A DNA stretch of 64,000 nt, from assembly GCA_021813805.1 (NCBI GenBank), contig JAKAJL010000012.1:24129-88128 (forward strand), in the 5' to 3' direction. The translations under genes were made by a program, and so were the position numbers. The stretch comes from Pseudomonadota bacterium. Its GTDB lineage: Bacteria > Pseudomonadota > Alphaproteobacteria > Rhizobiales > Beijerinckiaceae. Below, in pieces: positions 1-64,000 of the stretch (its first letter is position 1; each line of letters begins with the position of its first letter). The notes below the pieces were generated by a model. That model was not told the origin of the DNA, ran no database searches, and saw only the letters and a list, made by a program, of their open reading frames with translations.

Positions 1-2019
1 GCGCCCGTCGCGCAGAGTGATTTCCTGTCCGGTCTTGGGGTCCTCGCCCAAAACCTTCACGCCCGGGCGCTCGCCCTCGGCGCCCGCCGACATTTCGCCG
101 CGGTCGGACAGAGTGCGGGTATATTTGCACTCCGGATAATTCGAACAGCCGATGAAGGCGCCGAACTTGCCGAGTTTCAGCGACAATTGTCCGTTGCCGC
201 AAACGGGGCAGGCCCTGGCGTTGGAGCCGTCTTCCTTGGCCGGGAAAATATGCGGCCCCAGCAGATCGTTGAGGCTGTCGAGCACCTGCGCGGTGCGCAG
301 ATCCTTCGTGCCGTCGATGGCGGCGGAGAAATCGCGCCAGAAATCGCGCAAAACCTGCTTCCAGTCGATTTCGGCGTTGGAAATCCGGTCGAGCTGTTCT
401 TCCAGCCCGGCTGTGAAGCCATATTCGACATAACGGCCGAAGAAGCTTTCGAGAAAAGCGATGACCAGCCGGCCCTTGTCCTCGGGGACGAGGCGCTTCT
501 TTTCGAGTTTGACGTAATCGCGGTCGCGCAGCACCGCGAGAGTCGCGGCATAGGTCGAGGGGCGGCCGATGCCCAGTTCTTCCATGCGCTTGACCAGCGT
601 CGCCTCGGTATAGCGCGGCGGCGGCTCGGTGAAATGCTGGGTGGCGTCGATCTTGTCCTTTTGCAGGACCTCGTCCCTGGCCAGAGGCGGCAGGCGGCCG
701 GACTCCTCGTCCTCCTCGTCGTCCTTGCCTTCCTGATAGAGTTTCAGGAAACCGTCGAAACGCACAACCTGTCCGGTGGCGCGCAGGTCGAGCGCGCGGC
801 TTCCAACTTTCGCTTCGATTTCGGCCGTCGTGCGCTCCAGAAGCGCGGATTCCATCTGGCTTGCCACCATGCGGGTCCAGATCAGCTCATAGAGCTTCGC
901 CTGATCGGGCTGGACATGGCGCGCCATGTCCCTCGGCAGGCGGGACACATCGGTGGGGCGGATCGCCTCGTGCGCTTCCTGGGCGTTCTTGGCCTTGACC
1001 TGATATTTGCGTGGCGCATGCGGGACATATTTGTCGCCGAATTCGCGGCCGATCACCGATCGGGCGGCGGAAATGGCCTCGGGCGCGACGTCCACGCCGT
1101 CGGTGCGCATATAGGTGATGAGTCCGACAGTCTCGCCGCCGATATCCACGCCCTCATAAAGTTTTTGCGCCACCCGCATCGTCATTTCCGGCGCCATGCC
1201 GAGTTTGCGCGAGGCTTCCTGCTGCAGGGTCGAGGTGGTGAAGGGCGCATAGGGGTGGCGCTTGGCCGGCTTGGACTCGACCGAGACGACCTTGAACGCC
1301 GCGTTTTCGAGGTCGCGCTTGAAGGCCTCGGCTTCCGCGCCGGCGCCGATGTCCAGCCGCGAGATTTTTTTGCCGTCGGCTCCCACCAGGCGCGCGGAAA
1401 AAGGCGCGCCGGCCTGGCTGCGCAGATGCGCGATCAGCGACCAATATTCGCGCGCGACGAATTTCTCGATTTCAAGCTCGCGGTCGCAGACCAGGCGCAA
1501 AGCCACCGATTGGACGCGTCCCGCCGAACGCGCGCCGGGCAGCTTGCGCCACAGCACCGGCGAGAGATTGAAGCCGACCAGATAATCCAGCGCGCGGCGG
1601 GCGAGATAGGCCTCGACAAGGCTTTCGTCGATCCGGCGGGGATGTTTCATCGCCTCCAGGATCGCGTCCTTGGTGATCGCGTTGAACACCACCCGCTCGA
1701 CCGGCTTGTCTTTCAGGACGCGCTTGGCGCGCAAGACCTCCAGCACATGCCAGGAAATGGCCTCGCCCTCGCGGTCCGGGTCGGTGGCGAGAACGATTCT
1801 GTCGGCGTTCTTGACCTTGGCGGCGATGTCGGACAGGCGCTTGCCCGCCTTGCCGTCCACTTCCCACAGCATTTTGAAATCGGCGGCGGGATCGACCGAG
1901 CCGTCCTTGGCGGGCAGGTCGCGCACATGGCCGAAGGAGGCCACGACATCGAAATTCCGGCCCAGATATTTGTTGATCGTCTTGGCCTTGGCGGGCGATT
2001 CGACGATGACGACATCCAT
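1..2019 (-). CDS. topA: DNA topoisomerase I, 5' part (runs off the window)
   Basis: Type IA topoisomerase that relaxes negative supercoils. The start codon is the ATG whose complement is at 2017-2019, giving [20 protein letters not shown], the classic Toprim opening. 673 codons are visible and the C-terminus lies beyond base 1. The active-site motif YMRTDG is visible, with the catalytic Tyr near residue 303. A four-cysteine zinc-finger segment (CPVC...GC...C) is read from about 215 down to 130. The tail reads [14 protein letters not shown], typical of the C-terminal repeats. The gene is divergent from pyrB with about 170 bp between starts. A long plus-strand open frame across this region is only its shadow. 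Confidence 0.96.
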
Positions 2020-2190
2020 GCGGCAACCCCGAGGGCCGTGCGACCGGCCCGCAAACTTCCGGGCCCCCCGGCCCCGAACGGCGGGGGAAAATGGGCGAGC
2101 GGGGCGCTGATGTCAAATGGTCCTTGCGTAGCGCATGAAATTTGCGCATGCATCTCGCGCCGCCGCCGCTTTCCCGGATCGAGCCCGAAA

Positions 2191-3135
2191 ATGTCCTTTC
2201 CCGGCTTTTCCTTCCCCCATAAGCACCTGTTGGGCATAGAGGGCCTCAACCGGCTCGACATCCTCCATCTGCTCGATCTCGCCGAAAAGGCGATTCTCGT
2301 GTCGCGCCAGGTGGAGAAGAAAAAGGACACGCTCTCCGGCCGCACCCTGATCAACCTGTTCTTCGAGGCCTCGACCCGCACCCAGTCGTCCTTCGAACTC
2401 GCCGGCAAGCGACTCGGCGCCGATGTGATGAACATGTCGGTGGCGACCAGCTCGGTCAAAAAGGGCGAGACGCTGATCGACACCGCGATCACGCTCAACG
2501 CGATGCGGCCCGACATTATCGTGGTGCGCCATCATCAGGCCGGCGCCGCCCATCTTCTGGCGCGAAAGGTCGATTGCGCCGTGGTCAACGCCGGCGACGG
2601 CGCCCATGAGCATCCGACGCAAGCCCTGCTCGACGCTTTGACCATGCGCCGCGCCAAGGGCCGGGTCGAGGGGCTGGTGGTGGCGATCTGCGGCGACGTG
2701 CTCCATTCGCGCGTGGCGCGCTCCAACATCATCCTGCTGTCGGCGCTCGGCGCGCGGGTGCGCGTGGTCGGGCCGTCCACCCTGATGCCCACCGGCATCG
2801 GCCGAATGGGCGTCGAGGTTCATCACAACATGCGCGATGGCCTGCGCGACGCCGACATCGTGATGATGCTGCGCCTGCAGCGCGAGCGCATGTCCGGTTC
2901 CTTCATTCCCTCGACCCGCGAATATTTCCGCTTTTTCGGGCTCGATTCCGACAAGCTGGCTTATGCCAGGCCCGACGCTCTGGTGATGCATCCGGGGCCG
3001 ATGAACCGGGGCGTGGAAATCGATTCCAGCGTCGCCGACGGCGAGCAGAGCCTGATCCGCGAACAGGTCGAAATGGGCGTCGCCGTGCGCATGGCGGTGC
3101 TGGAGGCTTTGGCGCGCAATCTGCCCAACGCATAA
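2191..3135 (+). CDS. pyrB: Aspartate carbamoyltransferase catalytic subunit
   Basis: Catalyses carbamoyl phosphate plus aspartate to carbamoyl aspartate, the second step of pyrimidine synthesis, in the cytoplasm. The protein is 314 aa, normal for the family. The carbamoyl-phosphate motif STRT is at residues 61-64 ([13 protein letters not shown]) and [11 protein letters not shown] lies near residue 272. I chose the ATG at 2191 ([12 protein letters not shown]) because the family homology begins there. The frame stays open upstream across antisense topA, but that extension is not protein-like. No strong Shine-Dalgarno is seen. No pyrC follows; the next gene is PhoH-like. Confidence 0.95.
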
Positions 3136-3209
3136 GCAAAGCAAGAAGAAATAATTTACTTTGTATTCGGAGCGAATCGCCTATCCTGATCTCAGCGAGG
3201 AGCAGGCCG

Positions 3210-3299
3210 ATGGCGTCACTCAAAGGAAAGCGCGCAAAAGCCGCTCCCGCTTTGTCTCCAGTAAATCCGCATATCCCTCCACCGTGCTGTTCGCCTTGA
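3210..3299 (+). CDS. Possible 29-residue leader peptide upstream of phoH-like gene
   Basis: An ATG at 3210 is preceded by a good ribosome-binding sequence (GCGAGGAGC, 3195-3203) and opens a 29-codon frame ending at 3299. The peptide is basic at its N-terminus (MASLKGKRAKAAP) and ends in PPPCCSP. It lies 42 bp before the GTG start of the PhoH-type gene. Cys-pair and proline-rich ends occur in some regulatory leader peptides, but I recognise no named family here. The frame could also be chance. Confidence 0.25.
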   Translation: MASLKGKRAKAAPALSPVNPHIPPPCCSP

Positions 3300-3341
3300 G
3301 CTGACAGCGCGCCCGTCGATTCACATCCGAGGAGTCTGCGC

Positions 3342-4082
3342 GTGGGCAAGCAACTGGACCGAAGAAAGAGCCGCAATTCCCGTCAGCATGGAGACGCCGA
3401 AATCATCGAGTTCAAGGGAAGCAAGTTCCAGAAAGATCGCGTGCTTCCTCCCATCAAGGCCCTCAATCCCACGCAGGCGCAATATCTCGCCGCTTTGAAA
3501 TCCAGCCAGCAAGTCGTCGTCCTCGGCCCCGCCGGAACCGGAAAGACCTGGATCGCCGCCACACACGCCGCCGATCTCTTCCGCGCCGGGCGCATCGAAA
3601 AAATCATCCTCACCCGCCCCAATGTTCCCTGCGGCCGCTCGCTCGGCTTTTTCCCCGGCTCGCTCCAGGAAAAATTCGCGCCCTGGGCGGTTCCGATCGT
3701 GGACGCGATCAAGGAGCGCATCGGCGACGCGGCCTTCGACATCGCGCTGAAGCGCGGCAATATCGAAATGGCGCCCTTCGAGGTCATGCGCGGGCGCTCA
3801 TGGAAAAACGCCTTTATCCTGCTCGACGAGGCGCAGAACACCACGGTCTCCGAGATCAAGACCTTTTTGACCCGCGTCGGCGAGAACTGCGTCAGCGTGG
3901 TCAATGGCGACGTCAACCAGTCCGACATCCATCAGGCTTCAGGCCTGCGCAAGATGATCGACCTGATCCGCGCCCACGGCCTCCCGGTGCCGGTGGTCGA
4001 ATTCGAGATCGACGACATCGTGCGCTCAGGCGTCTGCGCCATGTGGGTGCGGGCGTTTGAAGGCGAGGGCGCCGCGTTTTAG
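3342..4082 (+). CDS. PhoH-family ATPase (short form)
   Basis: Predicted P-loop NTPase of the PhoH family, cytoplasmic; RNA-related roles are proposed for the family but its substrate is unsettled. 246 aa. Walker A GPAGTGKT is at residues 62-69, RPNVPCGRSLGFFPG follows, and the Walker B segment FILLDEAQNT is near 155-164. It has only the PhoH core, without the N-terminal domain of the usual 320-350-aa chromosomal PhoH next to ybeY. The basic N-terminus (GKQLDRRKSRNSRQ) is distinctive. The start is GTG at 3342, supported by GAGGAG at about 3329-3334. It stands alone, with no ybeY or ybeZ neighbours. Confidence 0.88.
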   Translation: MGKQLDRRKSRNSRQHGDAEIIEFKGSKFQKDRVLPPIKALNPTQAQYLAALKSSQQVVVLGPAGTGKTWIAATHAADLFRAGRIEKIILTRPNVPCGRSLGFFPGSLQEKFAPWAVPIVDAIKERIGDAAFDIALKRGNIEMAPFEVMRGRSWKNAFILLDEAQNTTVSEIKTFLTRVGENCVSVVNGDVNQSDIHQASGLRKMIDLIRAHGLPVPVVEFEIDDIVRSGVCAMWVRAFEGEGAAF

Positions 4083-4665
4083 CGCGGCGCATTCCAGCCC
4101 TCTTCCCGTGCGGCGAAGGCGTGGTCGGGGACAATGAGCGTTTAACCCGAATCCAGACGCAGGGGCCGATCCTCGTGCGCAACCGGCTCGCCGCGTTGCC
4201 GCCGCTGTGACCTCGACCGGTTGCCCGGCAGCTGGCGGCGGAAACCCGCTTTCCCAACCCGCCCCTTCGCCGATCGCGGCGTCTTGCCGCGGTCTGCCGC
4301 TCGCAGGCGACACCGACCTCCGGACGAATCCGGCCGCCGACGACCAACCGGCCTTCCGGCTGGTCGCCCGTCTACGGCTGCGCCATATCGTCTGGGGGCG
4401 CGGGTTGCCGGAGGCATGACGCCAGGCGGCCGGATCTAATCCAGTTTCTTAAAGAGGAAACGGGTCGAAGGCGCGCCCTGCCGCCGCGAGGCGGGCGTCG
4501 AGCAGGCCACTTTGCCGCGACATGGCGGCGCGTCATGGCGCCGCGAACTTGCCCGTCCAGCCAGGGAATCGACGCTACGCTGGCGGGAAGCGAAGTTTCC
4601 CTGTTTCCGCTCTGAGTCTGGCCCGAAAGGCGCGGAATTGGCGCATTGACCGCGGTGGCGCGCGG
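4083..4665. other. Long non-coding stretch upstream of the sigma-54 promoter
   Basis: No convincing gene is present here: the open frames on both strands are Arg/Pro/Gly-rich and show no family motif. The stretch holds several short inverted repeats, for example GGGAA/TTTCC around 4585-4601 and CCAGC/GCTGG around 4557-4584. Such dyads would suit upstream activator sites for the sigma-54 promoter just downstream, but none is strong enough to call. I do not recognise a riboswitch, RNase P RNA, tmRNA or SRP RNA on either strand. Confidence 0.4.
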
Positions 4666-4682
4666 TTGGCACGGCGCATGCT
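4666..4682 (+). promoter_or_regulatory. Sigma-54 (RpoN) -24/-12 promoter
   Basis: The sequence TTGGCACGGCGCATGCT matches the consensus YTGGCACG-N4-TTGCW at all but one position. The invariant GG (4668-4669) and GC (4680-4681) are exactly ten bases apart. It points at the carbonic-anhydrase-like gene, whose ATG is about 80 bp from the predicted start of transcription (near 4693). A sigma-54 activator gene lies three genes downstream, which supports function. Confidence 0.75.
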
Positions 4683-4774
4683 GTTTCACTCGTCGTCCGG
4701 CGGCGGACCATCTGTCCGATGGCGGATCGCGCGAATCGACCGAAAGCGCGCGGAAACAACATGGAGGAAACGCG

Positions 4775-5428
4775 ATGTCCACTCTGAAAGAGCAGCTTGC
4801 CGCACGGGTCAAGGAATACGATCACTGGGCGACTAGGCGGCGTTACGGCGCCGACGGCCCCAACAACCGCAGGCTCTGGGTTCTCGCCTGCATGGATGAG
4901 CGCCTGCCGGTGGACGAAGCCCTCGGTATCCGCGTCGATTCGCCCGCGGGCGGCGGCGACGCCCATTGCTTCCGCAACGCGGGGGGAATTGTCACCGACG
5001 ACGCCATCCGCTCGGCGATGCTGACCTGCAACTTTTTCGGGACCAAGGAGATCGTCATCGTCCAGCATACCCAGTGCGGCATGCTGTCGGCCAACGCCAA
5101 CGACCTTGAAGCCGCCCTGCGCAAGCGCGGCGTGGACATCGACAGCCTGACCCTCGATCCTACCCTTCCCGAGTTGAGCCTTGCCAAAGGCGGCTTCGCG
5201 AAATGGATCGGCATGATGGACGACGTCGATCAAGCCTGTATGCGGACGGTGGAAACCTTCCGCAATCATCCGCTCATCCCCCGCGACGTCGTGGTCAGCG
5301 GATGGATCTGGGAGGTCGAGACCCGGCGTCTGCGGGCGCCCAGCCTCGACGCCTCCCGCACCGGCAGAACCGACGTGACGTCCGCACAATTCGGCGTCAA
5401 GGAAGGCCAGCCTCCGCGTTGGTCGTAA
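4775..5428 (+). CDS. Class-D beta-carbonic anhydrase / carbonyl sulfide hydrolase-like enzyme
   Basis: Zinc enzyme of the beta-carbonic anhydrase fold, 217 aa, cytoplasmic. The zinc and catalytic residues are plain: C39-x-D41-x-R43 in ACMDERL, then H98-x-x-C101 in QHTQCGM, with RNAGG at 67-71. The short length, the HTQCGM box and the RNAGGIVTDDAIRS segment resemble the class-D branch. That branch includes mycobacterial carbonic anhydrases and the COS hydrolase of Thiobacillus thioparus. Substrate (CO2, COS or CS2) cannot be told from these motifs. The start at 4775 has a strong ATGGAGGAAA ribosome site. It is the first gene after a sigma-54 promoter and is followed by an FmdB protein and a sigma-54 activator. 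Confidence 0.88.
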   Translation: MSTLKEQLAARVKEYDHWATRRRYGADGPNNRRLWVLACMDERLPVDEALGIRVDSPAGGGDAHCFRNAGGIVTDDAIRSAMLTCNFFGTKEIVIVQHTQCGMLSANANDLEAALRKRGVDIDSLTLDPTLPELSLAKGGFAKWIGMMDDVDQACMRTVETFRNHPLIPRDVVVSGWIWEVETRRLRAPSLDASRTGRTDVTSAQFGVKEGQPPRWS

Positions 5429-5439
5429 AACTCCGCGCC

Positions 5440-5469
5440 GCCCCCGCCGGCGACTCCGCCGGCGGGGGC
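5440..5469 (+). terminator. Strong intercistronic hairpin
   Basis: A perfect 12-bp stem (GCCCCCGCCGGC / GCCGGCGGGGGC) with a 6-base loop starts 11 bases after the carbonic-anhydrase-like stop codon. No T-run follows, so it is more likely an mRNA 3'-end stabiliser or a partial terminator than a full terminator. Confidence 0.5.
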
Positions 5470-5513
5470 TCCGATCAAGACGAGGTCATCCGAAACCAGG
5501 CGGGGGAACGTCC

Positions 5514-5747
5514 ATGCCGACCTATGATTATTTTTGCCCCAGTTGCCGGCATTCCTTTGCCGCTCACCACAAAATGTCCGAACCGCGCCCTTCCTGCCCC
5601 CAATGCGGCGGCTTGGTCGAACGGGCTTTCCTCACGGCCCCGGCCATTCACGGCGGCGCCGCGCGCGGCCGCGAAGCCGCGATTCGCTCGCTCACCGCAA
5701 CCGCGGCCGACAGTGGACACGGCCCCAAATGCCCCTGTTGCCATTGA
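5514..5747 (+). CDS. FmdB-family zinc-ribbon protein
   Basis: Small 77-aa protein starting MPTYDYFCPSC, the signature opening of the FmdB/putative regulatory zinc-ribbon family. The zinc ribbon is formed by C8/C11 and C28/C31 (CPQCGG). A second Cys cluster, KCPCCH, ends the protein. The family was named from a formamidase operon of Methylophilus and is often found beside small-molecule hydrolases; its biochemical role is not settled. The ATG at 5514 follows a GGGGGAACG ribosome site. It sits between the carbonic-anhydrase-like enzyme and the sigma-54 activator on the same strand. Confidence 0.85.
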   Translation: MPTYDYFCPSCRHSFAAHHKMSEPRPSCPQCGGLVERAFLTAPAIHGGAARGREAAIRSLTATAADSGHGPKCPCCH

Positions 5748-5903
5748 CGGAAGCATCCGCCCGCAGACGGCGGACGTCTTCTGCGGTCACCCAGTTGGAT
5801 TCCCCGCCGCCGATCGCCTAATGTGGTGACGTGGCCGGCCGGAGACGGCGCTCCGCTCCGGCCGCGCCCGTTCTCCTTTCGCGACGATCGACGAGGTGAA
5901 TTC

Positions 5904-7508
5904 ATGGCGCAGTTCCCTGCGAAGTCGCTCACGCCGATTTCGTTCCTGCAGTCGTTCATTTGCCAAAGCGCTCGAACGCTCGAACGCCAGGGCGGAAGCA
6001 GCGGCTTGGAGCGTTTCATCGAAGGGGTGGGGCTGGCCGCCAGCTTTTCCCTCGAAATGAACGCCCGTGACGACTTGGGCTGCGCCGGCGCGATCACCCC
6101 CGACGCCTATGCCGAGATCATCATCGCCCTCAAGAATGAGATCGGCGGCCATTTCTCACGCGCTTCGGCCGAAGCAGGCGCGGTCCGGATCGTCAATCGC
6201 ATCTGTCCGTTTGGCGACCACGTCAAGCAGGCGCCCGAATTGTGCCGGATGACGGCCAGCGTGTTCGGAGGCATCGCGGCGCGCAATTTCGGCTATGCCA
6301 AGGTCGAATTGAAGCAGCGGATCGCGCTCGGGCACGAATGCTGCGAGGTTTGCGTCCATCTTGATCCGGCGACGGTCGGCGACCGGCCCGGCGACGAATA
6401 CCACCGCGAGGGCGACGAGATTGTCTCGCGCTCAGGATCGTCCGAAGCCCGGGCGCGCGTCGAGGCGCGGTTGCGACAGGTGTGGCGTCCGCCCGCCGCC
6501 GATCATACCGGCCGGACGCGGCCGCCGCCCGCCATCGTCGCCGAGTCGGCGAGCCTGCGCGCGGTTCTCGAGGTCATCGAAACCATTGCGCCGACTCCGG
6601 CGACCATCCTCATCACCGGGGAAACGGGTGTAGGCAAGGAGGTCGTCGCTCGATCCATCCACGCCATGAGCGAGCGGGCCGACCGCAACTTTCTCGCCAT
6701 AAATTGCGGCGCGATTCCCGAATCCCTGATCGAAAGCACGCTGTTCGGCCACGAGAAGGGCGCATTCACCGGCGCCTTTACTGTCCACCAGGGCTTTTTC
6801 GAACGGGCCGACCGCGGGACGCTCCTGCTTGACGAAATCGACAGCCTGCCGGTCGCTGCGCAGTCCCGCCTGCTGCGTGTCCTTCAGGAGGGCGAGTTCG
6901 AGCGGGTCGGCGGGCGTCGGACATTGCGGACGGATGTGCGCATTATCGCCGCGTCGAACCAGGATTTGGAAGACGCGGTGCGCCGAGGCCGGTTCCGCAG
7001 CGACCTTTATTATCGCTTGAAGGTCATCCCGATCCATATTCCGCCGCTGCGCGACCGTCCCGACGATCTTGGGCCGCTCGTGCGTCATTTCCTCGACCGA
7101 CTGGCGCAAAAATACGGCGGCGTCGCCAAAACTCTGGACGAAGGGGTGTGGCGCCGCATTCGCAGTTATTCCTGGCCCGGCAATTTGCGGGAACTGGAAA
7201 ACGTCATGGAGCGGGCGTTTCTGTTCAGCCGCGGTCCGATCATCGATCGCATCGACGTCGGAGCCGATCTCGTCCCGGATGCGAAATCGCCGTTGGCGAC
7301 GGCGCCCTTGCGGTTGCTGCGCGATGACGCCGCCAGAGAGGCCGAAGGCAAAGCCATCGCCGATGCGCTGCGGCAAAGCGGCGGCAATGTCCGCGCCGCC
7401 GCCCGCCGGATGGGCGTTACGCCGCGCGCCCTGCACATGCGCCTGAAACGTCTGGGCATCGCCGCCGTCGCTTTTCGCGGCCATGGTTCGGGAAATCCGG
7501 CCGAATAA
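5904..7508 (+). CDS. Sigma-54-dependent activator with N-terminal cysteine-rich (MetOD1-like) sensor domain
   Basis: Bacterial enhancer-binding protein, 534 aa. Residues about 30-155 resemble the family I know as methanogen output domain 1. The segment NRICPFG...PELCRMTASVFGGIAARNFGYAKV carries Cys101 and Cys114, and CCEVC carries Cys146/147/150. Next is the AAA+ domain, with Walker A GETGVGKE (239-246), the sigma-54 contact loop GAFTGA (286-291) and Walker B LLLDEID (about 307-313). A Fis-type helix-turn-helix lies near residues 490-525. I chose the ATG at 5904, which has GAGGTG upstream; the frame is open further back. The Cys-rich domain could bind a metal, heme or Fe-S centre (inference). 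Likely target: the sigma-54 promoter at 4666. Confidence 0.9.
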   Translation: MAQFPAKSLTPISFLQSFICQSARTLERQGGSSGLERFIEGVGLAASFSLEMNARDDLGCAGAITPDAYAEIIIALKNEIGGHFSRASAEAGAVRIVNRICPFGDHVKQAPELCRMTASVFGGIAARNFGYAKVELKQRIALGHECCEVCVHLDPATVGDRPGDEYHREGDEIVSRSGSSEARARVEARLRQVWRPPAADHTGRTRPPPAIVAESASLRAVLEVIETIAPTPATILITGETGVGKEVVARSIHAMSERADRNFLAINCGAIPESLIESTLFGHEKGAFTGAFTVHQGFFERADRGTLLLDEIDSLPVAAQSRLLRVLQEGEFERVGGRRTLRTDVRIIAASNQDLEDAVRRGRFRSDLYYRLKVIPIHIPPLRDRPDDLGPLVRHFLDRLAQKYGGVAKTLDEGVWRRIRSYSWPGNLRELENVMERAFLFSRGPIIDRIDVGADLVPDAKSPLATAPLRLLRDDAAREAEGKAIADALRQSGGNVRAAARRMGVTPRALHMRLKRLGIAAVAFRGHGSGNPAE

Positions 7509-7630
7509 TTTCCGCTTGCCGAAAACGGGGGCTTGTCCCCGCCCGAGGGCCCAACGACCGGCGCCGGACGATTGCCTTCGGCAAACGCGGTCGCGAGTCG
7601 CCTCTTATTGGGGCGAAGAGCCATCGACGG

Positions 7631-7657
7631 GAGGTCCGCATGAGTCATGCGGACCTC
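7631..7657. terminator. Palindrome between convergent moaC and sigma-54 activator
   Basis: A perfect odd palindrome with 13-base arms (GAGGTCCGCATGA / TCATGCGGACCTC) around one central base begins 3 bases past the moaC stop. It can form a hairpin in either transcript and probably ends the minus-strand trp-moaC operon, although no T-run follows. Confidence 0.5.
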
Positions 7658-7660
7658 ATG

Positions 7661-8152
7661 TCACCCGCTTCTGAAATAATCGCCCGATTTGCCGCCAGTC
7701 TTTTGAACCAGCGCGATTCCCTCGATCCGCATGGCGCGATCGGCGGCTTTCAGCATGTCGTAGATCGTCAGGCAGGCGACCGAGACGGCGGTCAGCGCCT
7801 CCATTTCCACGCCCGTTTCGCCCAAAACTTTTGCTCGCGCAACGACCCGGAGGCCGGGGAGCGACTCGTCCGGCGCAATCTCGACCTCGACCTTGGTCAG
7901 GTTGATCGGGTGGCACAGCGGGATGAGCTCATGGGTCTTCTTCGCCGCCATGATCCCGGCGATGCGCGCGGCGGCGAAAACGTCACCTTTCTTCGCCTGG
8001 CCTGAAAGGCACAAGGCCAGCGTTTCCGCCTTCATCACCACGGCGCCGCGCGCGACAGCCTCGCGCGCCGAGCGCGGCTTGTCCGAGACATCGACCATGA
8101 ATGCCTCGCCCGCCGCGTTGATGTGGGTCAGGGCTGGCCTTTTCGGGCTCAT
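7661..8152 (-). CDS. moaC: Cyclic pyranopterin monophosphate synthase
   Basis: Second step of molybdenum cofactor synthesis, making cPMP from the MoaA product. 163 aa, usual length. Diagnostic segments are [47 protein letters not shown] and [20 protein letters not shown]. Its ATG overlaps the trpC stop by 4 bases (ATGA), so translation is probably coupled. The trpGDC-moaC order is common in alphaproteobacteria; the moeA and lexA genes that often follow are not here. Confidence 0.96.
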
Positions 8153-8961
8153 GCCGGCTGGGCGGCTGGCGCGCCGGTGAGGAGGCGGTGGGTCGCTTCC
8201 TTCACATCGGGCTGACGCATCAGGGATTCGCCGACGAGGAAGGCGTTGACGCCGGCCTTGCGCAGCCGCGCGATGTCGTCATGTGAAGAAATGCCGCTTT
8301 CGGCGACGATCAGCCGGTCCTTGGGCGCGCGGGCGGCGAGGCGCTCGGTGGTTTCGAGCGAGACAGAAAAATCGCGCAGGTTTCGGTTGTTGATCCCGAC
8401 CAGCCGTGTCTCCAAAGCCAGCGCCCGGTCGAGTTCGGCTTCGTCATGGGCTTCGACCAGCACGTCCATGTGCAGGTCGTGGGCGGCGGTGTTGAGCGCC
8501 TTGGCCTCGCGGTCGTTGACGCAGGCCAGGATAATGAGAATGCAATCGGCCCCGGCCGCGCGCGCCTCGTAAACCTGATAGGGGTCGAACAGGAAATCCT
8601 TGCGCAGCGCCGGCAGATGAGTTGCGGCGCGGGCGGCGGTGAGATCGTCGAGCTTGCCCTGGAAGGAAGGGCCGTCGGTAAGGACCGAAAGGCAGGTGGC
8701 GCCGCCCGCCTCATAGGCGCGGGCGAGCGCCGGCGGGTCGAATTTCTCCCGGATCAGGCCCTTGGACGGGCTGGCCTTCTTCACCTCGGCGATCAGGGCC
8801 GGCAGGCCTGCGCGGACCCGGGACTCGATGGCGCGCAGAAAACCGCGCGGCGGGTCGCGGTCATGGGCCCTGCGCTCCAGGGTGGCGAAAGGCACGCGCA
8901 CCTTCGCATCCGAGATTTCGGTGCGCTTATAGGCTTCGATCTTTCTCAATATGTCCGACAT
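8149..8961 (-). CDS. trpC: Indole-3-glycerol phosphate synthase
   Basis: Converts CdRP to indole-3-glycerol phosphate in tryptophan synthesis. 270 aa TIM barrel without a fused TrpF domain. Key segments: [48 protein letters not shown] and [11 protein letters not shown]. It lies 16 bases after trpD and overlaps moaC by 4 bases. Confidence 0.97.
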
Positions 8962-8977
8962 GACCTGACCTTAGCGC

Positions 8978-10021
8978 CTATTTCGCCGCCTGTGTACTTC
9001 GGCTTTCCGCCTGATTGGAAATTTTTATCAGTTTTTCGAGCGTCGCGCGCGCCCGGCCGCTGTCGAGCGCCTCTTCGGCAAGGCGGCGCCCCGTCTTGAG
9101 GTCTGCGGCCTTGCCGGCCACGATCAGGGCGGCGGCGGCGTTGAGCGCCGCTATGTCGCGATAGGCGTTCTTCTTCCCGCCAAGAACGGCGCGCAGGGCG
9201 GCGGCGTTATGGGCTGGGTCGCCGCCGCGCAGTTCGGCGAGCGTGGCGCGGGGCAGGCCGGCGTCTTCCGGCGTGATCGAGAAGCGGCGGGTGCGGCCGG
9301 AGTCGAGTTCGATGATTTCCGTCGGGCCGGTGGTGGTGATCTCATCGAGACCGTCCGATCCATGGGCGATCCAGACCTTTTCGGCGCCCAGCCGGTCCAG
9401 CGTCTGGGCGATGTGGTCCATCCAGCGCGCGTCGGCGACGCCGATCAACGCCCGTTTCACGCCCGCCGGGTTGGAGAGCGGGCCGAGCAGGTTGAACAGG
9501 GTGCGGACGCCAAGCTCCTTGCGAGTGGGCGCGACGAGCGCCATGGCGGGATGATGGGCTTGGGCGGTCATGAAGCCGATATTGGCCTCGCGCAGGCATG
9601 TTTCGACATTTTCGACCGGAGCGCCGATCCGCACGCCCAGGCCGGTCAGCACGTCGGAGGCGCCGGAAAAGGAGCTGGCGGCGCGATTGCCATGCTTGGC
9701 GACCGGCGCGCCGCAGGCGGCGACGATAATCGCCGTGAGGGTCGAGATATTGTAGGTTTGCGCTCCGTCGCCGCCCGTGCCGACGACGTCGATGGCGCCC
9801 TCCGGCGCCGTCACCCGCAACATGCGCGCGCGCATGGCGGAAACCGCGCCGGTCAACTCGTCCAGCGTCTCTCCGCGCACGCGAAGGCCCATGAGGAAGG
9901 CGCCGATCTGCGCGGGCGAGGCCTCGCCGGAAAGGATCAGGCCGAAGGCTTCCTCGGCCTCTGGGCGGCTCAAGGACTTGCGGTCGGCGATCTTGGCGAG
10001 AAAGGGCTTGAAGGCTTCCAT
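8978..10021 (-). CDS. trpD: Anthranilate phosphoribosyltransferase
   Basis: Transfers phosphoribose from PRPP to anthranilate. 347 aa. The PRPP/anthranilate signatures are clear: [33 protein letters not shown] and [11 protein letters not shown]. It is a separate gene 79 bases after trpG, within trpGDC-moaC. trpE is not nearby. Confidence 0.97.
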
Positions 10022-10100
10022 AAATCTCTACCGGATTCGTTGCCGCGCCGGTTGACGACGTCGGACGCCGATGCTTCCGCAGGAAGCAATGGCAAATGAG

Positions 10101-10700
10101 TCAATGCCTTTTGGCGGCGTTCCAGGCTTTCGCCAGATCGAGGAAATTGCGCAGCAGGGCGTGGCCGTGTTCCGAAGCGATGCTTTCAGGATGGAACTGC
10201 ACGCCATGGGTCGGGCGGGTGATATGGCTCAGGCCCATGATCAGGCCGTCCCCGGTGTTGGCGGTGACCGCGAGTTCGGTCGGCAGCGTGTCGCGGCGCA
10301 CCACCAGGGAGTGGTAGCGCGTGGCTTTGAAGGGGCTGGGCAGGCCGCGGAACACCATTTCCCCGGTGTGGAAGATTTCGGCGATCTTGCCGTGGATCGG
10401 CTGGGGCGCGCGCACCACCTCGCCGCCGAAGGCCTCGCCGATGGCCTGATGGCCGAGGCAGACGCCGAAGATCGGGATGCGCGGGCTCGCCACCCGGATC
10501 AGATCGAGGCAGATTCCAGCTTCGTGCGGCGTGCAGGGACCTGGCGAGAGCACGATGCAGTCCGGCTCCTCGTCCGCGACCTCTTCGGCGGTCGCCGCAT
10601 CGTTGCGCAGAACCTTGACCTTGGCGCCGAGTTCGCCGAGGTAATGCACCAGATTGAAGGTGAAGGAATCGTAATTGTCAATCAGCGTGACGGACGTCAT
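10101..10700 (-). CDS. trpG: Anthranilate synthase glutamine amidotransferase subunit
   Basis: Class I glutamine amidotransferase supplying ammonia to TrpE. 199 aa from the ATG at 10700 (MTSVTLIDNYDSFTFNLVHY), the conserved family start; the frame is open 18 codons upstream. The nucleophile Cys is in FGVCLGHQAIGE, and the His/Glu pair is in VQFHPESIASEHG. SPGPCTPHEAG is the oxyanion region. The same fold serves PabA, but the trp neighbourhood favours TrpG; dual use is possible. Confidence 0.95.
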   Translation of the reverse strand: MTSVTLIDNYDSFTFNLVHYLGELGAKVKVLRNDAATAEEVADEEPDCIVLSPGPCTPHEAGICLDLIRVASPRIPIFGVCLGHQAIGEAFGGEVVRAPQPIHGKIAEIFHTGEMVFRGLPSPFKATRYHSLVVRRDTLPTELAVTANTGDGLIMGLSHITRPTHGVQFHPESIASEHGHALLRNFLDLAKAWNAAKRH

Positions 10701-10756
10701 GGAACACTCTGCCTGGACCGGTTCTCTATTGAGCGCATGACCCGGCGAAGTCAATC

Positions 10757-10795
10757 AGCGACAGACCCGCGCCCCCTGGGCGCGGGTCTGTCGCT
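10757..10795 (-). terminator. Long perfect hairpin between autotransporter gene and trpG
   Basis: An 18-bp perfect inverted repeat (AGCGACAGACCCGCGCCC and its complement) closes a 3-base loop. It follows the minus-strand autotransporter gene by about 30 bases and precedes the trpG start, so it likely insulates the trp operon from read-through. No T-run is present. Confidence 0.6.
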
Positions 10796-10825
10796 GTCGC
10801 CTTGGCAGGCGGCGGCGAAAAAGAC

Positions 10826-12700
10826 TCAGAACGACCAGTTGAGGGCGCCGGAGGCGGCGAAGTCCTGGCCGCCGGGTTGGCCGACCGTCTGCGAAAGATA
10901 CAGCGTCGAGGACATGCTGGAGGTCAGCTTGACCTCCGCGCCCAGCGCGACGCGCGCGAAGGCGTGGTTGGGCAGTTGCTGCGCGTCATAAGTGTTGACG
11001 ATCAGCGGCGCCGAGAGCGCCGAGAACTGGATGACGCGCCCATAGCCCTGGAAATTGTTTTCTGCGGTGACATTGAGGAATGTGTCCACCGCGTCGCCGC
11101 CGATTTCGAAAGCGTGGCGCAATTGCGCTCCTGCGGAGCCAAGGGTCGCTTCGAGATTTTGTTTGGCGACGTTCAGATTCAGCAAAGGGTCGCCGCTTTC
11201 GGCATAGGCGCCGATATTGGACTGGGCGTAGATGACGCCCAGGATCGGGCCGAGCCGGGTAGAAGGATTGATGTCGAAGAGATAGCCGGTCTTGGCGGCC
11301 AGGCCGAAGGTCTCGCCGGTCGGGCTTGATGTGATCGTGCTGACCACGCCGGGGCGGGAATTGCTGTAGTCGAGCCAGCCAAAGGAGACCACGCCCTGGG
11401 CGAAAAGGCTCCTGCCGCTCCATGCGCTGTAAAGGCCGAGTTGGGTCGATTGCAGCTGGGAGGAGCCGGCGCCCCCGTTCAGAGTCTGATACTGGCCGGT
11501 CATGTCCAGCGCGCCGCCGACGAGCCAGTTCGGGGCGAGCCTGTATTCGAGGCCGATCGAGCCGCCAAGCGCCGACCAGTCATAGCCGGCGGCGTTGCCC
11601 GCGCTCGACCGTGAGCCGAGGCCCCCACGCGGCTGGATATAGACCTGCCATGGGCTCCCTGAAGCGGAGTCGACGCCGCCGGGCCCGGCATAGGCCAGGA
11701 AGCCCGAGGAGGCGGAAAGCCCGGGCGCGTTGAACAGATCCATTCGCGCCATCATGGCGCCGGCGAAGGCGCTGATCGGATAGAGGCTGAGATCGGAGGC
11801 CGGCGCGATGGTTTCGGGCGCGTTCAGGCGATTGGCGATATATTCGCCGAGAATGGCGAAGCCAAGCGAGGTGAGGTGGACGCCATCGACATAGAACAGA
11901 TATTCGCTTTGCAGCGCCGGATTGCCGATGCAGCTCGCGGGGCAGACGCCGGGATTGGCGACGCCATAGCGCGCGGGATCGGCGTAGATCTCCTTCTGGA
12001 GCAGGGACAGGTCGACATACTCCACCCGCACGCCGGCGGCGGCGATCCGCGCCAGCTGGGCCTGCATCAGATTGTTGTATGTCTGGCTGTATGCGGAGGC
12101 GACGCCGGCGATGGTCGGTCCGGAGGCGATGTTATAGGGCAGGCCGCCGGTGTCGCCGGCCGTCCAGACCAGGGTGCGGGCGCCGGAGGCGACCAAAGCC
12201 TTGAGGCTGGTTGTGGCGAGCGCCGCGCTGCCGGCGGCTGCGGTTGGCGCGCCAGCGAGCGATCCGCCGCCATGCGCGTAATAATCCGCGTCGTTGCCGC
12301 CGATATTGACGAGCAGCAGGGAACTCGGCGGGACGGCGCCGCCCAGGCCCAGGAAGCCCGTCGTCTGCAGGGCGAAACTCGGAACCGGCCCGGGAATGGC
12401 GCCCGTGGTGGCGCCGCCCCAGGCCAGATTCAACACCGGAAGCCTGTAGATCGCGCTCAGCGTGTCGACGTAATTGGTTCCGCCGCTGAAACGGCCCGTC
12501 GGATAAGTGGCGAGCAGCGCGGGGTCGGCCCGGACGGCGTTGCCGGTGTCGACGTAGGAATCGCCAAAGCCGACGATGGACGAATAATGTTGGGCGTGGG
12601 CCGGCAGGGCCAGGCCCAGGGAGCCGGCCGCGGCCAGAGCCAGCCGACGCGAAAGGATTTTGAATCGCGCCCCGCCGCGCCCTCCAACTTGTTTGCGCAT
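10826..12700 (-). CDS. GDSL esterase/lipase autotransporter
   Basis: Surface or secreted esterase of the EstA type, 624 aa. A signal peptide ends in LPAHA (residues about 31-36). The GDSL passenger follows: GFGDSYVDTGN with nucleophile Ser48, VNIGGNDAD for the oxyanion Asn block, and YVDGVHLTSLGF for the catalytic Asp/His. The last 260 or so residues are an autotransporter beta-barrel ending in NWSF with a terminal Phe. I favour the ATG at 12700 because AGGGGG lies 6 bases upstream; an ATG at 12706 and a longer frame to 12781 also exist. It is a single gene with its own terminator-like hairpin. Confidence 0.93.
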   Translation of the reverse strand: MRKQVGGRGGARFKILSRRLALAAAGSLGLALPAHAQHYSSIVGFGDSYVDTGNAVRADPALLATYPTGRFSGGTNYVDTLSAIYRLPVLNLAWGGATTGAIPGPVPSFALQTTGFLGLGGAVPPSSLLLVNIGGNDADYYAHGGGSLAGAPTAAAGSAALATTSLKALVASGARTLVWTAGDTGGLPYNIASGPTIAGVASAYSQTYNNLMQAQLARIAAAGVRVEYVDLSLLQKEIYADPARYGVANPGVCPASCIGNPALQSEYLFYVDGVHLTSLGFAILGEYIANRLNAPETIAPASDLSLYPISAFAGAMMARMDLFNAPGLSASSGFLAYAGPGGVDSASGSPWQVYIQPRGGLGSRSSAGNAAGYDWSALGGSIGLEYRLAPNWLVGGALDMTGQYQTLNGGAGSSQLQSTQLGLYSAWSGRSLFAQGVVSFGWLDYSNSRPGVVSTITSSPTGETFGLAAKTGYLFDINPSTRLGPILGVIYAQSNIGAYAESGDPLLNLNVAKQNLEATLGSAGAQLRHAFEIGGDAVDTFLNVTAENNFQGYGRVIQFSALSAPLIVNTYDAQQLPNHAFARVALGAEVKLTSSMSSTLYLSQTVGQPGGQDFAASGALNWSF

Positions 12701-12881
12701 GTCCATCCCCCTATTGTTTATTAATGAACTTAGCAGGGCAATATCCGCTAAAGAACAGCCGGAACGCCCGAATTTATCCAAAACTTTCCGGGAAGCAGCG
12801 CTGCTGCGCGGCCCCTCGCGACATTTTGCGCCGGACTGTTGCGCGCGAGAAACACTCCGATCCTCGGCGATGTCGACTCGG

Positions 12882-13304
12882 CTAAATCAGCCCCAGCTCC
12901 GACAATTGCCGGCGCAGCTCTTCCGGCATTTCGGCGAGCCCGGTTGCGGCGGCGTCGAGGTCGGGCGGGGCTTCGGCCGGGTCGAAATAGCGCCAGCCCT
13001 GGAAGGCGCGATGCGGGCGCGGGCGCAGGGCGATCACTTCGTCGTCGAGGCGCAGCGCGCAGCGTTTCACGCCGGCGGAATCGACGAAAGGTTCGACGCC
13101 GATCAGTTTTTGCCGCGCGGAAATCTGGCCCTTGATCACCCAGTAGAGCGAACCGCCGTCGAGCAGTTCCTCAGCCCGCCGGGGAAACATCCTCGTGACA
13201 TGGGCGTGGACGCCCGTCCCGCGCGAGCGGCGCATTCTGGTCCAGGCCCGCAGATCGGCGACCGATTCCGCGCCGACGCAGAGTTTTAGCAAATGCAGCG
13301 TCAT
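12882..13304 (-). CDS. DUF1489 family protein
   Basis: 140-aa protein of unknown function, conserved in alphaproteobacteria. The family opening LHLLKLCVGAESVADLRAW and the core PRRAEELLDGGSLYWVIKGQISARQKLIGVEPF are present, followed by the RRCALRLDDEV / RPHRAFQGWRYF / APPDL blocks (here with KRCALRLDDEV). No signal peptide or membrane segment. It is divergent from the VWA/J-domain pair. Confidence 0.9.
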   Translation of the reverse strand: MTLHLLKLCVGAESVADLRAWTRMRRSRGTGVHAHVTRMFPRRAEELLDGGSLYWVIKGQISARQKLIGVEPFVDSAGVKRCALRLDDEVIALRPRPHRAFQGWRYFDPAEAPPDLDAAATGLAEMPEELRRQLSELGLI

Positions 13305-13396
13305 GCCCCGTTGTAGTTCCGTGGAGGGCGGCGCGGAAGAGCGGGCTTGCCTTTGCTTCCCGCTTGTCCATCTAATCGGAAGCAGGGGAGAGTCTT

Positions 13397-14113
13397 TTGG
13401 GCGAGGACGGCAGGAATCCGGTGGCGCGGGCGGGACGGGCGGCGGTCGAGGCCTTCGCCGAGGCCATGCGGCGCGCGCCAGTGAAAGTGACAGGCCGGAG
13501 CGAGCCTGGGCGCGGGCGGCTGATCTTCGCGCTCGACGCCACCATGAGCCGGCAGCCGACCTGGGACGTCGCCCAGCAAGTCCAGGCCGAGATGTTCGCC
13601 GCCGCCGCGGCCTGCGGCGGACTCGATATCCAGCTCGTCTATTTTCGCGGCTTCAACGAATGCCGCGCCTCAAGCTTCATGCGCGACGGCGCCGGGCTCG
13701 GCTCGGCCATGGCGGCGATCTCGGTGAGGGGCGGGCAGACACAGATCGGGCGGGTCCTGCGCCATATCCGGGTGGAAAGACGCGCGGGGCCGCTGGGCGC
13801 CTTTGTCTATATCGGCGACGCGATGGAGGAAAAGGCCGACGATCTCGGCCGGATCGCCGGCGAGCTTGGTCTGCTTGGCGTCAAAGGCTTTTTCTTCCAT
13901 GAGGGCGGCGACGCCGGGGCGGCGGCCTGCTTCAAGGATCTGGCGCGGTTGACCGGCGGGGCTTTCGCCACCTTCGATTCGCGCGCGCCGGACCGTCTCG
14001 CCGCCTTGCTGCGGGCGGCGGCGGCTTTTGCCGCGGGAGGCCAAAAGGCTTTGCGCGACCGCGCCGAAGCCGGCGACGCCGAGGCCCGCCTGCTGCTCGG
14101 TCAGCTGAAATAA
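13397..14113 (+). CDS. VWA-like domain protein
   Basis: 238 aa with a von Willebrand A-like fold: a beta-strand RLIFALDATMSRQPTWD carries the D-x-T-x-S metal-site motif, then LVYFRGFNECRAS and GAFVYIGDAMEE. No signal peptide. The start is TTG at 13397 with GGGGAG just upstream. The gene is 12 bases before a J-domain membrane protein, so the two are almost certainly co-transcribed. A role as a chaperone-linked protein is an inference from that pairing only. Confidence 0.75.
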   Translation: MGEDGRNPVARAGRAAVEAFAEAMRRAPVKVTGRSEPGRGRLIFALDATMSRQPTWDVAQQVQAEMFAAAAACGGLDIQLVYFRGFNECRASSFMRDGAGLGSAMAAISVRGGQTQIGRVLRHIRVERRAGPLGAFVYIGDAMEEKADDLGRIAGELGLLGVKGFFFHEGGDAGAAACFKDLARLTGGAFATFDSRAPDRLAALLRAAAAFAAGGQKALRDRAEAGDAEARLLLGQLK

Positions 14114-14125
14114 ATTGGAGTTTTC

Positions 14126-14857
14126 ATGCCGTTTCTGCTGATCGGGCTTCTGACGCTGATTCTCGGCGTCTATCTGCTGCGCGAACTCGGACGCGCCTCG
14201 CCCGCGCGGGTTGCGGGCTATGTCCGCAACGGCGGCGGCTTTCTCGCGGCGGCGGCGGCGTTGCTCCTGCTGTTGCGCGGGCGGCCGAGCCTCGCGATCG
14301 GCTTGGGTGGGCTGGCCTTCTATCTGTTCAACGGCGATCGCTTTTCCTGGAGCAGGATCTTCGCGCGTCGCCAGCCGGGGGGCGGCGCGTCGCGGATCCG
14401 CACGGCTTTTCTCGAAATGACCCTCGATCACGCCAGCGGCCAGGTCGATGGGGTCGTTCACGCCGGCGCTTTCGCCGGCGCGAGGCTGAGCGCCCTGATG
14501 CGCGGCGAAATCCTGCGCCTGCGCGAGGACTGCGCCGCCTTCGATCCCGATTCGGTTCTACTGCTGGATAATTATCTCGACCGCCGCTTTCCCGGATGGG
14601 GCGCGGCAGGCGAGGATGACGCGAACGCGCGGCGGCAAGGGTCCGACCAGCAAGGGCCGGGGCGGCGCGGCGGCGGCGATATGAGCGAGCAGGAGGCTTA
14701 TGAGACGCTGGGTCTTCGACCGGGCGCGAGCCCGGAGGAGATCGTTCGGGCGCACCGGCGGCTCATGAAGGAACGCCATCCCGACCACGGGGGGACGACG
14801 GATGACGCGGCCCGGATCAATCAGGCCAAGGATCGGCTGATGCGTCGTCACGGCTGA
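14126..14857 (+). CDS. Membrane-anchored J-domain protein
   Basis: 243 aa. Two hydrophobic segments near residues 1-18 and 38-64 anchor the N-terminus. A charged, low-complexity linker follows, and residues about 180-243 form a C-terminal J domain with the HPD motif (MKERHPDHGG) needed to stimulate DnaK. The layout resembles TIM14/DjlC-type proteins rather than DnaJ. RBS TTGGAG lies 5 bases before the ATG. It pairs with the VWA gene upstream and is convergent with the carboxypeptidase gene. Confidence 0.85.
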   Translation: MPFLLIGLLTLILGVYLLRELGRASPARVAGYVRNGGGFLAAAAALLLLLRGRPSLAIGLGGLAFYLFNGDRFSWSRIFARRQPGGGASRIRTAFLEMTLDHASGQVDGVVHAGAFAGARLSALMRGEILRLREDCAAFDPDSVLLLDNYLDRRFPGWGAAGEDDANARRQGSDQQGPGRRGGGDMSEQEAYETLGLRPGASPEEIVRAHRRLMKERHPDHGGTTDDAARINQAKDRLMRRHG

Positions 14858-14867
14858 TACGCTCCCC

Positions 14868-14898
14868 AACTCGAAACACGCGGACGAACTCGAAACAC
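14868..14898. repeat. Short tandem direct repeat
   Basis: AACTCGAAACAC occurs twice (14868-14879 and 14887-14898) with a 19-base period in the 74-bp gap between two convergent genes. No function is recognised. Confidence 0.5.
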
Positions 14899-14931
14899 TC
14901 TCGCCATGGGAGGGCCGCTCCCCTGGCCGGA

Positions 14932-16599
14932 TCAATCCTTGATCGTGAAGCAGCTGAAGCCGGAATGTTTCAGTGCCTTGCAGGCGGCTTCCGCCTTCGA
15001 TGGCTCAAGCCCGGCGAAACGGGCGCGATAGATGGTTCCGCGGCCCTTCTGGACCTTTTCGGTATAGGGCTTGGCGGAAGCGAGCAGCGCGCCGCGCTTG
15101 GCCTTGGCCTTGTCGAGCAGTTCCGCGGCCTTGCCAGCGTCGTCGGTCGCGCCGATCTGGATCATCCAGCCCGACGCCGGCGGTTTGGCGGGCAGGGCGC
15201 CGAGGGTTTTTCGTGCGGGGGCGTCGTCGTCCGATGGCGCTTCGGCTTTGGCCAGACGCCGGGGCTCTTGCCGGGGCTGGCGAGCGGCGTCATTCGAAGC
15301 GGCGCGCGTCCGCGATTCGGCGGCGCCGTCCTTGGAATGGAAGCGCGTCGCGGCGCGCAGGGCGGAGACGCCGGAAGGGCCCACGATCCAATGGCTGACC
15401 GGGGTCGGCACGCTGGTCGCCGCGGCGGTGGTGGCGCTTTGGACTTCGGCGTGGCGGCGTGGGATCGTGGCGGTGGCGATCGAGCCTTCGTCCTTGGCGC
15501 GGGCGCGGGAGTTTTCGGCTGAGGCCGAGACGAAGGCGGGGCGCGGGGCGCGGTCGGCCGCCGCGGGCGTTCGCGACGCAGGCCCGGCCGCCGGGGGCGC
15601 GGCATCCGCGCCAGGATCGGCCGGCGCCGCCGCCTCGTGTTCCGCGACCTCCGCGGCGTCGCGTGGCGAGCCGCCTTCGCGGATGTATTTGCTGACCAGC
15701 GTTTCCATATAGGCGTCGCGCGAGCGCCAGGTCCGGCCGCCCATGACCACGGCGACGATGTAATGGCCGTTGCGCCTGGCCGAAGTGAGCAGGTTGTAGC
15801 CCGAAGCGGCGGTGAAGCCTGTCTTGATGCCGTCCACGCCCGGAACCCGGCCTAGAAGATGATCGTGGTTGTGGAGATGGACGCCGTGGACGGAGGCCTC
15901 GCGGAGCGAGAAATAGTGGAAATATCCGGGGAAGCGGGCCCGGATCGCCCGGCCGAGGGTGGCGAGGTCGCGAGCCGTGGTGATCTGGTCGGGGTTGGGC
16001 AGGCCCGAGGCGTTGGCGTAATGGGTGCTGGCCATGCCGAGCGCATGGGCCTTTTCCGTCATTTCCTCGGCGAAATGGCTTTCCGAGCCGCCGATATATT
16101 CCGCGACCGCGACGGCCATGTCATTGGCCGATTTGGTGACAATCGCCTTGATCGCGTCCTCGACCCGGATCGACGAACCGGCCCTCAGTCCGAGCTTGGA
16201 CGGCGCCTGGGCGGCGGCGTGGGCGGAAACCGGCATTTCGTCGTTTAAGCTGATTCGTCCCTTTTCCATCTGCTCGAACAGCAGATAGAGCGTCATGACC
16301 TTGGTGATGGAGGCGGGATGGCGCAGCGCGTCTTCGTCCACGCCGAAGAGCATGCGGCCGGTCGCCCCGTCCACCACGATCGCGGCATTGGTCGAGACCG
16401 CAGTCGTCGCGCCATGGCCGCGCCGATGATGGACGGCGGCATGGACGTGGCGGCTGGCGTGGGCGTGATGGGCGCGATGATGGCGGTGGTGATGGCCGGC
16501 CTGGGCCGGGGTCGCGACAACCGCCCCCGCGAAAACGAGCGTGAGGGCGGAAACAAGCGTCCTGGCGCTAAAGCCGACACGAAAGTCACACTTGAACAT
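14932..16599 (-). CDS. D-alanyl-D-alanine carboxypeptidase (S11) with His-rich N-terminus and SPOR domain
   Basis: Periplasmic penicillin-binding protein of the DacA/DacC type, 555 aa. A signal peptide ends near residue 34 (PAQA). A stretch at 36-63 contains 13 histidines. The S11 catalytic motifs are SITK (S97, K100), SAN (157-159) and KTG (259-261). A long Ala/Pro-rich linker follows, then a SPOR domain (about 475-555, starting GWMIQIGATDD) that binds denuded septal peptidoglycan. The His tract is unusual and suggests metal binding (inference). It is divergent from the phasin gene, and a one-mismatch CtrA box (TTAC-N7-TTAA, 16679-16693) lies between them. Confidence 0.93.
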   Translation of the reverse strand: MFKCDFRVGFSARTLVSALTLVFAGAVVATPAQAGHHHRHHRAHHAHASRHVHAAVHHRRGHGATTAVSTNAAIVVDGATGRMLFGVDEDALRHPASITKVMTLYLLFEQMEKGRISLNDEMPVSAHAAAQAPSKLGLRAGSSIRVEDAIKAIVTKSANDMAVAVAEYIGGSESHFAEEMTEKAHALGMASTHYANASGLPNPDQITTARDLATLGRAIRARFPGYFHYFSLREASVHGVHLHNHDHLLGRVPGVDGIKTGFTAASGYNLLTSARRNGHYIVAVVMGGRTWRSRDAYMETLVSKYIREGGSPRDAAEVAEHEAAAPADPGADAAPPAAGPASRTPAAADRAPRPAFVSASAENSRARAKDEGSIATATIPRRHAEVQSATTAAATSVPTPVSHWIVGPSGVSALRAATRFHSKDGAAESRTRAASNDAARQPRQEPRRLAKAEAPSDDDAPARKTLGALPAKPPASGWMIQIGATDDAGKAAELLDKAKAKRGALLASAKPYTEKVQKGRGTIYRARFAGLEPSKAEAACKALKHSGFSCFTIKD

Positions 16600-16717
16600 A
16601 CGATGATCCGATGGTCGTTTCCCGGACGCGAAACGAGGCGTCGCGACGTGATCCTGACAAAACTTTAAGGGAATGCGGTTACCCAGCGGTTAAACCGAAG
16701 CTGGCGTTCCGCAAAAA

Positions 16718-16761
16718 TTGTGCAATGCAACAAAACTCTTGACAAATTTGTGCGGCGCACA
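16718..16761 (+). promoter_or_regulatory. Candidate double PhaR operator at the phasin promoter
   Basis: Two TGC-N3-GCA dyads, TGCAATGCA (16721-16729) and TGCGGCGCA (16751-16759), are centred exactly 30 bases apart. One lies just upstream of the -35 box and the other in the spacer before the -10. PhaR repressors of other alphaproteobacteria bind TGC...GCA dyads at phasin promoters, so these probably keep the gene off until PHB granules titrate PhaR. Confidence 0.55.
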
Positions 16762-16767
16762 TAAATT
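16739..16767 (+). promoter_or_regulatory. Housekeeping-type promoter of the phasin gene
   Basis: A perfect -35 (TTGACA, 16739-16744) and a -10-like TAAATT (16762-16767) are 17 bases apart. Transcription would start near 16774, giving a leader of about 67 bases. Confidence 0.65.
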
Positions 16768-16775
16768 CCCTTCAT

Positions 16776-16799
16776 GAACAGCGGCATGAATCGCTGTTC
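16776..16799 (+). other. Hairpin at the 5' end of the phasin leader
   Basis: GAACAGCG and CGCTGTTC form a perfect 8-bp stem with an 8-base loop right at the predicted transcript start. A second small GC palindrome (GGCCGCC-C-GGCGGCC) follows near 16808-16822, before the AGGTG ribosome site. Such 5' hairpins often stabilise abundant mRNAs. Confidence 0.45.
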
Positions 16800-16840
16800 G
16801 GGGTTCAGGCCGCCCGGCGGCCCTTCAGACAGGTGTTCAA

Positions 16841-17182
16841 ATGGCCATCAACTTCGAGGAATATCAAAACTTCGGCAAGGAACAGTTCGAAGCCGTCCAG
16901 ACCGCGGCGACGGAGCTGTCGAAGCAGTTCCAGGCGATCGCCGCCGAAACTACCGATTATTCGAAGCGTTCGCTGGAAAGCGGCGCCGCTTTCGTCGAGA
17001 AGCTCCTCGGCGTGACCAAGTTCGATCAGGCGATCGCGCTGCAGCAGGATTTCGCCAAGGCTTCCTATGAGGGCTTTGTCGCCGAAATGTCGAAGCTCGG
17101 CGAGATGTACGCGGCTGTCGCCAAGGAAGCGTTCAAGCCCGTCGAGGGCGCGATCGCCAAGGTCAAGGCTTCGGCGAACTGA
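16841..17182 (+). CDS. Phasin family protein (PHB granule-associated)
   Basis: 113-aa helical protein of the alphaproteobacterial phasin family that coats polyhydroxybutyrate granules. It is Ala/Glu/Lys-rich with no Cys. Characteristic patches are FEEYQNFGKEQFEAVQTAA, YSKRSLESGAAFVEKL and FDQAIALQQDFAKASYEGF. It has its own promoter with candidate PhaR sites and its own terminator, so it is a monocistronic and probably highly expressed gene. Confidence 0.93.
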   Translation: MAINFEEYQNFGKEQFEAVQTAATELSKQFQAIAAETTDYSKRSLESGAAFVEKLLGVTKFDQAIALQQDFAKASYEGFVAEMSKLGEMYAAVAKEAFKPVEGAIAKVKASAN

Positions 17183-17251
17183 GGTCGTCAGCTTCGAGTT
17201 TGCCTCGGAACGGCGTTCCGGGGCGGCGTTAAGTTCATGCAGTTGGAATGC

Positions 17252-17285
17252 AAAGCCCGGCCGCCGCGCCGGGCTTTTGTTTTTC
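17252..17285 (+). terminator. Intrinsic terminator of the phasin gene
   Basis: A 10-bp stem AAAGCCCGGC / GCCGGGCTTT with a 6-base loop is followed by TTTTGTTTTTC-like sequence. Confidence 0.9.
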
Positions 17286-17600
17286 AGACGCATCGTCGGC
17301 GAAATGGGCTTTGCGCCGAAAATTTGAGCGGCTCGGCGGCGTCTTTTCGTCGCCAGACGCCCAGACGTCGCAGGGGCCGGGTTTGTCAGGTTTCGGGCAA
17401 GAATTGCGGCTCAATTTTTTTCGATTCGGCTAAAATCTCGCCGCCGCATCTGGCGCATGGCGCGAGCGGCGCATAAATTGCTTTGAGGATGATGCGCTGA
17501 TGCGCTCCGTCGAGCGGCTGAACGAATGCCTAAATTGTCGCGTATAAGATTGTTCGGGGGAGCGGGTCGGCGACGCATCGGATCTTGAGGAGAGGACGCC
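17286..17600. other. Non-coding stretch before clpS
   Basis: No gene is seen. A TATAAG at 17543-17548 could be the -10 of the clpS promoter, but no convincing -35 accompanies it. A short AT-rich patch is near 17412-17430. The clpS ribosome site GAGGAGAGG lies at 17587-17595. Confidence 0.3.
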
Positions 17601-18056
17601 TTGTTCACGCGTGAGAACCATCCAGGCATGATCGATCCGAACCGCCTTGCGGCCGCGCCCGACATGGTTGTGACCCGGCTCCCGCGCGACAGGCGCCCGC
17701 CGGCTACGGTCCTGGCCGGAAAGGGCGGAAGAAAGTCGAGCGGCGACGGCCCGGGCCAGGGGACGGGAACCGCTGTCATCACCCGCGTCAAACCGAAGAC
17801 CCAACGCCCCTCGATGTATCGCGTCCTGTTGTTGAACGATGATTATACGCCGATGGATTTCGTGGTGGGCGTGTTGTGCACATTTTTCCATAAGAACGTC
17901 GACGACGCCAATCGGATCATGTGGCAGGTCCATAATAATGGCGTCGGAGAATGTGGTGTTTATACATACGAAGTCGCCGACACCAAGGTGACCCAGGTCA
18001 TGGAGTACGCCAGAAAGCATCAGCATCCGCTTCAATGTGTCATGGAAAAGAAATGA
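17601..18056 (+). CDS. clpS: ATP-dependent Clp protease adaptor ClpS
   Basis: Adaptor that hands N-degron substrates to ClpAP. 151 aa: a basic, low-complexity N-terminal extension of about 65 residues, then the ClpS core [23 protein letters not shown], ending [10 protein letters not shown]. The core contains the NDD and M residues of the N-degron pocket. The start is TTG at 17601 with a strong GAGGAGAGG; a later start would shorten the extension but has no better site. It lies 10 bases before clpA. Confidence 0.94.
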
Positions 18057-18066
18057 GGTTGAACCA

Positions 18067-20493
18067 ATGCCGTCTTTCTCCCGCAACCTCGAACAGACCC
18101 TGCACCGCGCTCTTGCCGCCGCCTCCGAGCGCCGGCACGAATATGCGACGCTCGAACATCTCCTGCTGAGCCTGCTGGACGACGCGGAAGCCGCCGCAGT
18201 GATGCGCGCCTGCTCTGTTGACCTGGAAGCCTTGCGCAAGAGCCTCGTCGGCTATATCGAGCACGATCTCGAAAATCTGGTTACCGAAATGCACGAGGAT
18301 CCCAAGCCGACCTCGGGCTTCCAGCGCGTCATCCAGCGCGCCGTGATCCATGTGCAATCCTCCGGCCGCGAGGAAGTCACCGGCGCGAATGTGCTGGTTG
18401 CGATCTTCGCCGAGCGCGAGAGCCACGCCGCCTATTTCCTGCAGGAGCAGGAAATGACCCGCTATGACGCGGTCAATTATATCAGCCACGGCATCGCCAA
18501 GCGGCCCGGCGCCTCCGACACGGCCAAGACGCCGCGCGGCGTCGAGGAGGAAACCGATCGCGTCGATTCGGCGCGCGAAGGCAAGGAGCACGAGTCCAAA
18601 AGGAAGGAAACCGCGCTCGAAGCCTATTGCATCAACCTGAACAATAAGGCGAGAGACGGCCGCATCGATCCGCTGATCGGCCGCGAGGCCGAAGTGCAGC
18701 GCACGATCCAGGTTCTGTGCCGCCGCCACAAGAACAATCCGCTCCTGGTCGGCGACCCCGGCGTCGGCAAGACCGCGATCGCCGAAGGCCTCGCTCGCAA
18801 GATCGTGCGCGGCGAGACGCCGGAAGTGCTCAAAGGGGCGACAGTCTATGCCCTCGACATGGGCGCGCTTCTCGCTGGCACCCGTTATCGCGGCGATTTC
18901 GAAGAACGCCTCAAGCAGGTGATGAAGGAAATCGAGCAGCACAAGAAGGCCATCCTCTTCATCGACGAAATCCATACGGTGATCGGCGCCGGGGCGACCT
19001 CGGGCGGCTCGATGGACGCCTCCAACCTGCTCAAGCCCGCGCTCGCGCAGGGGGGGCTGCGCTGTATCGGTTCGACCACCTACAAGGAATTCCGCCAATA
19101 TTTCGAGAAGGACCGCGCGCTGGTCCGGCGGTTCCAGAAGATCGACGTCAACGAGCCGTCGATCGATGACACGATCGAGATCCTCAAAGGGCTGAAGCCG
19201 TATTTCGAGGAGTTCCACAAGCTGCGCTACACCAGTGACGCGATCAAGGCGGCGGTGGAGTTGTCAGCGCGCTATATCCACGACCGCAAGCTGCCCGACA
19301 AGGCGATCGACGTGATCGACGAAACCGGCGCCTCGCAGATGCTGGCCCCCGAATCCAAGCGCAAGCGCACGATCGGGGTGAAGGAGATCGAGACGACCAT
19401 CGCCACCATGGCGCGCATTCCGCCCAAGACTGTGTCGAAGGACGACGCCGAGGTGCTGCAGCATCTCGAAACGACCCTGCGCCGTGTGGTCTACGGCCAG
19501 GACGCCGCCATCGCGGCCCTGGCTTCGTCGATCAAGCTGGCGCGCGCCGGACTGCGCGACGTCGAAAAGCCGATCGGCTGCTATCTCTTCTCCGGCCCGA
19601 CCGGCGTCGGCAAGACCGAGGTCGCCAATCAACTCGCCAAGGCGCTCGGTGTCGAAATGGTGCGCTTCGACATGTCGGAATATATGGAGCGCCATACCGT
19701 GAGCCGCCTGATCGGCGCGCCTCCCGGCTATGTCGGCTTCGAGCAGGGCGGCCTGCTGACCGACGCCATCGATCAGCATCCGCATTGCGTGCTGCTGCTC
19801 GACGAGATCGAAAAGGCCCATCCCGACCTTTACAACATCCTGTTGCAGGTCATGGACCACGGCAAGCTGACCGACCACAACGGCAAGCAGATTTCGTTCC
19901 GCAACGTCATTCTGGTGATGACCACCAACGCCGGCGCGGCCGATATGGCGCGCCCGGCCTTCGGCTTCACCCGGAGCAAGCGCGAGGGCGATGACGTCGA
20001 GGCGGTCAACCGCATGTTCGCGCCGGAATTCCGCAACCGGCTCGACGCCATCGTGCCCTTCTCCCATCTGCCGACCGAGGTCATCGCCAAGGTGGTGGAC
20101 AAGTTCATCATGCAGCTCGAAGCGCAACTGGCGGACCGCAACGTCTCGATCGAGCTTTCGGACGAGGCGCGGCTCTGGCTTATCCAGCACGGCTATGACG
20201 AGTCGATGGGCGCGCGGCCGATGGCGCGGATCATCCAGACCCATATCAAGACGCCGCTCGCCGACGAGGTTCTGTTCGGCCGGCTCAAGGACGGCGGCAC
20301 GGTGCGGGTGGTGACGGCGGGCTCGGGCGACGACGCCAGGCTCGCCTTCGTCTTCCCGGAAGGACCGGTGCTGCCGCGTCCCGACAAGGAAATCGTCGAG
20401 GCGCGGCGCAAGAAGGCGCGCGCGGAGCCGGAAACGCGCGCCCGTAAGGGCAAGCCGAAAGCTGCGGCGCAGCCCGCCGGCCACGCCCGATAG
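18067..20493 (+). CDS. clpA: ATP-dependent Clp protease ATP-binding subunit ClpA
   Basis: AAA+ unfoldase that feeds ClpP, 808 aa. It has an N-domain for ClpS binding, D1 with Walker A GDPGVGKT, and D2 with Walker A GPTGVGKT. The ClpP-docking and C-terminal D2-small regions are intact. The last 40 residues form a Lys/Arg/Ala-rich tail. The ATG at 18067 ([16 protein letters not shown]) is the family start, with the ribosome site inside the clpS 3' end. An intrinsic terminator follows. Confidence 0.97.
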
Positions 20494-20519
20494 GCCGGCT
20501 CGGTTTCGTTAAAACATGG

Positions 20520-20547
20520 CGGCGGCCGTCCTGGCCGCCGTTTTCTT
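20520..20547 (+). terminator. Intrinsic terminator of clpS-clpA
   Basis: Stem CGGCGGCC / GGCCGCCG (8 bp) with a 5-base loop, followed by TTTTCTT. Confidence 0.88.
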
Positions 20548-20647
20548 GTCCGCCGGCCGCTGGAGCCGCGCCCCGGCGCGGCTGAAAATCGCCGCCGGCC
20601 TTGACCCTCCCCGACGGCCGCGACAAAAGGAAACAAAGGGAGAGCAC

Positions 20648-21241
20648 ATGCATCAGATTCGCAATATCTGCGTCTATTGCGGCTCGTCGCTCGGCGATGA
20701 CCCGGTTTTCGTCGCGGCGGCGCGGGATTTGGGAACGACGCTTGCGGAAAACGGCGTCGGCCTTGTTTATGGCGGCGGCAATCTCGGCCTGATGGGGGCG
20801 GTGGCCCATGCGGCGCTGGAGGCCGGCGGCCATGTCACCGGGATCATCCCGCATTTCCTGGAAAAGCGCGAACATGCGCTGGAAAACGTGCAGGAGCTGA
20901 TCGTCGTCGGCGACATGCACGAACGCAAGCGCCTGATGTTCGAGAAGGCCGACGCCTTCATCGCGCTGCCGGGCGGGATCGGCACGCTGGAGGAATTGGT
21001 CGAGCAGCTCACCTGGGTGCAGTTGCAGCGCCACGACAAGCCGGTTCTGATCGCCGATATCGGCGGCTTCTGGGCGCCGCTGCTGGCGCTGATCGACCAT
21101 ATGCGCGCCCAAGCGTTCATTCGCCCGGAATACGAGGCGCGCTTTCTCGTTCGCGACAAGGTCGAGGACATGATTCCCGCTTTGCGCGAGGCTTTCGCCA
21201 AGGCCCGCGTGTCGCATCTGGCCTTGCGCCCGGAGTTTTGA
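20648..21241 (+). CDS. LOG family protein (TIGR00730 Rossmann fold)
   Basis: 197 aa. The LOG signature PGGIGTLEELVEQLTW is present, with CVYCGSS near the start and VYGGGNLGLMGAVAHAAL. Members hydrolyse cytokinin riboside monophosphates or other nucleoside monophosphates; the in vivo substrate here is unknown. The ATG at 20648 has AAGGGAGAG upstream. It stands alone between clpA and the convergent coiled-coil gene. Confidence 0.92.
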   Translation: MHQIRNICVYCGSSLGDDPVFVAAARDLGTTLAENGVGLVYGGGNLGLMGAVAHAALEAGGHVTGIIPHFLEKREHALENVQELIVVGDMHERKRLMFEKADAFIALPGGIGTLEELVEQLTWVQLQRHDKPVLIADIGGFWAPLLALIDHMRAQAFIRPEYEARFLVRDKVEDMIPALREAFAKARVSHLALRPEF

Positions 21242-21253
21242 GCTTTTTTCGGC

Positions 21254-21346
21254 ATTGACCCGCATTTCTCATCCAGCCGCCCTGCGTTGCGATTTCGACG
21301 AGTCGAAAGCAAGGAGGACGACCCCGTATGAGAAATGCGGGTTAAT
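21254..21346. repeat. Widely spaced inverted repeat
   Basis: ATTGACCCGCATTTCTCAT (21254-21272) is repeated inverted at 21328-21346 with one mismatch, with 55 bases between the arms. It fills the space between two convergent genes, and its right arm runs 5 bases into the 3' end of the coiled-coil gene. It could act as a bidirectional transcript end or be a small dispersed element. Confidence 0.55.
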
Positions 21347-22121
21347 CGTCCGAGATCGTTTCGGGGCCGATCACGCCGCGGCTGGTCTGCACCACCCAGT
21401 TCGGACCGCGACGCTCGATGCGCTGGACCATCGCGCCGCCGAGCAGGACGTCGCCGGGCTGGACTCGCTCCATTCCCTCAGGCCCTTCGACCCAGGCGTG
21501 GCCGCGGTCGACGGCGCGCAGGACATAGGCGTGATAGGAGCCGAGCGCCGCATGGGCGGCGGGAGCCGGAAGGGAGGCCGGCGCCGGCTTGGGCAGGGGC
21601 TTGCCGATCGAGCCGGTCGGCGTGCGGTCGACCTTCGCTTTAGCCATTTTCTCGGTTTCGGATCTCACCTTTTCAAGTCTGGTCTGAAGCTGGAAGGCGC
21701 TGAGCGCCGCGTCGGCCTTCGCGTCGGCGACATTCCTCTGGAGCGCGGCGATGGTCGCCTCTTCGGCGCGGGACTTGCGCGCCTCGGCGTCGAGCTTGTT
21801 CCTCAGACTGTCGACGTGGACGCGCAACGCGGCCAGTTCTTCGCCCTGGGCCTTGGCGGCTTCGACGGCCTGGGCCGCGGCAAGCGCGACCGGATCGGGT
21901 TTGGCCGGCGCGGCCGGCTCGAAGGCGTCCATGCGATAGGCCGCAGCCCAGCCGAGGCCGATCGTTAGCAGCAGGGCCACGCCGGAGGCGGCGATGAATC
22001 GGCGCCTCTCGCCACGGGGATCGACGGCTCGGAATTCGATCTCGGGCCGCTCGTCCGCACGGAGCCGGAAGGGTTCATGAGTCGCCGGTACGGGTTTCGA
22101 AGGCGGGATAAGGTCGTTCAT
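21342..22121 (-). CDS. Uncharacterised single-pass membrane protein with coiled coil
   Basis: 259 aa, no named family recognised. An N-terminal cytoplasmic part of about 45 residues, rich in Pro and charged residues, leads to one membrane helix (about 47-63, ASGVALLLTIGLGWAAA). A periplasmic coiled coil spans about 80-160 (repeated A/L/E/K/R heptads). An Ala/Pro linker precedes a compact C-terminal domain (YHAYVLRAVDRGHAWVEG...). That domain resembles the periplasmic modules of cell-envelope proteins. I chose the ATG at 22121, which has GGAG 6 bases upstream; the frame opens at 22148. A perfect CtrA box lies upstream. Confidence 0.7.
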   Translation of the reverse strand: MNDLIPPSKPVPATHEPFRLRADERPEIEFRAVDPRGERRRFIAASGVALLLTIGLGWAAAYRMDAFEPAAPAKPDPVALAAAQAVEAAKAQGEELAALRVHVDSLRNKLDAEARKSRAEEATIAALQRNVADAKADAALSAFQLQTRLEKVRSETEKMAKAKVDRTPTGSIGKPLPKPAPASLPAPAAHAALGSYHAYVLRAVDRGHAWVEGPEGMERVQPGDVLLGGAMVQRIERRGPNWVVQTSRGVIGPETISDD

Positions 22122-22184
22122 GGTCGACTCCGCGCGGACGGTTTGCATCCGCTCTCCATGAGCCGATATTTTCCGGCTTTCAGA

Positions 22185-22200
22185 TTAACCCATGATTAAC
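22185..22200. promoter_or_regulatory. CtrA-type binding box
   Basis: TTAACCCATGATTAAC is an exact TTAA-N7-TTAAC full site. It lies 64-79 bases upstream of the coiled-coil membrane protein gene (minus strand) and downstream of opgH. CtrA is the essential cell-cycle response regulator of alphaproteobacteria. Confidence 0.6.
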
Positions 22201-22238
22201 GACGCCGTGATTTTTGCCTGGCCTGTCGCCGATTTACA

Positions 22239-24410
22239 TCACTCGGCCGCCGCGGAGCTGGTCTCCGGCAGGCGGGCGAGCAGCGCGATCAGGGCGCGAT
22301 CCTGCATCAGGGCGGCGCGCTCCTTGCGCTGGATCCAGGCGGAGGCCTCGTCGATCGAGCGCGCCTCCCCGAGCTTGGCGATCGCCATCGCCCGCTCAGG
22401 GCTGATGTCGCCGCGGGCGCGATGGAGGGCGGGCGGCAGGAAGGCCTCGTGAACGTCGCGGAATTCAGCGTCCTGGTACAGGACGCGCAGCCCGTCCGCC
22501 TTGTCGAAGCCCTCCGCCGCGAGTTCGTCGGACAGAGCATTGGCGCGTGTCGCGACTGGCGGCGGGGCGCGCTCCTCGGGCGTATCCAGAAGGCCGATGC
22601 GGCGGAAGGCCAAGCCGACGGATTTCAGTCCCGTGCCCCAGGACAGGGGGATCGCCAGGATCAGGCCGGCGATGGTGGGAGACATCCAGGCGGCGAGCGA
22701 AGGCGAAAGCAGCAGCGCTGCGACCAGCGAAATGACGCCGAGAATGACATGGTCGCGGTGACGACGGATGATCGACTTGAACGGCACCGAGCCGTCGTCG
22801 CGCCTCTGCGGCTCCCATCCCGTGTCGAAGCCGAACAGGATGTGCAGCACATGGCCGGAATGGACCAGCATCATGATCGGCGCAAGCAGGGCCGACATAA
22901 AAACCTCGAACAGGGTCGAGAGCACGAGCCGGATCGCGCCGCCGGAGCCGCGCCGGGTCGGGCCGTCGAACAGAGCGACGATCAGGCCGAACAGCTTTGG
23001 CGCGAGCAGCACCGCCATGGTGAGGATGAACAGTTCCAGCGACCGCTCGGCGTCGAACACCGGCCAGGTCGGGTACAGGGTGAACTCGCGGGAGAAATAT
23101 TCCGGCCGGATATATTTCGCCTGCAGGACCAGCAGAAGACCGACCAGCAACTGGGCGAGCCAGAGCGGCGAGGCCAGATAGGCCATGATCCCGGTGGCGA
23201 AATGTTGGCGGGTCGCGGGGACGAGGCCCTTGGCCGGCAGGACGCTGATGTGCTGGAGATTGCCCTGGCACCAGCGGCGGTCACGAATGGCCGTATCGAT
23301 CAGCGAGGGCGGGGATTCCTCATAGGAGCCGGGCAGGGAGGCCAGCATATAGACGCTATAGCCGGCTCGGCGCATCAGCGCGGCCTCAACGAAATCATGG
23401 GAGAGAATATGGCCGCCGAATGGCGGCTTGCCCCTGAGATGGGGCAAGCCGCAATGGGCGGCGAAGGCCTTGACGCGAATGATCGCGTTATGGCCCCAGT
23501 AATTGCCGTCGCGGCCCATCCAGCACGCCAGGCCGTCGGCGATGACCGGGCCGTAAATGCGGGCGGCGAATTGCTGGACGCGGGCGAAAAGCGTGTTGCG
23601 GTTGATGATCAGCGGCAGGGTCTGGATGATGCCGGCGTCGGGATCGGCCTCCATGGTCGCCGCGAGCGTGACGATGGCGTGGCCGGTCATCAGGCTGTCG
23701 GCGTCGAGCACGACCATGTGGTCGTAGGCGCCGCCCCAGCGTGAGACGAAATCGCCGACATTGCCGGCCTTGCGCGCGATATTCTTGGCGCGGTGGCGGT
23801 AATAGACCCGGGCGTCCGGCCCCAACCGGCGCCGCAGGGCGATCAGCGCCCGCTCCTCGGCGATCCAGACGTCGGGATCGGTCGAATCCGACAGCAGGAA
23901 CCAGTCGAAGGACGCGCCATGGCCGGTCGCCTCGACATCCTCGTGGATGGCCTGGATCGCCCCGAAGACGCGGGAAGGCGCCTCATTGTAGATCGGCATG
24001 ATGACGGCGTTGCGCGTCGTCAGCTTGTCGGGCAGCGCCGGCGGCTTGGGACGGCCGATCAGCAGGTGGAGAAAACCGACGATCGCGGCGGCGAAGGACA
24101 GGGCGATCCAGGAGAAATTGGCGACGAACAGGACGAGCAGCGCCCATTTCGGAAAGGTGATGCCGCCGACATCGATGACCAGGAACATCTGATAGCCGCC
24201 CCAGGCGGTCAGAGCGAGGCCGCCGCCGAAAGTGACGATCCGCGACAGCCAGGGCGCGCGGACGCGGCGGGCGAATTTGCGCCGCTCCTTCGACGCGTCG
24301 AAGCGAAACAGCTTCTGCTCCGGCATGGGAATGGGAGCGTCCTTCGGTATGGCCGGCGCGGGCGGGGCGACGGCGGCCGAGGAGGGGGCGGAATCCATTA
24401 CAGCGTCCAT
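22239..24410 (-). CDS. opgH: Glucans biosynthesis glucosyltransferase (MdoH-type)
   Basis: Inner-membrane glycosyltransferase that builds the beta-1,2 backbone of osmoregulated periplasmic glucans. 723 aa. The GT2 catalytic motifs are MPIYNEAPSRV, VLDADSLMTG (DxD) and LSHDFVEAALMRRAG; the acceptor motif appears as RDRRWCQGNLQH. Eight or so membrane helices flank the catalytic domain. The start ATG at 24410 overlaps the opgG stop by 13 bases; another ATG lies at 24398. It is the second gene of opgGH. Confidence 0.96.
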   Translation of the reverse strand: MDAVMDSAPSSAAVAPPAPAIPKDAPIPMPEQKLFRFDASKERRKFARRVRAPWLSRIVTFGGGLALTAWGGYQMFLVIDVGGITFPKWALLVLFVANFSWIALSFAAAIVGFLHLLIGRPKPPALPDKLTTRNAVIMPIYNEAPSRVFGAIQAIHEDVEATGHGASFDWFLLSDSTDPDVWIAEERALIALRRRLGPDARVYYRHRAKNIARKAGNVGDFVSRWGGAYDHMVVLDADSLMTGHAIVTLAATMEADPDAGIIQTLPLIINRNTLFARVQQFAARIYGPVIADGLACWMGRDGNYWGHNAIIRVKAFAAHCGLPHLRGKPPFGGHILSHDFVEAALMRRAGYSVYMLASLPGSYEESPPSLIDTAIRDRRWCQGNLQHISVLPAKGLVPATRQHFATGIMAYLASPLWLAQLLVGLLLVLQAKYIRPEYFSREFTLYPTWPVFDAERSLELFILTMAVLLAPKLFGLIVALFDGPTRRGSGGAIRLVLSTLFEVFMSALLAPIMMLVHSGHVLHILFGFDTGWEPQRRDDGSVPFKSIIRRHRDHVILGVISLVAALLLSPSLAAWMSPTIAGLILAIPLSWGTGLKSVGLAFRRIGLLDTPEERAPPPVATRANALSDELAAEGFDKADGLRVLYQDAEFRDVHEAFLPPALHRARGDISPERAMAIAKLGEARSIDEASAWIQRKERAALMQDRALIALLARLPETSSAAAE

Positions 24411-25927
24411 CGGTAAAGCCAGGTCTCGGTCTGGGGCGCGCCCTGGAAATCCAGCGTCAGGCGGATTTCGCAGGCGGCTTCGCCGGCGGGATCGATGTCG
24501 AACTGAACATAGCAGCTCTTGCGCTCCGCCGCCGGAGTGACGCGGTGGGCGACGACCTTTCCAGGGTTGACGGAAAGATTGGGGTTGAAGGCCGCGACGC
24601 GGGCCGGGTCGCCCATTCCGTCGCCGTGGAACTCGACAAGGAAGCGCCGCTGCTTGGCGGCGGGAGCGCGTCCGCCGCGCGAAATGGCCGTTTCCGCGCC
24701 GGCGGGGCGCGACGGCGGCGTCCAGCACCAGAACTGGCGATAGGCGAAATCGGCCTGCTGGCCTTTGACCAGCGGAGTCTTCGAGCGCCAGAAGGCGACG
24801 ATGTTCTGAGCGGTTTCGTTGTCGGACGGAATTTCGACCAGTTCCACCGAGCCGTCGCCCCAATCGCCGATCGGCTCGATCCACAGCGAGGGGCGCAGCT
24901 CCCAATGGGCGTCGAAATCATAAAAATCGCTGAAGGCGCGATGGCGCTGGAGAAAGCCGAAGCCTTTAGGATTCTGGTCGATGAATTCGGAAATCTGCAG
25001 GGTGGACCGGTTGCTGACGGGGCGCCAGATCCATTCGCCGCGGCCGGTCAACATTTGCAGGCCGCCGATTTCTTCCGCCGCGTCGCGCACGTCGTCGTCG
25101 CCGCGCCGGTCGAGTGGGCTGAACAGGCTGGTCGCGCCCATCGTCGCAAGCCCGAAGACATCGATCGGGGCGCGGGGGAACAGCGAGGATTCGACGTCGA
25201 TGATGGTGACGTCGCCGGGATGGATGGTGAAACGATAGGCGCCGGCGACGCTCTCGGAATCGAGCAGGGCGCTGATCGTCAGGGCGTTGTCGGCGACGCT
25301 GCCCTTCTCGATCCACACCGCGCGGAACAGCGGGAATTCCTCGCCCCGCGGGTCGCCGGTGCGGATCGAAAGCCCGCGCGACGTCACGCCGAGCTTCTGG
25401 CCGGGCGCGGCGGAGCGGAAGAAGCTCGCGCCCTGGAACACCGCCAGTTCGCGCAACTCGCCCTGGTCGTTGCGCTGCAGCACGCGAAACCCGGAAAAAT
25501 CGAGATTTGTCGGCATCGCGCGCAGCCGCAGATTGCCGAAATCGAAATCGGCGGCGTTGTAATTGAGCCGCCGCGCGGCTCCGTTCTCGACCAGATTGAT
25601 CTGCATCGGAGAAGTATAGACGAAGCCACGATGCAGGGGCTCGATGACGAAGCCGCTGGACTTGTCGTTCCAGATCAAGGCGTCCGGCTTGGCCTTGATT
25701 GCGGCAAAAGCCTCGCGCGTCAAATCCGAAAAGGCGCCTGGCAGGTCCGCCGACGGGGCGGAATAGGATTTGGCCGCGAGGCTTTTCGCCAGTTCGACCA
25801 CGGTGGCGTGGCTGAAGGGCGCGGTTTGCGGCGCCTGCCCCTCGGCGAGGGCGGGGGAAACAGGGGTGACGGCGGCGAAAGCGGCGGCTGATCCGGCCAA
25901 TTGCAAGAGGTCGCGTCGCTTCAACAT
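24398..25927 (-). CDS. opgG: Periplasmic glucan biosynthesis protein OpgG/OpgD type
   Basis: Periplasmic protein needed for making or shaping osmoregulated periplasmic glucans. 509 aa. The signal MLKRRDLLQLAGSAAAFAAVTPVSPALA has a twin-Arg-like RRDLL, so export may be by Tat as for OpgD. Family blocks PMQINLVENG, FGLATMGATSLFSP and HWELRPSLWIEPIGDWGDGSVELVEIPS are clear. The ATG at 25927 is the only start that keeps the signal peptide; the frame is open far upstream but is shadow. It overlaps opgH and is divergent from glmU. Confidence 0.94.
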   Translation of the reverse strand: MLKRRDLLQLAGSAAAFAAVTPVSPALAEGQAPQTAPFSHATVVELAKSLAAKSYSAPSADLPGAFSDLTREAFAAIKAKPDALIWNDKSSGFVIEPLHRGFVYTSPMQINLVENGAARRLNYNAADFDFGNLRLRAMPTNLDFSGFRVLQRNDQGELRELAVFQGASFFRSAAPGQKLGVTSRGLSIRTGDPRGEEFPLFRAVWIEKGSVADNALTISALLDSESVAGAYRFTIHPGDVTIIDVESSLFPRAPIDVFGLATMGATSLFSPLDRRGDDDVRDAAEEIGGLQMLTGRGEWIWRPVSNRSTLQISEFIDQNPKGFGFLQRHRAFSDFYDFDAHWELRPSLWIEPIGDWGDGSVELVEIPSDNETAQNIVAFWRSKTPLVKGQQADFAYRQFWCWTPPSRPAGAETAISRGGRAPAAKQRRFLVEFHGDGMGDPARVAAFNPNLSVNPGKVVAHRVTPAAERKSCYVQFDIDPAGEAACEIRLTLDFQGAPQTETWLYRWTL

Positions 25928-26017
25928 CGACAGGGCCGTCCAATCCGTCCCGAAAGGTGATTGCGGGCTGGGCGGATCGCCCGTTCGCGCGCAAATTTTC
26001 TGATTCCGGGGGTTATA

Positions 26018-26030
26018 CCGCAATTTGCGG
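26018..26030. promoter_or_regulatory. Small palindrome in the opgG-glmU divergent promoter region
   Basis: CCGCAATTTGCGG is a perfect 6-1-6 palindrome midway between the divergent starts. It is a possible operator; no regulator is recognised. Confidence 0.3.
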
Positions 26031-26122
26031 CGGAGGCGAGGTTGATTTTTCGCTTTGCGGGCATTTGCCGCTCCCCTATACGTTCCACCCGATTTTCGCC
26101 GTGCGATATTGGGGGAATTCCG

Positions 26123-27502
26123 ATGACCACGCCAAAGGACCCCGGCGCCGCGCCGCGCCGCTGCCTCGCGGTCGTTCTTGCCGCCGGCGAGGGCAAACGG
26201 ATGCGCTCTCATCTGCCGAAAGCGCTGCACATGATCGCGGGGCGCTCCATGCTCGCCCATGTGCTCGACGCCGTGGGGAAGGCGGGGGCCGACGCGCTGG
26301 CCGTGGTGGTGGGGCCGGGGCGCGACGATGTCGCCGCCGAGGCGCGTTCGGCGGCGCCGGACGCCCGGGTCTTCGTTCAGGCCGAGCGCCTCGGCACCGC
26401 CCACGCGGTTCTGGCGGCGCGCGAAGCCTTTCGCCAGGGCTTTGACGACATTCTGGTTCTTTTCGCCGACACGCCTCTGGTCCGTCCCGAAACCTTTTCG
26501 CATTTGCGCGAGAAACTGGCCGAGGGCGCGGGTGTGGCGGCGCTCGGCTTTGCGCCCGCCGACCCGACCGGCTATGGCCGCCTGTTGACCGACGGCGAAG
26601 GGGGGCTGCTGGCGATCCGCGAGCACAAGGACGCGACGCCGGAGGAACTGGCTGTCGGCATGTGCAACGCCGGGCTGATGGCGCTCGACGGCGCGCGCGC
26701 GATTAGCTGGCTGGAGCGGATCGACAATTGTAACGCCCAGAAGGAATATTACCTGCCCGACGTGGTGGCGGTCGCGCGCGGCGAGGGCGCGGCCTGCGCT
26801 TATGTCATGGCGCCGGCGGAGGAAGTGCTCGGCGTCAACGACCGCGTCCAGTTGGCCGCCGCGGAGGCGGAAATCCAGAAGCGGCTGCGCGCGGTCGCCA
26901 TGCTGAACGGCGCGACTCTGGTCGCGCCGGAGACGGTGTTCCTTTCCCATGACACATGTCTCGGCGCGGACGTCCTGGTCGAACCCCATGTCGTTTTCGG
27001 CCCCGGCGTAAGCGTCGGCGACGGCTGCGTCATTCATGCCTTCTCGCATCTCGAAGGCGCGACCCTGGCGAAAGACGCCGCCATCGGCCCCTATGCCCGG
27101 TTGCGCCCCGGCGCCAGATTGGCGGCCAAGGCGAAGATCGGCAATTTCGTTGAGATCAAGAAGGCGGAGATCGGCGAGGGCGCCAAGGTCAATCACCTGA
27201 CCTATATCGGCGACGCCAGCATCGGCCCGCGCGCCAATATCGGCGCCGGCGTCATCACCTGCAATTACGACGGTTTTTTGAAATATAAGACGACCATCGG
27301 CGCCGACGCCTTCGTCGGCTCGAATTCGGCGCTGGTGGCGCCGGTCGTGATTGGCGACCGCGCTTTTGTCGGCTCGGGCTCGGTGGTGACCGGAGATGTC
27401 GAAGCCGACGCCCTGGCGGTCGCGCGCGGTCGGCAGGCCGTCATCCCCGGCTGGGCGGCGGCATTCCGCAAGAAGATGGCGGCGATCAAGGCGGCGAAGT
27501 GA
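26123..27502 (+). CDS. glmU: Bifunctional UDP-GlcNAc pyrophosphorylase / GlcN-1-P acetyltransferase
   Basis: Makes UDP-GlcNAc for peptidoglycan and LPS. 459 aa. The N-terminal uridyltransferase carries [18 protein letters not shown], and the C-terminal left-handed beta-helix shows hexapeptide repeats and [11 protein letters not shown]. The ATG at 26123 follows GGGGGAA. The glmS gene that often sits next to glmU is here 3.6 kb downstream, separated by a two-component pair. Confidence 0.97.
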
Positions 27503-27680
27503 TCGCGCCGCCGGCGCCATGGTCGGCGAGCGAAATCTGACGCCCCCCGCATGACGCCGGAGACCCCGGCGGAGCCGGCGTTGGCTGCCGAATGGCGAGC
27601 GTCTGGCTTGAAAAGCGTCCGGCAATAGCTCATTGTTGTTATTGCAGGATATTCTCTCTCTCCTGGCGTTGCGGATAGAT

Positions 27681-30050
27681 GTGACCGGTAAAGCCGACCA
27701 AAGCCTTGACGCCGTGCTTGGCGACGCGGCGCGCCTCGCCGCCCTGCGCGCGACGGGCTTGCTCGATAGCCCTCCGGAAAACGCCTTCGACCGGCTCGCC
27801 GGCCTTGCGCGGCGCGTGCTGCGCGCCCCCGTGTGCCTGATCTCGCTGGTCGACGGCGACCGCGCCTTTTTCAAAAGCTGCGTCGGATTGGCGGAGCCAT
27901 GGGCGTCGCGTCGCGAGGCGCCGCTGTCGCATTCATTTTCGCCGTATGTCGTCGCCACGGGCGCTCCCGTCGTGGTCGAAGACGCTCGCGCGGACCCGCT
28001 GCTGCGCGACCGCCTCGCCGTGTCCGAGATGAACGTGATCGCATATCTCGGCACGCCCCTCGTCACCGCCGAGGCGCAGACTCTAGGAAGCTTTTGCGTC
28101 ATCGACACGCGGCCCAGGAACTGGACGCCGGAGGAAATCGCCCTGATGCGCGACCTCGCGGATTCCGTCGTGAGCGAAATCGAACTGAGCGTGAGCAACA
28201 AGGCGGCGCGAGAAAGGGAAGCCGAGCTTCGCCGGCGCAATGACGAATTTCAGGCCGCCCTTGCGGCGGCCGAAAACGCGCGCCTTCGGGCCGAACAGGC
28301 CGCCGCCGCGCAGCGCGAAAGCGAGACGCAGTTCCACAGGCTGGCCGACGCCATTCCGCAATTGGCGTGGATCGCGGACGCCGACGGATGGATCATCTGG
28401 TACAACCGCCGCTGGTACGAATACACCGGCGCCACGCCGGAGCACATGGAAGGCTGGGGCTGGCAGAGCGTCCACGATCCCCAGACGCTGCCGGAAGTGC
28501 TGGAGCGGTGGCGCCGCTCCATCGCGAGCGGCGAGCCGTTCGAAATGGTTTTCCCGCTGCGTGGCGCCGACGGCGCGTTCCGGAACTTTCTGACCCGTGT
28601 CCAGCCGATCAGGAGCGGGGATGGAAGGCTAACGCGGTGGTTCGGGACAAATACCGACGTGGACGAACTCAAGCGGGTCGAGGAAGCCCTGCGCGAGACC
28701 AATGCGCGGCTCGAAAAGGTATTGGAGGTCGAGACCGTCGGGGTGATGTTCTGGGATCTGGGGACAGGCCTTCTGACCGACGCCAACGAAACCTTCCTGA
28801 AAATGCTGGGCTACAGCCGGTCGGACCTCGAGGCTGGAGAGCTGACCTGGCAGAAGCTCACGCCGCCGGAACACCATGCCGCGAGCCTGGCCGAATTGGA
28901 AAAGTTCAAGGTCAGCGGCCGCGTCGGGCCTTACGAGAAAGAATATTTGCACAAGGACGGGACGCGCCAGTGGTTCGTCTTCGCCGGCAGTTCGATCGGC
29001 GGGAAAAGCTGCGTCGAATTCTGCGTGGATGTTTCCGCCCGAAAGAATGTCGAGATCCAGCTTCGTGAAAGCCAGCAACGCACCTTATTGGCCACGGAGG
29101 CGGCCGAGGTGGGGATATGGGAATGGAATGTCGCCACCGGCAAAATTTGGTGGGACGCTCAGATGTTCCGGATTTACGGCATGGCTCCGACCGACGACGG
29201 CGTCATTCCATTTGCCGACTGGGCCGCCGCGGTCGCGCCGGAGGATCTGCTCCACCGGAAAGAGGCCGCGGACACGACCGTTCACGAAGGCGGGCGCAGC
29301 GAGCGCGAGTTCCGCATCCGGCGCAGGGACAATGGCGAAGTCCGCGACATCCGCGCCATCGAGACGGTTCGCGTCAACCCCGAAGGAAAGGTCGAATGGC
29401 TGGTGGGGACCAATCTCGACATCACCCGACGCAAGGAGGCTGACGAGCACATCCGCTTGCTGATGGGGGAAGTCAATCATCGCTCGCGCAACCTGCTTGG
29501 CGTCGTCCAGTCGATCGCGAAACTGTCCGCGCGACACGCCGATCCCGTCCGCTACGTCTCGGATCTTTCGGAACGCATTTCGAGCCTCGCCGCTTGTCAG
29601 AACCTTCTCGTCGCCAGCGACTGGAAGGGGATCGACATCGCGGATCTGACGCGCGCGCAACTCAGCTCCTTCCGCGACATCCTCGGCCGCCGCATACTCC
29701 TCGATGGCGGCCCCGCGCGGCTGCGTCCCTCCGCGGCGCAGGGGCTCGGCCTCGCCCTGCATGAGCTTGCGACCAACGCCGCCAAATATGGCGCGCTGTC
29801 AAACGGCGACGGCCTGGTCCGCATCAGTTGGGGCGTCGCATCCGGAGAAATGGAGCCGATGTTCTGGATGCATTGGGTTGAGGAGGGGGGTCCGCGCGTC
29901 GCCGCGCCTACCCGAACCGGATTTGGCCGAACGGTGATCGTTTCCATGATGCAACACGCCGTCAAAGGGCAAGTCGCCGTCGATTATCCCGAAACCGGCC
30001 TGTCGTGGAGGCTGCTCGCCCCGGTGCGATCGACCCTCGATAGTGAATGA
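27681..30050 (+). CDS. HWE-family sensor histidine kinase with GAF and PAS domains
   Basis: Cytoplasmic sensor kinase, about 789 aa, no membrane helix. GAF domain about 25-165 (CLISLVDGDRAFFKSCVG), short coiled coil, then three PAS/PAC domains (about 230-350, 360-470, 480-590). The HWE kinase core has its phospho-acceptor His in GEVNHRSRNLLGVVQSIA, then LALHELATNAAKYGALS and the W-x-E motif WVEEGGP. The start is uncertain: GTG at 27681 has a weak site, and a TTG at 27633 is an alternative. A single-domain receiver gene follows 200 bases downstream, so the two are a likely pair. Confidence 0.88.
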   Translation: MTGKADQSLDAVLGDAARLAALRATGLLDSPPENAFDRLAGLARRVLRAPVCLISLVDGDRAFFKSCVGLAEPWASRREAPLSHSFSPYVVATGAPVVVEDARADPLLRDRLAVSEMNVIAYLGTPLVTAEAQTLGSFCVIDTRPRNWTPEEIALMRDLADSVVSEIELSVSNKAAREREAELRRRNDEFQAALAAAENARLRAEQAAAAQRESETQFHRLADAIPQLAWIADADGWIIWYNRRWYEYTGATPEHMEGWGWQSVHDPQTLPEVLERWRRSIASGEPFEMVFPLRGADGAFRNFLTRVQPIRSGDGRLTRWFGTNTDVDELKRVEEALRETNARLEKVLEVETVGVMFWDLGTGLLTDANETFLKMLGYSRSDLEAGELTWQKLTPPEHHAASLAELEKFKVSGRVGPYEKEYLHKDGTRQWFVFAGSSIGGKSCVEFCVDVSARKNVEIQLRESQQRTLLATEAAEVGIWEWNVATGKIWWDAQMFRIYGMAPTDDGVIPFADWAAAVAPEDLLHRKEAADTTVHEGGRSEREFRIRRRDNGEVRDIRAIETVRVNPEGKVEWLVGTNLDITRRKEADEHIRLLMGEVNHRSRNLLGVVQSIAKLSARHADPVRYVSDLSERISSLAACQNLLVASDWKGIDIADLTRAQLSSFRDILGRRILLDGGPARLRPSAAQGLGLALHELATNAAKYGALSNGDGLVRISWGVASGEMEPMFWMHWVEEGGPRVAAPTRTGFGRTVIVSMMQHAVKGQVAVDYPETGLSWRLLAPVRSTLDSE

Positions 30051-30251
30051 CGCTTTGCAAGCCAAGCGCCGGCGCTTGAAAGATTTCGCCAAATAGGCGG
30101 CCGCGGCGTCGCCGTTTTGCGTGCGCCGTTTGAAGGAAAGGAAAGCCGCTTTCGGCGGCTGCAGCAAAAAAAAGTTGCGGCGCCGCCGATCGGGCGTAAG
30201 TTGTCCGCGGTCATTTGGCGTCGGTTTTTTGGATTGGACGGAGTCGCTTCA

Positions 30252-30596
30252 ATGGCGCGAATCCTGGTTATAGAAGATGAGTTCTTCGTCGCGGCCCATC
30301 TCGATAACGTATTGAGCGACAGCGGACATGAAGTCGTCGGGCCAGTCGGGACGCTGGATGAGGCGACTTTTCTGGCGCGCGCGGAAAATCTCGACGCGGC
30401 TCTGCTTGACGTCAATCTCGCCGGCGGCCGCGTCGATGAAGTCGCCGATATTCTGGCGGATCGTCAGGTGCCGTTTGCGTTCGTGACCGCTTATGGCGTC
30501 GAAAATCTGCCGCCACGACATCGAAACGCCGGCGTCGTGCACAAGCCGTTCATCGACGCGGACTTGATGCGGGAAGTGCGACGGCTTGGACGCTAG
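30252..30596 (+). CDS. Stand-alone response regulator receiver domain
   Basis: 114 aa, a receiver domain only. The acidic pocket is E8/D9 in VIEDE, the phospho-acceptor is Asp53 in LLDVNL, the switch Thr is T79 in FVTAYG, and Lys98 is in HKPF. There is no output domain, so it would signal by protein contact or act as a phosphate sink. It follows the HWE kinase, whose family commonly pairs with such receivers. Confidence 0.9.
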   Translation: MARILVIEDEFFVAAHLDNVLSDSGHEVVGPVGTLDEATFLARAENLDAALLDVNLAGGRVDEVADILADRQVPFAFVTAYGVENLPPRHRNAGVVHKPFIDADLMREVRRLGR

Positions 30597-31091
30597 CGCA
30601 TCATCCAAAGAAGCTGCGGACTTTTTTGATCGGATTATATATTAAAAACAAAAAGGTATAGCAAAATCCCAATTCGGCGTGAACGGATTTCGCTCTAGCT
30701 TCCTGTCGGGCGGGAAAGTCAGCGGCGCCTTTGGCTCGGGCGCGAAAGAACGATAATTGACGCTGATTTCGACGTCGCCGAATGAGAAGGGAGATTCTCG
30801 GCGACGACGGGATCGCGTCGTTCGCGAAAGTCTCGGCGAAAAAAAATTATTGATTCCCATTTGCCGCTCTCGATGCGAGCGGGATCGCCGGTCAGGCCGG
30901 CGCCTTTCGGCCCCGAGCGGTTTCTCCCGCGGTTTCCGCGTCCCGGAACTGTCGGCGCTTCCCGCCTGTCATGGGCGGGCCTCGCCGGCGAGACGACGCC
31001 CTCGTGTCAATGATGTCATCAAATTTGACTTGCGCCCGGGCTGGATCATGGCCTTTCCTGCGGCGAGGATTCGTTGGGAGACGGCAGATTC
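30597..31091. other. Long leader/intergenic region before glmS
   Basis: No gene is seen. An AT-rich patch (about 30625-30665) follows the receiver gene. A stem with a 2-base bulge, GTCGCCGA-GAGAA / TTCTCGGCGAC, lies at 30774-30805, and CGCTC/GAGCG pairs near 30870-30886. A TTGACT at 31025-31030 could be a -35 for glmS but lacks a good -10. No glmS ribozyme is recognisable, as expected for a Gram-negative. Confidence 0.35.
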
Positions 31092-32921
31092 ATGTGCGGC
31101 ATTGTCGGCATTCTCGGTCAGGGCCCCGTCGCGGGCTCCCTGATCGACGCCTTGAAGCGGCTCGAATATCGCGGCTACGATTCGGCGGGCGTCGCGACGT
31201 TGGAAGAGGGCAGGCTTGAGCGCCGGCGCGTCGAGGGCAAGCTGCGCAATCTCGAAGCCTTGCTTCGCGAAAAACCCCTGCATGGCGCGGTTGGCGTCGG
31301 CCACACCCGCTGGGCGACTCATGGCCGCCCGACGGCGAACAACGCCCATCCCCACGCCACCGACAAGCTCGCGGTGGTCCATAACGGGATCATCGAGAAT
31401 TTCCGCGAATTGCGCGAAGAACTGGTCGCCAAGGGCCATGAATTCGTCACCCAGACCGACACCGAGGCGGTCGTCCATCTGGTGACAGAACAGCTTAACC
31501 ACGGCATGACGCCGGTCGAGGCGGTGGCGGCGAGCCTGCACCGGCTCAAGGGCGCCTTCGCGCTCGCCTTCCTGTTCAACGGCGAGGACAATCTGCTGAT
31601 CGGCGCGCGGCGCGGCGCGCCTCTGGCGGTGGGCTATGGCGAGGGCGGGGAAATGTATCTCGGCTCCGACGCCTTGGCGCTCGCAGCCTTCACCGACACC
31701 ATCACTTATCTCGAAGACGGCGACTGGGTGATCCTGCGGCGCGGCGCGGCCGAGTTCCGCGACGAGGACAATCGCATCGTCGAACGCTCCAAAATCAAGA
31801 CCCAGGCCTCGGCCTTCCTGGTGGACAAGGGCAATTACCGGCATTTCATGGCCAAGGAAATCCATGAGCAGCCGGAGGTCGTGGCGCGCACGCTGGCCCA
31901 TTACATCGATTTCGCGGCCGGCTGCGTGCGCCTGCCTTTTGAATTGCCGTTCGACGCGGCAAAGCTGAACAGCGTCACGCTCACCGCCTGCGGCACGGCC
32001 TATTACGCCGGCATGATCGCGAAATACTGGTTCGAGCGGTTCGCCCGGCTGCCCGTCGAGGTCGATGTCGCTTCCGAATTCCGCTATCGCGACGCGCCGC
32101 TGCCCGAAGAGGGACTGATGATCGTGGTCTCGCAATCGGGCGAGACGGCGGACACGCTGGCGAGCCTGCGCTTCGCCAGGGCGCACGGCCAGAAGGTGAT
32201 CGGCGTGGTGAATGTGCCGACCTCGACCATCGCGCGCGAAAGCGATGTCGCCGCGCCGACTTTGGCCGGGCCGGAAATCGGCGTCGCCTCGACCAAGGCC
32301 TTCACCTGCCAGCTTACCGTTCTGGCGGCGCTCGCCGTCGCGCTGGGTCGGGCGCGCGGCGTGCTCGACGCGGCGCAAGAGAAAAAGTTGGTCAACGAGC
32401 TGATGGTGGTCCCCGGCCTGCTGGCCGAGGCGATGAAGCTCGAACCGGGGATCGAGGCTCTGGCCCATCACCTGGCAAAGGCCAGCGACGTGCTCTATCT
32501 CGGACGCGGCCCGTCCTACCCGCTGGCGCTCGAAGGCGCGCTGAAGCTGAAGGAAATTTCTTATATCCACGCCGAGGGCTATGCGGCGGGCGAGTTGAAG
32601 CACGGACCGATCGCGCTGATCGACGAGCAACTGCCGGTGATCGTGATCGCGCCGACCGACCCGGTGCTGGAAAAGACGGTGTCGAACCTGCAGGAAGTCG
32701 CGGCGCGCGGCGGGCGGATCATCATGGTCGGCGATTCCCACGCCATCGACGCTTCGGCGGTTTCGCTCGCCGGCGAAATCCGTCTGCCCGACATGGCCCC
32801 CGATTTCGCGGCCATCGTCTATGCCGCCCCGATCCAGATGCTGGCCTACGCCACGGCGGTCTTCATGGGCAAGGACGTCGATCAGCCGCGCAATCTCGCC
32901 AAGAGCGTGACGGTGGAGTGA
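31092..32921 (+). CDS. glmS: Glutamine-fructose-6-phosphate aminotransferase (isomerizing)
   Basis: Makes glucosamine-6-phosphate from fructose-6-phosphate and glutamine, feeding GlmM/GlmU. 609 aa. The N-terminal amidotransferase nucleophile is Cys2 (MCGIVGILG), with GHTRWATHGRPT and HNGIIENF. Two SIS domains follow (TACGTAYYAG, SQSGETADTL), ending NLAKSVTVE. Confidence 0.98.
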   Translation: MCGIVGILGQGPVAGSLIDALKRLEYRGYDSAGVATLEEGRLERRRVEGKLRNLEALLREKPLHGAVGVGHTRWATHGRPTANNAHPHATDKLAVVHNGIIENFRELREELVAKGHEFVTQTDTEAVVHLVTEQLNHGMTPVEAVAASLHRLKGAFALAFLFNGEDNLLIGARRGAPLAVGYGEGGEMYLGSDALALAAFTDTITYLEDGDWVILRRGAAEFRDEDNRIVERSKIKTQASAFLVDKGNYRHFMAKEIHEQPEVVARTLAHYIDFAAGCVRLPFELPFDAAKLNSVTLTACGTAYYAGMIAKYWFERFARLPVEVDVASEFRYRDAPLPEEGLMIVVSQSGETADTLASLRFARAHGQKVIGVVNVPTSTIARESDVAAPTLAGPEIGVASTKAFTCQLTVLAALAVALGRARGVLDAAQEKKLVNELMVVPGLLAEAMKLEPGIEALAHHLAKASDVLYLGRGPSYPLALEGALKLKEISYIHAEGYAAGELKHGPIALIDEQLPVIVIAPTDPVLEKTVSNLQEVAARGGRIIMVGDSHAIDASAVSLAGEIRLPDMAPDFAAIVYAAPIQMLAYATAVFMGKDVDQPRNLAKSVTVE

Positions 32922-32942
32922 GGGCGGCAGGAAAGTTCATAC

Positions 32943-32970
32943 TTGAACCACGCGCTCTTCAGGCTATCCT
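32943..32970 (+). promoter_or_regulatory. Possible promoter of the first DUF2147 gene
   Basis: TTGAAC (32943-32948) and TATCCT (32965-32970) are 16 bases apart, 47 bases before the start codon. Confidence 0.4.
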
Positions 32971-33016
32971 GGCGAACGCGGCCAAAAAGACGCCGCGAGC
33001 CGGGGAGGAGGCAAGG

Positions 33017-33394
33017 ATGAACAAGGTGAAGACGATCGTTCTCGCAACGGCCTTGATCGCGGTTTCGGCGCCCGCCGCCTGGGCCGGCGACGCGACCGGC
33101 GTCTGGCTGCGCACGGACGGCAAGACCAAGGTGAAATTCTCGCATTGCGGGGCCGCGCTTTGCGGCGTCGTCGTCTGGCTGCGGGACAAGGATTCGCCGG
33201 CCCATATCGGCCAGCGCGTCTTTTACGACATGAAGCCGGCCGGCGACAACGAATGGCGCGGCTCCGCCTTCAATCCCGACGACGGCCACACCTATTCGGG
33301 CAAGATGACGCTTTCGGGCGGTTCGCTGACCACCGCCGGCTGCGTGCTCGGCGGCTGGATCTGCAAAAGCTACGCGTGGAGCCGCGCCAACTGA
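33017..33394 (+). CDS. DUF2147 family exported protein
   Basis: 125 aa with a signal peptide cleaved near AWAG (about residue 23). The family pattern is present: GVWLRTDGKTKVKFSHCG, GVVVWLRDKD, FNPDDGHTYSGKMTLSG, GCVLGGWICKS.W.R. Four Cys could form two disulfides. Function unknown; predicted periplasmic lipocalin-like fold. RBS GGAGGCAAGG. A second, shorter DUF2147 protein lies at 36879-37235. Confidence 0.9.
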   Translation: MNKVKTIVLATALIAVSAPAAWAGDATGVWLRTDGKTKVKFSHCGAALCGVVVWLRDKDSPAHIGQRVFYDMKPAGDNEWRGSAFNPDDGHTYSGKMTLSGGSLTTAGCVLGGWICKSYAWSRAN

Positions 33395-33529
33395 CGCGGC
33401 GGGGCGCCCGGTCCCGGAAGGAACGCGTCAGGCTTGTCCTTTCAAATGCTTTCGTCACGCGCTATGAGCAGTCCGCAAAATGGCGAGACTGTCGCCGGAG
33501 ACGTGAAATTGGCTTTTGAAGGGATGTTG

Positions 33530-34021
33530 ATGCTTGATCCGCAGGCCTATCGCGACGCGATGAGCGAAATCGCCTCACCGGTCCATCTCATCGCGACCGA
33601 CGGGCCGGCGGGACTCGCGGGCATGACGGTGACCGCGCTCGCTTCCGTCACCGACCATCCGGCGACCCTGCTCGTCTGCGTCAACCGGAAGTCGCCCTCG
33701 GCGCCGCGTTTTCTGGAAAACAAGGTGTTCAGCGTCAATTCGCTCGGCGTCGAGGACCAGAAGCTCGCGGATATCTTCGCCGGCCGCACCCACGAGCATT
33801 TCGCCGAGAAATTCACCCATGGCGCGTGGCGCAAGGGCGCGACCGGCGCGCCGCTGTTCATCGGCGCGCTCGCGAATTTCGATTGCCGCCTGATCGAGGT
33901 GAAGGACATCGGCACCCACCATATCCTGTTCGGCCGGGTCGAGGCGGTGGCGCGCCGCGACGAGGGCGCGAGCCTGCTCTACCACCGGCGCGGCTACCGG
34001 CGCGGCGACGACCATCTGTGA
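33530..34021 (+). CDS. Flavin reductase family protein
   Basis: 163 aa FMN-binding split-barrel protein like RutF/HpaC, supplying reduced flavin to a partner monooxygenase. Family blocks are HLIATDGPAGLAGMTVTALASVTDHPATLLVCVN, FSVNSLG and FGRVEAV. I favour the ATG at 33530 because GAAGGG lies 6 bases upstream; the frame is open to 33434. No monooxygenase gene is adjacent. Confidence 0.85.
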   Translation: MLDPQAYRDAMSEIASPVHLIATDGPAGLAGMTVTALASVTDHPATLLVCVNRKSPSAPRFLENKVFSVNSLGVEDQKLADIFAGRTHEHFAEKFTHGAWRKGATGAPLFIGALANFDCRLIEVKDIGTHHILFGRVEAVARRDEGASLLYHRRGYRRGDDHL

Positions 34022-34137
34022 GAATCGTCTAATTGCCGCACAAAGAATGGGTTAACCTTTCCAACCGTTGACTCTGATCGTTTAGCTTCGGGCAAGTCGG
34101 GGCGGTTTAGCGTCTTCCCATGACGGAGACTCAAACC

Positions 34138-34605
34138 ATGAACCACGCCGGCGCCGCGAAAATTTCCCTGTTCGGGCTGGAGGCTCTCGACGAGCGCCGC
34201 GCCCTGATTTCCTCCCTCGTCCAATCGGGACGGGACCTGCTCCCGTCCGACGTGCGCCAGTTGCGCCGCGCCCTGTTCGAGGACGAAGGCGCCAGCCGCG
34301 AAGAGGCGCAGGCCCTGTTCGAGCTTGAGCGCACGCAGGCCGCGCCCTGCGCCGAATGGACCGCATTTTTCATCGAATGTCTGACGGACCATGTGGTCTG
34401 GCAGTGCCGGCCGACAGGAATCGTCGTCGACGAGCAGGCCGAATGGCTGGTGCGCGAAGCCGACCGCTGCCGCCTGGCGACCGGCGCGGCGCTTCTGGCG
34501 AATGTGCTCGCCGAGGCGCACCGCGCGCCGGGCTGGCTGATCGCCGCCGTCCGCGCCCGCGTCGCCGCGCCCGAGGTTCAGGCCGAACTCGCGCGCGAAG
34601 ACTGA
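34138..34605 (+). CDS. Uncharacterised cytoplasmic protein
   Basis: 155 aa, no family recognised. Mostly helical, acidic, Ala/Leu/Glu-rich, with CAEWTAFFIECLTDHVVWQCRP and LATGAALLANVLAEAHRAPGWLI as the most distinctive parts. No signal or membrane segment. The ATG at 34138 has GGAG upstream; an ATG at 34120 has none. Codon use resembles the neighbours, so it is likely a real gene. Confidence 0.7.
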   Translation: MNHAGAAKISLFGLEALDERRALISSLVQSGRDLLPSDVRQLRRALFEDEGASREEAQALFELERTQAAPCAEWTAFFIECLTDHVVWQCRPTGIVVDEQAEWLVREADRCRLATGAALLANVLAEAHRAPGWLIAAVRARVAAPEVQAELARED

Positions 34606-34769
34606 ACGGAAACGCCCGTCCCGCGAGGGCGCCTCCATTTTGGCGCCTCTGCTTAAACCTTTGGCTGCTGGACGAGCGCCGCCGGTTCCCATAAAAGCGG
34701 AGCGATCATAAGAATGCCAGCATTGGCCTTGTCGCGCCAAGGCCGGGCTCGTTCCGCTGCGGGGCCTGA

Positions 34770-36776
<2,007 letters not shown>

Positions 36777-36785
36777 CGGCGGTTT

Positions 36786-36850
36786 CCCTCTCCCCGCATT
36801 GGGCGTCCGCAAAAGACGCCCGTTTTTTGACGGGCGATGCGGGAAGAGGG
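36786..36850. repeat. Inverted-repeat element around the pccA terminator
   Basis: CCCTCTCCCCGCAT (36786-36799) and its near complement (36837-36850, one mismatch) enclose the pccA terminator. A related palindrome with CCCTCTCCCC arms lies at 52767-52795, so this may be a dispersed palindromic repeat. Confidence 0.45.
36801..36829 (+). terminator. Intrinsic terminator of pccA
   Basis: Stem GGGCGTC / GACGCCC with a 7-base loop, followed by GTTTTTTG. Confidence 0.88.
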
Positions 36851-36878
36851 CTGGACGGAGGGGGTGGCGTTTAGAAAA

Positions 36879-37235
36879 TCAGATGCGGGTCCAGCTTTCG
36901 GAATCGCACATCGATTCGCCGACCGCGCAGCCCTTGATGGTCAGGCCGCCGCCGGAAAAGGTGACCGTGCCGTTGAAGGTCATCATGCCGGGCATGGACG
37001 GATGTTTCATGTTGGCGCCCTTCCACACCGAACCCCCGGCGTTGGTCATGCCGTGGCACATTTCGAAGCCCGGCTGGCTGCCCGAAACGATCTTGCAATA
37101 GAGCCTGCCGCCGGAGACGGAGACCTTCACCTTGTCGCCGTTCGACCGCTGGTACATGCCCCCCGGTTCAGCCGCAGCCTGACCGATCATTCCGGCGGTG
37201 AACAGGATGGCGACGGCGAATTTTACGATTTTCAT
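36879..37235 (-). CDS. Second DUF2147-like exported protein
   Basis: 118 aa. Signal peptide ends near AAAEP (about residue 23). The DUF2147 pattern is shorter here: GGMYQRSNGDKVKVSVSGG, WKGANMKHP, FNGTVTFSGGGLTIKGCAVG, ending SESWTRI. Four Cys. RBS GGAGGAAACAA directly precedes the ATG. It is divergent from the gamma-glutamylcyclotransferase-like gene and distantly resembles the protein at 33017-33394. Confidence 0.8.
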   Translation of the reverse strand: MKIVKFAVAILFTAGMIGQAAAEPGGMYQRSNGDKVKVSVSGGRLYCKIVSGSQPGFEMCHGMTNAGGSVWKGANMKHPSMPGMMTFNGTVTFSGGGLTIKGCAVGESMCDSESWTRI

Positions 37236-37336
37236 TTGTTTCCTCCCACTTCGGCTTATATCTGCCGTGACGCTACGAACGCGCCTTCGTCATCCTCACA
37301 TTCAAACACGCAAATATCAATCGGATAATCCGCGCC

Positions 37337-37819
37337 ATGCCGCTGCATTTCGCCTATGGCTCCAACATGGACGCCGCCGCCATGGCGCGGCGCTGCGCCG
37401 GGGCGCGGGCGCGCGGCCTGGCCTTTTTGCCGCGCCATCGTTTCGCGTTGATGGCGGACGGCTTCGCGACTGTCGTTCGCGATCCCGCCGCCCATGTCGC
37501 GGGCGTGCTGTGGGATGTCGGCTTTGGCGATCTTGCCGCGCTCGACCGCTATGAGGGCGTGGGGCAGGGCGCCTATATCAAGATTTCGACGCCGGTTCTG
37601 CGAGAGGGAGCCGCGCCGGTCCGCGCCCTGGTTTATGTCGGCGTCCCCGAAAAAAGCGCCGGCCGGGCGCCGGCCGATTACATGGAAAAAATCGTCGCGG
37701 CCGCGCGCGCCCAGGGTCTGGCGCCGGACTATGTCGATGTCCTGCGCCGCCTGGGCGGCGAGGACGTTCCCGAAGCGCCGAAGAAATTCCGCGCCATCAA
37801 AATTCCTGTCGTTCCATGA
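37337..37819 (+). CDS. Gamma-glutamylcyclotransferase-like (AIG2/GGCT fold) protein
   Basis: 160 aa. The fold's substrate-binding YGSN motif is at residues 7-10 (FAYGSNM) and LDRYEGVGQGAY carries the expected catalytic Glu. It may release 5-oxoproline from gamma-glutamyl compounds, though the substrate is not provable from sequence. It ends 7 bases before panC and is probably co-transcribed with it. Confidence 0.85.
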   Translation: MPLHFAYGSNMDAAAMARRCAGARARGLAFLPRHRFALMADGFATVVRDPAAHVAGVLWDVGFGDLAALDRYEGVGQGAYIKISTPVLREGAAPVRALVYVGVPEKSAGRAPADYMEKIVAAARAQGLAPDYVDVLRRLGGEDVPEAPKKFRAIKIPVVP

Positions 37820-37826
37820 GTCCGCA

Positions 37827-38681
37827 ATGACCGCCGAGCCGATCGTCTTCCAGAAAATTTCCGACATGCGTCGGGCCGTCGCCCAATGGCGCGCCGCTGG
37901 CGAAAAAGTGGCGCTGATCCCGACCATGGGGGCGCTGCACGCCGGCCATATCTCGCTGGTCGAGGCATCGCGCGGAAAAGCCCGCCGGGCTGTCGTGTCG
38001 ATCTTCGTCAATCCGACGCAGTTCGCGCCGACCGAGGATTTCTCCGCTTACCCGCGCACGCTCGACGCTGATCTCGCCAGATTGGCGGAGGCCGGCTGCG
38101 ACGGCTGTTTTGCGCCCACGGCCTCGGAAATGTATCCGGAAGGCTTCTCGACCAAAATCATCCCGGGCGGCCCGGCGCAGGCCGGGCTGGAGGACCGTTT
38201 CCGGCCGGATCATTTCGCCGGCGTGGCGCAGGTGGTGGCGAAATTGCTCAACCAGGCGCAGGCCGATTGCGCCTTTTTCGGCGAGAAGGATTTCCAGCAA
38301 CTCGCGGTGATCCGCCGGATGGCCGCCGATCTCGACATTCCGACGAAGATCTTCGGGGTTCCAACCATGCGCGAGGCGGACGGTCTCGCCATGTCTTCGC
38401 GCAACATCTATCTATCGCCCGAAGAGCGGGGGCGGGCGGTGGCGCTGTCCCGCGCGCTGCGCGCCAGCGCCGAAAAGATCGCGGCGGGAGCGCCCGTCGG
38501 CGAGGTCATGGCGCAAGGAGGACGGGAGGTCGAGGCCGCCGGCTTTGTCCTCGATTATTTCGAGGCGCGCCATGCCGAAAGCCTCGCGCCCGCCGCCTCG
38601 CGCGCCGACGGGCCGATCCGGCTGCTGGCGGCGGCGCGCCTGGGCCGGACCCGGCTCATCGACAATTGGGCTGTCGAATAA
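37827..38681 (+). CDS. panC: Pantothenate synthetase
   Basis: Condenses pantoate and beta-alanine using ATP. 284 aa. Motifs: PTMGALHAGHISLVE (HIGH-like), VSIFVNPTQFAPTEDFSAYPR, FFGEKDFQQLAVIRRM and MSSRNIYLSPEER. The ATG is at 37827. panB is not adjacent. Confidence 0.97.
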   Translation: MTAEPIVFQKISDMRRAVAQWRAAGEKVALIPTMGALHAGHISLVEASRGKARRAVVSIFVNPTQFAPTEDFSAYPRTLDADLARLAEAGCDGCFAPTASEMYPEGFSTKIIPGGPAQAGLEDRFRPDHFAGVAQVVAKLLNQAQADCAFFGEKDFQQLAVIRRMAADLDIPTKIFGVPTMREADGLAMSSRNIYLSPEERGRAVALSRALRASAEKIAAGAPVGEVMAQGGREVEAAGFVLDYFEARHAESLAPAASRADGPIRLLAAARLGRTRLIDNWAVE

Positions 38682-38751
38682 AAACAGAAAATCTTAGTGT
38701 TTTCTTTTACTGGCGCGAAAGCGCAAGGCTAAACAACTTCCCCAACGGTAT

Positions 38752-38767
38752 GTTAATCAGGATTAAC
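38752..38767. promoter_or_regulatory. Palindrome upstream of the DUF805 gene
   Basis: GTTAATCAGGATTAAC is a perfect 7-2-7 palindrome 50 bases before the start codon. It contains two TTAA half-sites, but with a 6-base gap, so it is not a standard CtrA box. Possible operator. Confidence 0.35.
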
Positions 38768-38817
38768 TAGGTGTAAATACGTCAGCTTCGTTCCGGTGCA
38801 TCAGGCGAGGTCTGGCC

Positions 38818-39444
38818 ATGATCGATCGATTGTTCTGGCTCTTGTTCTCGTTTCGCGGGCGGATTGGACGCGCGGATTTCGCAATCTTCTGGTTCATCCA
38901 ACTCGCTGTGTGGGGAATTTACCAGGTTGCGCTCTGGCGGCGCTATCTGGTCGTCACTTATGACGCGGCGCATAAAGCTCACATCGCTCTCGACGCGCCG
39001 CCTGTCGTCAGGGTTGTCATGTTCTTCCTGTCCGCTGTCGCCTTGTGGGTTTCCCTGGCGGTCCAGATCAAGCGGCTGCATGATTTCAACTGGAGCGGCT
39101 GGCTGCTTGCCGTTCCGATCGGCGGCGCTTCCGTCGGCGGGTTGCTTGTGGGATTGGCCGCCGCGCTTCAGTTGCGCTCCCTCGTCATCCTTGCCGCCGT
39201 GGTTTTCTCCGTCGCTGGGCTGGCAGGCCTGACGCTCATCCTGATGATGTTCTCGCGGGTCGGCTACTGGGGCGACAACGGCCATCCGCGAGGGCCGGAC
39301 GAGGATGCGGCGGCGGGCCGCGGGGACGTGTCGACCGGTTCGGCCCCGGAGGCGCGCCGCGCGTTCGCGCCAAAATCGTCGCCGCCCGGCTTCGGTCGCC
39401 CCGGCGCGGCTCAGACGTTCGGACGCCGCAGCGTCCGCCCGTGA
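38818..39444 (+). CDS. DUF805 family membrane protein
   Basis: 208 aa with the DUF805 pattern: FSFRGRIGRADFAIFWFIQL at the N-terminus, RLHDFNWSGWLL in the middle, then GYWGDNGHPRGPD. Four membrane helices and a Pro/Arg/Ser-rich C-terminal tail of about 45 residues. Function unknown. RBS AGGCGAGG. Convergent with the KirBac gene. Confidence 0.88.
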   Translation: MIDRLFWLLFSFRGRIGRADFAIFWFIQLAVWGIYQVALWRRYLVVTYDAAHKAHIALDAPPVVRVVMFFLSAVALWVSLAVQIKRLHDFNWSGWLLAVPIGGASVGGLLVGLAAALQLRSLVILAAVVFSVAGLAGLTLILMMFSRVGYWGDNGHPRGPDEDAAAGRGDVSTGSAPEARRAFAPKSSPPGFGRPGAAQTFGRRSVRP

Positions 39445-39533
39445 ATTTCAGGGGCTTCCGCCGCCTCCGACGGCCGTTTCGATCGCGAGGCAGGCCGGCC
39501 CCTGTGAGTGAAAAATGCGGGCGCGGCGCTTTC

Positions 39534-39568
39534 ATACGAATACCGAATGTTGCATTCGGTATTCGTAT
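39534..39568. terminator. AT-rich perfect hairpin between convergent genes
   Basis: ATACGAATACCGAATG and its exact complement form a 16-bp stem around a 3-base loop. It sits between the convergent DUF805 and KirBac genes and probably ends both transcripts. Its AT-rich make-up stands out in this GC-rich window. Confidence 0.5.
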
Positions 39569-39657
39569 TCAGCTGGCGCGAAAATCGGTCCGCGGCTTAT
39601 GGGATTTTCGCGCCATATCGTTTCCGCGGATTGCGAAGCGATCTTGCGGAAAACGTA

Positions 39658-40551
39658 TCAGTCTGCGTCCGCCGCCTCCTGCGGTTCGGCGACGTTGAGC
39701 TGGCGGTAATCGATGCGCGGCACGCCGTCCTCGCCGGTGATGAGGATATCGGCGAAAAGCGCGCCGAATTTGATGTCCCGCCAGGCATAGCTCTTGCGGA
39801 CATGGACGTTCTGGCCGGAGACGTCGTCGAGGCCGACGAAATTGACCACGAAAAAGGCGTCCAGCGCCTCCAGCTCCTCGGGCCCCTTGCCGAAGATCGG
39901 GCTGCTCTCGTCCACGACATGAAACAGGGTCCATGAAAAGGCGAAGATCGGATTGCGCGCCTGTTTCAGGGCGATCTGGCGGAACCGCCGATAGCCGACG
40001 CCTTCGACAGTCGGGTCGCTGTAAATCATCCAGATTTCGGCGCGCGCCTCATTGACCGAACTGCGGCGGGCGTTGACGAAACGAGCCATCAGCGTCGGAC
40101 GGCCGTTGTGCCGGGCGAGGGTCATGAAGTCGGCGAAGATCACGCGTGCCCGCGGGCGTGAAAAACGCGCGAAAATAAGGCCGGTAAAGACCGCCAGCGT
40201 CGACATGCCGGTGAAGATTTCCAGCGTCGCGATCGAATGGCCATAGAGGGTCTGCGGGTGCATGTCGCCATAGCCGACCGTCGCCAGAGTCTCGATCGAA
40301 AAGAAGAACAGATCGACCAGAGAGCCGGGGCGCACATGGGCTATGGCGTCGCCGCCAAGCCAGAACAGGAAGGCGAACACCAGGTTCATGGTCAGGAAAT
40401 AGAGCGCGAATCCGCCGAAAAAGGCCGGCCAGGAAATGCTCATGCTGTTGTGGAAGGCGTCGGTCCAGAACGACTGGTCGAGGCCGCGGGTCAGGAACTC
40501 GCGGTCGCCGATGCGCACCAGTTGTTCGCGGTCAGTCCGGCGGCGGATCAA
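39658..40551 (-). CDS. Inward rectifier potassium channel (KirBac type)
   Basis: 297 aa. Slide-helix region RIGDREFLTRGLDQSFWTDAFHN, outer helix about 43-65, selectivity filter TVGYGD (91-96), inner helix with a glycine hinge about 105-128, and a C-terminal cytoplasmic Kir domain (about 140-290). I choose TTG at 40551: it overlaps the stop of the GST gene (TTGA), suggesting coupling. GTG at 40518 is the alternative; the ATG further up would run far into the GST gene. No ligand can be assigned. Confidence 0.88.
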   Translation of the reverse strand: MIRRRTDREQLVRIGDREFLTRGLDQSFWTDAFHNSMSISWPAFFGGFALYFLTMNLVFAFLFWLGGDAIAHVRPGSLVDLFFFSIETLATVGYGDMHPQTLYGHSIATLEIFTGMSTLAVFTGLIFARFSRPRARVIFADFMTLARHNGRPTLMARFVNARRSSVNEARAEIWMIYSDPTVEGVGYRRFRQIALKQARNPIFAFSWTLFHVVDESSPIFGKGPEELEALDAFFVVNFVGLDDVSGQNVHVRKSYAWRDIKFGALFADILITGEDGVPRIDYRQLNVAEPQEAADAD

Positions 40552-41189
40552 AGATCGTCCCACTTCTCGATGACCCAGCTCTCGGTCTGCGCGTCCTCGC
40601 GCCATTGCCGGAAGGCCGGCAAGGCCAGAACGCGGTCGCAATAGGCCCGCGCGGCTAGCGCGAGTTCGAGCGCGTAAACATCGAGGCGGGTGGCGACCGG
40701 CGCGAAAAAGGCGTCGGCGGCGCAGAGACCGCCGAAAAGGAACTCGCCCTCGGCCTGGGCAAAAATCGTCTGGATGCGCGCGAGATCGGCTTGCGCGGCC
40801 TCGTCGAGCGGCAGCGGCGCGGCGCGGCGCGCGCGGCGGAAATTGGTCGGGCAGGCCTGCCGCAGCGCCTGAAAGCCGGAATGCATTTCGGCGCAGAGCG
40901 AACGCGCCCGCGCCCGCTTCAATCGGTCGCGCGGCCAGATGTTTTTCTCAGGGAAAGCCTCCGCCAGATATTCGACGATGGCGAGCGAGTCCCACACGGA
41001 AAAATCGCCGTCGCGCAGCACCGGAACCTTTCCCGTCGGCGCCTCGCGCAGCATTCTTTCGCGCGAGCCTGCGACATAGAGCGGGACGACTTCCTCTGAA
41101 AACGGAATGTCGAGCGCGCGCATCAAAAGCCAGGGGCGGAGAGACCAGGACGAATAGGCCTTGTTGCCGATGAAAAGTTTCAGGGACAT
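40548..41189 (-). CDS. Glutathione S-transferase family protein
   Basis: 213 aa. N-terminal thioredoxin-like domain with the active-site-type Ser near SSWSLRPWLLMRA, a GKVPVLRDGD cis-Pro loop, then WDSLAIVEYLAEAFPE. C-terminal all-helical domain. The start ATG at 41189 lies 8 bases after the rhodanese stop. Part of a rhodanese-GST-KirBac string on the minus strand. Confidence 0.92.
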   Translation of the reverse strand: MSLKLFIGNKAYSSWSLRPWLLMRALDIPFSEEVVPLYVAGSRERMLREAPTGKVPVLRDGDFSVWDSLAIVEYLAEAFPEKNIWPRDRLKRARARSLCAEMHSGFQALRQACPTNFRRARRAAPLPLDEAAQADLARIQTIFAQAEGEFLFGGLCAADAFFAPVATRLDVYALELALAARAYCDRVLALPAFRQWREDAQTESWVIEKWDDL

Positions 41190-41197
41190 GGTATTTC

Positions 41198-41617
41198 TCA
41201 GAATTTCGGCGCCGCCGGATGGCGGGGCGGCTCGTAGGGGGCGCCGGCCTTTTTCCACTCGGTGAAACCGCCCTCGACATGGGCGACCGGCGCCAGTCCC
41301 ATGCGCTGCGCCAGATGCGCGGCGAGCGCCGAGCGCAAGCCCCCGGCGCAGAAAAAGACGAAAGTCCTGTCCTGCTGGAACTGCGGCTTGGCGTAGGGGC
41401 TCGCCGGGTCGATCCAGAATTCCAGCATGCCGCGCGGGCAATGGAAGGCGCCGGGGATTCGCCCTTCGCGGTCGAGTTCGCGCGGGTCGCGCAGATCGAC
41501 GAACAGAACGTCGTCGCGGCCGAGCAGGTCCTTGGCCTCCGCGACCTTCAACGCCCGCACGGCGGCGTTGGCCTCTGCCAGCATCTGCTGAATTCCATAG
41601 GTGACTTTGCTCGGCAT
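41198..41617 (-). CDS. Rhodanese-like domain protein
   Basis: 139 aa single rhodanese domain. The active-site Cys90 is in FFCAGGLRSA, with DLRDPRELDREGRIPGAFHCP upstream and HVEGGFTEWKKAG after. Likely a sulfurtransferase; acceptor unknown. The ATG at 41617 has GGGAGGG upstream; the frame is open beyond. Confidence 0.92.
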   Translation of the reverse strand: MPSKVTYGIQQMLAEANAAVRALKVAEAKDLLGRDDVLFVDLRDPRELDREGRIPGAFHCPRGMLEFWIDPASPYAKPQFQQDRTFVFFCAGGLRSALAAHLAQRMGLAPVAHVEGGFTEWKKAGAPYEPPRHPAAPKF

Positions 41618-41705
41618 GAGCGCCCTCCCGTCCAGATTGGACCTCAGGGCGGGCGCGGCGTCAACTCGAGCCCGGACATGCGCCAACATTCGCGTCGTGG
41701 AGCGC

Positions 41706-41975
41706 TCAGACGCCACGCTCGGAGGCCGCGGCGCAGCGCCAGCTCTTGATCGTGTAAGCCGGGTGCGCGTCGCCCCAGCGCGCGATCACGGCGGACCCGA
41801 TCGAGCGCTGGCATTGAAGAATCGAATAAGCGTCCGTCGGAATGCGGAAGTTCTTGCATTCGCCGCCGGCCTTGCAGGCGCTGATCACGACGACGAATTC
41901 TTCCGACGGAGCATTTTCCGCCGCCAAACACGGCGAAGCGCAGAAAACGGCGATGGCGAGGGCGAACCTGAACAC
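41706..41975 (-). CDS. Small exported Cys-containing protein
   Basis: 89 aa, no family recognised. Signal peptide MFRFALAIAVFCASPCLA, then a mature part with four Cys (SACKAGGECKNFRIP, LQCQRSIG, SWRCAA). I choose GTG at 41975, since GAGG is 5 bases upstream; an ATG at 42026 would give a longer N-terminus that spoils the signal peptide. Confidence 0.7.
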   Translation of the reverse strand: MFRFALAIAVFCASPCLAAENAPSEEFVVVISACKAGGECKNFRIPTDAYSILQCQRSIGSAVIARWGDAHPAYTIKSWRCAAASERGV

Positions 41976-42095
41976 ATTGACCTCGAAAACTGCGAAAGCT
42001 CTCCAACCCGAACGATGAAAGAACATCTGCTCTTTGACTTGGTTCCGCCGCCTCGCAAGCCTTGACCGCGCCGAGACTTTTTCCGACAAGCGGCC

Positions 42096-42368
42096 ATGCT
42101 TGAAAACGATCCGCTCGCCCAGACGATTCTCGCGCTCTGCGCCGCCCTCGGCCCCGGCAAGTCGATCTGCCCGACCGACGTGGCCAAGGGTTTCGCGCGC
42201 GCCCGGGAGGAAGACGAACTTGCCTGGCGCGGCCATCTCCCACAGGTGCGCGCCCGAGCCGTCGCGCTCGCCCGCGCCGGGCGGCTGGTGATCTATCGCA
42301 AGGGCAAGCCGGCCGATCCGGATGATTTTCGCGGCGTCTATCGCATCGGCCTGCCGCGCGGCGACTGA
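42096..42368 (+). CDS. DUF3253 family protein
   Basis: 90 aa. The family pattern is clear: LCAALGPGKSICPTDVAKGF, then WRGHLPQVRARAVALARAGRLVIYRKGKPADPDDFRGVYRI. It looks like a small winged-helix fold. Function unknown. A YdcF-like gene follows 26 bases downstream. Confidence 0.85.
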   Translation: MLENDPLAQTILALCAALGPGKSICPTDVAKGFARAREEDELAWRGHLPQVRARAVALARAGRLVIYRKGKPADPDDFRGVYRIGLPRGD

Positions 42369-42394
42369 GACGCTGTTCTGACAAGGAGGGCGCA

Positions 42395-43183
42395 ATGTTC
42401 TTCGTCGCCTCGAAAATCTTCTGGCTCCTGGCCTCGCCGCTGCATGTTCTGCTGATCCTGCTGCTGGCGGGGTTGATTGCCGGTCCGCGCTGGCGCGCCG
42501 CACGGGCATTGGCGCTGACGGCGGCGGTCGGTCTGGCGTTGATCGTGTTCTCGCCGGCCGGCGCGCTGTTGATTCGCCCGCTGGAGGACCGTTTCCCCCA
42601 GCAATCCGAACATATGGCGCCGCCCAATGGGATCATCGTGCTCGGCGGCGCCGTCGACGAGCAGGTCACGCGCGCCCGCGATCAGGTGACGCTGACCGAG
42701 GCCGCGACGCGAATGACCGAAGGCGCCGCGCTGGCGCGACTCTATCCCCAGGCGCTGCTGGTCTTTTCCGGCGGCTCGGGCGCGCTGCTCGACAGTTCGG
42801 TGAAGGAGGCGGAGGTCGCGCGGCGGCTGTGGCGCGAACTCGGCGTGGCGGAAAGCCGGATGCGTTTCGAGGACCGTTCGCGCAACACTTATGAAAACGC
42901 CCTGTTCACCAAGGCGTTGGCGAATCCGAAAAAAGGCGAGACATGGCTGCTGGTGACTTCGGCCTATCACATGCCGCGCGCCATCGGGGTTTTCCGCGCC
43001 TTGGGCATGGAGCCGCAAGCTTTTCCCGTCGATTACCGCACATTGGGCGACGCCCGCGACTTCCGCCCGCCCGGCGACAGCGCGCGCGCCATTCTCGATT
43101 TCGAGGTCGCGGCGCGGGAATGGATCGGCCTGCTGGCCTATCGCCTGAGCGGCAAGACCAAGGTTATGTTTCCGGGACCGTGA
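42395..43183 (+). CDS. YdcF/ElyC family (DUF218) envelope protein
   Basis: 262 aa. Two N-terminal membrane helices (about 8-30 and 38-57), then the DUF218 domain: NGIIVLGGAVDEQ, YPQALLVFSGGSG, EDRSRNTYENALFTK, LLVTSAYHMPRAIGVFRALG. Family members affect peptidoglycan or polysaccharide metabolism. It sits next to a lysozyme and a deacetylase, consistent with envelope work. Confidence 0.9.
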   Translation: MFFVASKIFWLLASPLHVLLILLLAGLIAGPRWRAARALALTAAVGLALIVFSPAGALLIRPLEDRFPQQSEHMAPPNGIIVLGGAVDEQVTRARDQVTLTEAATRMTEGAALARLYPQALLVFSGGSGALLDSSVKEAEVARRLWRELGVAESRMRFEDRSRNTYENALFTKALANPKKGETWLLVTSAYHMPRAIGVFRALGMEPQAFPVDYRTLGDARDFRPPGDSARAILDFEVAAREWIGLLAYRLSGKTKVMFPGP

Positions 43184-43198
43184 TCGGCCGCCCCGGCG

Positions 43199-44017
43199 TC
43201 AGCGCGACGCCGATTCCGCTTCCGCGACGCCATTGGCCGACAGGAACTTGCGCCAGTCGCTTTCGTCGCCATAGAAGGCGTTGCGATCGACACGGGTCGG
43301 AATGCCGCGCACCCAGGCGTCGGATTGATATTGCCAGAAGCGCCATTCGCGATCGCCATATTTCGCGGAGGGGCGCCGCTTGGTCGAGCGAATCCAGATC
43401 GGATAATCGGTCAACTCGCCTTCGATGATCGTCTGATAGAAATCGACCGTGGTGTAGATGATCGGCTTCTTGCCGTAATAGCGCTGCATCTCGGCGAGCA
43501 TGGCGCGGATTTCGTGCAGGGTGGACTCGCGTTCGAGACGACGTCGGCAGGTCGGCGAGTCGGGAGTCGCCTCGACATCGAGCACCGGGGGCAGCGCGCC
43601 TTGCTCGGGCGGCACGTTCCTCTCGAACCAGGCCATGTTGTCCTGCCATGGCCGGCACCAATAGACGAAATGATAGGCGCCGCGCGGCAGGCCCGCGGCC
43701 TTGGCGCCGCGCCAGTTGCGGGCGAAATTCGGATCGATGCGGTCGCCGCCCTCGGTCGCCTTGATATAGGCGAATTTGACGCCCCCCTCATGCACCGCGT
43801 CCCAGTTGACATTGCCCTGGTATTTGGACACATCGACGCCGTGCACGGTGAAATTCCGGGCGAGCTTGGTCGCCTCCGTTTCCTTGTAATGGCCGGGCCG
43901 GGCGCCGACGAGCGGGTGCTCCGCGAAAGCCGAGGGAGCCTCCCCGCATGCGGCGAGCGCGAGCAGCAGGCCCGGAAGCGCGAGACGCGCGACGATCTTC
44001 GTGCGGAAATCACTCAT
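43199..44017 (-). CDS. Glycoside hydrolase family 25 lysozyme-like lipoprotein
   Basis: 272 aa. Lipoprotein signal with lipobox LALAAC (Cys near residue 24). The GH25 barrel shows HGVDVSKYQGNVNW, FAYIKATEG and PVLDVEATP (catalytic Asp/Glu), then FWQYQSDAWV. Would cleave peptidoglycan muramic bonds from the periplasm or outer membrane. Divergent from the deacetylase gene, 215 bases apart. Confidence 0.92.
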   Translation of the reverse strand: MSDFRTKIVARLALPGLLLALAACGEAPSAFAEHPLVGARPGHYKETEATKLARNFTVHGVDVSKYQGNVNWDAVHEGGVKFAYIKATEGGDRIDPNFARNWRGAKAAGLPRGAYHFVYWCRPWQDNMAWFERNVPPEQGALPPVLDVEATPDSPTCRRRLERESTLHEIRAMLAEMQRYYGKKPIIYTTVDFYQTIIEGELTDYPIWIRSTKRRPSAKYGDREWRFWQYQSDAWVRGIPTRVDRNAFYGDESDWRKFLSANGVAEAESASR

Positions 44018-44232
44018 GTGTGCAGATTACCTCGTTCGGGGTAATAAGTCGTTAATCTACATCACGGCGGTTCACCGCCAGAATTGAACCGGAATTTTCG
44101 TTTTTGGCAAGTGCGGGCCGCGCCGGCGCCGTGCGCCGCCCCGCATGTTCAGGCGATTCCGCCGCGCGGCGCGGCCTTCCGCGGCAGCGGCGTTGGCGCC
44201 GCCGTCCGGTTTGAAGTAAAAGGCGTTTTGCG

Positions 44233-45111
44233 ATGTGGGTAAAGATTCCGTTTATCGTGGCGGGTATGGCGCTCGCGCTTTGCGGCGGCGCGCGGGCGCA
44301 GTCGTGCGGCCCGCAAAAGCTCGGGGTTTCGCGGACGATTCTTGTCGGCGCCCCCGTCCATGTCGGCCTCAAAACCTATCCGCAGACGCTCGACCTGAAA
44401 GACCATGAGGTCGTCCTGACGTTCGACGACGGCCCGGCTCCCACGACGAGCCGCGTGCTCGCAGCCCTCGAAGCGCAATGCGCGCGAGCGACCTTCTTCC
44501 TGATCGGGCGCAACGCCGCCGCCATGCCGATGCTGGTGCGCCGCGAGATCGCCGACGGCGACACGGTCGGCAGCCATTCCTACAACCATCCGATCCTCCG
44601 CAGCCTCCCGCTGCCCAGGGCCCTGGCCAATATCAAGGCGGGCGCGGCGGCGGTGGACAAGGCCTCCGGCGGCAAGGCGTCGCGATTTTTCCGCTTCCCC
44701 GGCTTCGCCGATTCGTCCGCGCTTCTGACGGCGCTCGACAAGAAGAACATGCCGGTTTTTGGCGCCGATCTCTGGGCTTCCGACTGGAACGTCATGACGC
44801 CAGGGGAAGAACTCGACCTGCTGATGGGCCGGCTGCGGCGCGCGGGCGGCGGAATCGTCCTGCTCCATGACACCAAGCGGGAGACGGCGGACATGCTGCC
44901 CGCCTTTCTGGCCGCGCTGAAGGCCGAAGGTTTCCAACTCGTGGCGCTCGCGCCGGGCGACGCCTCGCCCGCGCTCAGAAAAGCTCCCGCCGGCTGGAAA
45001 TCCGAGACGGAGGAGACATTGAAGAAAATGGGGATCTCAGGCCCCAAAGGGGCGGCGCGGAAAATCGATGTTCCGCTTCAGGAGCAGAAGGACCCGGCGA
45101 ACAGGATGTGA
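44233..45111 (+). CDS. Polysaccharide deacetylase (NodB domain)
   Basis: 292 aa, exported (signal MWVKIPFIVAGMALALCGGARA). Metal-binding motif TFDDGP at 63-68 and HSYNH (His115/His119); catalytic base Asp66 in the same motif. Later motifs FRFPGFA and LLHD complete the fold. Likely trims N-acetyl groups from peptidoglycan or an exopolysaccharide. Confidence 0.93.
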   Translation: MWVKIPFIVAGMALALCGGARAQSCGPQKLGVSRTILVGAPVHVGLKTYPQTLDLKDHEVVLTFDDGPAPTTSRVLAALEAQCARATFFLIGRNAAAMPMLVRREIADGDTVGSHSYNHPILRSLPLPRALANIKAGAAAVDKASGGKASRFFRFPGFADSSALLTALDKKNMPVFGADLWASDWNVMTPGEELDLLMGRLRRAGGGIVLLHDTKRETADMLPAFLAALKAEGFQLVALAPGDASPALRKAPAGWKSETEETLKKMGISGPKGAARKIDVPLQEQKDPANRM

Positions 45112-45136
45112 GCGGGAAAAAACCAAGCGATGAGCT

Positions 45137-45223
45137 TGGTGCGGCCAAGAGGACTCGAACCTCCACCCCGGTTAAAGGACTAGCACCTCAAGCTAGCGCG
45201 TCTACCAATTCCGCCATGGCCGC
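45137..45223 (-). tRNA. tRNA-Leu(GAG)
   Basis: Starts GCGGCCATGGCGG at 45223 and ends with an encoded CCA at 45137. Anticodon GAG is at 45187-45189 in the loop TTGAGGT, and a long variable arm (class II) and a GGTTCGAGT T-loop are visible. Confidence 0.97.
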
Positions 45224-45350
45224 GCGATTTCCGGGTTTTGGGACCCGATCAATCGGTAGGCGCGTCGTCTAACAAATCGCTCCCGGCCTTGCAAGCCGCC
45301 AACCCGATTTTTCTCGACGCGCCCGCCGCGCCGCGCGATAAGACCATGAA

Positions 45351-46076
45351 ATGACAGAAATCAGCGCCACACCGCCCGCTTCATTTCTTGCCGCGCCCGG
45401 CGCGCCGCCGGTCGAGTGGCGCATTTCCGACGGCCTGACCGGCTATGCCTTCGCCGTCGCGGAAATGGAGGCCCGCGCCAGCGCAATCGCCGAAGGGCGC
45501 GCGCGCGAACTTGTCTGGCTGGTCGAGCATCCGCCGCTCTATACGGCGGGTACCTCGGCGCGGCCGGAAGATTTGCTCGACGCGCGTTTCCCGGTTCACG
45601 CCACGGGCCGCGGCGGCCAATTCACCTATCACGGCCCGGGCCAGCGCGTGGCCTATGTGCTGCTCGACCTCAACCGCCGCTCGCGCGACGTGCGGTCGTA
45701 TGTCTGCGCGCTGGAGAAATGGATCATCTCCGCGCTGGCGCGGTTCAATGTCAAAGGCGAAATTCGCGACGGCCGTGTCGGCGTCTGGGTCGCGCGGCCG
45801 GAAAGGCCACGCGGCCCGCGCGGCGAGACGGCCGAGGACAAGATCGCGGCGATCGGGGTGCGGATGCGGCGCTGGGTGTCGTTCCACGGAATCGCGCTCA
45901 ATGTCGAGCCGGACCTCTCGCACTTTTCGGGCATCGTCCCCTGCGGCATCGCGGAAAGCCACCTCGGCGTCACCAGCCTGTTCGATCTCGGCCTGCCGGT
46001 GAGCCTTCATGACGCGGATATGGCGCTGCGTTCGAGTTTTGAAGAAATTTTCGGGCCGACATCATCTTCGGTTTGA
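45351..46076 (+). CDS. lipB: Octanoyl-[ACP]:protein octanoyltransferase
   Basis: Transfers octanoate to apo-lipoyl domains. 241 aa. [12 protein letters not shown] at 87-98, the catalytic Lys164 (DKIAAIGVR) and Cys198 (GIVPCGI) are all present. Single gene, convergent with the uvrC-pgsA-moaD operon. Confidence 0.96.
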
Positions 46077-46161
46077 ATGATTCGGGTCCCGCCCGTCGCG
46101 ATGGTCCGGGCGGTCGCGCGTATTCGCCGGTTTTGCCGAATCGTGAAGCGTCTTGCCGGAC

Positions 46162-46410
46162 CTAGCCCCCGGTCATCGGCGGAAAGAAGGCGATTTCCCG
46201 CGCGCCGACAATGCTTGCCTCCGGCTTGGCGTGTTTCCTGTCGATGGCCGCGCGGACGACGGCCTGCGAAAATGTCGCGGCATAGGCCTCGTCGCGCTGG
46301 CTTAGCCAGGCGATTAGTTCTGCGAGGGTGCGCACCGTTTCGGGCACATCCGCCTCCTCGGCGGATTTGCCGATGCGCTCGCGCAGGGAGGCGAAATAGA
46401 CGAGTCTCAT
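46162..46410 (-). CDS. moaD: Molybdopterin synthase small subunit
   Basis: 82-aa ubiquitin-fold sulfur carrier ending in FPPMTGG, the Gly-Gly tail that receives the thiocarboxylate. The start ATG at 46410 overlaps the pgsA stop (ATGA). moaE, which normally follows, is absent here. Confidence 0.9.
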   Translation of the reverse strand: MRLVYFASLRERIGKSAEEADVPETVRTLAELIAWLSQRDEAYAATFSQAVVRAAIDRKHAKPEASIVGAREIAFFPPMTGG

Positions 46411-47003
46411 TCCTCGACCACATATTTGATGCCGGCGCGGAAATAATCCCAGCCGGTGTAAAGCGTCAGGATCGCGGCCAGCCACAACAGGCCGAGGCCG
46501 ATCCGCACCGTGCCGGGGAGCACCGCCTCGCCCGCCCGTCCGGCGATGAGAAAGCCGAGCGCGACGATCTGCACGGTCGTCTTCCATTTGGCGACCCTGC
46601 TGACCGGCACCGAAACCTTCAGCTCGGCCAGGAATTCGCGCAGGCCGGAGACCAGGATTTCCCGGCAGAGAATGACGATGGCGGCCCACAGCGACCAACT
46701 CCTGATCGTGCCGTCGGCGACGAGAATCATCAGCACCGAGGACACCAGCAGCTTGTCGGCGATTGGGTCCAGCATCCGCCCCAGCGCCGATTGCTGCGCC
46801 CAGGCGCGGGCGAGATAGCCGTCGAAGAAATCGGTGATCCCGGCGACGGCGAAAAGCCCGAGCGCGGTCCAGCGCAAGGTGAAATTATCCGGCCAGAACA
46901 GACAGGCCACCACCGCCGGCACGATCACGACCCGCCCGAAGGTCAGGACATTCGGCAGATTAAAATTGCGACGGACGCCGGAACGGGCCGAACTGAGGGA
47001 CAT
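46407..47003 (-). CDS. pgsA: CDP-diacylglycerol-glycerol-3-phosphate 3-phosphatidyltransferase
   Basis: First committed step of phosphatidylglycerol synthesis, in the inner membrane. 198 aa with about 4-5 helices. The CDP-alcohol phosphatidyltransferase motif is FDGYLARAWAQQSALGRMLDPIADK. The ATG at 47003 (MSLSSARSGVRRNFNLPNVLT) is the family start; the frame extends upstream. Lies between uvrC and moaD. Confidence 0.95.
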   Translation of the reverse strand: MSLSSARSGVRRNFNLPNVLTFGRVVIVPAVVACLFWPDNFTLRWTALGLFAVAGITDFFDGYLARAWAQQSALGRMLDPIADKLLVSSVLMILVADGTIRSWSLWAAIVILCREILVSGLREFLAELKVSVPVSRVAKWKTTVQIVALGFLIAGRAGEAVLPGTVRIGLGLLWLAAILTLYTGWDYFRAGIKYVVEE

Positions 47004-47201
47004 GATCGGAGGGAAGCTTTTTAAACGTGGCGCGTCAACGGATTTTTCCGCTTTCGCCGCCCGCGGGGCCATTTGTCGCGTCCGAACGGACGGCTGTCCC
47101 TTTGGCGAGGCCAGGTCGCGACCTTCGACAACCGCCTCTCGACCAGGGCGGTTGTCGGCGGCAGGGACGCGCTTCTCGTCATCGTCCGAGGGCCGAGGCG
47201 C

Positions 47202-49202
47202 TCATCCCTTTTCGTGGAAATGGTTGAACACCAGCTTCGCCGTCGCCGCCGAGAAGCCCGGCGTTTTTTCCAGATCGGCCAGCGCCGCCGCCGCCACGGC
47301 CTTGGCGGTCCCGAAAGCCTGGAGCAGCGCCCTTTTGCGGGCCGGCCCGACCCCGGCGATCTCGTCGAGCGGGTTCTTCGCGAACGCCTTCTTGCGTCGC
47401 GCCCGATGGGTTCCGATCGCGAAGCGGTGGGCCTCGTCGCGCAGGCGCTGGACGAAGTAAAGCGCGGGATCGCGCGGCGCCAGTTTGAACGGCTCGCGCC
47501 CGGCGACGAAAAAAGTTTCGCGGCCGGCGTTGCGGTCAGGCCCCTTGGCGATCGAGGCGAGAGTCACGCCGGTCACGCCCAGTTCCTCCAGCACTTTGCG
47601 CACCGCCTCGAACTGGCCGCGCCCGCCGTCGATCAGAATCAGATCCGGCGCCTGAGGAAAAGCGTCGGGGTCTTCGGGCGCCGGAGTCTCGGCCTCCCTG
47701 AGCAGCCGCGAAAAACGGCGCGTCAAAACTTCACGCATCATGGCGTAATCGTCGCCGGGCGTGACGGGGCCCTTGATGTTGAAGGTCCGGTAATGGGTTT
47801 TCATGAAACCCTGAGGGCCGGCGACGATCATCGCGCCAATGGCCGAAGACCCCATGATGTGGGAATTGTCGTAGACTTCGACGCGGCGCGGCGGCTTCGC
47901 CATGCCGAAAGCCGAGCCCAGCGCCTCCAGCAGTTTTTGCTGGCTCGCACTGTCGGCGAGCCGCCGGCCCAGGGCTTCGCGGGCGTTGTTGGCGGCGTCG
48001 GCGACCATTTCCTTCTTCTCGCCGCGCTGGGGCGCGACGATCTCGATTCGATAGCCTTCGCGCTCCGCCAAAGCTTCTTCGAGCCAAGCCGCCTCCTCGA
48101 TGGCGTGGGAGAGCAGGACGAGCCTCGGCGGCGGGCGCTCGGCATAGAACTGGGCGACGAAAGGCCCCAGGACCTCGCCGGGCGGAAGAGTCTTGTCGGC
48201 GCGCGGAAAATAGGCGCGATTGCCCCAGTTCTGGAAGGCGCGGTAAAACACCGCCTCGACGCAGAAATGACCGGCCTCCTCGTGAAGCGCGAAGACGTCG
48301 GCTTCTGCGACGGCGCGCGGATTGATCCCCTGCTGGCCCTGAATCGCGGCCAGCGCCGAAATGCGGTCGCGCAGTTGCGCCGCGCGCTCGAACTCGAGCT
48401 TTTCCGCCGCCGCGTTCATGTCCTGCGCCAGACGCTCCCGCACCGCGCGCGATTTTCCGGCCAGAAAATCGCGCGCTTCGCGCGCCAGTTCGGCGTAATT
48501 TTCGGGCGAGATTTCGCCGGTGCAGGGCCCGGCGCAGCGCTTGATCTGGTAAAGGAGGCAGGGCCGGCTGCGGTTGTCGTAAAAGGAATTCTCGCAGGAG
48601 CGCAGCAGGAAGGCGCGTTGCAGCACGTTGAGCGTGCGGTTGACGGCGCCGACATTGGCGAAAGGCCCGAAATAATCGCCTTTGCGGCTCCGCGCGCCGC
48701 GATGTTTGGTCAGTTGCGCGCCGCGTTCGTCTTTTGTCAGAAGGATATAGGGGAAAGACTTGTCATCGCGCATCAGCACGTTGAAGCGCGGCTTGAGCTG
48801 CTTGATGAGATTGGCTTCGAGCAGCAGGGCCTCGACCTCGGTGCGGGTCGAGACGAAGACCATCGAGGCGGTGAGCGCGATCATTCGCGCGATGCGATTG
48901 GCGTGGCCGGCGAGCCGGGTATAGGAGGCGACGCGCTTCTTGATGCTTTTCGCCTTGCCGACATAGAGCACCGCGCCGTCCTCGCCGATCATGCGATAGA
49001 CGCCTGGTCCCATCGGCGCATGTTTCCAATGCGCGCGGATCGCCTTCAAGCCGCGCCTGAACGAGGAGGCGGCGGGCTCGGCGTCGAGGTCGAGATCGAC
49101 GCCGGAGCTTTCGTCCAGCCCGGCAAGAACAGCCTCTTCGGCCTCGTCGGGCTCCAGAAGCTCTTCCGGCGGCGCGTCGATCTGGTTTTTTGGGCGACTC
49201 AT
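47202..49202 (-). CDS. uvrC: UvrABC excinuclease subunit C
   Basis: 666 aa. GIY-YIG nuclease domain at about 60-140 ([26 protein letters not shown]), UVR motif about 245-280, C-terminal RNase H-like nuclease ([18 protein letters not shown]) and helix-hairpin-helix at the end ([17 protein letters not shown]). Makes the 3' and 5' incisions in nucleotide excision repair. Followed by pgsA about 200 bases on. Confidence 0.97.
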
Positions 49203-49795
49203 GACCCTAATCTAGGCGCTGTGGCCCCGCCGCGAAACGGCTGTCGCTTGCGCGATCCGTGATTGCCGCCCGATGGCGGGAGCCATGAAAAACACATCGA
49301 CGCGCAAACCAACCAACGGGCGGTTTGAGGTCCGTGTCGAGATTCATCGCGTGAATCGCTTTCATCTCGACTTTTTCCGCCGGGCGGCGGTCGCGATCCG
49401 CCTGGCGCCGAGCCTTTGCGCGATCCGCGCCAAGGTCCCCGCGACTTTCTCCCCGGAAAAGCGGCGGCGGCGACGCCCCGCGCCGACGGCGCCCCGAAGC
49501 GCCGGCTTCCCCGAAGCAGCGTCGCCGTGGTTGGACTTGCGGCGAGGACTCCACCCAGACCGCGCCCTCAGACTCGCCGGCATGCGGTGAAGGCGCCTCC
49601 CCCCGCAGTCGGCTTACACTTTTTCATCATCTGCGCGCGCCGCCGTTTTGTGCATAGTCCCCTTGGCGGCGCCGGCCCTGGGTCGGGCCGGCGTGCGGGG
49701 ATGATTGACCCGTGAGGCCCTCGCGCCGAACAAGAACGGCGTCCGCCCTGCGGGAAAACAGGCCGCAGCCAGGCGGCTGGTTCTGGGAGAATGGA
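49203..49795. other. Long intergenic region between uvrC and glcB
   Basis: No convincing gene is seen. An open frame at 49273-49590 (plus) is Arg-rich and unlike any family. A strong hairpin, CGCCGGCCC / GGGCCGGCG with a 6-base loop, lies at 49670-49693, about 100 bases before the glcB start, and may be part of its leader. Confidence 0.4.
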
Positions 49796-51958
49796 ATGTC
49801 GAGCCGAATCCGCCATGGGCGCATGGACGTCGCCGCCAATCTGCATGAGTTCGTCAGTCAAGAGGTTCTGCCGGGCCTCGGCTTCGACGCGCCGTCCTTC
49901 TGGGCGGGGCTGGAAAAATTCCTGCTCGATCTCGCCCCGCGCAACCGCGCTCTGCTCGAAAAGCGTGAAGCGATTCAGGCGCGGATCGACGCCTGGCATC
50001 GCGAGCGCAAGGGCAAGGTTTTTGACGCGGAGGCCTATCGGCTCTTCCTGACCGAGATCGGCTATCTGGTTCCGCGCGGAAACGCGTTCAAGGTCGAAAC
50101 AGCTCACGTCGATCCCGAAATCACTGTTCAGGCCGGCCCCCAGCTCGTCGTTCCGATTCTGAATGCGCGCTATGCGCTGAACGCCGCCAATGCGCGCTGG
50201 GGCTCGCTCTATGACGCCCTCTACGGCACGGATGCGATCCTGCCGCCGGACCCGGCGAAAAAGGGCTACGACCCGGCGCGCGGCGCGGCCGTGATCGCCT
50301 GGGGCCGCGATTTCCTCGACCGCATCGCGCCTTTGACCGGCGCTTCGCATCGCGAGGTCGTCCAATATGCCGTCGAGAATGGCGCGCTTCAGGCGAAATT
50401 GGACGGCGGCGTTGCGGCGCTCGCCGATCAGCGGCTGTTCGCGGGGTTTGCCGGCGAGCCCGCCACGCCGCGCGCCGTTCTGCTCAGGCATCACGGACTT
50501 CATGTCGAAATTCGTATCGACCGTGATCATCCGATCGGCCGCACCGACCGCGCCGGCGTCGCCGACATCGTTCTCGAAGCGGCTCTGACCGCGATCCAGG
50601 ATTGCGAGGACTCGGTCGCCGCCGTGGACGCCGAGGACAAGGTCGCCGTCTATCGCAACTGGCTCGGCCTGATGAAGGGCGACCTTGCCGCGACTTTTGC
50701 GAAGAACGGCAAGGAATTGCACCGCTATATGGCCCCGGACCGCGCTTACCTGTCGCCCGAGGGCAAGCCATTCGCGCTGCCCGGGCGCGCGCTGCTTCTG
50801 GTGCGCAATGTCGGCCACCTGATGACCAGCGAAGCGGTGCTGATCGACGGCGTCGAGGCGCCCGAAGGCCTGCTCGACGCCATGTTCACCAGCCTGATCG
50901 CCCTTTACGACCTGAGGGGTCTTGGCCGCTTCCGCAACAGTCGCGCCGGCTCGATCTATATCGTCAAGCCGAAGATGCACGGGCCGGAGGAGGTCGCCTT
51001 TTCGAACGAAATTTTCGGCCGCGTCGAGGAGGCGCTGGGCTTGCCGCGATTCACCATCAAGATGGGAATCATGGACGAGGAGCGGCGCACAACGGTCAAT
51101 CTCGTCGAATGCATCCGCGCGGCGAAGGAGCGTGTGTTTTTCATCAATACCGGTTTTCTGGATCGCACCGGCGACGAGATCCATACCTCGATGGAAGCCG
51201 GGCCGATGATCCGCAAGAACGACATGAAGAACGCGGTCTGGATCGCAGCCTACGAGGATAACAACGTCGATGTCGGCTTAAGCGTCGGCCTGCCCGGCCA
51301 CGCCCAGATCGGCAAGGGCATGTGGGCCATGCCGGACATGATGGCGGCCATGCTGAAGACCAAGGGCGCCCATCCTCGCGCCGGGGCCAATAGCGCCTGG
51401 GTGCCGTCGCCGACCGCCGCGACTCTTCACGCCACCCATTATCACGATGTCGATGTCGCCGCCCGGCAACAGGAGATTTACGCGCGCCCGCCGGCGAGGC
51501 TTGAGGCGATCCTGACGATTCCGCTCGCCGACCGGATCAACTGGTCGCCGCAGGAGATCAACGAGGAGCTGGAGAACAACGCGCAAGGGATTCTGGGCTA
51601 TGTCGTGCGCTGGATCAATTCCGGGGTCGGCTGCTCCAAAGTGCCGGACATTCATGGCGTCGGGCTGATGGAAGACCGCGCCACCCTGCGCATTTCCAGC
51701 CAGCATATCGCCAACTGGCTGCGCCACGGCATTTGCAGCGCCGATCAGGTCCTCGACGTGATGCGGCGCATGGCGGCGGTGGTGGACGGGCAGAACGCGG
51801 GCGACCCGGATTACCGTCCGATGGCGCCGGATTTCGACGGCAGCGTCGCCTTTCACGCGGCCTGCGATTTGGTGTTCAAGGGCGCGCAGCAGCCCAACGG
51901 CTATACCGAGCCGGTGCTGCACGCGCGGCGCCGAGAAGCCAAGGCGCGGAGATCGTAA
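49796..51958 (+). CDS. glcB: Malate synthase G
   Basis: Condenses glyoxylate and acetyl-CoA to malate. 720 aa, the normal MSG length. Active-site blocks: [47 protein letters not shown], and [17 protein letters not shown]. The ATG at 49796 follows GGGAGAATGG. Isocitrate lyase is not adjacent. A terminator-like hairpin separates it from the convergent rpe. Confidence 0.96.
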
Positions 51959-51970
51959 TGTCCAAGAAAA

Positions 51971-51998
51971 CGCCCGCGGTTCGGGAAAACCGCAGGCG
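51971..51998. terminator. Bidirectional terminator-like hairpin between glcB and rpe
   Basis: CGCC-x-GCGGTT pairs with AACCGC-x-GGCG (10 bp with one mismatch) around a 6-base loop, 12 bases after the glcB stop and 27 before the rpe end. Confidence 0.55.
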
Positions 51999-52025
51999 CA
52001 GTTTCGAAGAGCCTTGAAACGCGGA

Positions 52026-52733
52026 TCAGGCGGCGGACTTGACCCGCGCCGCTTCGGCCGCCGCGCGGATGGCCGCGATGTTGCGGCCATAGACTTCCGG
52101 ATTGTCCACCGAACCGCCCTTGAACACGGCGGAGCCGGCGACGAGCGCGTCGGCGCCCGCCGCGACGACCAGCGGCGCGGTTTCCGGAGTGATGCCGCCG
52201 TCGATCTCGATATGGATCGGGCGGTCGCCGATCATGGCGCGGATCTGGCGCACTTTCTCGACCTGGCTCTCGATGAAACTCTGGCCGCCGAAGCCTGGGT
52301 TGACCGTCATGATCAGGACAAGGTCGATGCGGTCGAGGATGAATTCGATCGCACTGGCGGGGGTCGAAGGATTGAGCGACACGCCGGCCTTGGCGCCGAG
52401 CGAGCGAATGAGTTGCAGCGAGCGGTCGAGATGGGGACCGGCCTCGGCATGGACGGTGACGATGTCGGAGCCCGCCTTGACGAAGGCTTCGATATAGGGA
52501 TCGACCGGGGCGATCATCAGATGGACGTCCATCACGCCCTTGATGTGCTTGCGGATGGCGGCGCAGGTGGCCGGGCCGAAGGTGATGTTGGGGACGTAAT
52601 GGCCGTCCATGACGTCCACATGGACCCAATCGCAGCCCTGAGCTTCGATGGCGCGGCATTCGGCGCCGAAATTGGCGAAATCGGCGGAGAGGATCGACGG
52701 AGCGATCTTGATGCTGCGGTCGAAGGGTTTCAT
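52026..52733 (-). CDS. rpe: Ribulose-phosphate 3-epimerase
   Basis: Interconverts ribulose-5-P and xylulose-5-P for ribulose regeneration. 235 aa TIM barrel. IAPSILSADFANFG, HVDVMDGHYVPNITFGP, and TVNPGFGGQSF, IDGGI carry the metal and catalytic residues. The ATG at 52733 has AAGGA upstream. It is the last gene of the cbb operon, 73 bases after cbbM (cbbE would be an equal name). Confidence 0.96.
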   Translation of the reverse strand: MKPFDRSIKIAPSILSADFANFGAECRAIEAQGCDWVHVDVMDGHYVPNITFGPATCAAIRKHIKGVMDVHLMIAPVDPYIEAFVKAGSDIVTVHAEAGPHLDRSLQLIRSLGAKAGVSLNPSTPASAIEFILDRIDLVLIMTVNPGFGGQSFIESQVEKVRQIRAMIGDRPIHIEIDGGITPETAPLVVAAGADALVAGSAVFKGGSVDNPEVYGRNIAAIRAAAEAARVKSAA

Positions 52734-52760
52734 GGGCGGTCCTTTCGAGACTTTCATATG

Positions 52761-52795
52761 CGGGGCTCCCTCTCCCCGCAAAAAGGGGAGAGGGA
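52761..52795 (-). repeat. Palindrome between cbbM and rpe
   Basis: TCCCTCTCCCC and GGGGAGAGGGA form an 11-bp perfect stem with a 7-base A-rich loop (core 52767-52795). No T-run follows on the minus strand. It resembles the palindrome around the pccA terminator at 36786-36850. Confidence 0.5.
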
Positions 52796-52806
52796 ATTTC
52801 GTTTGA

Positions 52807-54192
52807 TTACGCGGCGGCTTGGCCGAGCTTGTCGCGCCAGCCGGGGAACAGCTTGTCGGCGTCGTGCGGGAAGCTGACGAAGGCCCGGGCGAATTCGCGG
52901 TGGCTCTTGGCGAATTCGATCGGATTGGCTTTCGCCTTCCAGCACTGTTCCGCCTGACGCAGCGAGGTGGCCCCGGCCGCGCCGCCGTCGATATGTCCGA
53001 AGGCGCCGCCGCCGGCCGTCATGATCAGGTTGGAATGGCCGAGGTTGTCGAAGAAGCCCGGCATGCGCAGGGCGTTCATTCCGCCCGAGATGATCGGCGT
53101 GGTCGGGGCCATGCCCAGCCAGTCCTGCTCATAATAGGGGCCCTGCGCCTTGTCCTCGGTCAGCATGAAGGCGATGTTGCGGTCGGCCGCCTCGCCTTCC
53201 ATCTTGCCGAAGCCCATCGTGCCGGTGTGGATGCCCGACGCGCCCTGGAGGCGAGCCATTTTAGACAGCACGAAGGCGGTATAGCCGCGCTTCGACGAGG
53301 GCGAGGTCACGGCGCCGTGGCCGGCGCGGTGATAGTGCAGGTACTGCTTGGGGAACTGGCGGCGGGCGGTGGTGACGGCCGCCGGGCCGGCGACATATCC
53401 GTCCACCAGGAAGGCGACGTGATCGGCGTTGGGGCCGAAGGTCTCCAGGATATATTCGCCGCGCGCGACCATTTCGTAATGGTCGTCGGCGGTGATGTTG
53501 AAGGAAAACAGCTTGGCCTGGCCGGTCTTGTCCTGGGCGCGGACCATGGCGTCGTTCACCAGGCGCACGGCCTCGCGGAAGGGCGCGAAGGTCTGGTTGC
53601 CCTGGGGCTCGTCGTTCTTGATGAAGTCGCCGCCCAGCCAGAAATCATAGCAAGCGTCGGCGAACGGCTTCGGGCGCAGGCCGAGCTTCGGCTTGATGAT
53701 GGTGCCGACGATGAAGCCGCCGTCAACCACCGGGCGGCCGAGAACGCGCCACAGATCCTTGATCGTGGTGGACGGGCCGTCGAACAGGCGCAAGTAAGCC
53801 GGAGGCACGTAGAAGTCGTGCATCTTGCCATATTCGATGTCGCCCATGCCCTGGTTGTTGCCGATGGTGAGCGTCAGGAAGGAGGCGATCATCGCCCGGC
53901 CGTCGATGATGTTGCGGTCGAACAGCTCGATCGGATAGGCGATCTTCATCAGTTCCTTGGATTCGTCGATCTCATAAACCAGCGCGTCCACGCCGCGGGT
54001 GAAATCGTCGGTGGTCGAGACTTCGACATTGGTGCCCGTCGAGGATTCGGCGGCGAAGTGGGCGGCGGCGGCAAGGTAAGTGCCGTGGCCGGGCTTCGGC
54101 TTCATGTGATAGGCGACGAGAACATGGCGGCCGCCTGCGATGAGGTCGGCTTCCTTGAGTTTCAGATTGGCGTAGCGATCTGACTGGTCCAT
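52807..54192 (-). CDS. cbbM: Ribulose-bisphosphate carboxylase, form II
   Basis: CO2-fixing enzyme of the Calvin cycle. 461 aa; form II needs no small subunit, and none is here. Catalytic Lys167 in TIIKPKLG, and the carbamylated Lys192 in [23 protein letters not shown] and [10 protein letters not shown] are typical of form II. It lies 110 bases after cbbA, from which a terminator-like hairpin and a tandem repeat separate it, and has its own AAGGAAAA ribosome site. No cbbQ or cbbO is seen downstream. Confidence 0.98.
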
Positions 54193-54203
54193 TTTGGTTT
54201 TCC

Positions 54204-54230
54204 TTGGCGTGGTTTGTTTTTGGCGTGGTT
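54204..54230 (-). repeat. Tandem 11-bp repeat in the cbbM leader
   Basis: TTGGCGTGGTT occurs at 54204-54214 and 54220-54230 (16-base period); in the mRNA it reads AACCACGCCAA twice. It lies between the hairpin and the cbbM ribosome site and is a candidate RNA- or protein-binding site. Confidence 0.55.
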
Positions 54231-54264
54231 GATTTATTTCCGTCTGCCCGGACGGTTTTTTTGG

Positions 54265-54296
54265 AAAAAGCCGGCGCCGCGCGGACGGCGCCGGCT
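54265..54296 (-). terminator. Terminator-like hairpin between cbbA and cbbM
   Basis: An 11-bp perfect stem (AGCCGGCGCCG / CGGCGCCGGCT) with a 6-base loop, followed on the minus strand by TTTTTCC. It starts 7 bases after the cbbA stop. Within an operon it may give partial termination, mRNA 3'-end protection, or mark an internal promoter boundary. Confidence 0.7.
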
Positions 54297-54302
54297 CAGA
54301 AA

Positions 54303-55382
54303 TCAGGCCGCCGACTTGGCCGGGATGACCGGGTCGAGGGCGCCGCTGGCGTAGAGCTTGGCCATTTCGCTCATCGGCTTGACCTTGATGAGCTGAGCGC
54401 GGCCGGCGCAGCCGAAAGCCTCGAAGCGGTCGCGGCAGACCTTGCTCATGGCGTCCATCGCGGGCTTGAGGAACTTGCGCGGATCGAATTCCGCCTTGTT
54501 CTTGGTGGCGACGCGGCGGAATTCGGCGGTGGCCGCGAGGCGCAGGTCGGTGTCGATATTGACCTTGCGCACGCCGTATTTGATGCCGCGCACGATCTCC
54601 TCGACCGGCACGCCATAGGTCTCGCGCATCTCGCCGCCGTTCTCGTTGAACAGGTGCCGATATTCTTCCGGCACCGAGGAGGAGCCGTGCATGACCAGAT
54701 GGGTGTTCGGCAGCTTGGCGTGGATTTCGGCGATGCGGCTGATGGCCAGCACGTCGCTGGTCGGCTTCTTGGTGAACTTGTAGGCGCCGTGCGAGGTGCC
54801 GATGGCGACGGCGAGCGCGTCCACCTTGGTGGCGGCGACGAAAGCCATGGCTTCGTCGGGGTCGGTCAGAAGGTCCTTGTGGTCGAGCTTGCCCTCGAAA
54901 CCGTGGCCGTCCTCGGCTTCGCCATGGCCGGTTTCGAGCGAGCCGAGGCAGCCGAGCTCTCCTTCGACCGAGGCGCCGACCATATGAGCGAGGCGCGCCA
55001 CTTCCGAGGTGATGGCGACATTGTACTCGTAGGTCGACGGGGTCTTTCCATCCTCTTTGAGCGAGCCGTCCATCATGACGCTGGTAAAACCGTTCTGGAT
55101 CGCCGAAAGGCAGGTCGAGACGCGCTCGCCATGGTCCTGATGGACGCAGAGCGGAATTTCCGGATACATGCCTTCGAGGGCTTCCATCATCTTGGCGAAC
55201 ATGATGTCGCCGGCATAGGCGCGGGCGCCGCGGCTCGCCTGGATGATGACCGGCGCGTTGACTGCGCGGGCCGCCTCCATGATGGCGAGAGCCTGTTCCA
55301 TATTGTTCACGTTGAAAGCGGGCACGCCGTAGCTGTGTTCGGCGGCGTGGTCCAGCAGTTGCCTGAGCGTGATACGGGCCAT
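54303..55382 (-). CDS. cbbA: Fructose-bisphosphate aldolase, class II (CbbA type)
   Basis: Makes FBP and SBP in the Calvin cycle. 359 aa. Zinc ligands in VHQDHGE and the [13 protein letters not shown] opening; ending with the helical C-terminus typical of CbbA. It is 11 bases from cbbT. Confidence 0.96.
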
Positions 55383-55393
55383 GTCGTCACTCC

Positions 55394-57403
55394 TTAGGAA
55401 ATCAGGGATTTGGCGGCGGCGGCCACGGCTTCCGCCGTGATGCCGAAGTGCTTGTAGAGGTCGGGCGCGGGCGCGGAGGCGCCGAAGCCCTTCATGCCGA
55501 CGAAGGCGGAGCGTTCGCCGAGCCAGCGGTCCCAGCCGAAGCGCAGCGCGGCTTCGACGCCGACGCGCGGGGCGGTTCCCAGCACCTGGCGCTGGTAGTC
55601 CTCGCTCTGGCGCTCGAACAGCTCCCAGCAGGGCATCGAGACCACCGCGGCCTTGATTCCCTCCATGGCGAGTTCATGCGCGGCGGCGACGGCGATCTCC
55701 ACCTCGGAGCCGGTGGCGAGCAGGGTCACGTCGCGCTTGCCGTCCGCCTCTCGGAGCACATAGGCGCCCTTGGCGGTCAGGTTCTCGCCCGAAGCCTCGG
55801 TGCGCAGGGGCGTCAGCGCCTGGCGGCTGAGGGCGAGCGAGGAGGGCGTGGACTTCTCGGCCAGCGCCGCGGCCCAGCTTTCAGAGGTCTCGACGGCGTC
55901 GCAGGGACGGAAGACCAGCATGTTGGGCAGGGCGCGCAGCGAAGGCAGGATCTCGACCGGCTGATGGGTCGGGCCGTCCTCGCCGAGGCCGATGGAGTCA
56001 TGCGTCAGGACATAGATGACCCGGACGCCCATCAGCGACGATAGGCGCATGGCGCCGCGCGCATAGTCGGAAAAGATCAGGAAGGTGCCGCCATAGGGGA
56101 TGAACCCGCCGTGGAGGGCGATGCCGTTCATGGCCGCGGCCATGCCGTGCTCGCGGATGCCGTAATGGATGTAGCGTCCGCCGAAGGCCCCCGGCTGAAC
56201 CGAGTCCATGCCCTTGGTGATGGTGAGGTTGGAATGGGTCAGGTCGGCCGAACCGCCGATGGTGACGTCGGTCGCGGCGTTGATCGCGGCGAGCGCGATT
56301 TCCGACGCCTTGCGGGTGGCGATCTTCGGCTTTTCCTCGACCTGTTTGGCGATCAACTCCTTCAGCGCCGCCTCGGCGGCGGCGGGAAGCGCGCCGGAGA
56401 CCTGGGCGTTGAACGCGGCGGCCTTGCCGCTGGCGGCGAGGCGCGCCTTCCACTTGTCCTGGGCGGCGGCGCCGCGCGCGGCGACCTTGCGCCATTCGTT
56501 CAGCACCGGCGTCGGCACGACGAAGGGCGTGTGGGGCCAGTTGAGTTTCTCGCGGGCCCCGGCGATTTCGGCGGCGCCGAGCGCTTCGCCATGGGCCTTG
56601 GACGTGCCGGCGCGGGTCGGCGCGCCATAGCCGATGACGGTGTTGCAGGCGATCAGCCAGGGCTTGTCGCCATGCGCGCGGGCCTTGGCGATCGCGGCTT
56701 CGATTTCCTTCTCGTCATGGCCGTTGATGCGGACCGTGTGCCATCCGGCGGCCTTGAAACGGGCGACCTGGTCGGTCGAGGTCGAGAGGCTGGTCGAGCC
56801 GTCGATCGAAATCTGGTTGTCGTCCCACAGGAGAATCAGCTTGCCGAGCTTGAGGTGGCCGGCGAGGTCGATCGCCTCGTGGGAAATGCCCTCCATCAGG
56901 CAGCCGTCGCCGGCGATCACATAGGTATAGTGATCCACGAGGTCGTTGCCGTAGCGAGCGTTCATCATGCGCTCGGCGAGCGCCATGCCGACGGCGGTGG
57001 CGACGCCCTGGCCGAGCGGACCGGTGGTGGTCTCGATGCCCAGCGCATGGCCGTATTCGGGATGGCCGGCGGTGTGGCTGCCGAGCTGGCGGAATTTTTC
57101 CAGCTGCTCGATCGGCATATCCGGGTAGCCGACCAGATAGTGCAGCGCATATTGCAGCATCGAGCCGTGGCCGGCCGAGAGCACGAAACGGTCGCGGTCG
57201 GGCCAGGCGGAATCCGCCGGATTGAGATTCATGAAGCGGGTGAACAGCACGGTGGCGACATCGGCCATGCCCATGGGCATGCCGGGGTGTCCCGATTTGG
57301 CCTTTTCCACAGCGTCCATCGCCAGCGCGCGGATGGCGTTGGCCATGTCGGCGAAGGAGGGGCCTGCCGCCGAGGCGCGTTCCGCAACCAGAGTATCGGT
57401 CAT
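55394..57403 (-). CDS. cbbT: Transketolase
   Basis: TPP enzyme moving two-carbon units in ribulose regeneration. 669 aa. TPP motif [40 protein letters not shown] near the N-terminus; [14 protein letters not shown] for the pyrimidine domain. Same-strand neighbours cbbP and cbbA. Confidence 0.97.
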
Positions 57404-57452
57404 CGCGAAGTGTCCTTGTCTTGAGGGGTCGCTTGAAGCGTGGTTTTCGGGG

Positions 57453-58328
57453 TTACTTGGCGCGACGGCTGCGCTCGTGAATGCGCAGGATCATCGGCGT
57501 CAGGATGAGCTGCATCGCCAGATCCAGCTTGTCGCCGGGGATGACGATGGAATTGGCGCGGCTCATCCAACTGTTGTTGATCATCGACACCAGATAGGGG
57601 AAGTCGATGCCGCGCGGATCCCTGAAGCGGATCACGACCAGCGACTCGCCGGCGGTCGGAATCCAGCGGGCGATGAAGGGGTTGGAGGTGTCCACCACCG
57701 GAACGCGCTGGAAATTGATGTCGGTCTGGGTGAACTGGGGTGTGATCACATGCACATAGGAGTGCATGCGGCGCAGGATCGTGTCGGTGACCGCCTCGGT
57801 CGAATAGCCGCGCTGCGAGCGGTCGCGGTGGATTTTCTGGATCCATTCGAGATTGATCACCGGCACGACGCCGATCTTGAGATCGGCTGGGCCGGCGACG
57901 TCGATCGTGTCGGTCTTCACCGCGCCGTGCAGGCCTTCGTAGAAGAGCACGTCCGAGCCTTCGCCGATTTCGCGCCAGTCGGTGAAATGGCCGGGAGGGA
58001 CGCCATGGCGCTCGGCCTCGTCGGCGTCATGGACATAAGTGCGCGACAGGCATTTTCCGGTTTCTGCATAGGTGGAGAAGGACTTTGCCAGCTCGGCGAG
58101 CAGGTTGGCGTCCTCGGAGAAATGGCTGAAGCTGTGATCGCCGGCGGCGTGGCGCTTCGCCATTTCCGCCTTCATTTCAGCGCGGTCGTAACGATGGAAG
58201 GCGTCGCCCTCGATCGAGGCCGCCTTGATGCCTTCGCGGCGGAAGATTTGGTCGAAGGTGAATTTGACGGTGCTGGTGCCCGCGCCCGAGGAGCCGACGA
58301 CGGAAACGATGGGATGCTTGATGGACAT
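57453..58328 (-). CDS. cbbP: Phosphoribulokinase
   Basis: Makes ribulose-1,5-bisphosphate; Calvin-cycle specific. 291 aa, the proteobacterial (class I) length. P-loop [10 protein letters not shown] at 11-20, [10 protein letters not shown], and [12 protein letters not shown]. It lacks the plant-type Cys switch, so control is likely allosteric and by CbbR. 12 bases after cbbF. Confidence 0.97.
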
Positions 58329-58340
58329 TCTTGTCAGTCC

Positions 58341-59408
58341 TCAGTTGTGGAAGAGGCCGCGTTGGCCGAACAGCGGGGATTGAGCGCGGTTGATCTCGGT
58401 GTCGGAGTAATATTTGGCAATGCGCTCGACCTTCTCGGCCGAGCCGAAGATCAGGGGCGTGCGCTGGTGCACTTTCTCCAGCTTCCTGGCGAGGATGCGG
58501 TCGAGGCCGTCGGTGGCGCCGCCGCCCGCCTGCTCGACCAGCATGGCGATCGGGAAGGCCTCGTAAAGCAGATGCAGCCGGCCCTGCTGATAGCCCGGAC
58601 GGTCGTCGCCGGGGTACAGGAAGACGCCCCCGCGCGAAAAAATGCGATGGGCTTCGGCGACCGTGCAGGCCAGCCAGTGCATGTTGAAATCCTTGCCATG
58701 CGGGCCGCTTTCGCCCTCGACGCAATCGTCGATGAAAGCGCGGACCGGCTGTGGCCAATGGCGGTAGTTTGACGCGTTGATCGCATATTCGCGCGTCGCC
58801 GGCGCGATGCGGACGTTGCGCGACACCAGCATGAATTGGCGGCTCTTGGGATCGAGGGCGAATTGCGCGACGCCGTCGCCAAGGGTCAGCAGAAGGCCGG
58901 TCTGCGCGCCGTAGATCACATAGCCGGCCGCGACCTGCTCCTCGCCCTTGCGGAAGAAGGAGGCGGTGGCGTCGCCGGGCGTGGCCCGGAAGACGCTGAA
59001 AATCGTGGCGATCGGCATGTCGCAGTCGATGTTCGAGGCGCCGTCGAGCGGGTCGCAGGCGACGGCGAATTCACCTGAAGAATCAAGAGTAAGGATCGCC
59101 TCTTCCTCTTCGGAAGCGTAATAGGCGGTCGGCGTCTTGCGCAGGGCCTCGACGATCAGTCGGTCGGCGATGACGTCGAGCTGGCGCTGCTTGTGGCCTC
59201 CGGCGCTTCTGCCGCCGCTCTCGGACCCGAGCGCGCCGCTCAGGGGGCCGCCGGCGATGATCTGCGAAAGCGCGACGCCCGCGCCGGCCAGACTGGCGAT
59301 CGTCGTGGCGAGACCCTCGCGCCCATGGCTCGCGGCGGCCCAGGTCTTGAGATACGCATCAAGGCTTTCGCCCGCGGCGGAATCCGCCGGCGTTTGGGAA
59401 TTTGTCAT
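58341..59408 (-). CDS. cbbF: Fructose-1,6-bisphosphatase, class I (CbbF type)
   Basis: 355 aa, first gene of the cbb operon. Metal site ACDPLDGASNID; SNIDCDMPIATIFSVF; GVFLYPGD and LLYEAFPIAMLVEQAGG. Likely also acts on sedoheptulose bisphosphate. I choose ATG at 59408, which has GGAGG 6 bases upstream; an ATG at 59414 would overlap that site. Confidence 0.96.
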   Translation of the reverse strand: MTNSQTPADSAAGESLDAYLKTWAAASHGREGLATTIASLAGAGVALSQIIAGGPLSGALGSESGGRSAGGHKQRQLDVIADRLIVEALRKTPTAYYASEEEEAILTLDSSGEFAVACDPLDGASNIDCDMPIATIFSVFRATPGDATASFFRKGEEQVAAGYVIYGAQTGLLLTLGDGVAQFALDPKSRQFMLVSRNVRIAPATREYAINASNYRHWPQPVRAFIDDCVEGESGPHGKDFNMHWLACTVAEAHRIFSRGGVFLYPGDDRPGYQQGRLHLLYEAFPIAMLVEQAGGGATDGLDRILARKLEKVHQRTPLIFGSAEKVERIAKYYSDTEINRAQSPLFGQRGLFHN

Positions 59409-59500
59409 GGGCATCCTCCGCGCCAGCTGTTGTCCGCTGGCTGCGTGGACTCTTTACGACTTTATGACCAAAAAGAAATTTAAAAAAATGCAATACCCTG

Positions 59501-59513
59501 TTAGATTATCTAA
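59501..59513. promoter_or_regulatory. CbbR (LysR-type) operator
   Basis: TTAGATTATCTAA is a perfect 6-1-6 palindrome, fits the LysR T-N11-A rule and reads TNA-N7-TNA like known CbbR sites. It ends at the base before the cbbR ATG and lies 93 bases from the cbbF start. The rest of the 105-bp gap is AT-rich. Confidence 0.7.
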
Positions 59514-60452
59514 ATGATCGATCTCAAGGCGCTCACCCGGAAACAATTGCGCGTCCTTGCCGCCACCGCGGAGCGCGGTTCCGTCAGTGGCGCGGCGGCT
59601 CTTTTACACGTGACGCCGCCGGCGATCAGCGTCCAGTTGAAGTCCCTGGAGGAGCTGATCGGCGCGCCTTTGTTCCGCCGTTCGGGCGACGGTCCGTTCA
59701 CGCCCACCGAAATAGGCCAGGAATTGCTTGGGTTGGCGCAGGATTTCGAGCGGATGACGGCGCGGGTCGGCGAGCGGATCGCCGCGCTAAAGGCAGGCGC
59801 CTCGGGCTCGGTCGTTTTCGGGGTGGAGAGTACGGCGAAATACCTCGCTCCCTCGATCGTCGCCGCTTTCCAGCGCGCCTCGCCCGGCGTCCGCGTGACC
59901 CTGGCGGTCGGCAACCGCGGCGAAATATCGCAGGGGCTGGAGCGCAACGAATTCGATCTGACCATCATGGGGCGCCCGCCCGCGCATATCGAGGTCGAGG
60001 CGGTCACGCTCGGCGACCATCCCTATGTCCTGATCGCGCCGCCCGACCATCGCCTCGCCGGCGATCCCGACATTCTCGCCGAGGACCTGCTGCGCGAGCG
60101 TTTCCTCGCCCGCGAGGAAGGGTCCGGCACGCGCATCCTCATGGAGCGATTTCTCGAGCGCATTGGCGGCGGGAGGGTGTTCGAGGTCGTCGAGATGGGA
60201 ACCAACGAGACGATCAAGCAAGCGGTCATGGCCGGACTTGGCATTGCCATCATCTCGGCCCACACTTGCCTGACCGAAATCGCCGACGGTCATTTGACCA
60301 CGCTCCAGGTCACGGGCCTGCCGCTGGTTCGCCAGTGGTTCCTGCTGCATCGACCCGATCGCGAAATGAGCAACGCGGCGCGGAAGTTCCGCGATTTCGT
60401 GATTGAGGGACGTTCCAAGCTGCTGCCTAAAATTCCGATCTTCGGCATTTGA
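59514..60452 (+). CDS. cbbR: LysR-type transcriptional activator of the Calvin operon
   Basis: 312 aa. N-terminal winged helix-turn-helix (LKALTRKQLRVLAATAERGSVSGAAALLHVTPPAISVQLKSLEE), then a LysR effector domain. Divergent from cbbF across a 105-bp AT-rich region with a CbbR box. Metabolites of the cycle would be its effectors, as in other proteobacteria. Confidence 0.95.
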   Translation: MIDLKALTRKQLRVLAATAERGSVSGAAALLHVTPPAISVQLKSLEELIGAPLFRRSGDGPFTPTEIGQELLGLAQDFERMTARVGERIAALKAGASGSVVFGVESTAKYLAPSIVAAFQRASPGVRVTLAVGNRGEISQGLERNEFDLTIMGRPPAHIEVEAVTLGDHPYVLIAPPDHRLAGDPDILAEDLLRERFLAREEGSGTRILMERFLERIGGGRVFEVVEMGTNETIKQAVMAGLGIAIISAHTCLTEIADGHLTTLQVTGLPLVRQWFLLHRPDREMSNAARKFRDFVIEGRSKLLPKIPIFGI

Positions 60453-60555
60453 TCCGGCCGGCCCCGGAGAAGGTCTCCGTCGGGCGCCGCCAAAGGGTTC
60501 GGGCAACCCTCCAAGCCTTGAAAGAAGTCGTTGGTTTTCAACTGAGGCGAACCGA

Positions 60556-60942
60556 ATGAAACTTGTCGCCGAAATCTCGGCCGGAGAATTGATCGACAAG
60601 ATCACGATTCTCCGGATCAAGCTCGATCACATCGACGACCCCGCCAAACGCGCCAACATCCGGCGCGAATACGACTCCCTGACCCAGACGCTCGACAGCG
60701 CGATCGCGCCCGACGACGAGATCGCGCGGCTGTTCGGCGAGCTCGAAGCAGTCAATCGCGAGCTATGGCGCATCGAGGACGAGATCAGGGACAAGGAGAG
60801 AATGTGCGATTTCGGCGGCGAATTCATCGCCCTGGCGCGCGCCGTTTACAAGACCAACGACTTGCGCGCCGAACTCAAACGCCGAATCAATTTCGTCACC
60901 GGCAGCAAAATCATTGAAGAGAAGAGCTACGCTTCCTATTGA
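60556..60942 (+). CDS. DUF6165 family protein
   Basis: 128 aa, conserved but of unknown function. The pattern GELIDKITILRIKLDHIDDPAKRANIRREY, NRELWRIEDEIRDKER and ALARAVYKTNDLRAELKRRIN fits the family. Helical, no membrane segment. 103 bases after cbbR, same strand. Confidence 0.85.
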   Translation: MKLVAEISAGELIDKITILRIKLDHIDDPAKRANIRREYDSLTQTLDSAIAPDDEIARLFGELEAVNRELWRIEDEIRDKERMCDFGGEFIALARAVYKTNDLRAELKRRINFVTGSKIIEEKSYASY

Positions 60943-60973
60943 GTCTGTCCACATGACTGGCCCGGAGCAGCGC

Positions 60974-63091
60974 ATGACAACCGCCTTCAAGCAAATCCTC
61001 GCGTGTGGCGCGGCCCTGGCGTCGCTTCTGACCCCGGCGCGCGCCGATCCCGTCGGCGACATGTGGCGCGGCGAATTCGCCGGTCCGGGGAACCAAATGC
61101 TGGTCCGGCCGCAGCCCGACCCGACCCCCGACGTCGCACCCTTCGCGCGTGATGACGGCCCGGACCTGGATTATGGCGCGGCGACACAGGCGCGTTACAT
61201 TCGCGCGCTGCGGGAACGCGTCAAATTCGTTTTCGTGATCTTCAACGAGAACCAGTCCTTCGACAATGAATTCGGGACCTTTCCCGGCGCGAACGGCCTT
61301 TATTCCGAGGGCGGGAAGCCGCGCGCGGCGGCTGGCGTCCCCGGTTTCACCCAGACCTATAAAGACAAGATCTCGGGCCTGACCGTAAGCGTTGAGCCTT
61401 TCCTCATCGGCCCGCGCCAAAACGCGACTTTCACCGACAGCACGGATCATTCGCACAAGGGTCTGGCGCGCAAGATCGATGTCGGTCCGGACGGCGTCGC
61501 CCGCATGGACGGTTACGCCGCCGACGAATATGACCGCTACGCCAACGGGACTCCCGAAGGCGAGGCCAAGGGCCGGCAGTTCGCGCGTCTGGTCATGTCG
61601 CACATCGATTGCGAGACGATCCCCTTCTTCTGGTTTTGGGCGTCGCGCTTCACGATCTTCGACAATATTTTCGCGGCCGAGGACGGACCTTCTTCGCCCA
61701 ACGCCGTTGCCATGATCGCCGGCCAGGCGGGCGAGAGCCAGTGGGTCGAGCATGGCGCCAAAGGCCAGGATTTTCACGCGGTCGCCCCGGTCTGCGGCGT
61801 GGCTTTTCCCGATGGCGCGACCCGCCCGCCGCCCATGGTCAGCGACGCCCAGCCTTTCTATGGCTCGCAGTTCGATGGCGCGGTGAAAAACCGTCAGCCT
61901 GCGGGCTGTCGCGAGCATTACGCCTCGACATACATCGCCGCCAATCTGACTTTCGCCAGCCTGCCGCTCACCCTGCTCGGGGAGACGGCGAAAACGGTCG
62001 CGGAGGCCGACCTGGACAAGGCCTTCGATCTGCCCGACGTTCAGCAGGACCTCGATTTTCTCAGCCGCAGCGGTCAGGCGCCGGTCTCCTGGCGCTGGTA
62101 CCAGGAAGGCTATGACCGCGAGCCGACCGACAAAGGTCCGGCGGCGAGCCACAGGAGCTATGTCAGCCATCATAATGGCGCGCAATATTTCGGCTATATC
62201 GCCAACAACCCCAAGCTGAGCGCCAATCTCAAGGGTCTCGGCGACTTTTTCGACGACATCGCCGGAGGCAGGCTGCCGGAGGGCGGCGTGATCTATATTC
62301 GTGGCGGCTACGAAAATATCGCCGGACTGGCGCCGCCGATCCAGAACCCGAACTTCCCCGCGCCGCTCACCGCGTCCGACATGGCCGCGATCCGCGCCTC
62401 CAAGGCCGGCGACGACGACCATCCCGGCTATTCCGACCGCCAGATCAGCGAGGCCATGACGGCGCGGGTGATCAACGCCATCGCGGGCGACGAAAAACTG
62501 TGGAGCGAGAGCGCCATTCTCATCGCCTATGATGAATCCGACGGCCATTACGACCATGCGCCGCCGCGGATTCTCAGCTATGGCCCAGACCATCTGCCGC
62601 TGGCGCGCGGCGCCCGCGTCCCTCTGATCCTGATTTCGCCCTACGCCCGGGCGCACGCGGTTTCGAGCGCGGAAGGCGACCACAACGCCATCATCGCAAC
62701 CATCAACGCCATTTTCGGCCGCGCGCCGCTGGCGAGCCTGCCGGACGAGGCGCGGGCGCTTGCCGCCGGGGACAGCCCGGCGTTCAATCAGTTTGGCCCG
62801 CCGGGCTTCCGCCAGAAATTTTTAGGGCCGCGCGATCTCCCGGCGGCGGGGGCGCAGAGCCTGCTGTCAGGCTTCGATCTCGGCCGTCTGGAGGGAACGA
62901 GACCGCCATTGCCCGCATCCCTGGCGATGATCCCGGACGAGGTGGTCAACAAGCTGCCCCATTACGGCGATGCGCCCGGCGGCGCCTGCAAGGCCATCGG
63001 CGTGGTCCCGGAAGACCGGCGCCAGCACATCGAGGCGCCCCCGCCGCCCGGCTTCAACAGCCTGCCTTCGACCTTGTCGCGCTACAATTGA
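60974..63091 (+). CDS. Phospholipase C-like phosphoesterase (PF04185 type), exported
   Basis: 705 aa with a signal peptide (MTTAFKQILACGAALASLLTPARA). FVIFNENQSFDNEFGTFPG is the family's metal/nucleophile region, and DESDGHYDHAPP and GDHNAII complete the active site. Substrate (phospholipid or other phosphoester) unknown. ATG at 60974 has GGAG upstream; ATG at 60953 is the alternative. Probably co-transcribed with the next gene. Confidence 0.88.
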   Translation: MTTAFKQILACGAALASLLTPARADPVGDMWRGEFAGPGNQMLVRPQPDPTPDVAPFARDDGPDLDYGAATQARYIRALRERVKFVFVIFNENQSFDNEFGTFPGANGLYSEGGKPRAAAGVPGFTQTYKDKISGLTVSVEPFLIGPRQNATFTDSTDHSHKGLARKIDVGPDGVARMDGYAADEYDRYANGTPEGEAKGRQFARLVMSHIDCETIPFFWFWASRFTIFDNIFAAEDGPSSPNAVAMIAGQAGESQWVEHGAKGQDFHAVAPVCGVAFPDGATRPPPMVSDAQPFYGSQFDGAVKNRQPAGCREHYASTYIAANLTFASLPLTLLGETAKTVAEADLDKAFDLPDVQQDLDFLSRSGQAPVSWRWYQEGYDREPTDKGPAASHRSYVSHHNGAQYFGYIANNPKLSANLKGLGDFFDDIAGGRLPEGGVIYIRGGYENIAGLAPPIQNPNFPAPLTASDMAAIRASKAGDDDHPGYSDRQISEAMTARVINAIAGDEKLWSESAILIAYDESDGHYDHAPPRILSYGPDHLPLARGARVPLILISPYARAHAVSSAEGDHNAIIATINAIFGRAPLASLPDEARALAAGDSPAFNQFGPPGFRQKFLGPRDLPAAGAQSLLSGFDLGRLEGTRPPLPASLAMIPDEVVNKLPHYGDAPGGACKAIGVVPEDRRQHIEAPPPPGFNSLPSTLSRYN

Positions 63092-63888
63092 TCTGGCGTC
63101 TTTGGATGTTGTTGCGAATTCTCGCTCTTTTCGCGCTCGCCGTTCTGGCCGGCCAGCCCGTTCGCGCGCAATCGCGCCTCGCCGCGATCAAGGCGCGCAG
63201 CGCTCTGGCCTGCGCCGCTTTCGAGCGCCCGGGATTGGCGCGGGAGACGACGTCCGGCTGGACGGGAGTCTTGCCGGATTTTTGTCGCGTCGTCGCGGTC
63301 GCCGCGTTGGGTCCGAACGCGCGCTTCGAATTCAAGTTCCTCGAACTGCCCGGCGACAACACGGCGCTCGACGCCGGCGCTTTCGACGTCCTGTTCCTGA
63401 CGGCGACGGAAATCGCGCGAAATGGGCTCGCGGGAAAAGTCGCGCCCGGGCCGGCGGTGTTTTTCGACTCCATCGCCGTCATGGTCGAAAGAGGCTCGAC
63501 GGCGAAAAAACTGGACGATCTCGCCGGCTCCTCCATCTGCCTTCACGAGGCCGATCCCGCCGCGGAATTGCTGGACCAGTTTTTCGCGCGGAAGGGCAAA
63601 AGCTTCATCGCCATGCCGTTCCAGGAGGATGTCGAATGGCGGGACGCCTATAATGCGCGCCATTGCCGCGCGGCGGCCGCCGAAATCACTGATCTGGCCG
63701 ACCTGCGGCGCCACAAGGGCGTTAACGGTTTCGACAGCGCGATTCTGCCGGAAAAGCTTGGCGTTTTTCCCATCCTGGCGGCGACGCCGCTCGGCGACCC
63801 GCGATGGTCGGCGGCCGTCGCCCGGGCGATCGCTATTTGCGCCCGCGACCTCGGCCGGACATCCCCTGACAAGCTCAACGCGCCCTGA
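63088..63888 (+). CDS. Periplasmic amino-acid-binding-like protein
   Basis: 266 aa. Signal peptide near MLLRILALFALAVLAGQPVRAQ. The rest resembles the binding proteins of polar amino acid ABC transporters (AapJ type): SGWTGVLPDFCRVVAVAALGPNARFEF, DVLFLTATEIARNG, FFDSIAVMV, LDDLAGSSICLHEADPAAELLDQFF. No ABC permease or ATPase is nearby. TTG at 63088 overlaps the upstream stop (TTGA); ATG at 63106 is the alternative start. Confidence 0.78.
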   Translation: MIWRLWMLLRILALFALAVLAGQPVRAQSRLAAIKARSALACAAFERPGLARETTSGWTGVLPDFCRVVAVAALGPNARFEFKFLELPGDNTALDAGAFDVLFLTATEIARNGLAGKVAPGPAVFFDSIAVMVERGSTAKKLDDLAGSSICLHEADPAAELLDQFFARKGKSFIAMPFQEDVEWRDAYNARHCRAAAAEITDLADLRRHKGVNGFDSAILPEKLGVFPILAATPLGDPRWSAAVARAIAICARDLGRTSPDKLNAP

Positions 63889-63931
63889 CGCTCGGGTGGC
63901 CGTTTCGCGCGGCCTTCCACCGACTGAGAGG

Positions 63932-64000
63932 TGGTGCGGACGACGGGACTCGAACCCGTACTCTCAATGAGAAGCAGATTTTAAGTCTGCTGCGTCTACC
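63932..64000 (-). tRNA. tRNA-Leu(TAA), 3' part (runs off the window)
   Basis: The 3' end with encoded CCA is at 63932-63934. Anticodon TAA lies at 63981-63983 in the loop CTTAAAA, with a long variable arm and a GGTTCGAGT T-loop. The 5' acceptor and most of the D-arm lie beyond the window. Confidence 0.93.

Follow-up and report, generated by a model that had tools for sequence, protein, structure and literature searches.

A probable RpoN-dependent CS2/COS hydrolase module with a predicted paired operator and a MetOD1-type activator

Among the sulfur gases of the atmosphere, CS2 and COS rank as major ones, and ammonia monooxygenase is one of the metalloenzymes that CS2 poisons. Our literature search found no account of how bacteria regulate CS2 hydrolysis, nor of a switch of the kind described here. 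The locus in this window (the whole stretch of DNA analyzed, 64,000 nucleotides) raises the question of whether some bacteria carry a gene switch dedicated to these gases. Behind a predicted sigma-54 promoter, it encodes a CS2-hydrolase-like enzyme, an FmdB protein, and a sensor-equipped sigma-54 activator, in that order on the same (+) strand (Table 1); all four parts of the original prediction were confirmed. We consider it probable that they form a dedicated, RpoN-dependent, CS2/COS-inducible hydrolase module, with predicted paired sites upstream of the GG-N10-GC promoter.

Table 1. Features of the module and its upstream region (window positions).
Feature	Position	Strand	Basis
UAS2, weaker predicted palindrome upstream, 21 bp from UAS1	4561..4583 (core 4566-4578)	.	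Matrix score
UAS1, predicted activator-binding palindrome GGGAAG-N5-TTTCCC	4582..4604 (core 4587-4599)	.	Held-out matrix
Predicted sigma-54 (RpoN) promoter, -24 GG / -12 GC	4667..4682	+	Pattern match; also conserved ahead of the enzyme gene of relatives
CS2-hydrolase-like enzyme	4775..5428	+	Pro_CA profile, 3ten alignment, conserved residues
Perfect 13-bp hairpin, no T run, between enzyme and FmdB genes	5440..5469	+	Fold test
FmdB-type zinc-ribbon protein, 77 aa	5514..5747	+	TIGR02605 and alignment
Sigma-54 activator, 534 aa: MetOD1 sensor (~1-180), AAA+, Fis-type HTH	5904..7508	+	Profiles and alignment

The module is carried by many sulfur-, ammonia-, and methane-oxidizing bacteria; orthologues of the enzyme are present in, for example, Methylomonas koyamae and Nitrosospira multiformis, and both genera include culturable carriers. 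Ninety-nine relatives of the enzyme gene were found and 80 were kept, to which the layout counts refer. FmdB adjoins the enzyme gene in 77 of the 80, an activator sensor lies nearby in 73 (including L014, where a stop codon falls inside the matched sensor stretch), and a GG-N10-GC promoter scoring at least 10/12 lies upstream in 71, compared with at most 4 for shuffles. The layout is thus conserved in relatives, and on this the original prediction had been made to depend. In seven loci no sensor was found: L048, L081, L084, and L088 are on contigs shorter than 6 kb and the contig of L020 stops 0.8 kb past FmdB, so that in these five a sensor may lie beyond the sequence at hand; L072 is from an actinobacterium, and L074 is from a Nitrospirae MAG. 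Distances also co-vary across loci (r 0.62 for enzyme and activator, 0.82 for enzyme and FmdB), but this is confounded by species descent and is not taken as proof.

The enzyme matches Pro_CA (PF00484, 34 bits; cut-off 25.7), and its homologues, of which a search gave 1036, are now often labelled "carbonic anhydrase." Its description as class-D beta-carbonic-anhydrase-like was right as to family but too generic, since its best solved relative is the CS2 hydrolase of Acidianus A1-3 (3ten/3teo, E 4e-50; next best E 5e-22). The two share the family, the zinc ligands, and a Phe-Phe motif, and 90 of 177 aligned residues are identical (51%). The Cys-His-Cys zinc ligands and Asp/Arg dyad (C39, D41, R43, H98, and C101) are present in 81/81 enzymes, and so is F87-F88, which aligns to the FF of 3ten. 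Phe-Phe is given as the characteristic motif of CS2 hydrolase in the available text of PMC6382920 (citing Smeulders, 2011). On sequence grounds, the enzyme is likely a CS2/COS hydrolase; its placement in clade D, taken from the closest relatives, is provisional. Compared with 3ten, the window enzyme has extra residues at 26-27 and 56-61, the latter being an SPAGGG insert. CS2 hydrolases assemble as an octamer or an interlocked hexadecamer, and we take these residues to be inserts of the type reported to impede interlocking; in the Acidithiobacillus thiooxidans S1p enzyme, inserts reportedly have this effect according to a 2013 abstract. CS2 hydrolases are present in Acidithiobacillus thiooxidans G8 as well as S1p. 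To our knowledge archaea lack sigma-54, and the archaeal CS2 hydrolase is thus without a sigma-54 system.

The substrate could instead be mainly intracellular COS, for example from thiocyanate; the module would then be one metabolic step in the use of thiocyanate or methylated sulfur, with the parent compound rather than CS2 as its inducer. Thiocyanate hydrolase is known to act through COS as an intermediate (excerpts of PMC6934394 and PMC5744179), and Thiohalobacter thiocyanaticus and Thiobacillus are among the carriers. However, no thiocyanate hydrolase was recognized by eye among the 11 inspected of 35 listed frame clusters, and a cyanate pathway is reported for T. thiocyanaticus in the accessible part of PMC6504805. 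The COS hydrolase of Thiobacillus thioparus THI115 (3vqj) is likewise an H2S-releasing gas hydrolase of the beta-carbonic-anhydrase family (PMC8209446, in part), but the window enzyme resembles the CS2 hydrolase instead: 3vqj is far more distant (E 2e-18, best stretch 31-115) and has no Phe at the position matching the motif. We regard this explanation as unlikely.

The proposed CS2/COS-inducible module depends on its activator, which matches Sigma54_activat (PF00158, 231 bits) and HTH_8 (PF02954, 33 bits) and contains Walker A (GETGVGKE at 239) and GAFTGA (at 286) motifs. Its longest frame begins with GTG at 5823; similarity among relatives favors ATG at 5904. The sensor matches MetOD1 (PF18546, 42.9 bits; cut-off 23.8), as do all 45 aligned sensors (from 44 of the 73 loci plus the window); ten match ATC_hydrolase, and none matches V4R at E<=0.1. 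The sensor had been predicted to be Cys-rich, and C101, C114, and C147 are indeed invariant in 45/45. No invariant or nearly invariant histidine, as an H-NOX heme sensor would have for its heme ligand, was found in these 45 sensors. The predicted structure has the V4R/H-NOX/TRAPP fold found in the phenol sensors DmpR, MopR, and PoxR; because the fold is common to both, the sensor may work like that group, though it is not filed there. Similarities with these regulators include the predicted fold of the N-terminal sensor, an AAA+ domain with GAFTGA, a Fis-type HTH, and a gene adjoining those likely controlled. Unlike in DmpR, MopR, and PoxR, the sensor is MetOD1 and not V4R in Pfam, and no phenol genes were noticed beside the activator. 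The operator of the phenol regulators also differs from the palindrome in the window. MetOD1 was named from methanogens, and archaeal response regulators with this domain likewise have three conserved, clustered cysteines (PMC5847659, in part). There the domain occurs alone or behind REC or REC-PAS, with no AAA+ architecture given in the available text (PMC5847659), whereas in the window it is joined to AAA+. The activator is predicted to be dedicated to the enzyme and FmdB genes. The FmdB protein matches TIGR02605 (53 bits; cut-off 31.3); in the alignment of 77 loci plus the window, the four cysteines of a CxxC...CxxC zinc ribbon are present in all 78 sequences, and a His/Cys tail (H46, H69, C73, and C75) is conserved.

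Invariant cysteines could also serve to detect zinc or, on the product side, H2S or persulfide, and the module would then respond to sulfide or zinc. A zinc site is present in V4R-type sensors, and a ZIP transporter gene occurs in some loci, with SQR-like and TauE genes in others. However, a product sensor would presumably act as positive feedback without a first trigger, no SQR-like frame was seen in 60/80 loci, and the FmdB and ZIP genes suit enzyme loading no less than they suit a zinc response. This explanation is rather improbable in our judgment. SQR-like genes, found downstream on the same strand in 16/80 loci, are in line with an H2S-releasing enzyme; persulfide-dioxygenase-like or TauE genes are similarly placed in some carriers.

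The enzyme might instead be an ordinary carbonic anhydrase, for CO2 supply or acid tolerance, controlled by an activator responding to CO2, bicarbonate, or pH. The enzyme belongs to the carbonic anhydrase superfamily, and many carriers are autotrophs or acidophiles, judged from their names. In Acidihalobacter aeolianus, apparently the same trio (can, a sigma-54 regulator, and a zinc-containing protein, matched by description) is found near kdp, is said to resemble Acidithiobacillus proteins, and is read as acid tolerance (PMC9062700); the available text of that paper mentions neither a promoter or operator nor a sensor or any connection with CS2. The claim that no such system had been described therefore stands for the switch, in the literature searched, but not for the trio, which apparently had been mentioned. 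Two Thiohalobacter beta-carbonic anhydrases are placed under carbon fixation in an excerpt of PMC6504805, their identity with the module enzyme not being established. Against an ordinary carbonic anhydrase, the enzyme is much nearer to the CS2 hydrolase than to other solved relatives and has the Phe-Phe motif throughout, and sulfide-oxidation genes are downstream in part of the loci. Unlike a housekeeping carbonic anhydrase, it is rare, being found at E<=1e-25 in 2/398 genomes of an evenly drawn sample of the phylum; a sensor joined to AAA+ was found only in those same two. Characterized CS2 hydrolases have negligible or no CO2 hydration (PMC8209446, in part). A role in CO2 or pH physiology is quite improbable.

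In the promoter TGGCACGGCGCATGCT, GG (4668-4669) and GC (4680-4681) are separated by ten bases, which puts the expected transcription start near 4693, and rpoN is present in the window's genome. The site is the sole window match to TGGCAC-N6-TGCT with at most one mismatch (2.56 expected by chance). Across the whole genome, a similar pattern gave 5 matches versus 6 for the reversed control, which is not above chance; the pattern alone was therefore discarded as evidence, a single site proves nothing, and conservation in relatives carries the proof. That conservation, described above, upholds the predicted RpoN promoter ahead of the enzyme gene. L074, which has no activator and whose site is at -290, is among the 71 and is probably a chance match. 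Upstream of the enzyme gene we also predict a conserved operator candidate for the activator, the palindrome GnGAAGTnnnACTTCnC, which is new here and often occurs in pairs 20 bp apart. The operator matrix was trained on 44 of 52 dereplicated upstream regions, with six held out and L074 and L075 in neither set. The six regions held out were those of the window and five other loci; the resulting matrix gave UAS1 17.3 bits, a score reached by 0/400 shuffles and ranking first across the whole 64 kb window; UAS2 scored 6.6 bits (8.0 bits with the full matrix). In 52/77 upstream regions, the two top-scoring sites lie 19-22 bp from each other. Chance or leftover sequence similarity, which the genome-wide promoter counts and the relatedness of the loci might suggest, is a very remote and already disfavored explanation in view of the held-out matrix test, the exact 20-bp pairing, the shuffles, and the 52 regions left after dereplication.

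In the mechanism we propose, CS2 or COS would diffuse into the cell, and the gas or a close product would bind the sensor, whose fold is seen on the model, near the three invariant cysteines. Binding would relieve inhibition of AAA+, by analogy with phenol in DmpR, MopR, and PoxR. The activator would then bind the two palindromes, located by conservation about two helical turns apart and about -100 from the start, and with ATP would open RpoN polymerase at the -24/-12 promoter. At its Cys-His-Cys zinc site, where the residues are present, the enzyme would hydrolyze CS2 via COS to CO2 and 2 H2S, as extrapolated from characterized relatives. FmdB, with its extra His/Cys tail, might help zinc loading or enzyme assembly, which is the weakest step. 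H2S would go to sulfide oxidation, for which an SQR-like, persulfide-dioxygenase-like, or TauE gene follows in some carriers.

More tentatively, with chances we put slightly short of even, the module may be a mobile, self-regulated CS2/COS response and the first gene switch to be dedicated to CS2 and COS, in which a MetOD1 sensor for either gas, perhaps reacting directly at the three cysteines, forms one protein with a sigma-54 activator that has a paired operator of its own. If true, this switch would tie nitrifiers, methanotrophs, phototrophs, and sulfur oxidizers to turnover of these gases, would give the MetOD1 domain a bacterial function, and would provide a genomic marker for CS2/COS-responsive bacteria and possibly a biosensor part. 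With an operator candidate and a named sensor, regulation of CS2 hydrolysis becomes directly testable.

Within the genus, the enzyme is present in 2/11 genomes, and the activator adjoins moaC in both. Horizontal gain is not clearly supported: G+C of the module (0.654) is like that of its flanks (0.638 and 0.655), and in the other nine genomes the 1.5 kb examined around MoaC gave no PhoH match, so no clean empty site emerged. A guess that the window's own genome is from a methanotroph is not informed by the AMO family search, which matched neither this genome nor any control genome.

The gap between the enzyme and FmdB genes folds at z below -2 in 45/72 testable sequences (mononucleotide shuffles), and its hairpin possibly sets the ratio of both products.

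All four parts named in the original prediction, a sigma-54 promoter, a hydrolase-like enzyme gene, an FmdB gene and a sigma-54 activator gene, are found in the window. These parts are of known kinds, and the novelty is in their combination and in the gas switch that they are predicted to form. Among the literature matches listed, as titles and abstract starts, there is no description of the regulation of a CS2 hydrolase or of this switch. Apparently the same gene trio is mentioned in an excerpt of one paper, where it is read as acid tolerance (PMC9062700). The activator and moaC genes converge, and an 18-base inverted repeat in the gap between them (7626-7662; 89% complementary, 1-base loop) is possibly a shared transcription end for both.

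Coordinates of the module genes in the window
Feature	Position	Strand	Remarks
Enzyme gene	4775-5428	+	ribosome site GGAGG 4763-4767
FmdB gene	5514-5747	+	
Activator gene	longest frame from GTG 5823; ATG 5904 preferred	+	taken as 534 aa because similarity to relatives begins at about ATG 5904, not GTG 5823

A single scan of species genomes found 99 relatives of the enzyme gene, and 80 were kept. The layout, whose conservation was one of the checks set by the original prediction, recurs in these loci; by tblastn, FmdB adjoins the enzyme gene in 77/80 and the activator sensor is near it in 73/80 (≤2 kb away in 71 of those 73). When all locus frames were clustered, the enzyme, FmdB and activator families were far in front. 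The next four clusters were antisense shadow frames of those three, and the next real family was SQR-like (20 loci). The activator lies downstream of the enzyme on the same strand in 39 of the 80 loci (in two of them another, different activator lies upstream), divergently in 29, upstream on the same strand in three and downstream on the opposite strand in one. No activator frame >300 aa is present in eight loci, one of which is cut by the contig end. By record title, carriers include Nitrosomonas, Nitrosospira, Methylomonas, Methylobacter, Thiobacillus, Thiocapsa, Thiohalobacter, Acidiphilium, and Acididesulfobacter. One contig labelled as a Bacteroidetes MAG has match scores equal to a Nitrosomonas locus (the pair is L043 and L045) and looks wrongly binned.

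The reciprocal test used 398 genomes drawn evenly from the phylum. The enzyme is present at E≤1e-25 in two, and the sensor domain by itself matches in 16. In the 16 fetched loci, a match to the activator's AAA+ domain follows the sensor just twice, in the two enzyme-carrying genomes. MetOD1-like sensor matches outside the module (L100-L113) occur in 14/398 genomes, 11 in frames of 178-234 aa and three in frames of 870, 974, and 56 aa.

Promoters were scored ≤300 bp upstream against TGGCACG-N4-TTGC(A/T), with GG and GC fixed and a maximum of 12. A score ≥10 is found in 71/80 loci, and 11 is reached in 45. The same threshold gave a mean of 0.82 loci in shuffled upstream DNA (maximum 4 in 50 rounds), three loci on the reverse strand, and five in the coding control. 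At 9/12 the count is 76/80, yet the coding control gives 33, so this threshold is not counted as evidence. The window's genome has rpoN. There is no such promoter before the window's activator gene, where the best score is 6/12.

Gapped-word counting found GAAG-N5-CTTC in 26 of 52 dereplicated upstream regions, and after refinement the palindrome was GnGAAGTnnnACTTCnC. In 77 upstream regions (the window and 76 loci with a promoter ≥9/12), a site of ≥11 bits is present in 74, compared with a mean of 1.15 and a maximum of 3 in shuffles. The two best sites are spaced exactly 20 bp apart in 46/77 regions and 19-22 bp in 52/77; no 19-22 bp pairs appeared in 20 rounds of shuffling. Some of these regions also served for training, so the matrix was tested on six held-out loci: the window, the two loci closest to it (L009 and L010), one MAG of Acidiphilium, and two labelled Deltaproteobacteria and Acididesulfobacter. 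The observed score was reached by 0/400 shuffles for the window, L009, L010, and the Acidiphilium MAG, with L009 near-identical to the window sequence and no separate witness, and by 2/400 for L058 and 6/400 for L086. With the held-out matrix, the window site at 4587 tops all 64,000 bases (17.3 bits; next 12.7). GGGAA-N7-TTCCC occurs five times in the window's whole genome (reversed control, two), and the strict promoter pattern is absent from the contigs of the other four sites. These counts are in line with the activator being the regulator of one promoter, and the activator is predicted to bind the palindromes.

In Pfam, the window enzyme matches Pro_CA alone (34 bits). The closest solved structure is Acidianus CS2 hydrolase 3ten/3teo (E 4e-50), followed by 3las, a putative carbonic anhydrase (5e-22), and COS hydrolase 3vqj (2e-18). 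Ninety of 177 residues aligned with 3ten are identical. Both share an NFFGTKEI stretch, whereas four other aligned solved relatives lack both Phe; an excerpt of one study gives Phe-Phe as the characteristic CS2 hydrolase motif (PMC6382920). Phe-Phe is kept in 81/81 enzymes (window and 80 relatives), as are the residues of the zinc site and the dyad. Two stretches absent from 3ten, at 26-27 and 56-61, are present in all 81, most frequently as PD (28/81; AD in the window) and TPAGGG (22/81; SPAGGG in the window), respectively. In 2013, Smeulders et al. reportedly described an active CS2 hydrolase from A. thiooxidans S1p with PD inserted at 26-27 and TPAGGG at 56-61. If this is right, the enzyme would be of the S1p type. 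Another CA-family match, which is more distant (44% identity), lies in the window's genome at G000:C69:57498-57821.

The neighbours of the module bear on whether the enzyme could instead act on CO2. SQR-like proteins occur in 20/80 loci, and 16 are on the enzyme strand, starting ≤3.8 kb downstream. The SQR-like protein of one relative (L079) matches SQR structures at E 7e-99 and is under the cut-off of the NCBIfam SQR model. A TauE in the same locus is over the Pfam cut-off, and its cluster spans 12 loci; the cluster of a persulfide-dioxygenase-like protein, under the NCBIfam cut-off, spans seven. Release of H2S by the enzyme would account for these sulfide genes, and a CO2 enzyme would leave them unexplained. 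The window's own module has no SQR-like, TauE, or persulfide-dioxygenase-like neighbours. We infer that the window enzyme hydrolyses CS2/COS.

In 45 aligned sensors (44 loci and the window), C101, C114, and C147 are invariant, and conservation is highest from CPFG through LC..T..V.G.IA..NFGY. All 45 match MetOD1 (Pfam), and none matches V4R at E≤0.1. Ten of 45 also match ATC_hydrolase (best E 1.5e-5; window 5904-6518 and the sensor alignment). The enzyme of that family cleaves a C-S bond, so the sensor's ancestor may have been an enzyme acting on such bonds. Foldseek with the predicted sensor model (pLDDT 79) returned TRAPP subunits, H-NOX, PoxR, DmpR, and MopR. VIA-align scores were 12.0 for a TRAPP subunit, 11.0 for DmpR (rmsd 4.4, 162 aligned), 10.6 for MopR (rmsd 4.2, 158 aligned), and 10.4 for PoxR (rmsd 4.3, 162 aligned). 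An excerpt of one study likens MetOD1 to HNOB, V4R, and ATC hydrolase domains and gives three Cys as common to MetOD1 and V4R, above all the V4R sensors of PoxR and MopR (PMC5847659). The predicted fold agrees with this likeness, which supports a ligand-gated sigma-54 activator; the model names no ligand. The inducer would be the gases CS2/COS.

The four ribbon Cys of FmdB are invariant (77 loci and the window), and H46, H69, C73, and C75 in its tail are kept at 94-97%. A ZIP zinc transporter lies between FmdB and the activator in Methylomonas loci L022 and L023, and likewise on a Methylobacter plasmid. FmdB may serve in zinc supply or assembly, which is the least certain step.

The plasmid locus (L115; NZ_CP091425.1, 6068-13378) contains the enzyme, zinc ribbon, ZIP transporter, sigma-54 activator, and a cupin. 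Its promoter scores 10/12, and its operator sites reach 18.3, 14.6, and 10.3 bits; this locus is outside the training set but close to L022 and L023. The module can probably move, because this copy sits on a methanotroph plasmid, flanked by IS3 and IS1 transposases on either side. In the second of the two enzyme-carrying genomes of the phylum sample (G140; L114, L099), the stretch is the same as locus L056 apart from an insert that bears a transposase. This insert is about 1.4 kb, with a 9-base target duplication; it lies between the conserved promoter and the enzyme gene and parts the switch from the enzyme. In methanotroph versions, a cupin-domain gene recurs directly behind the activator (L051:8672-9076, L022:10768-11217, L115:11691-12089).
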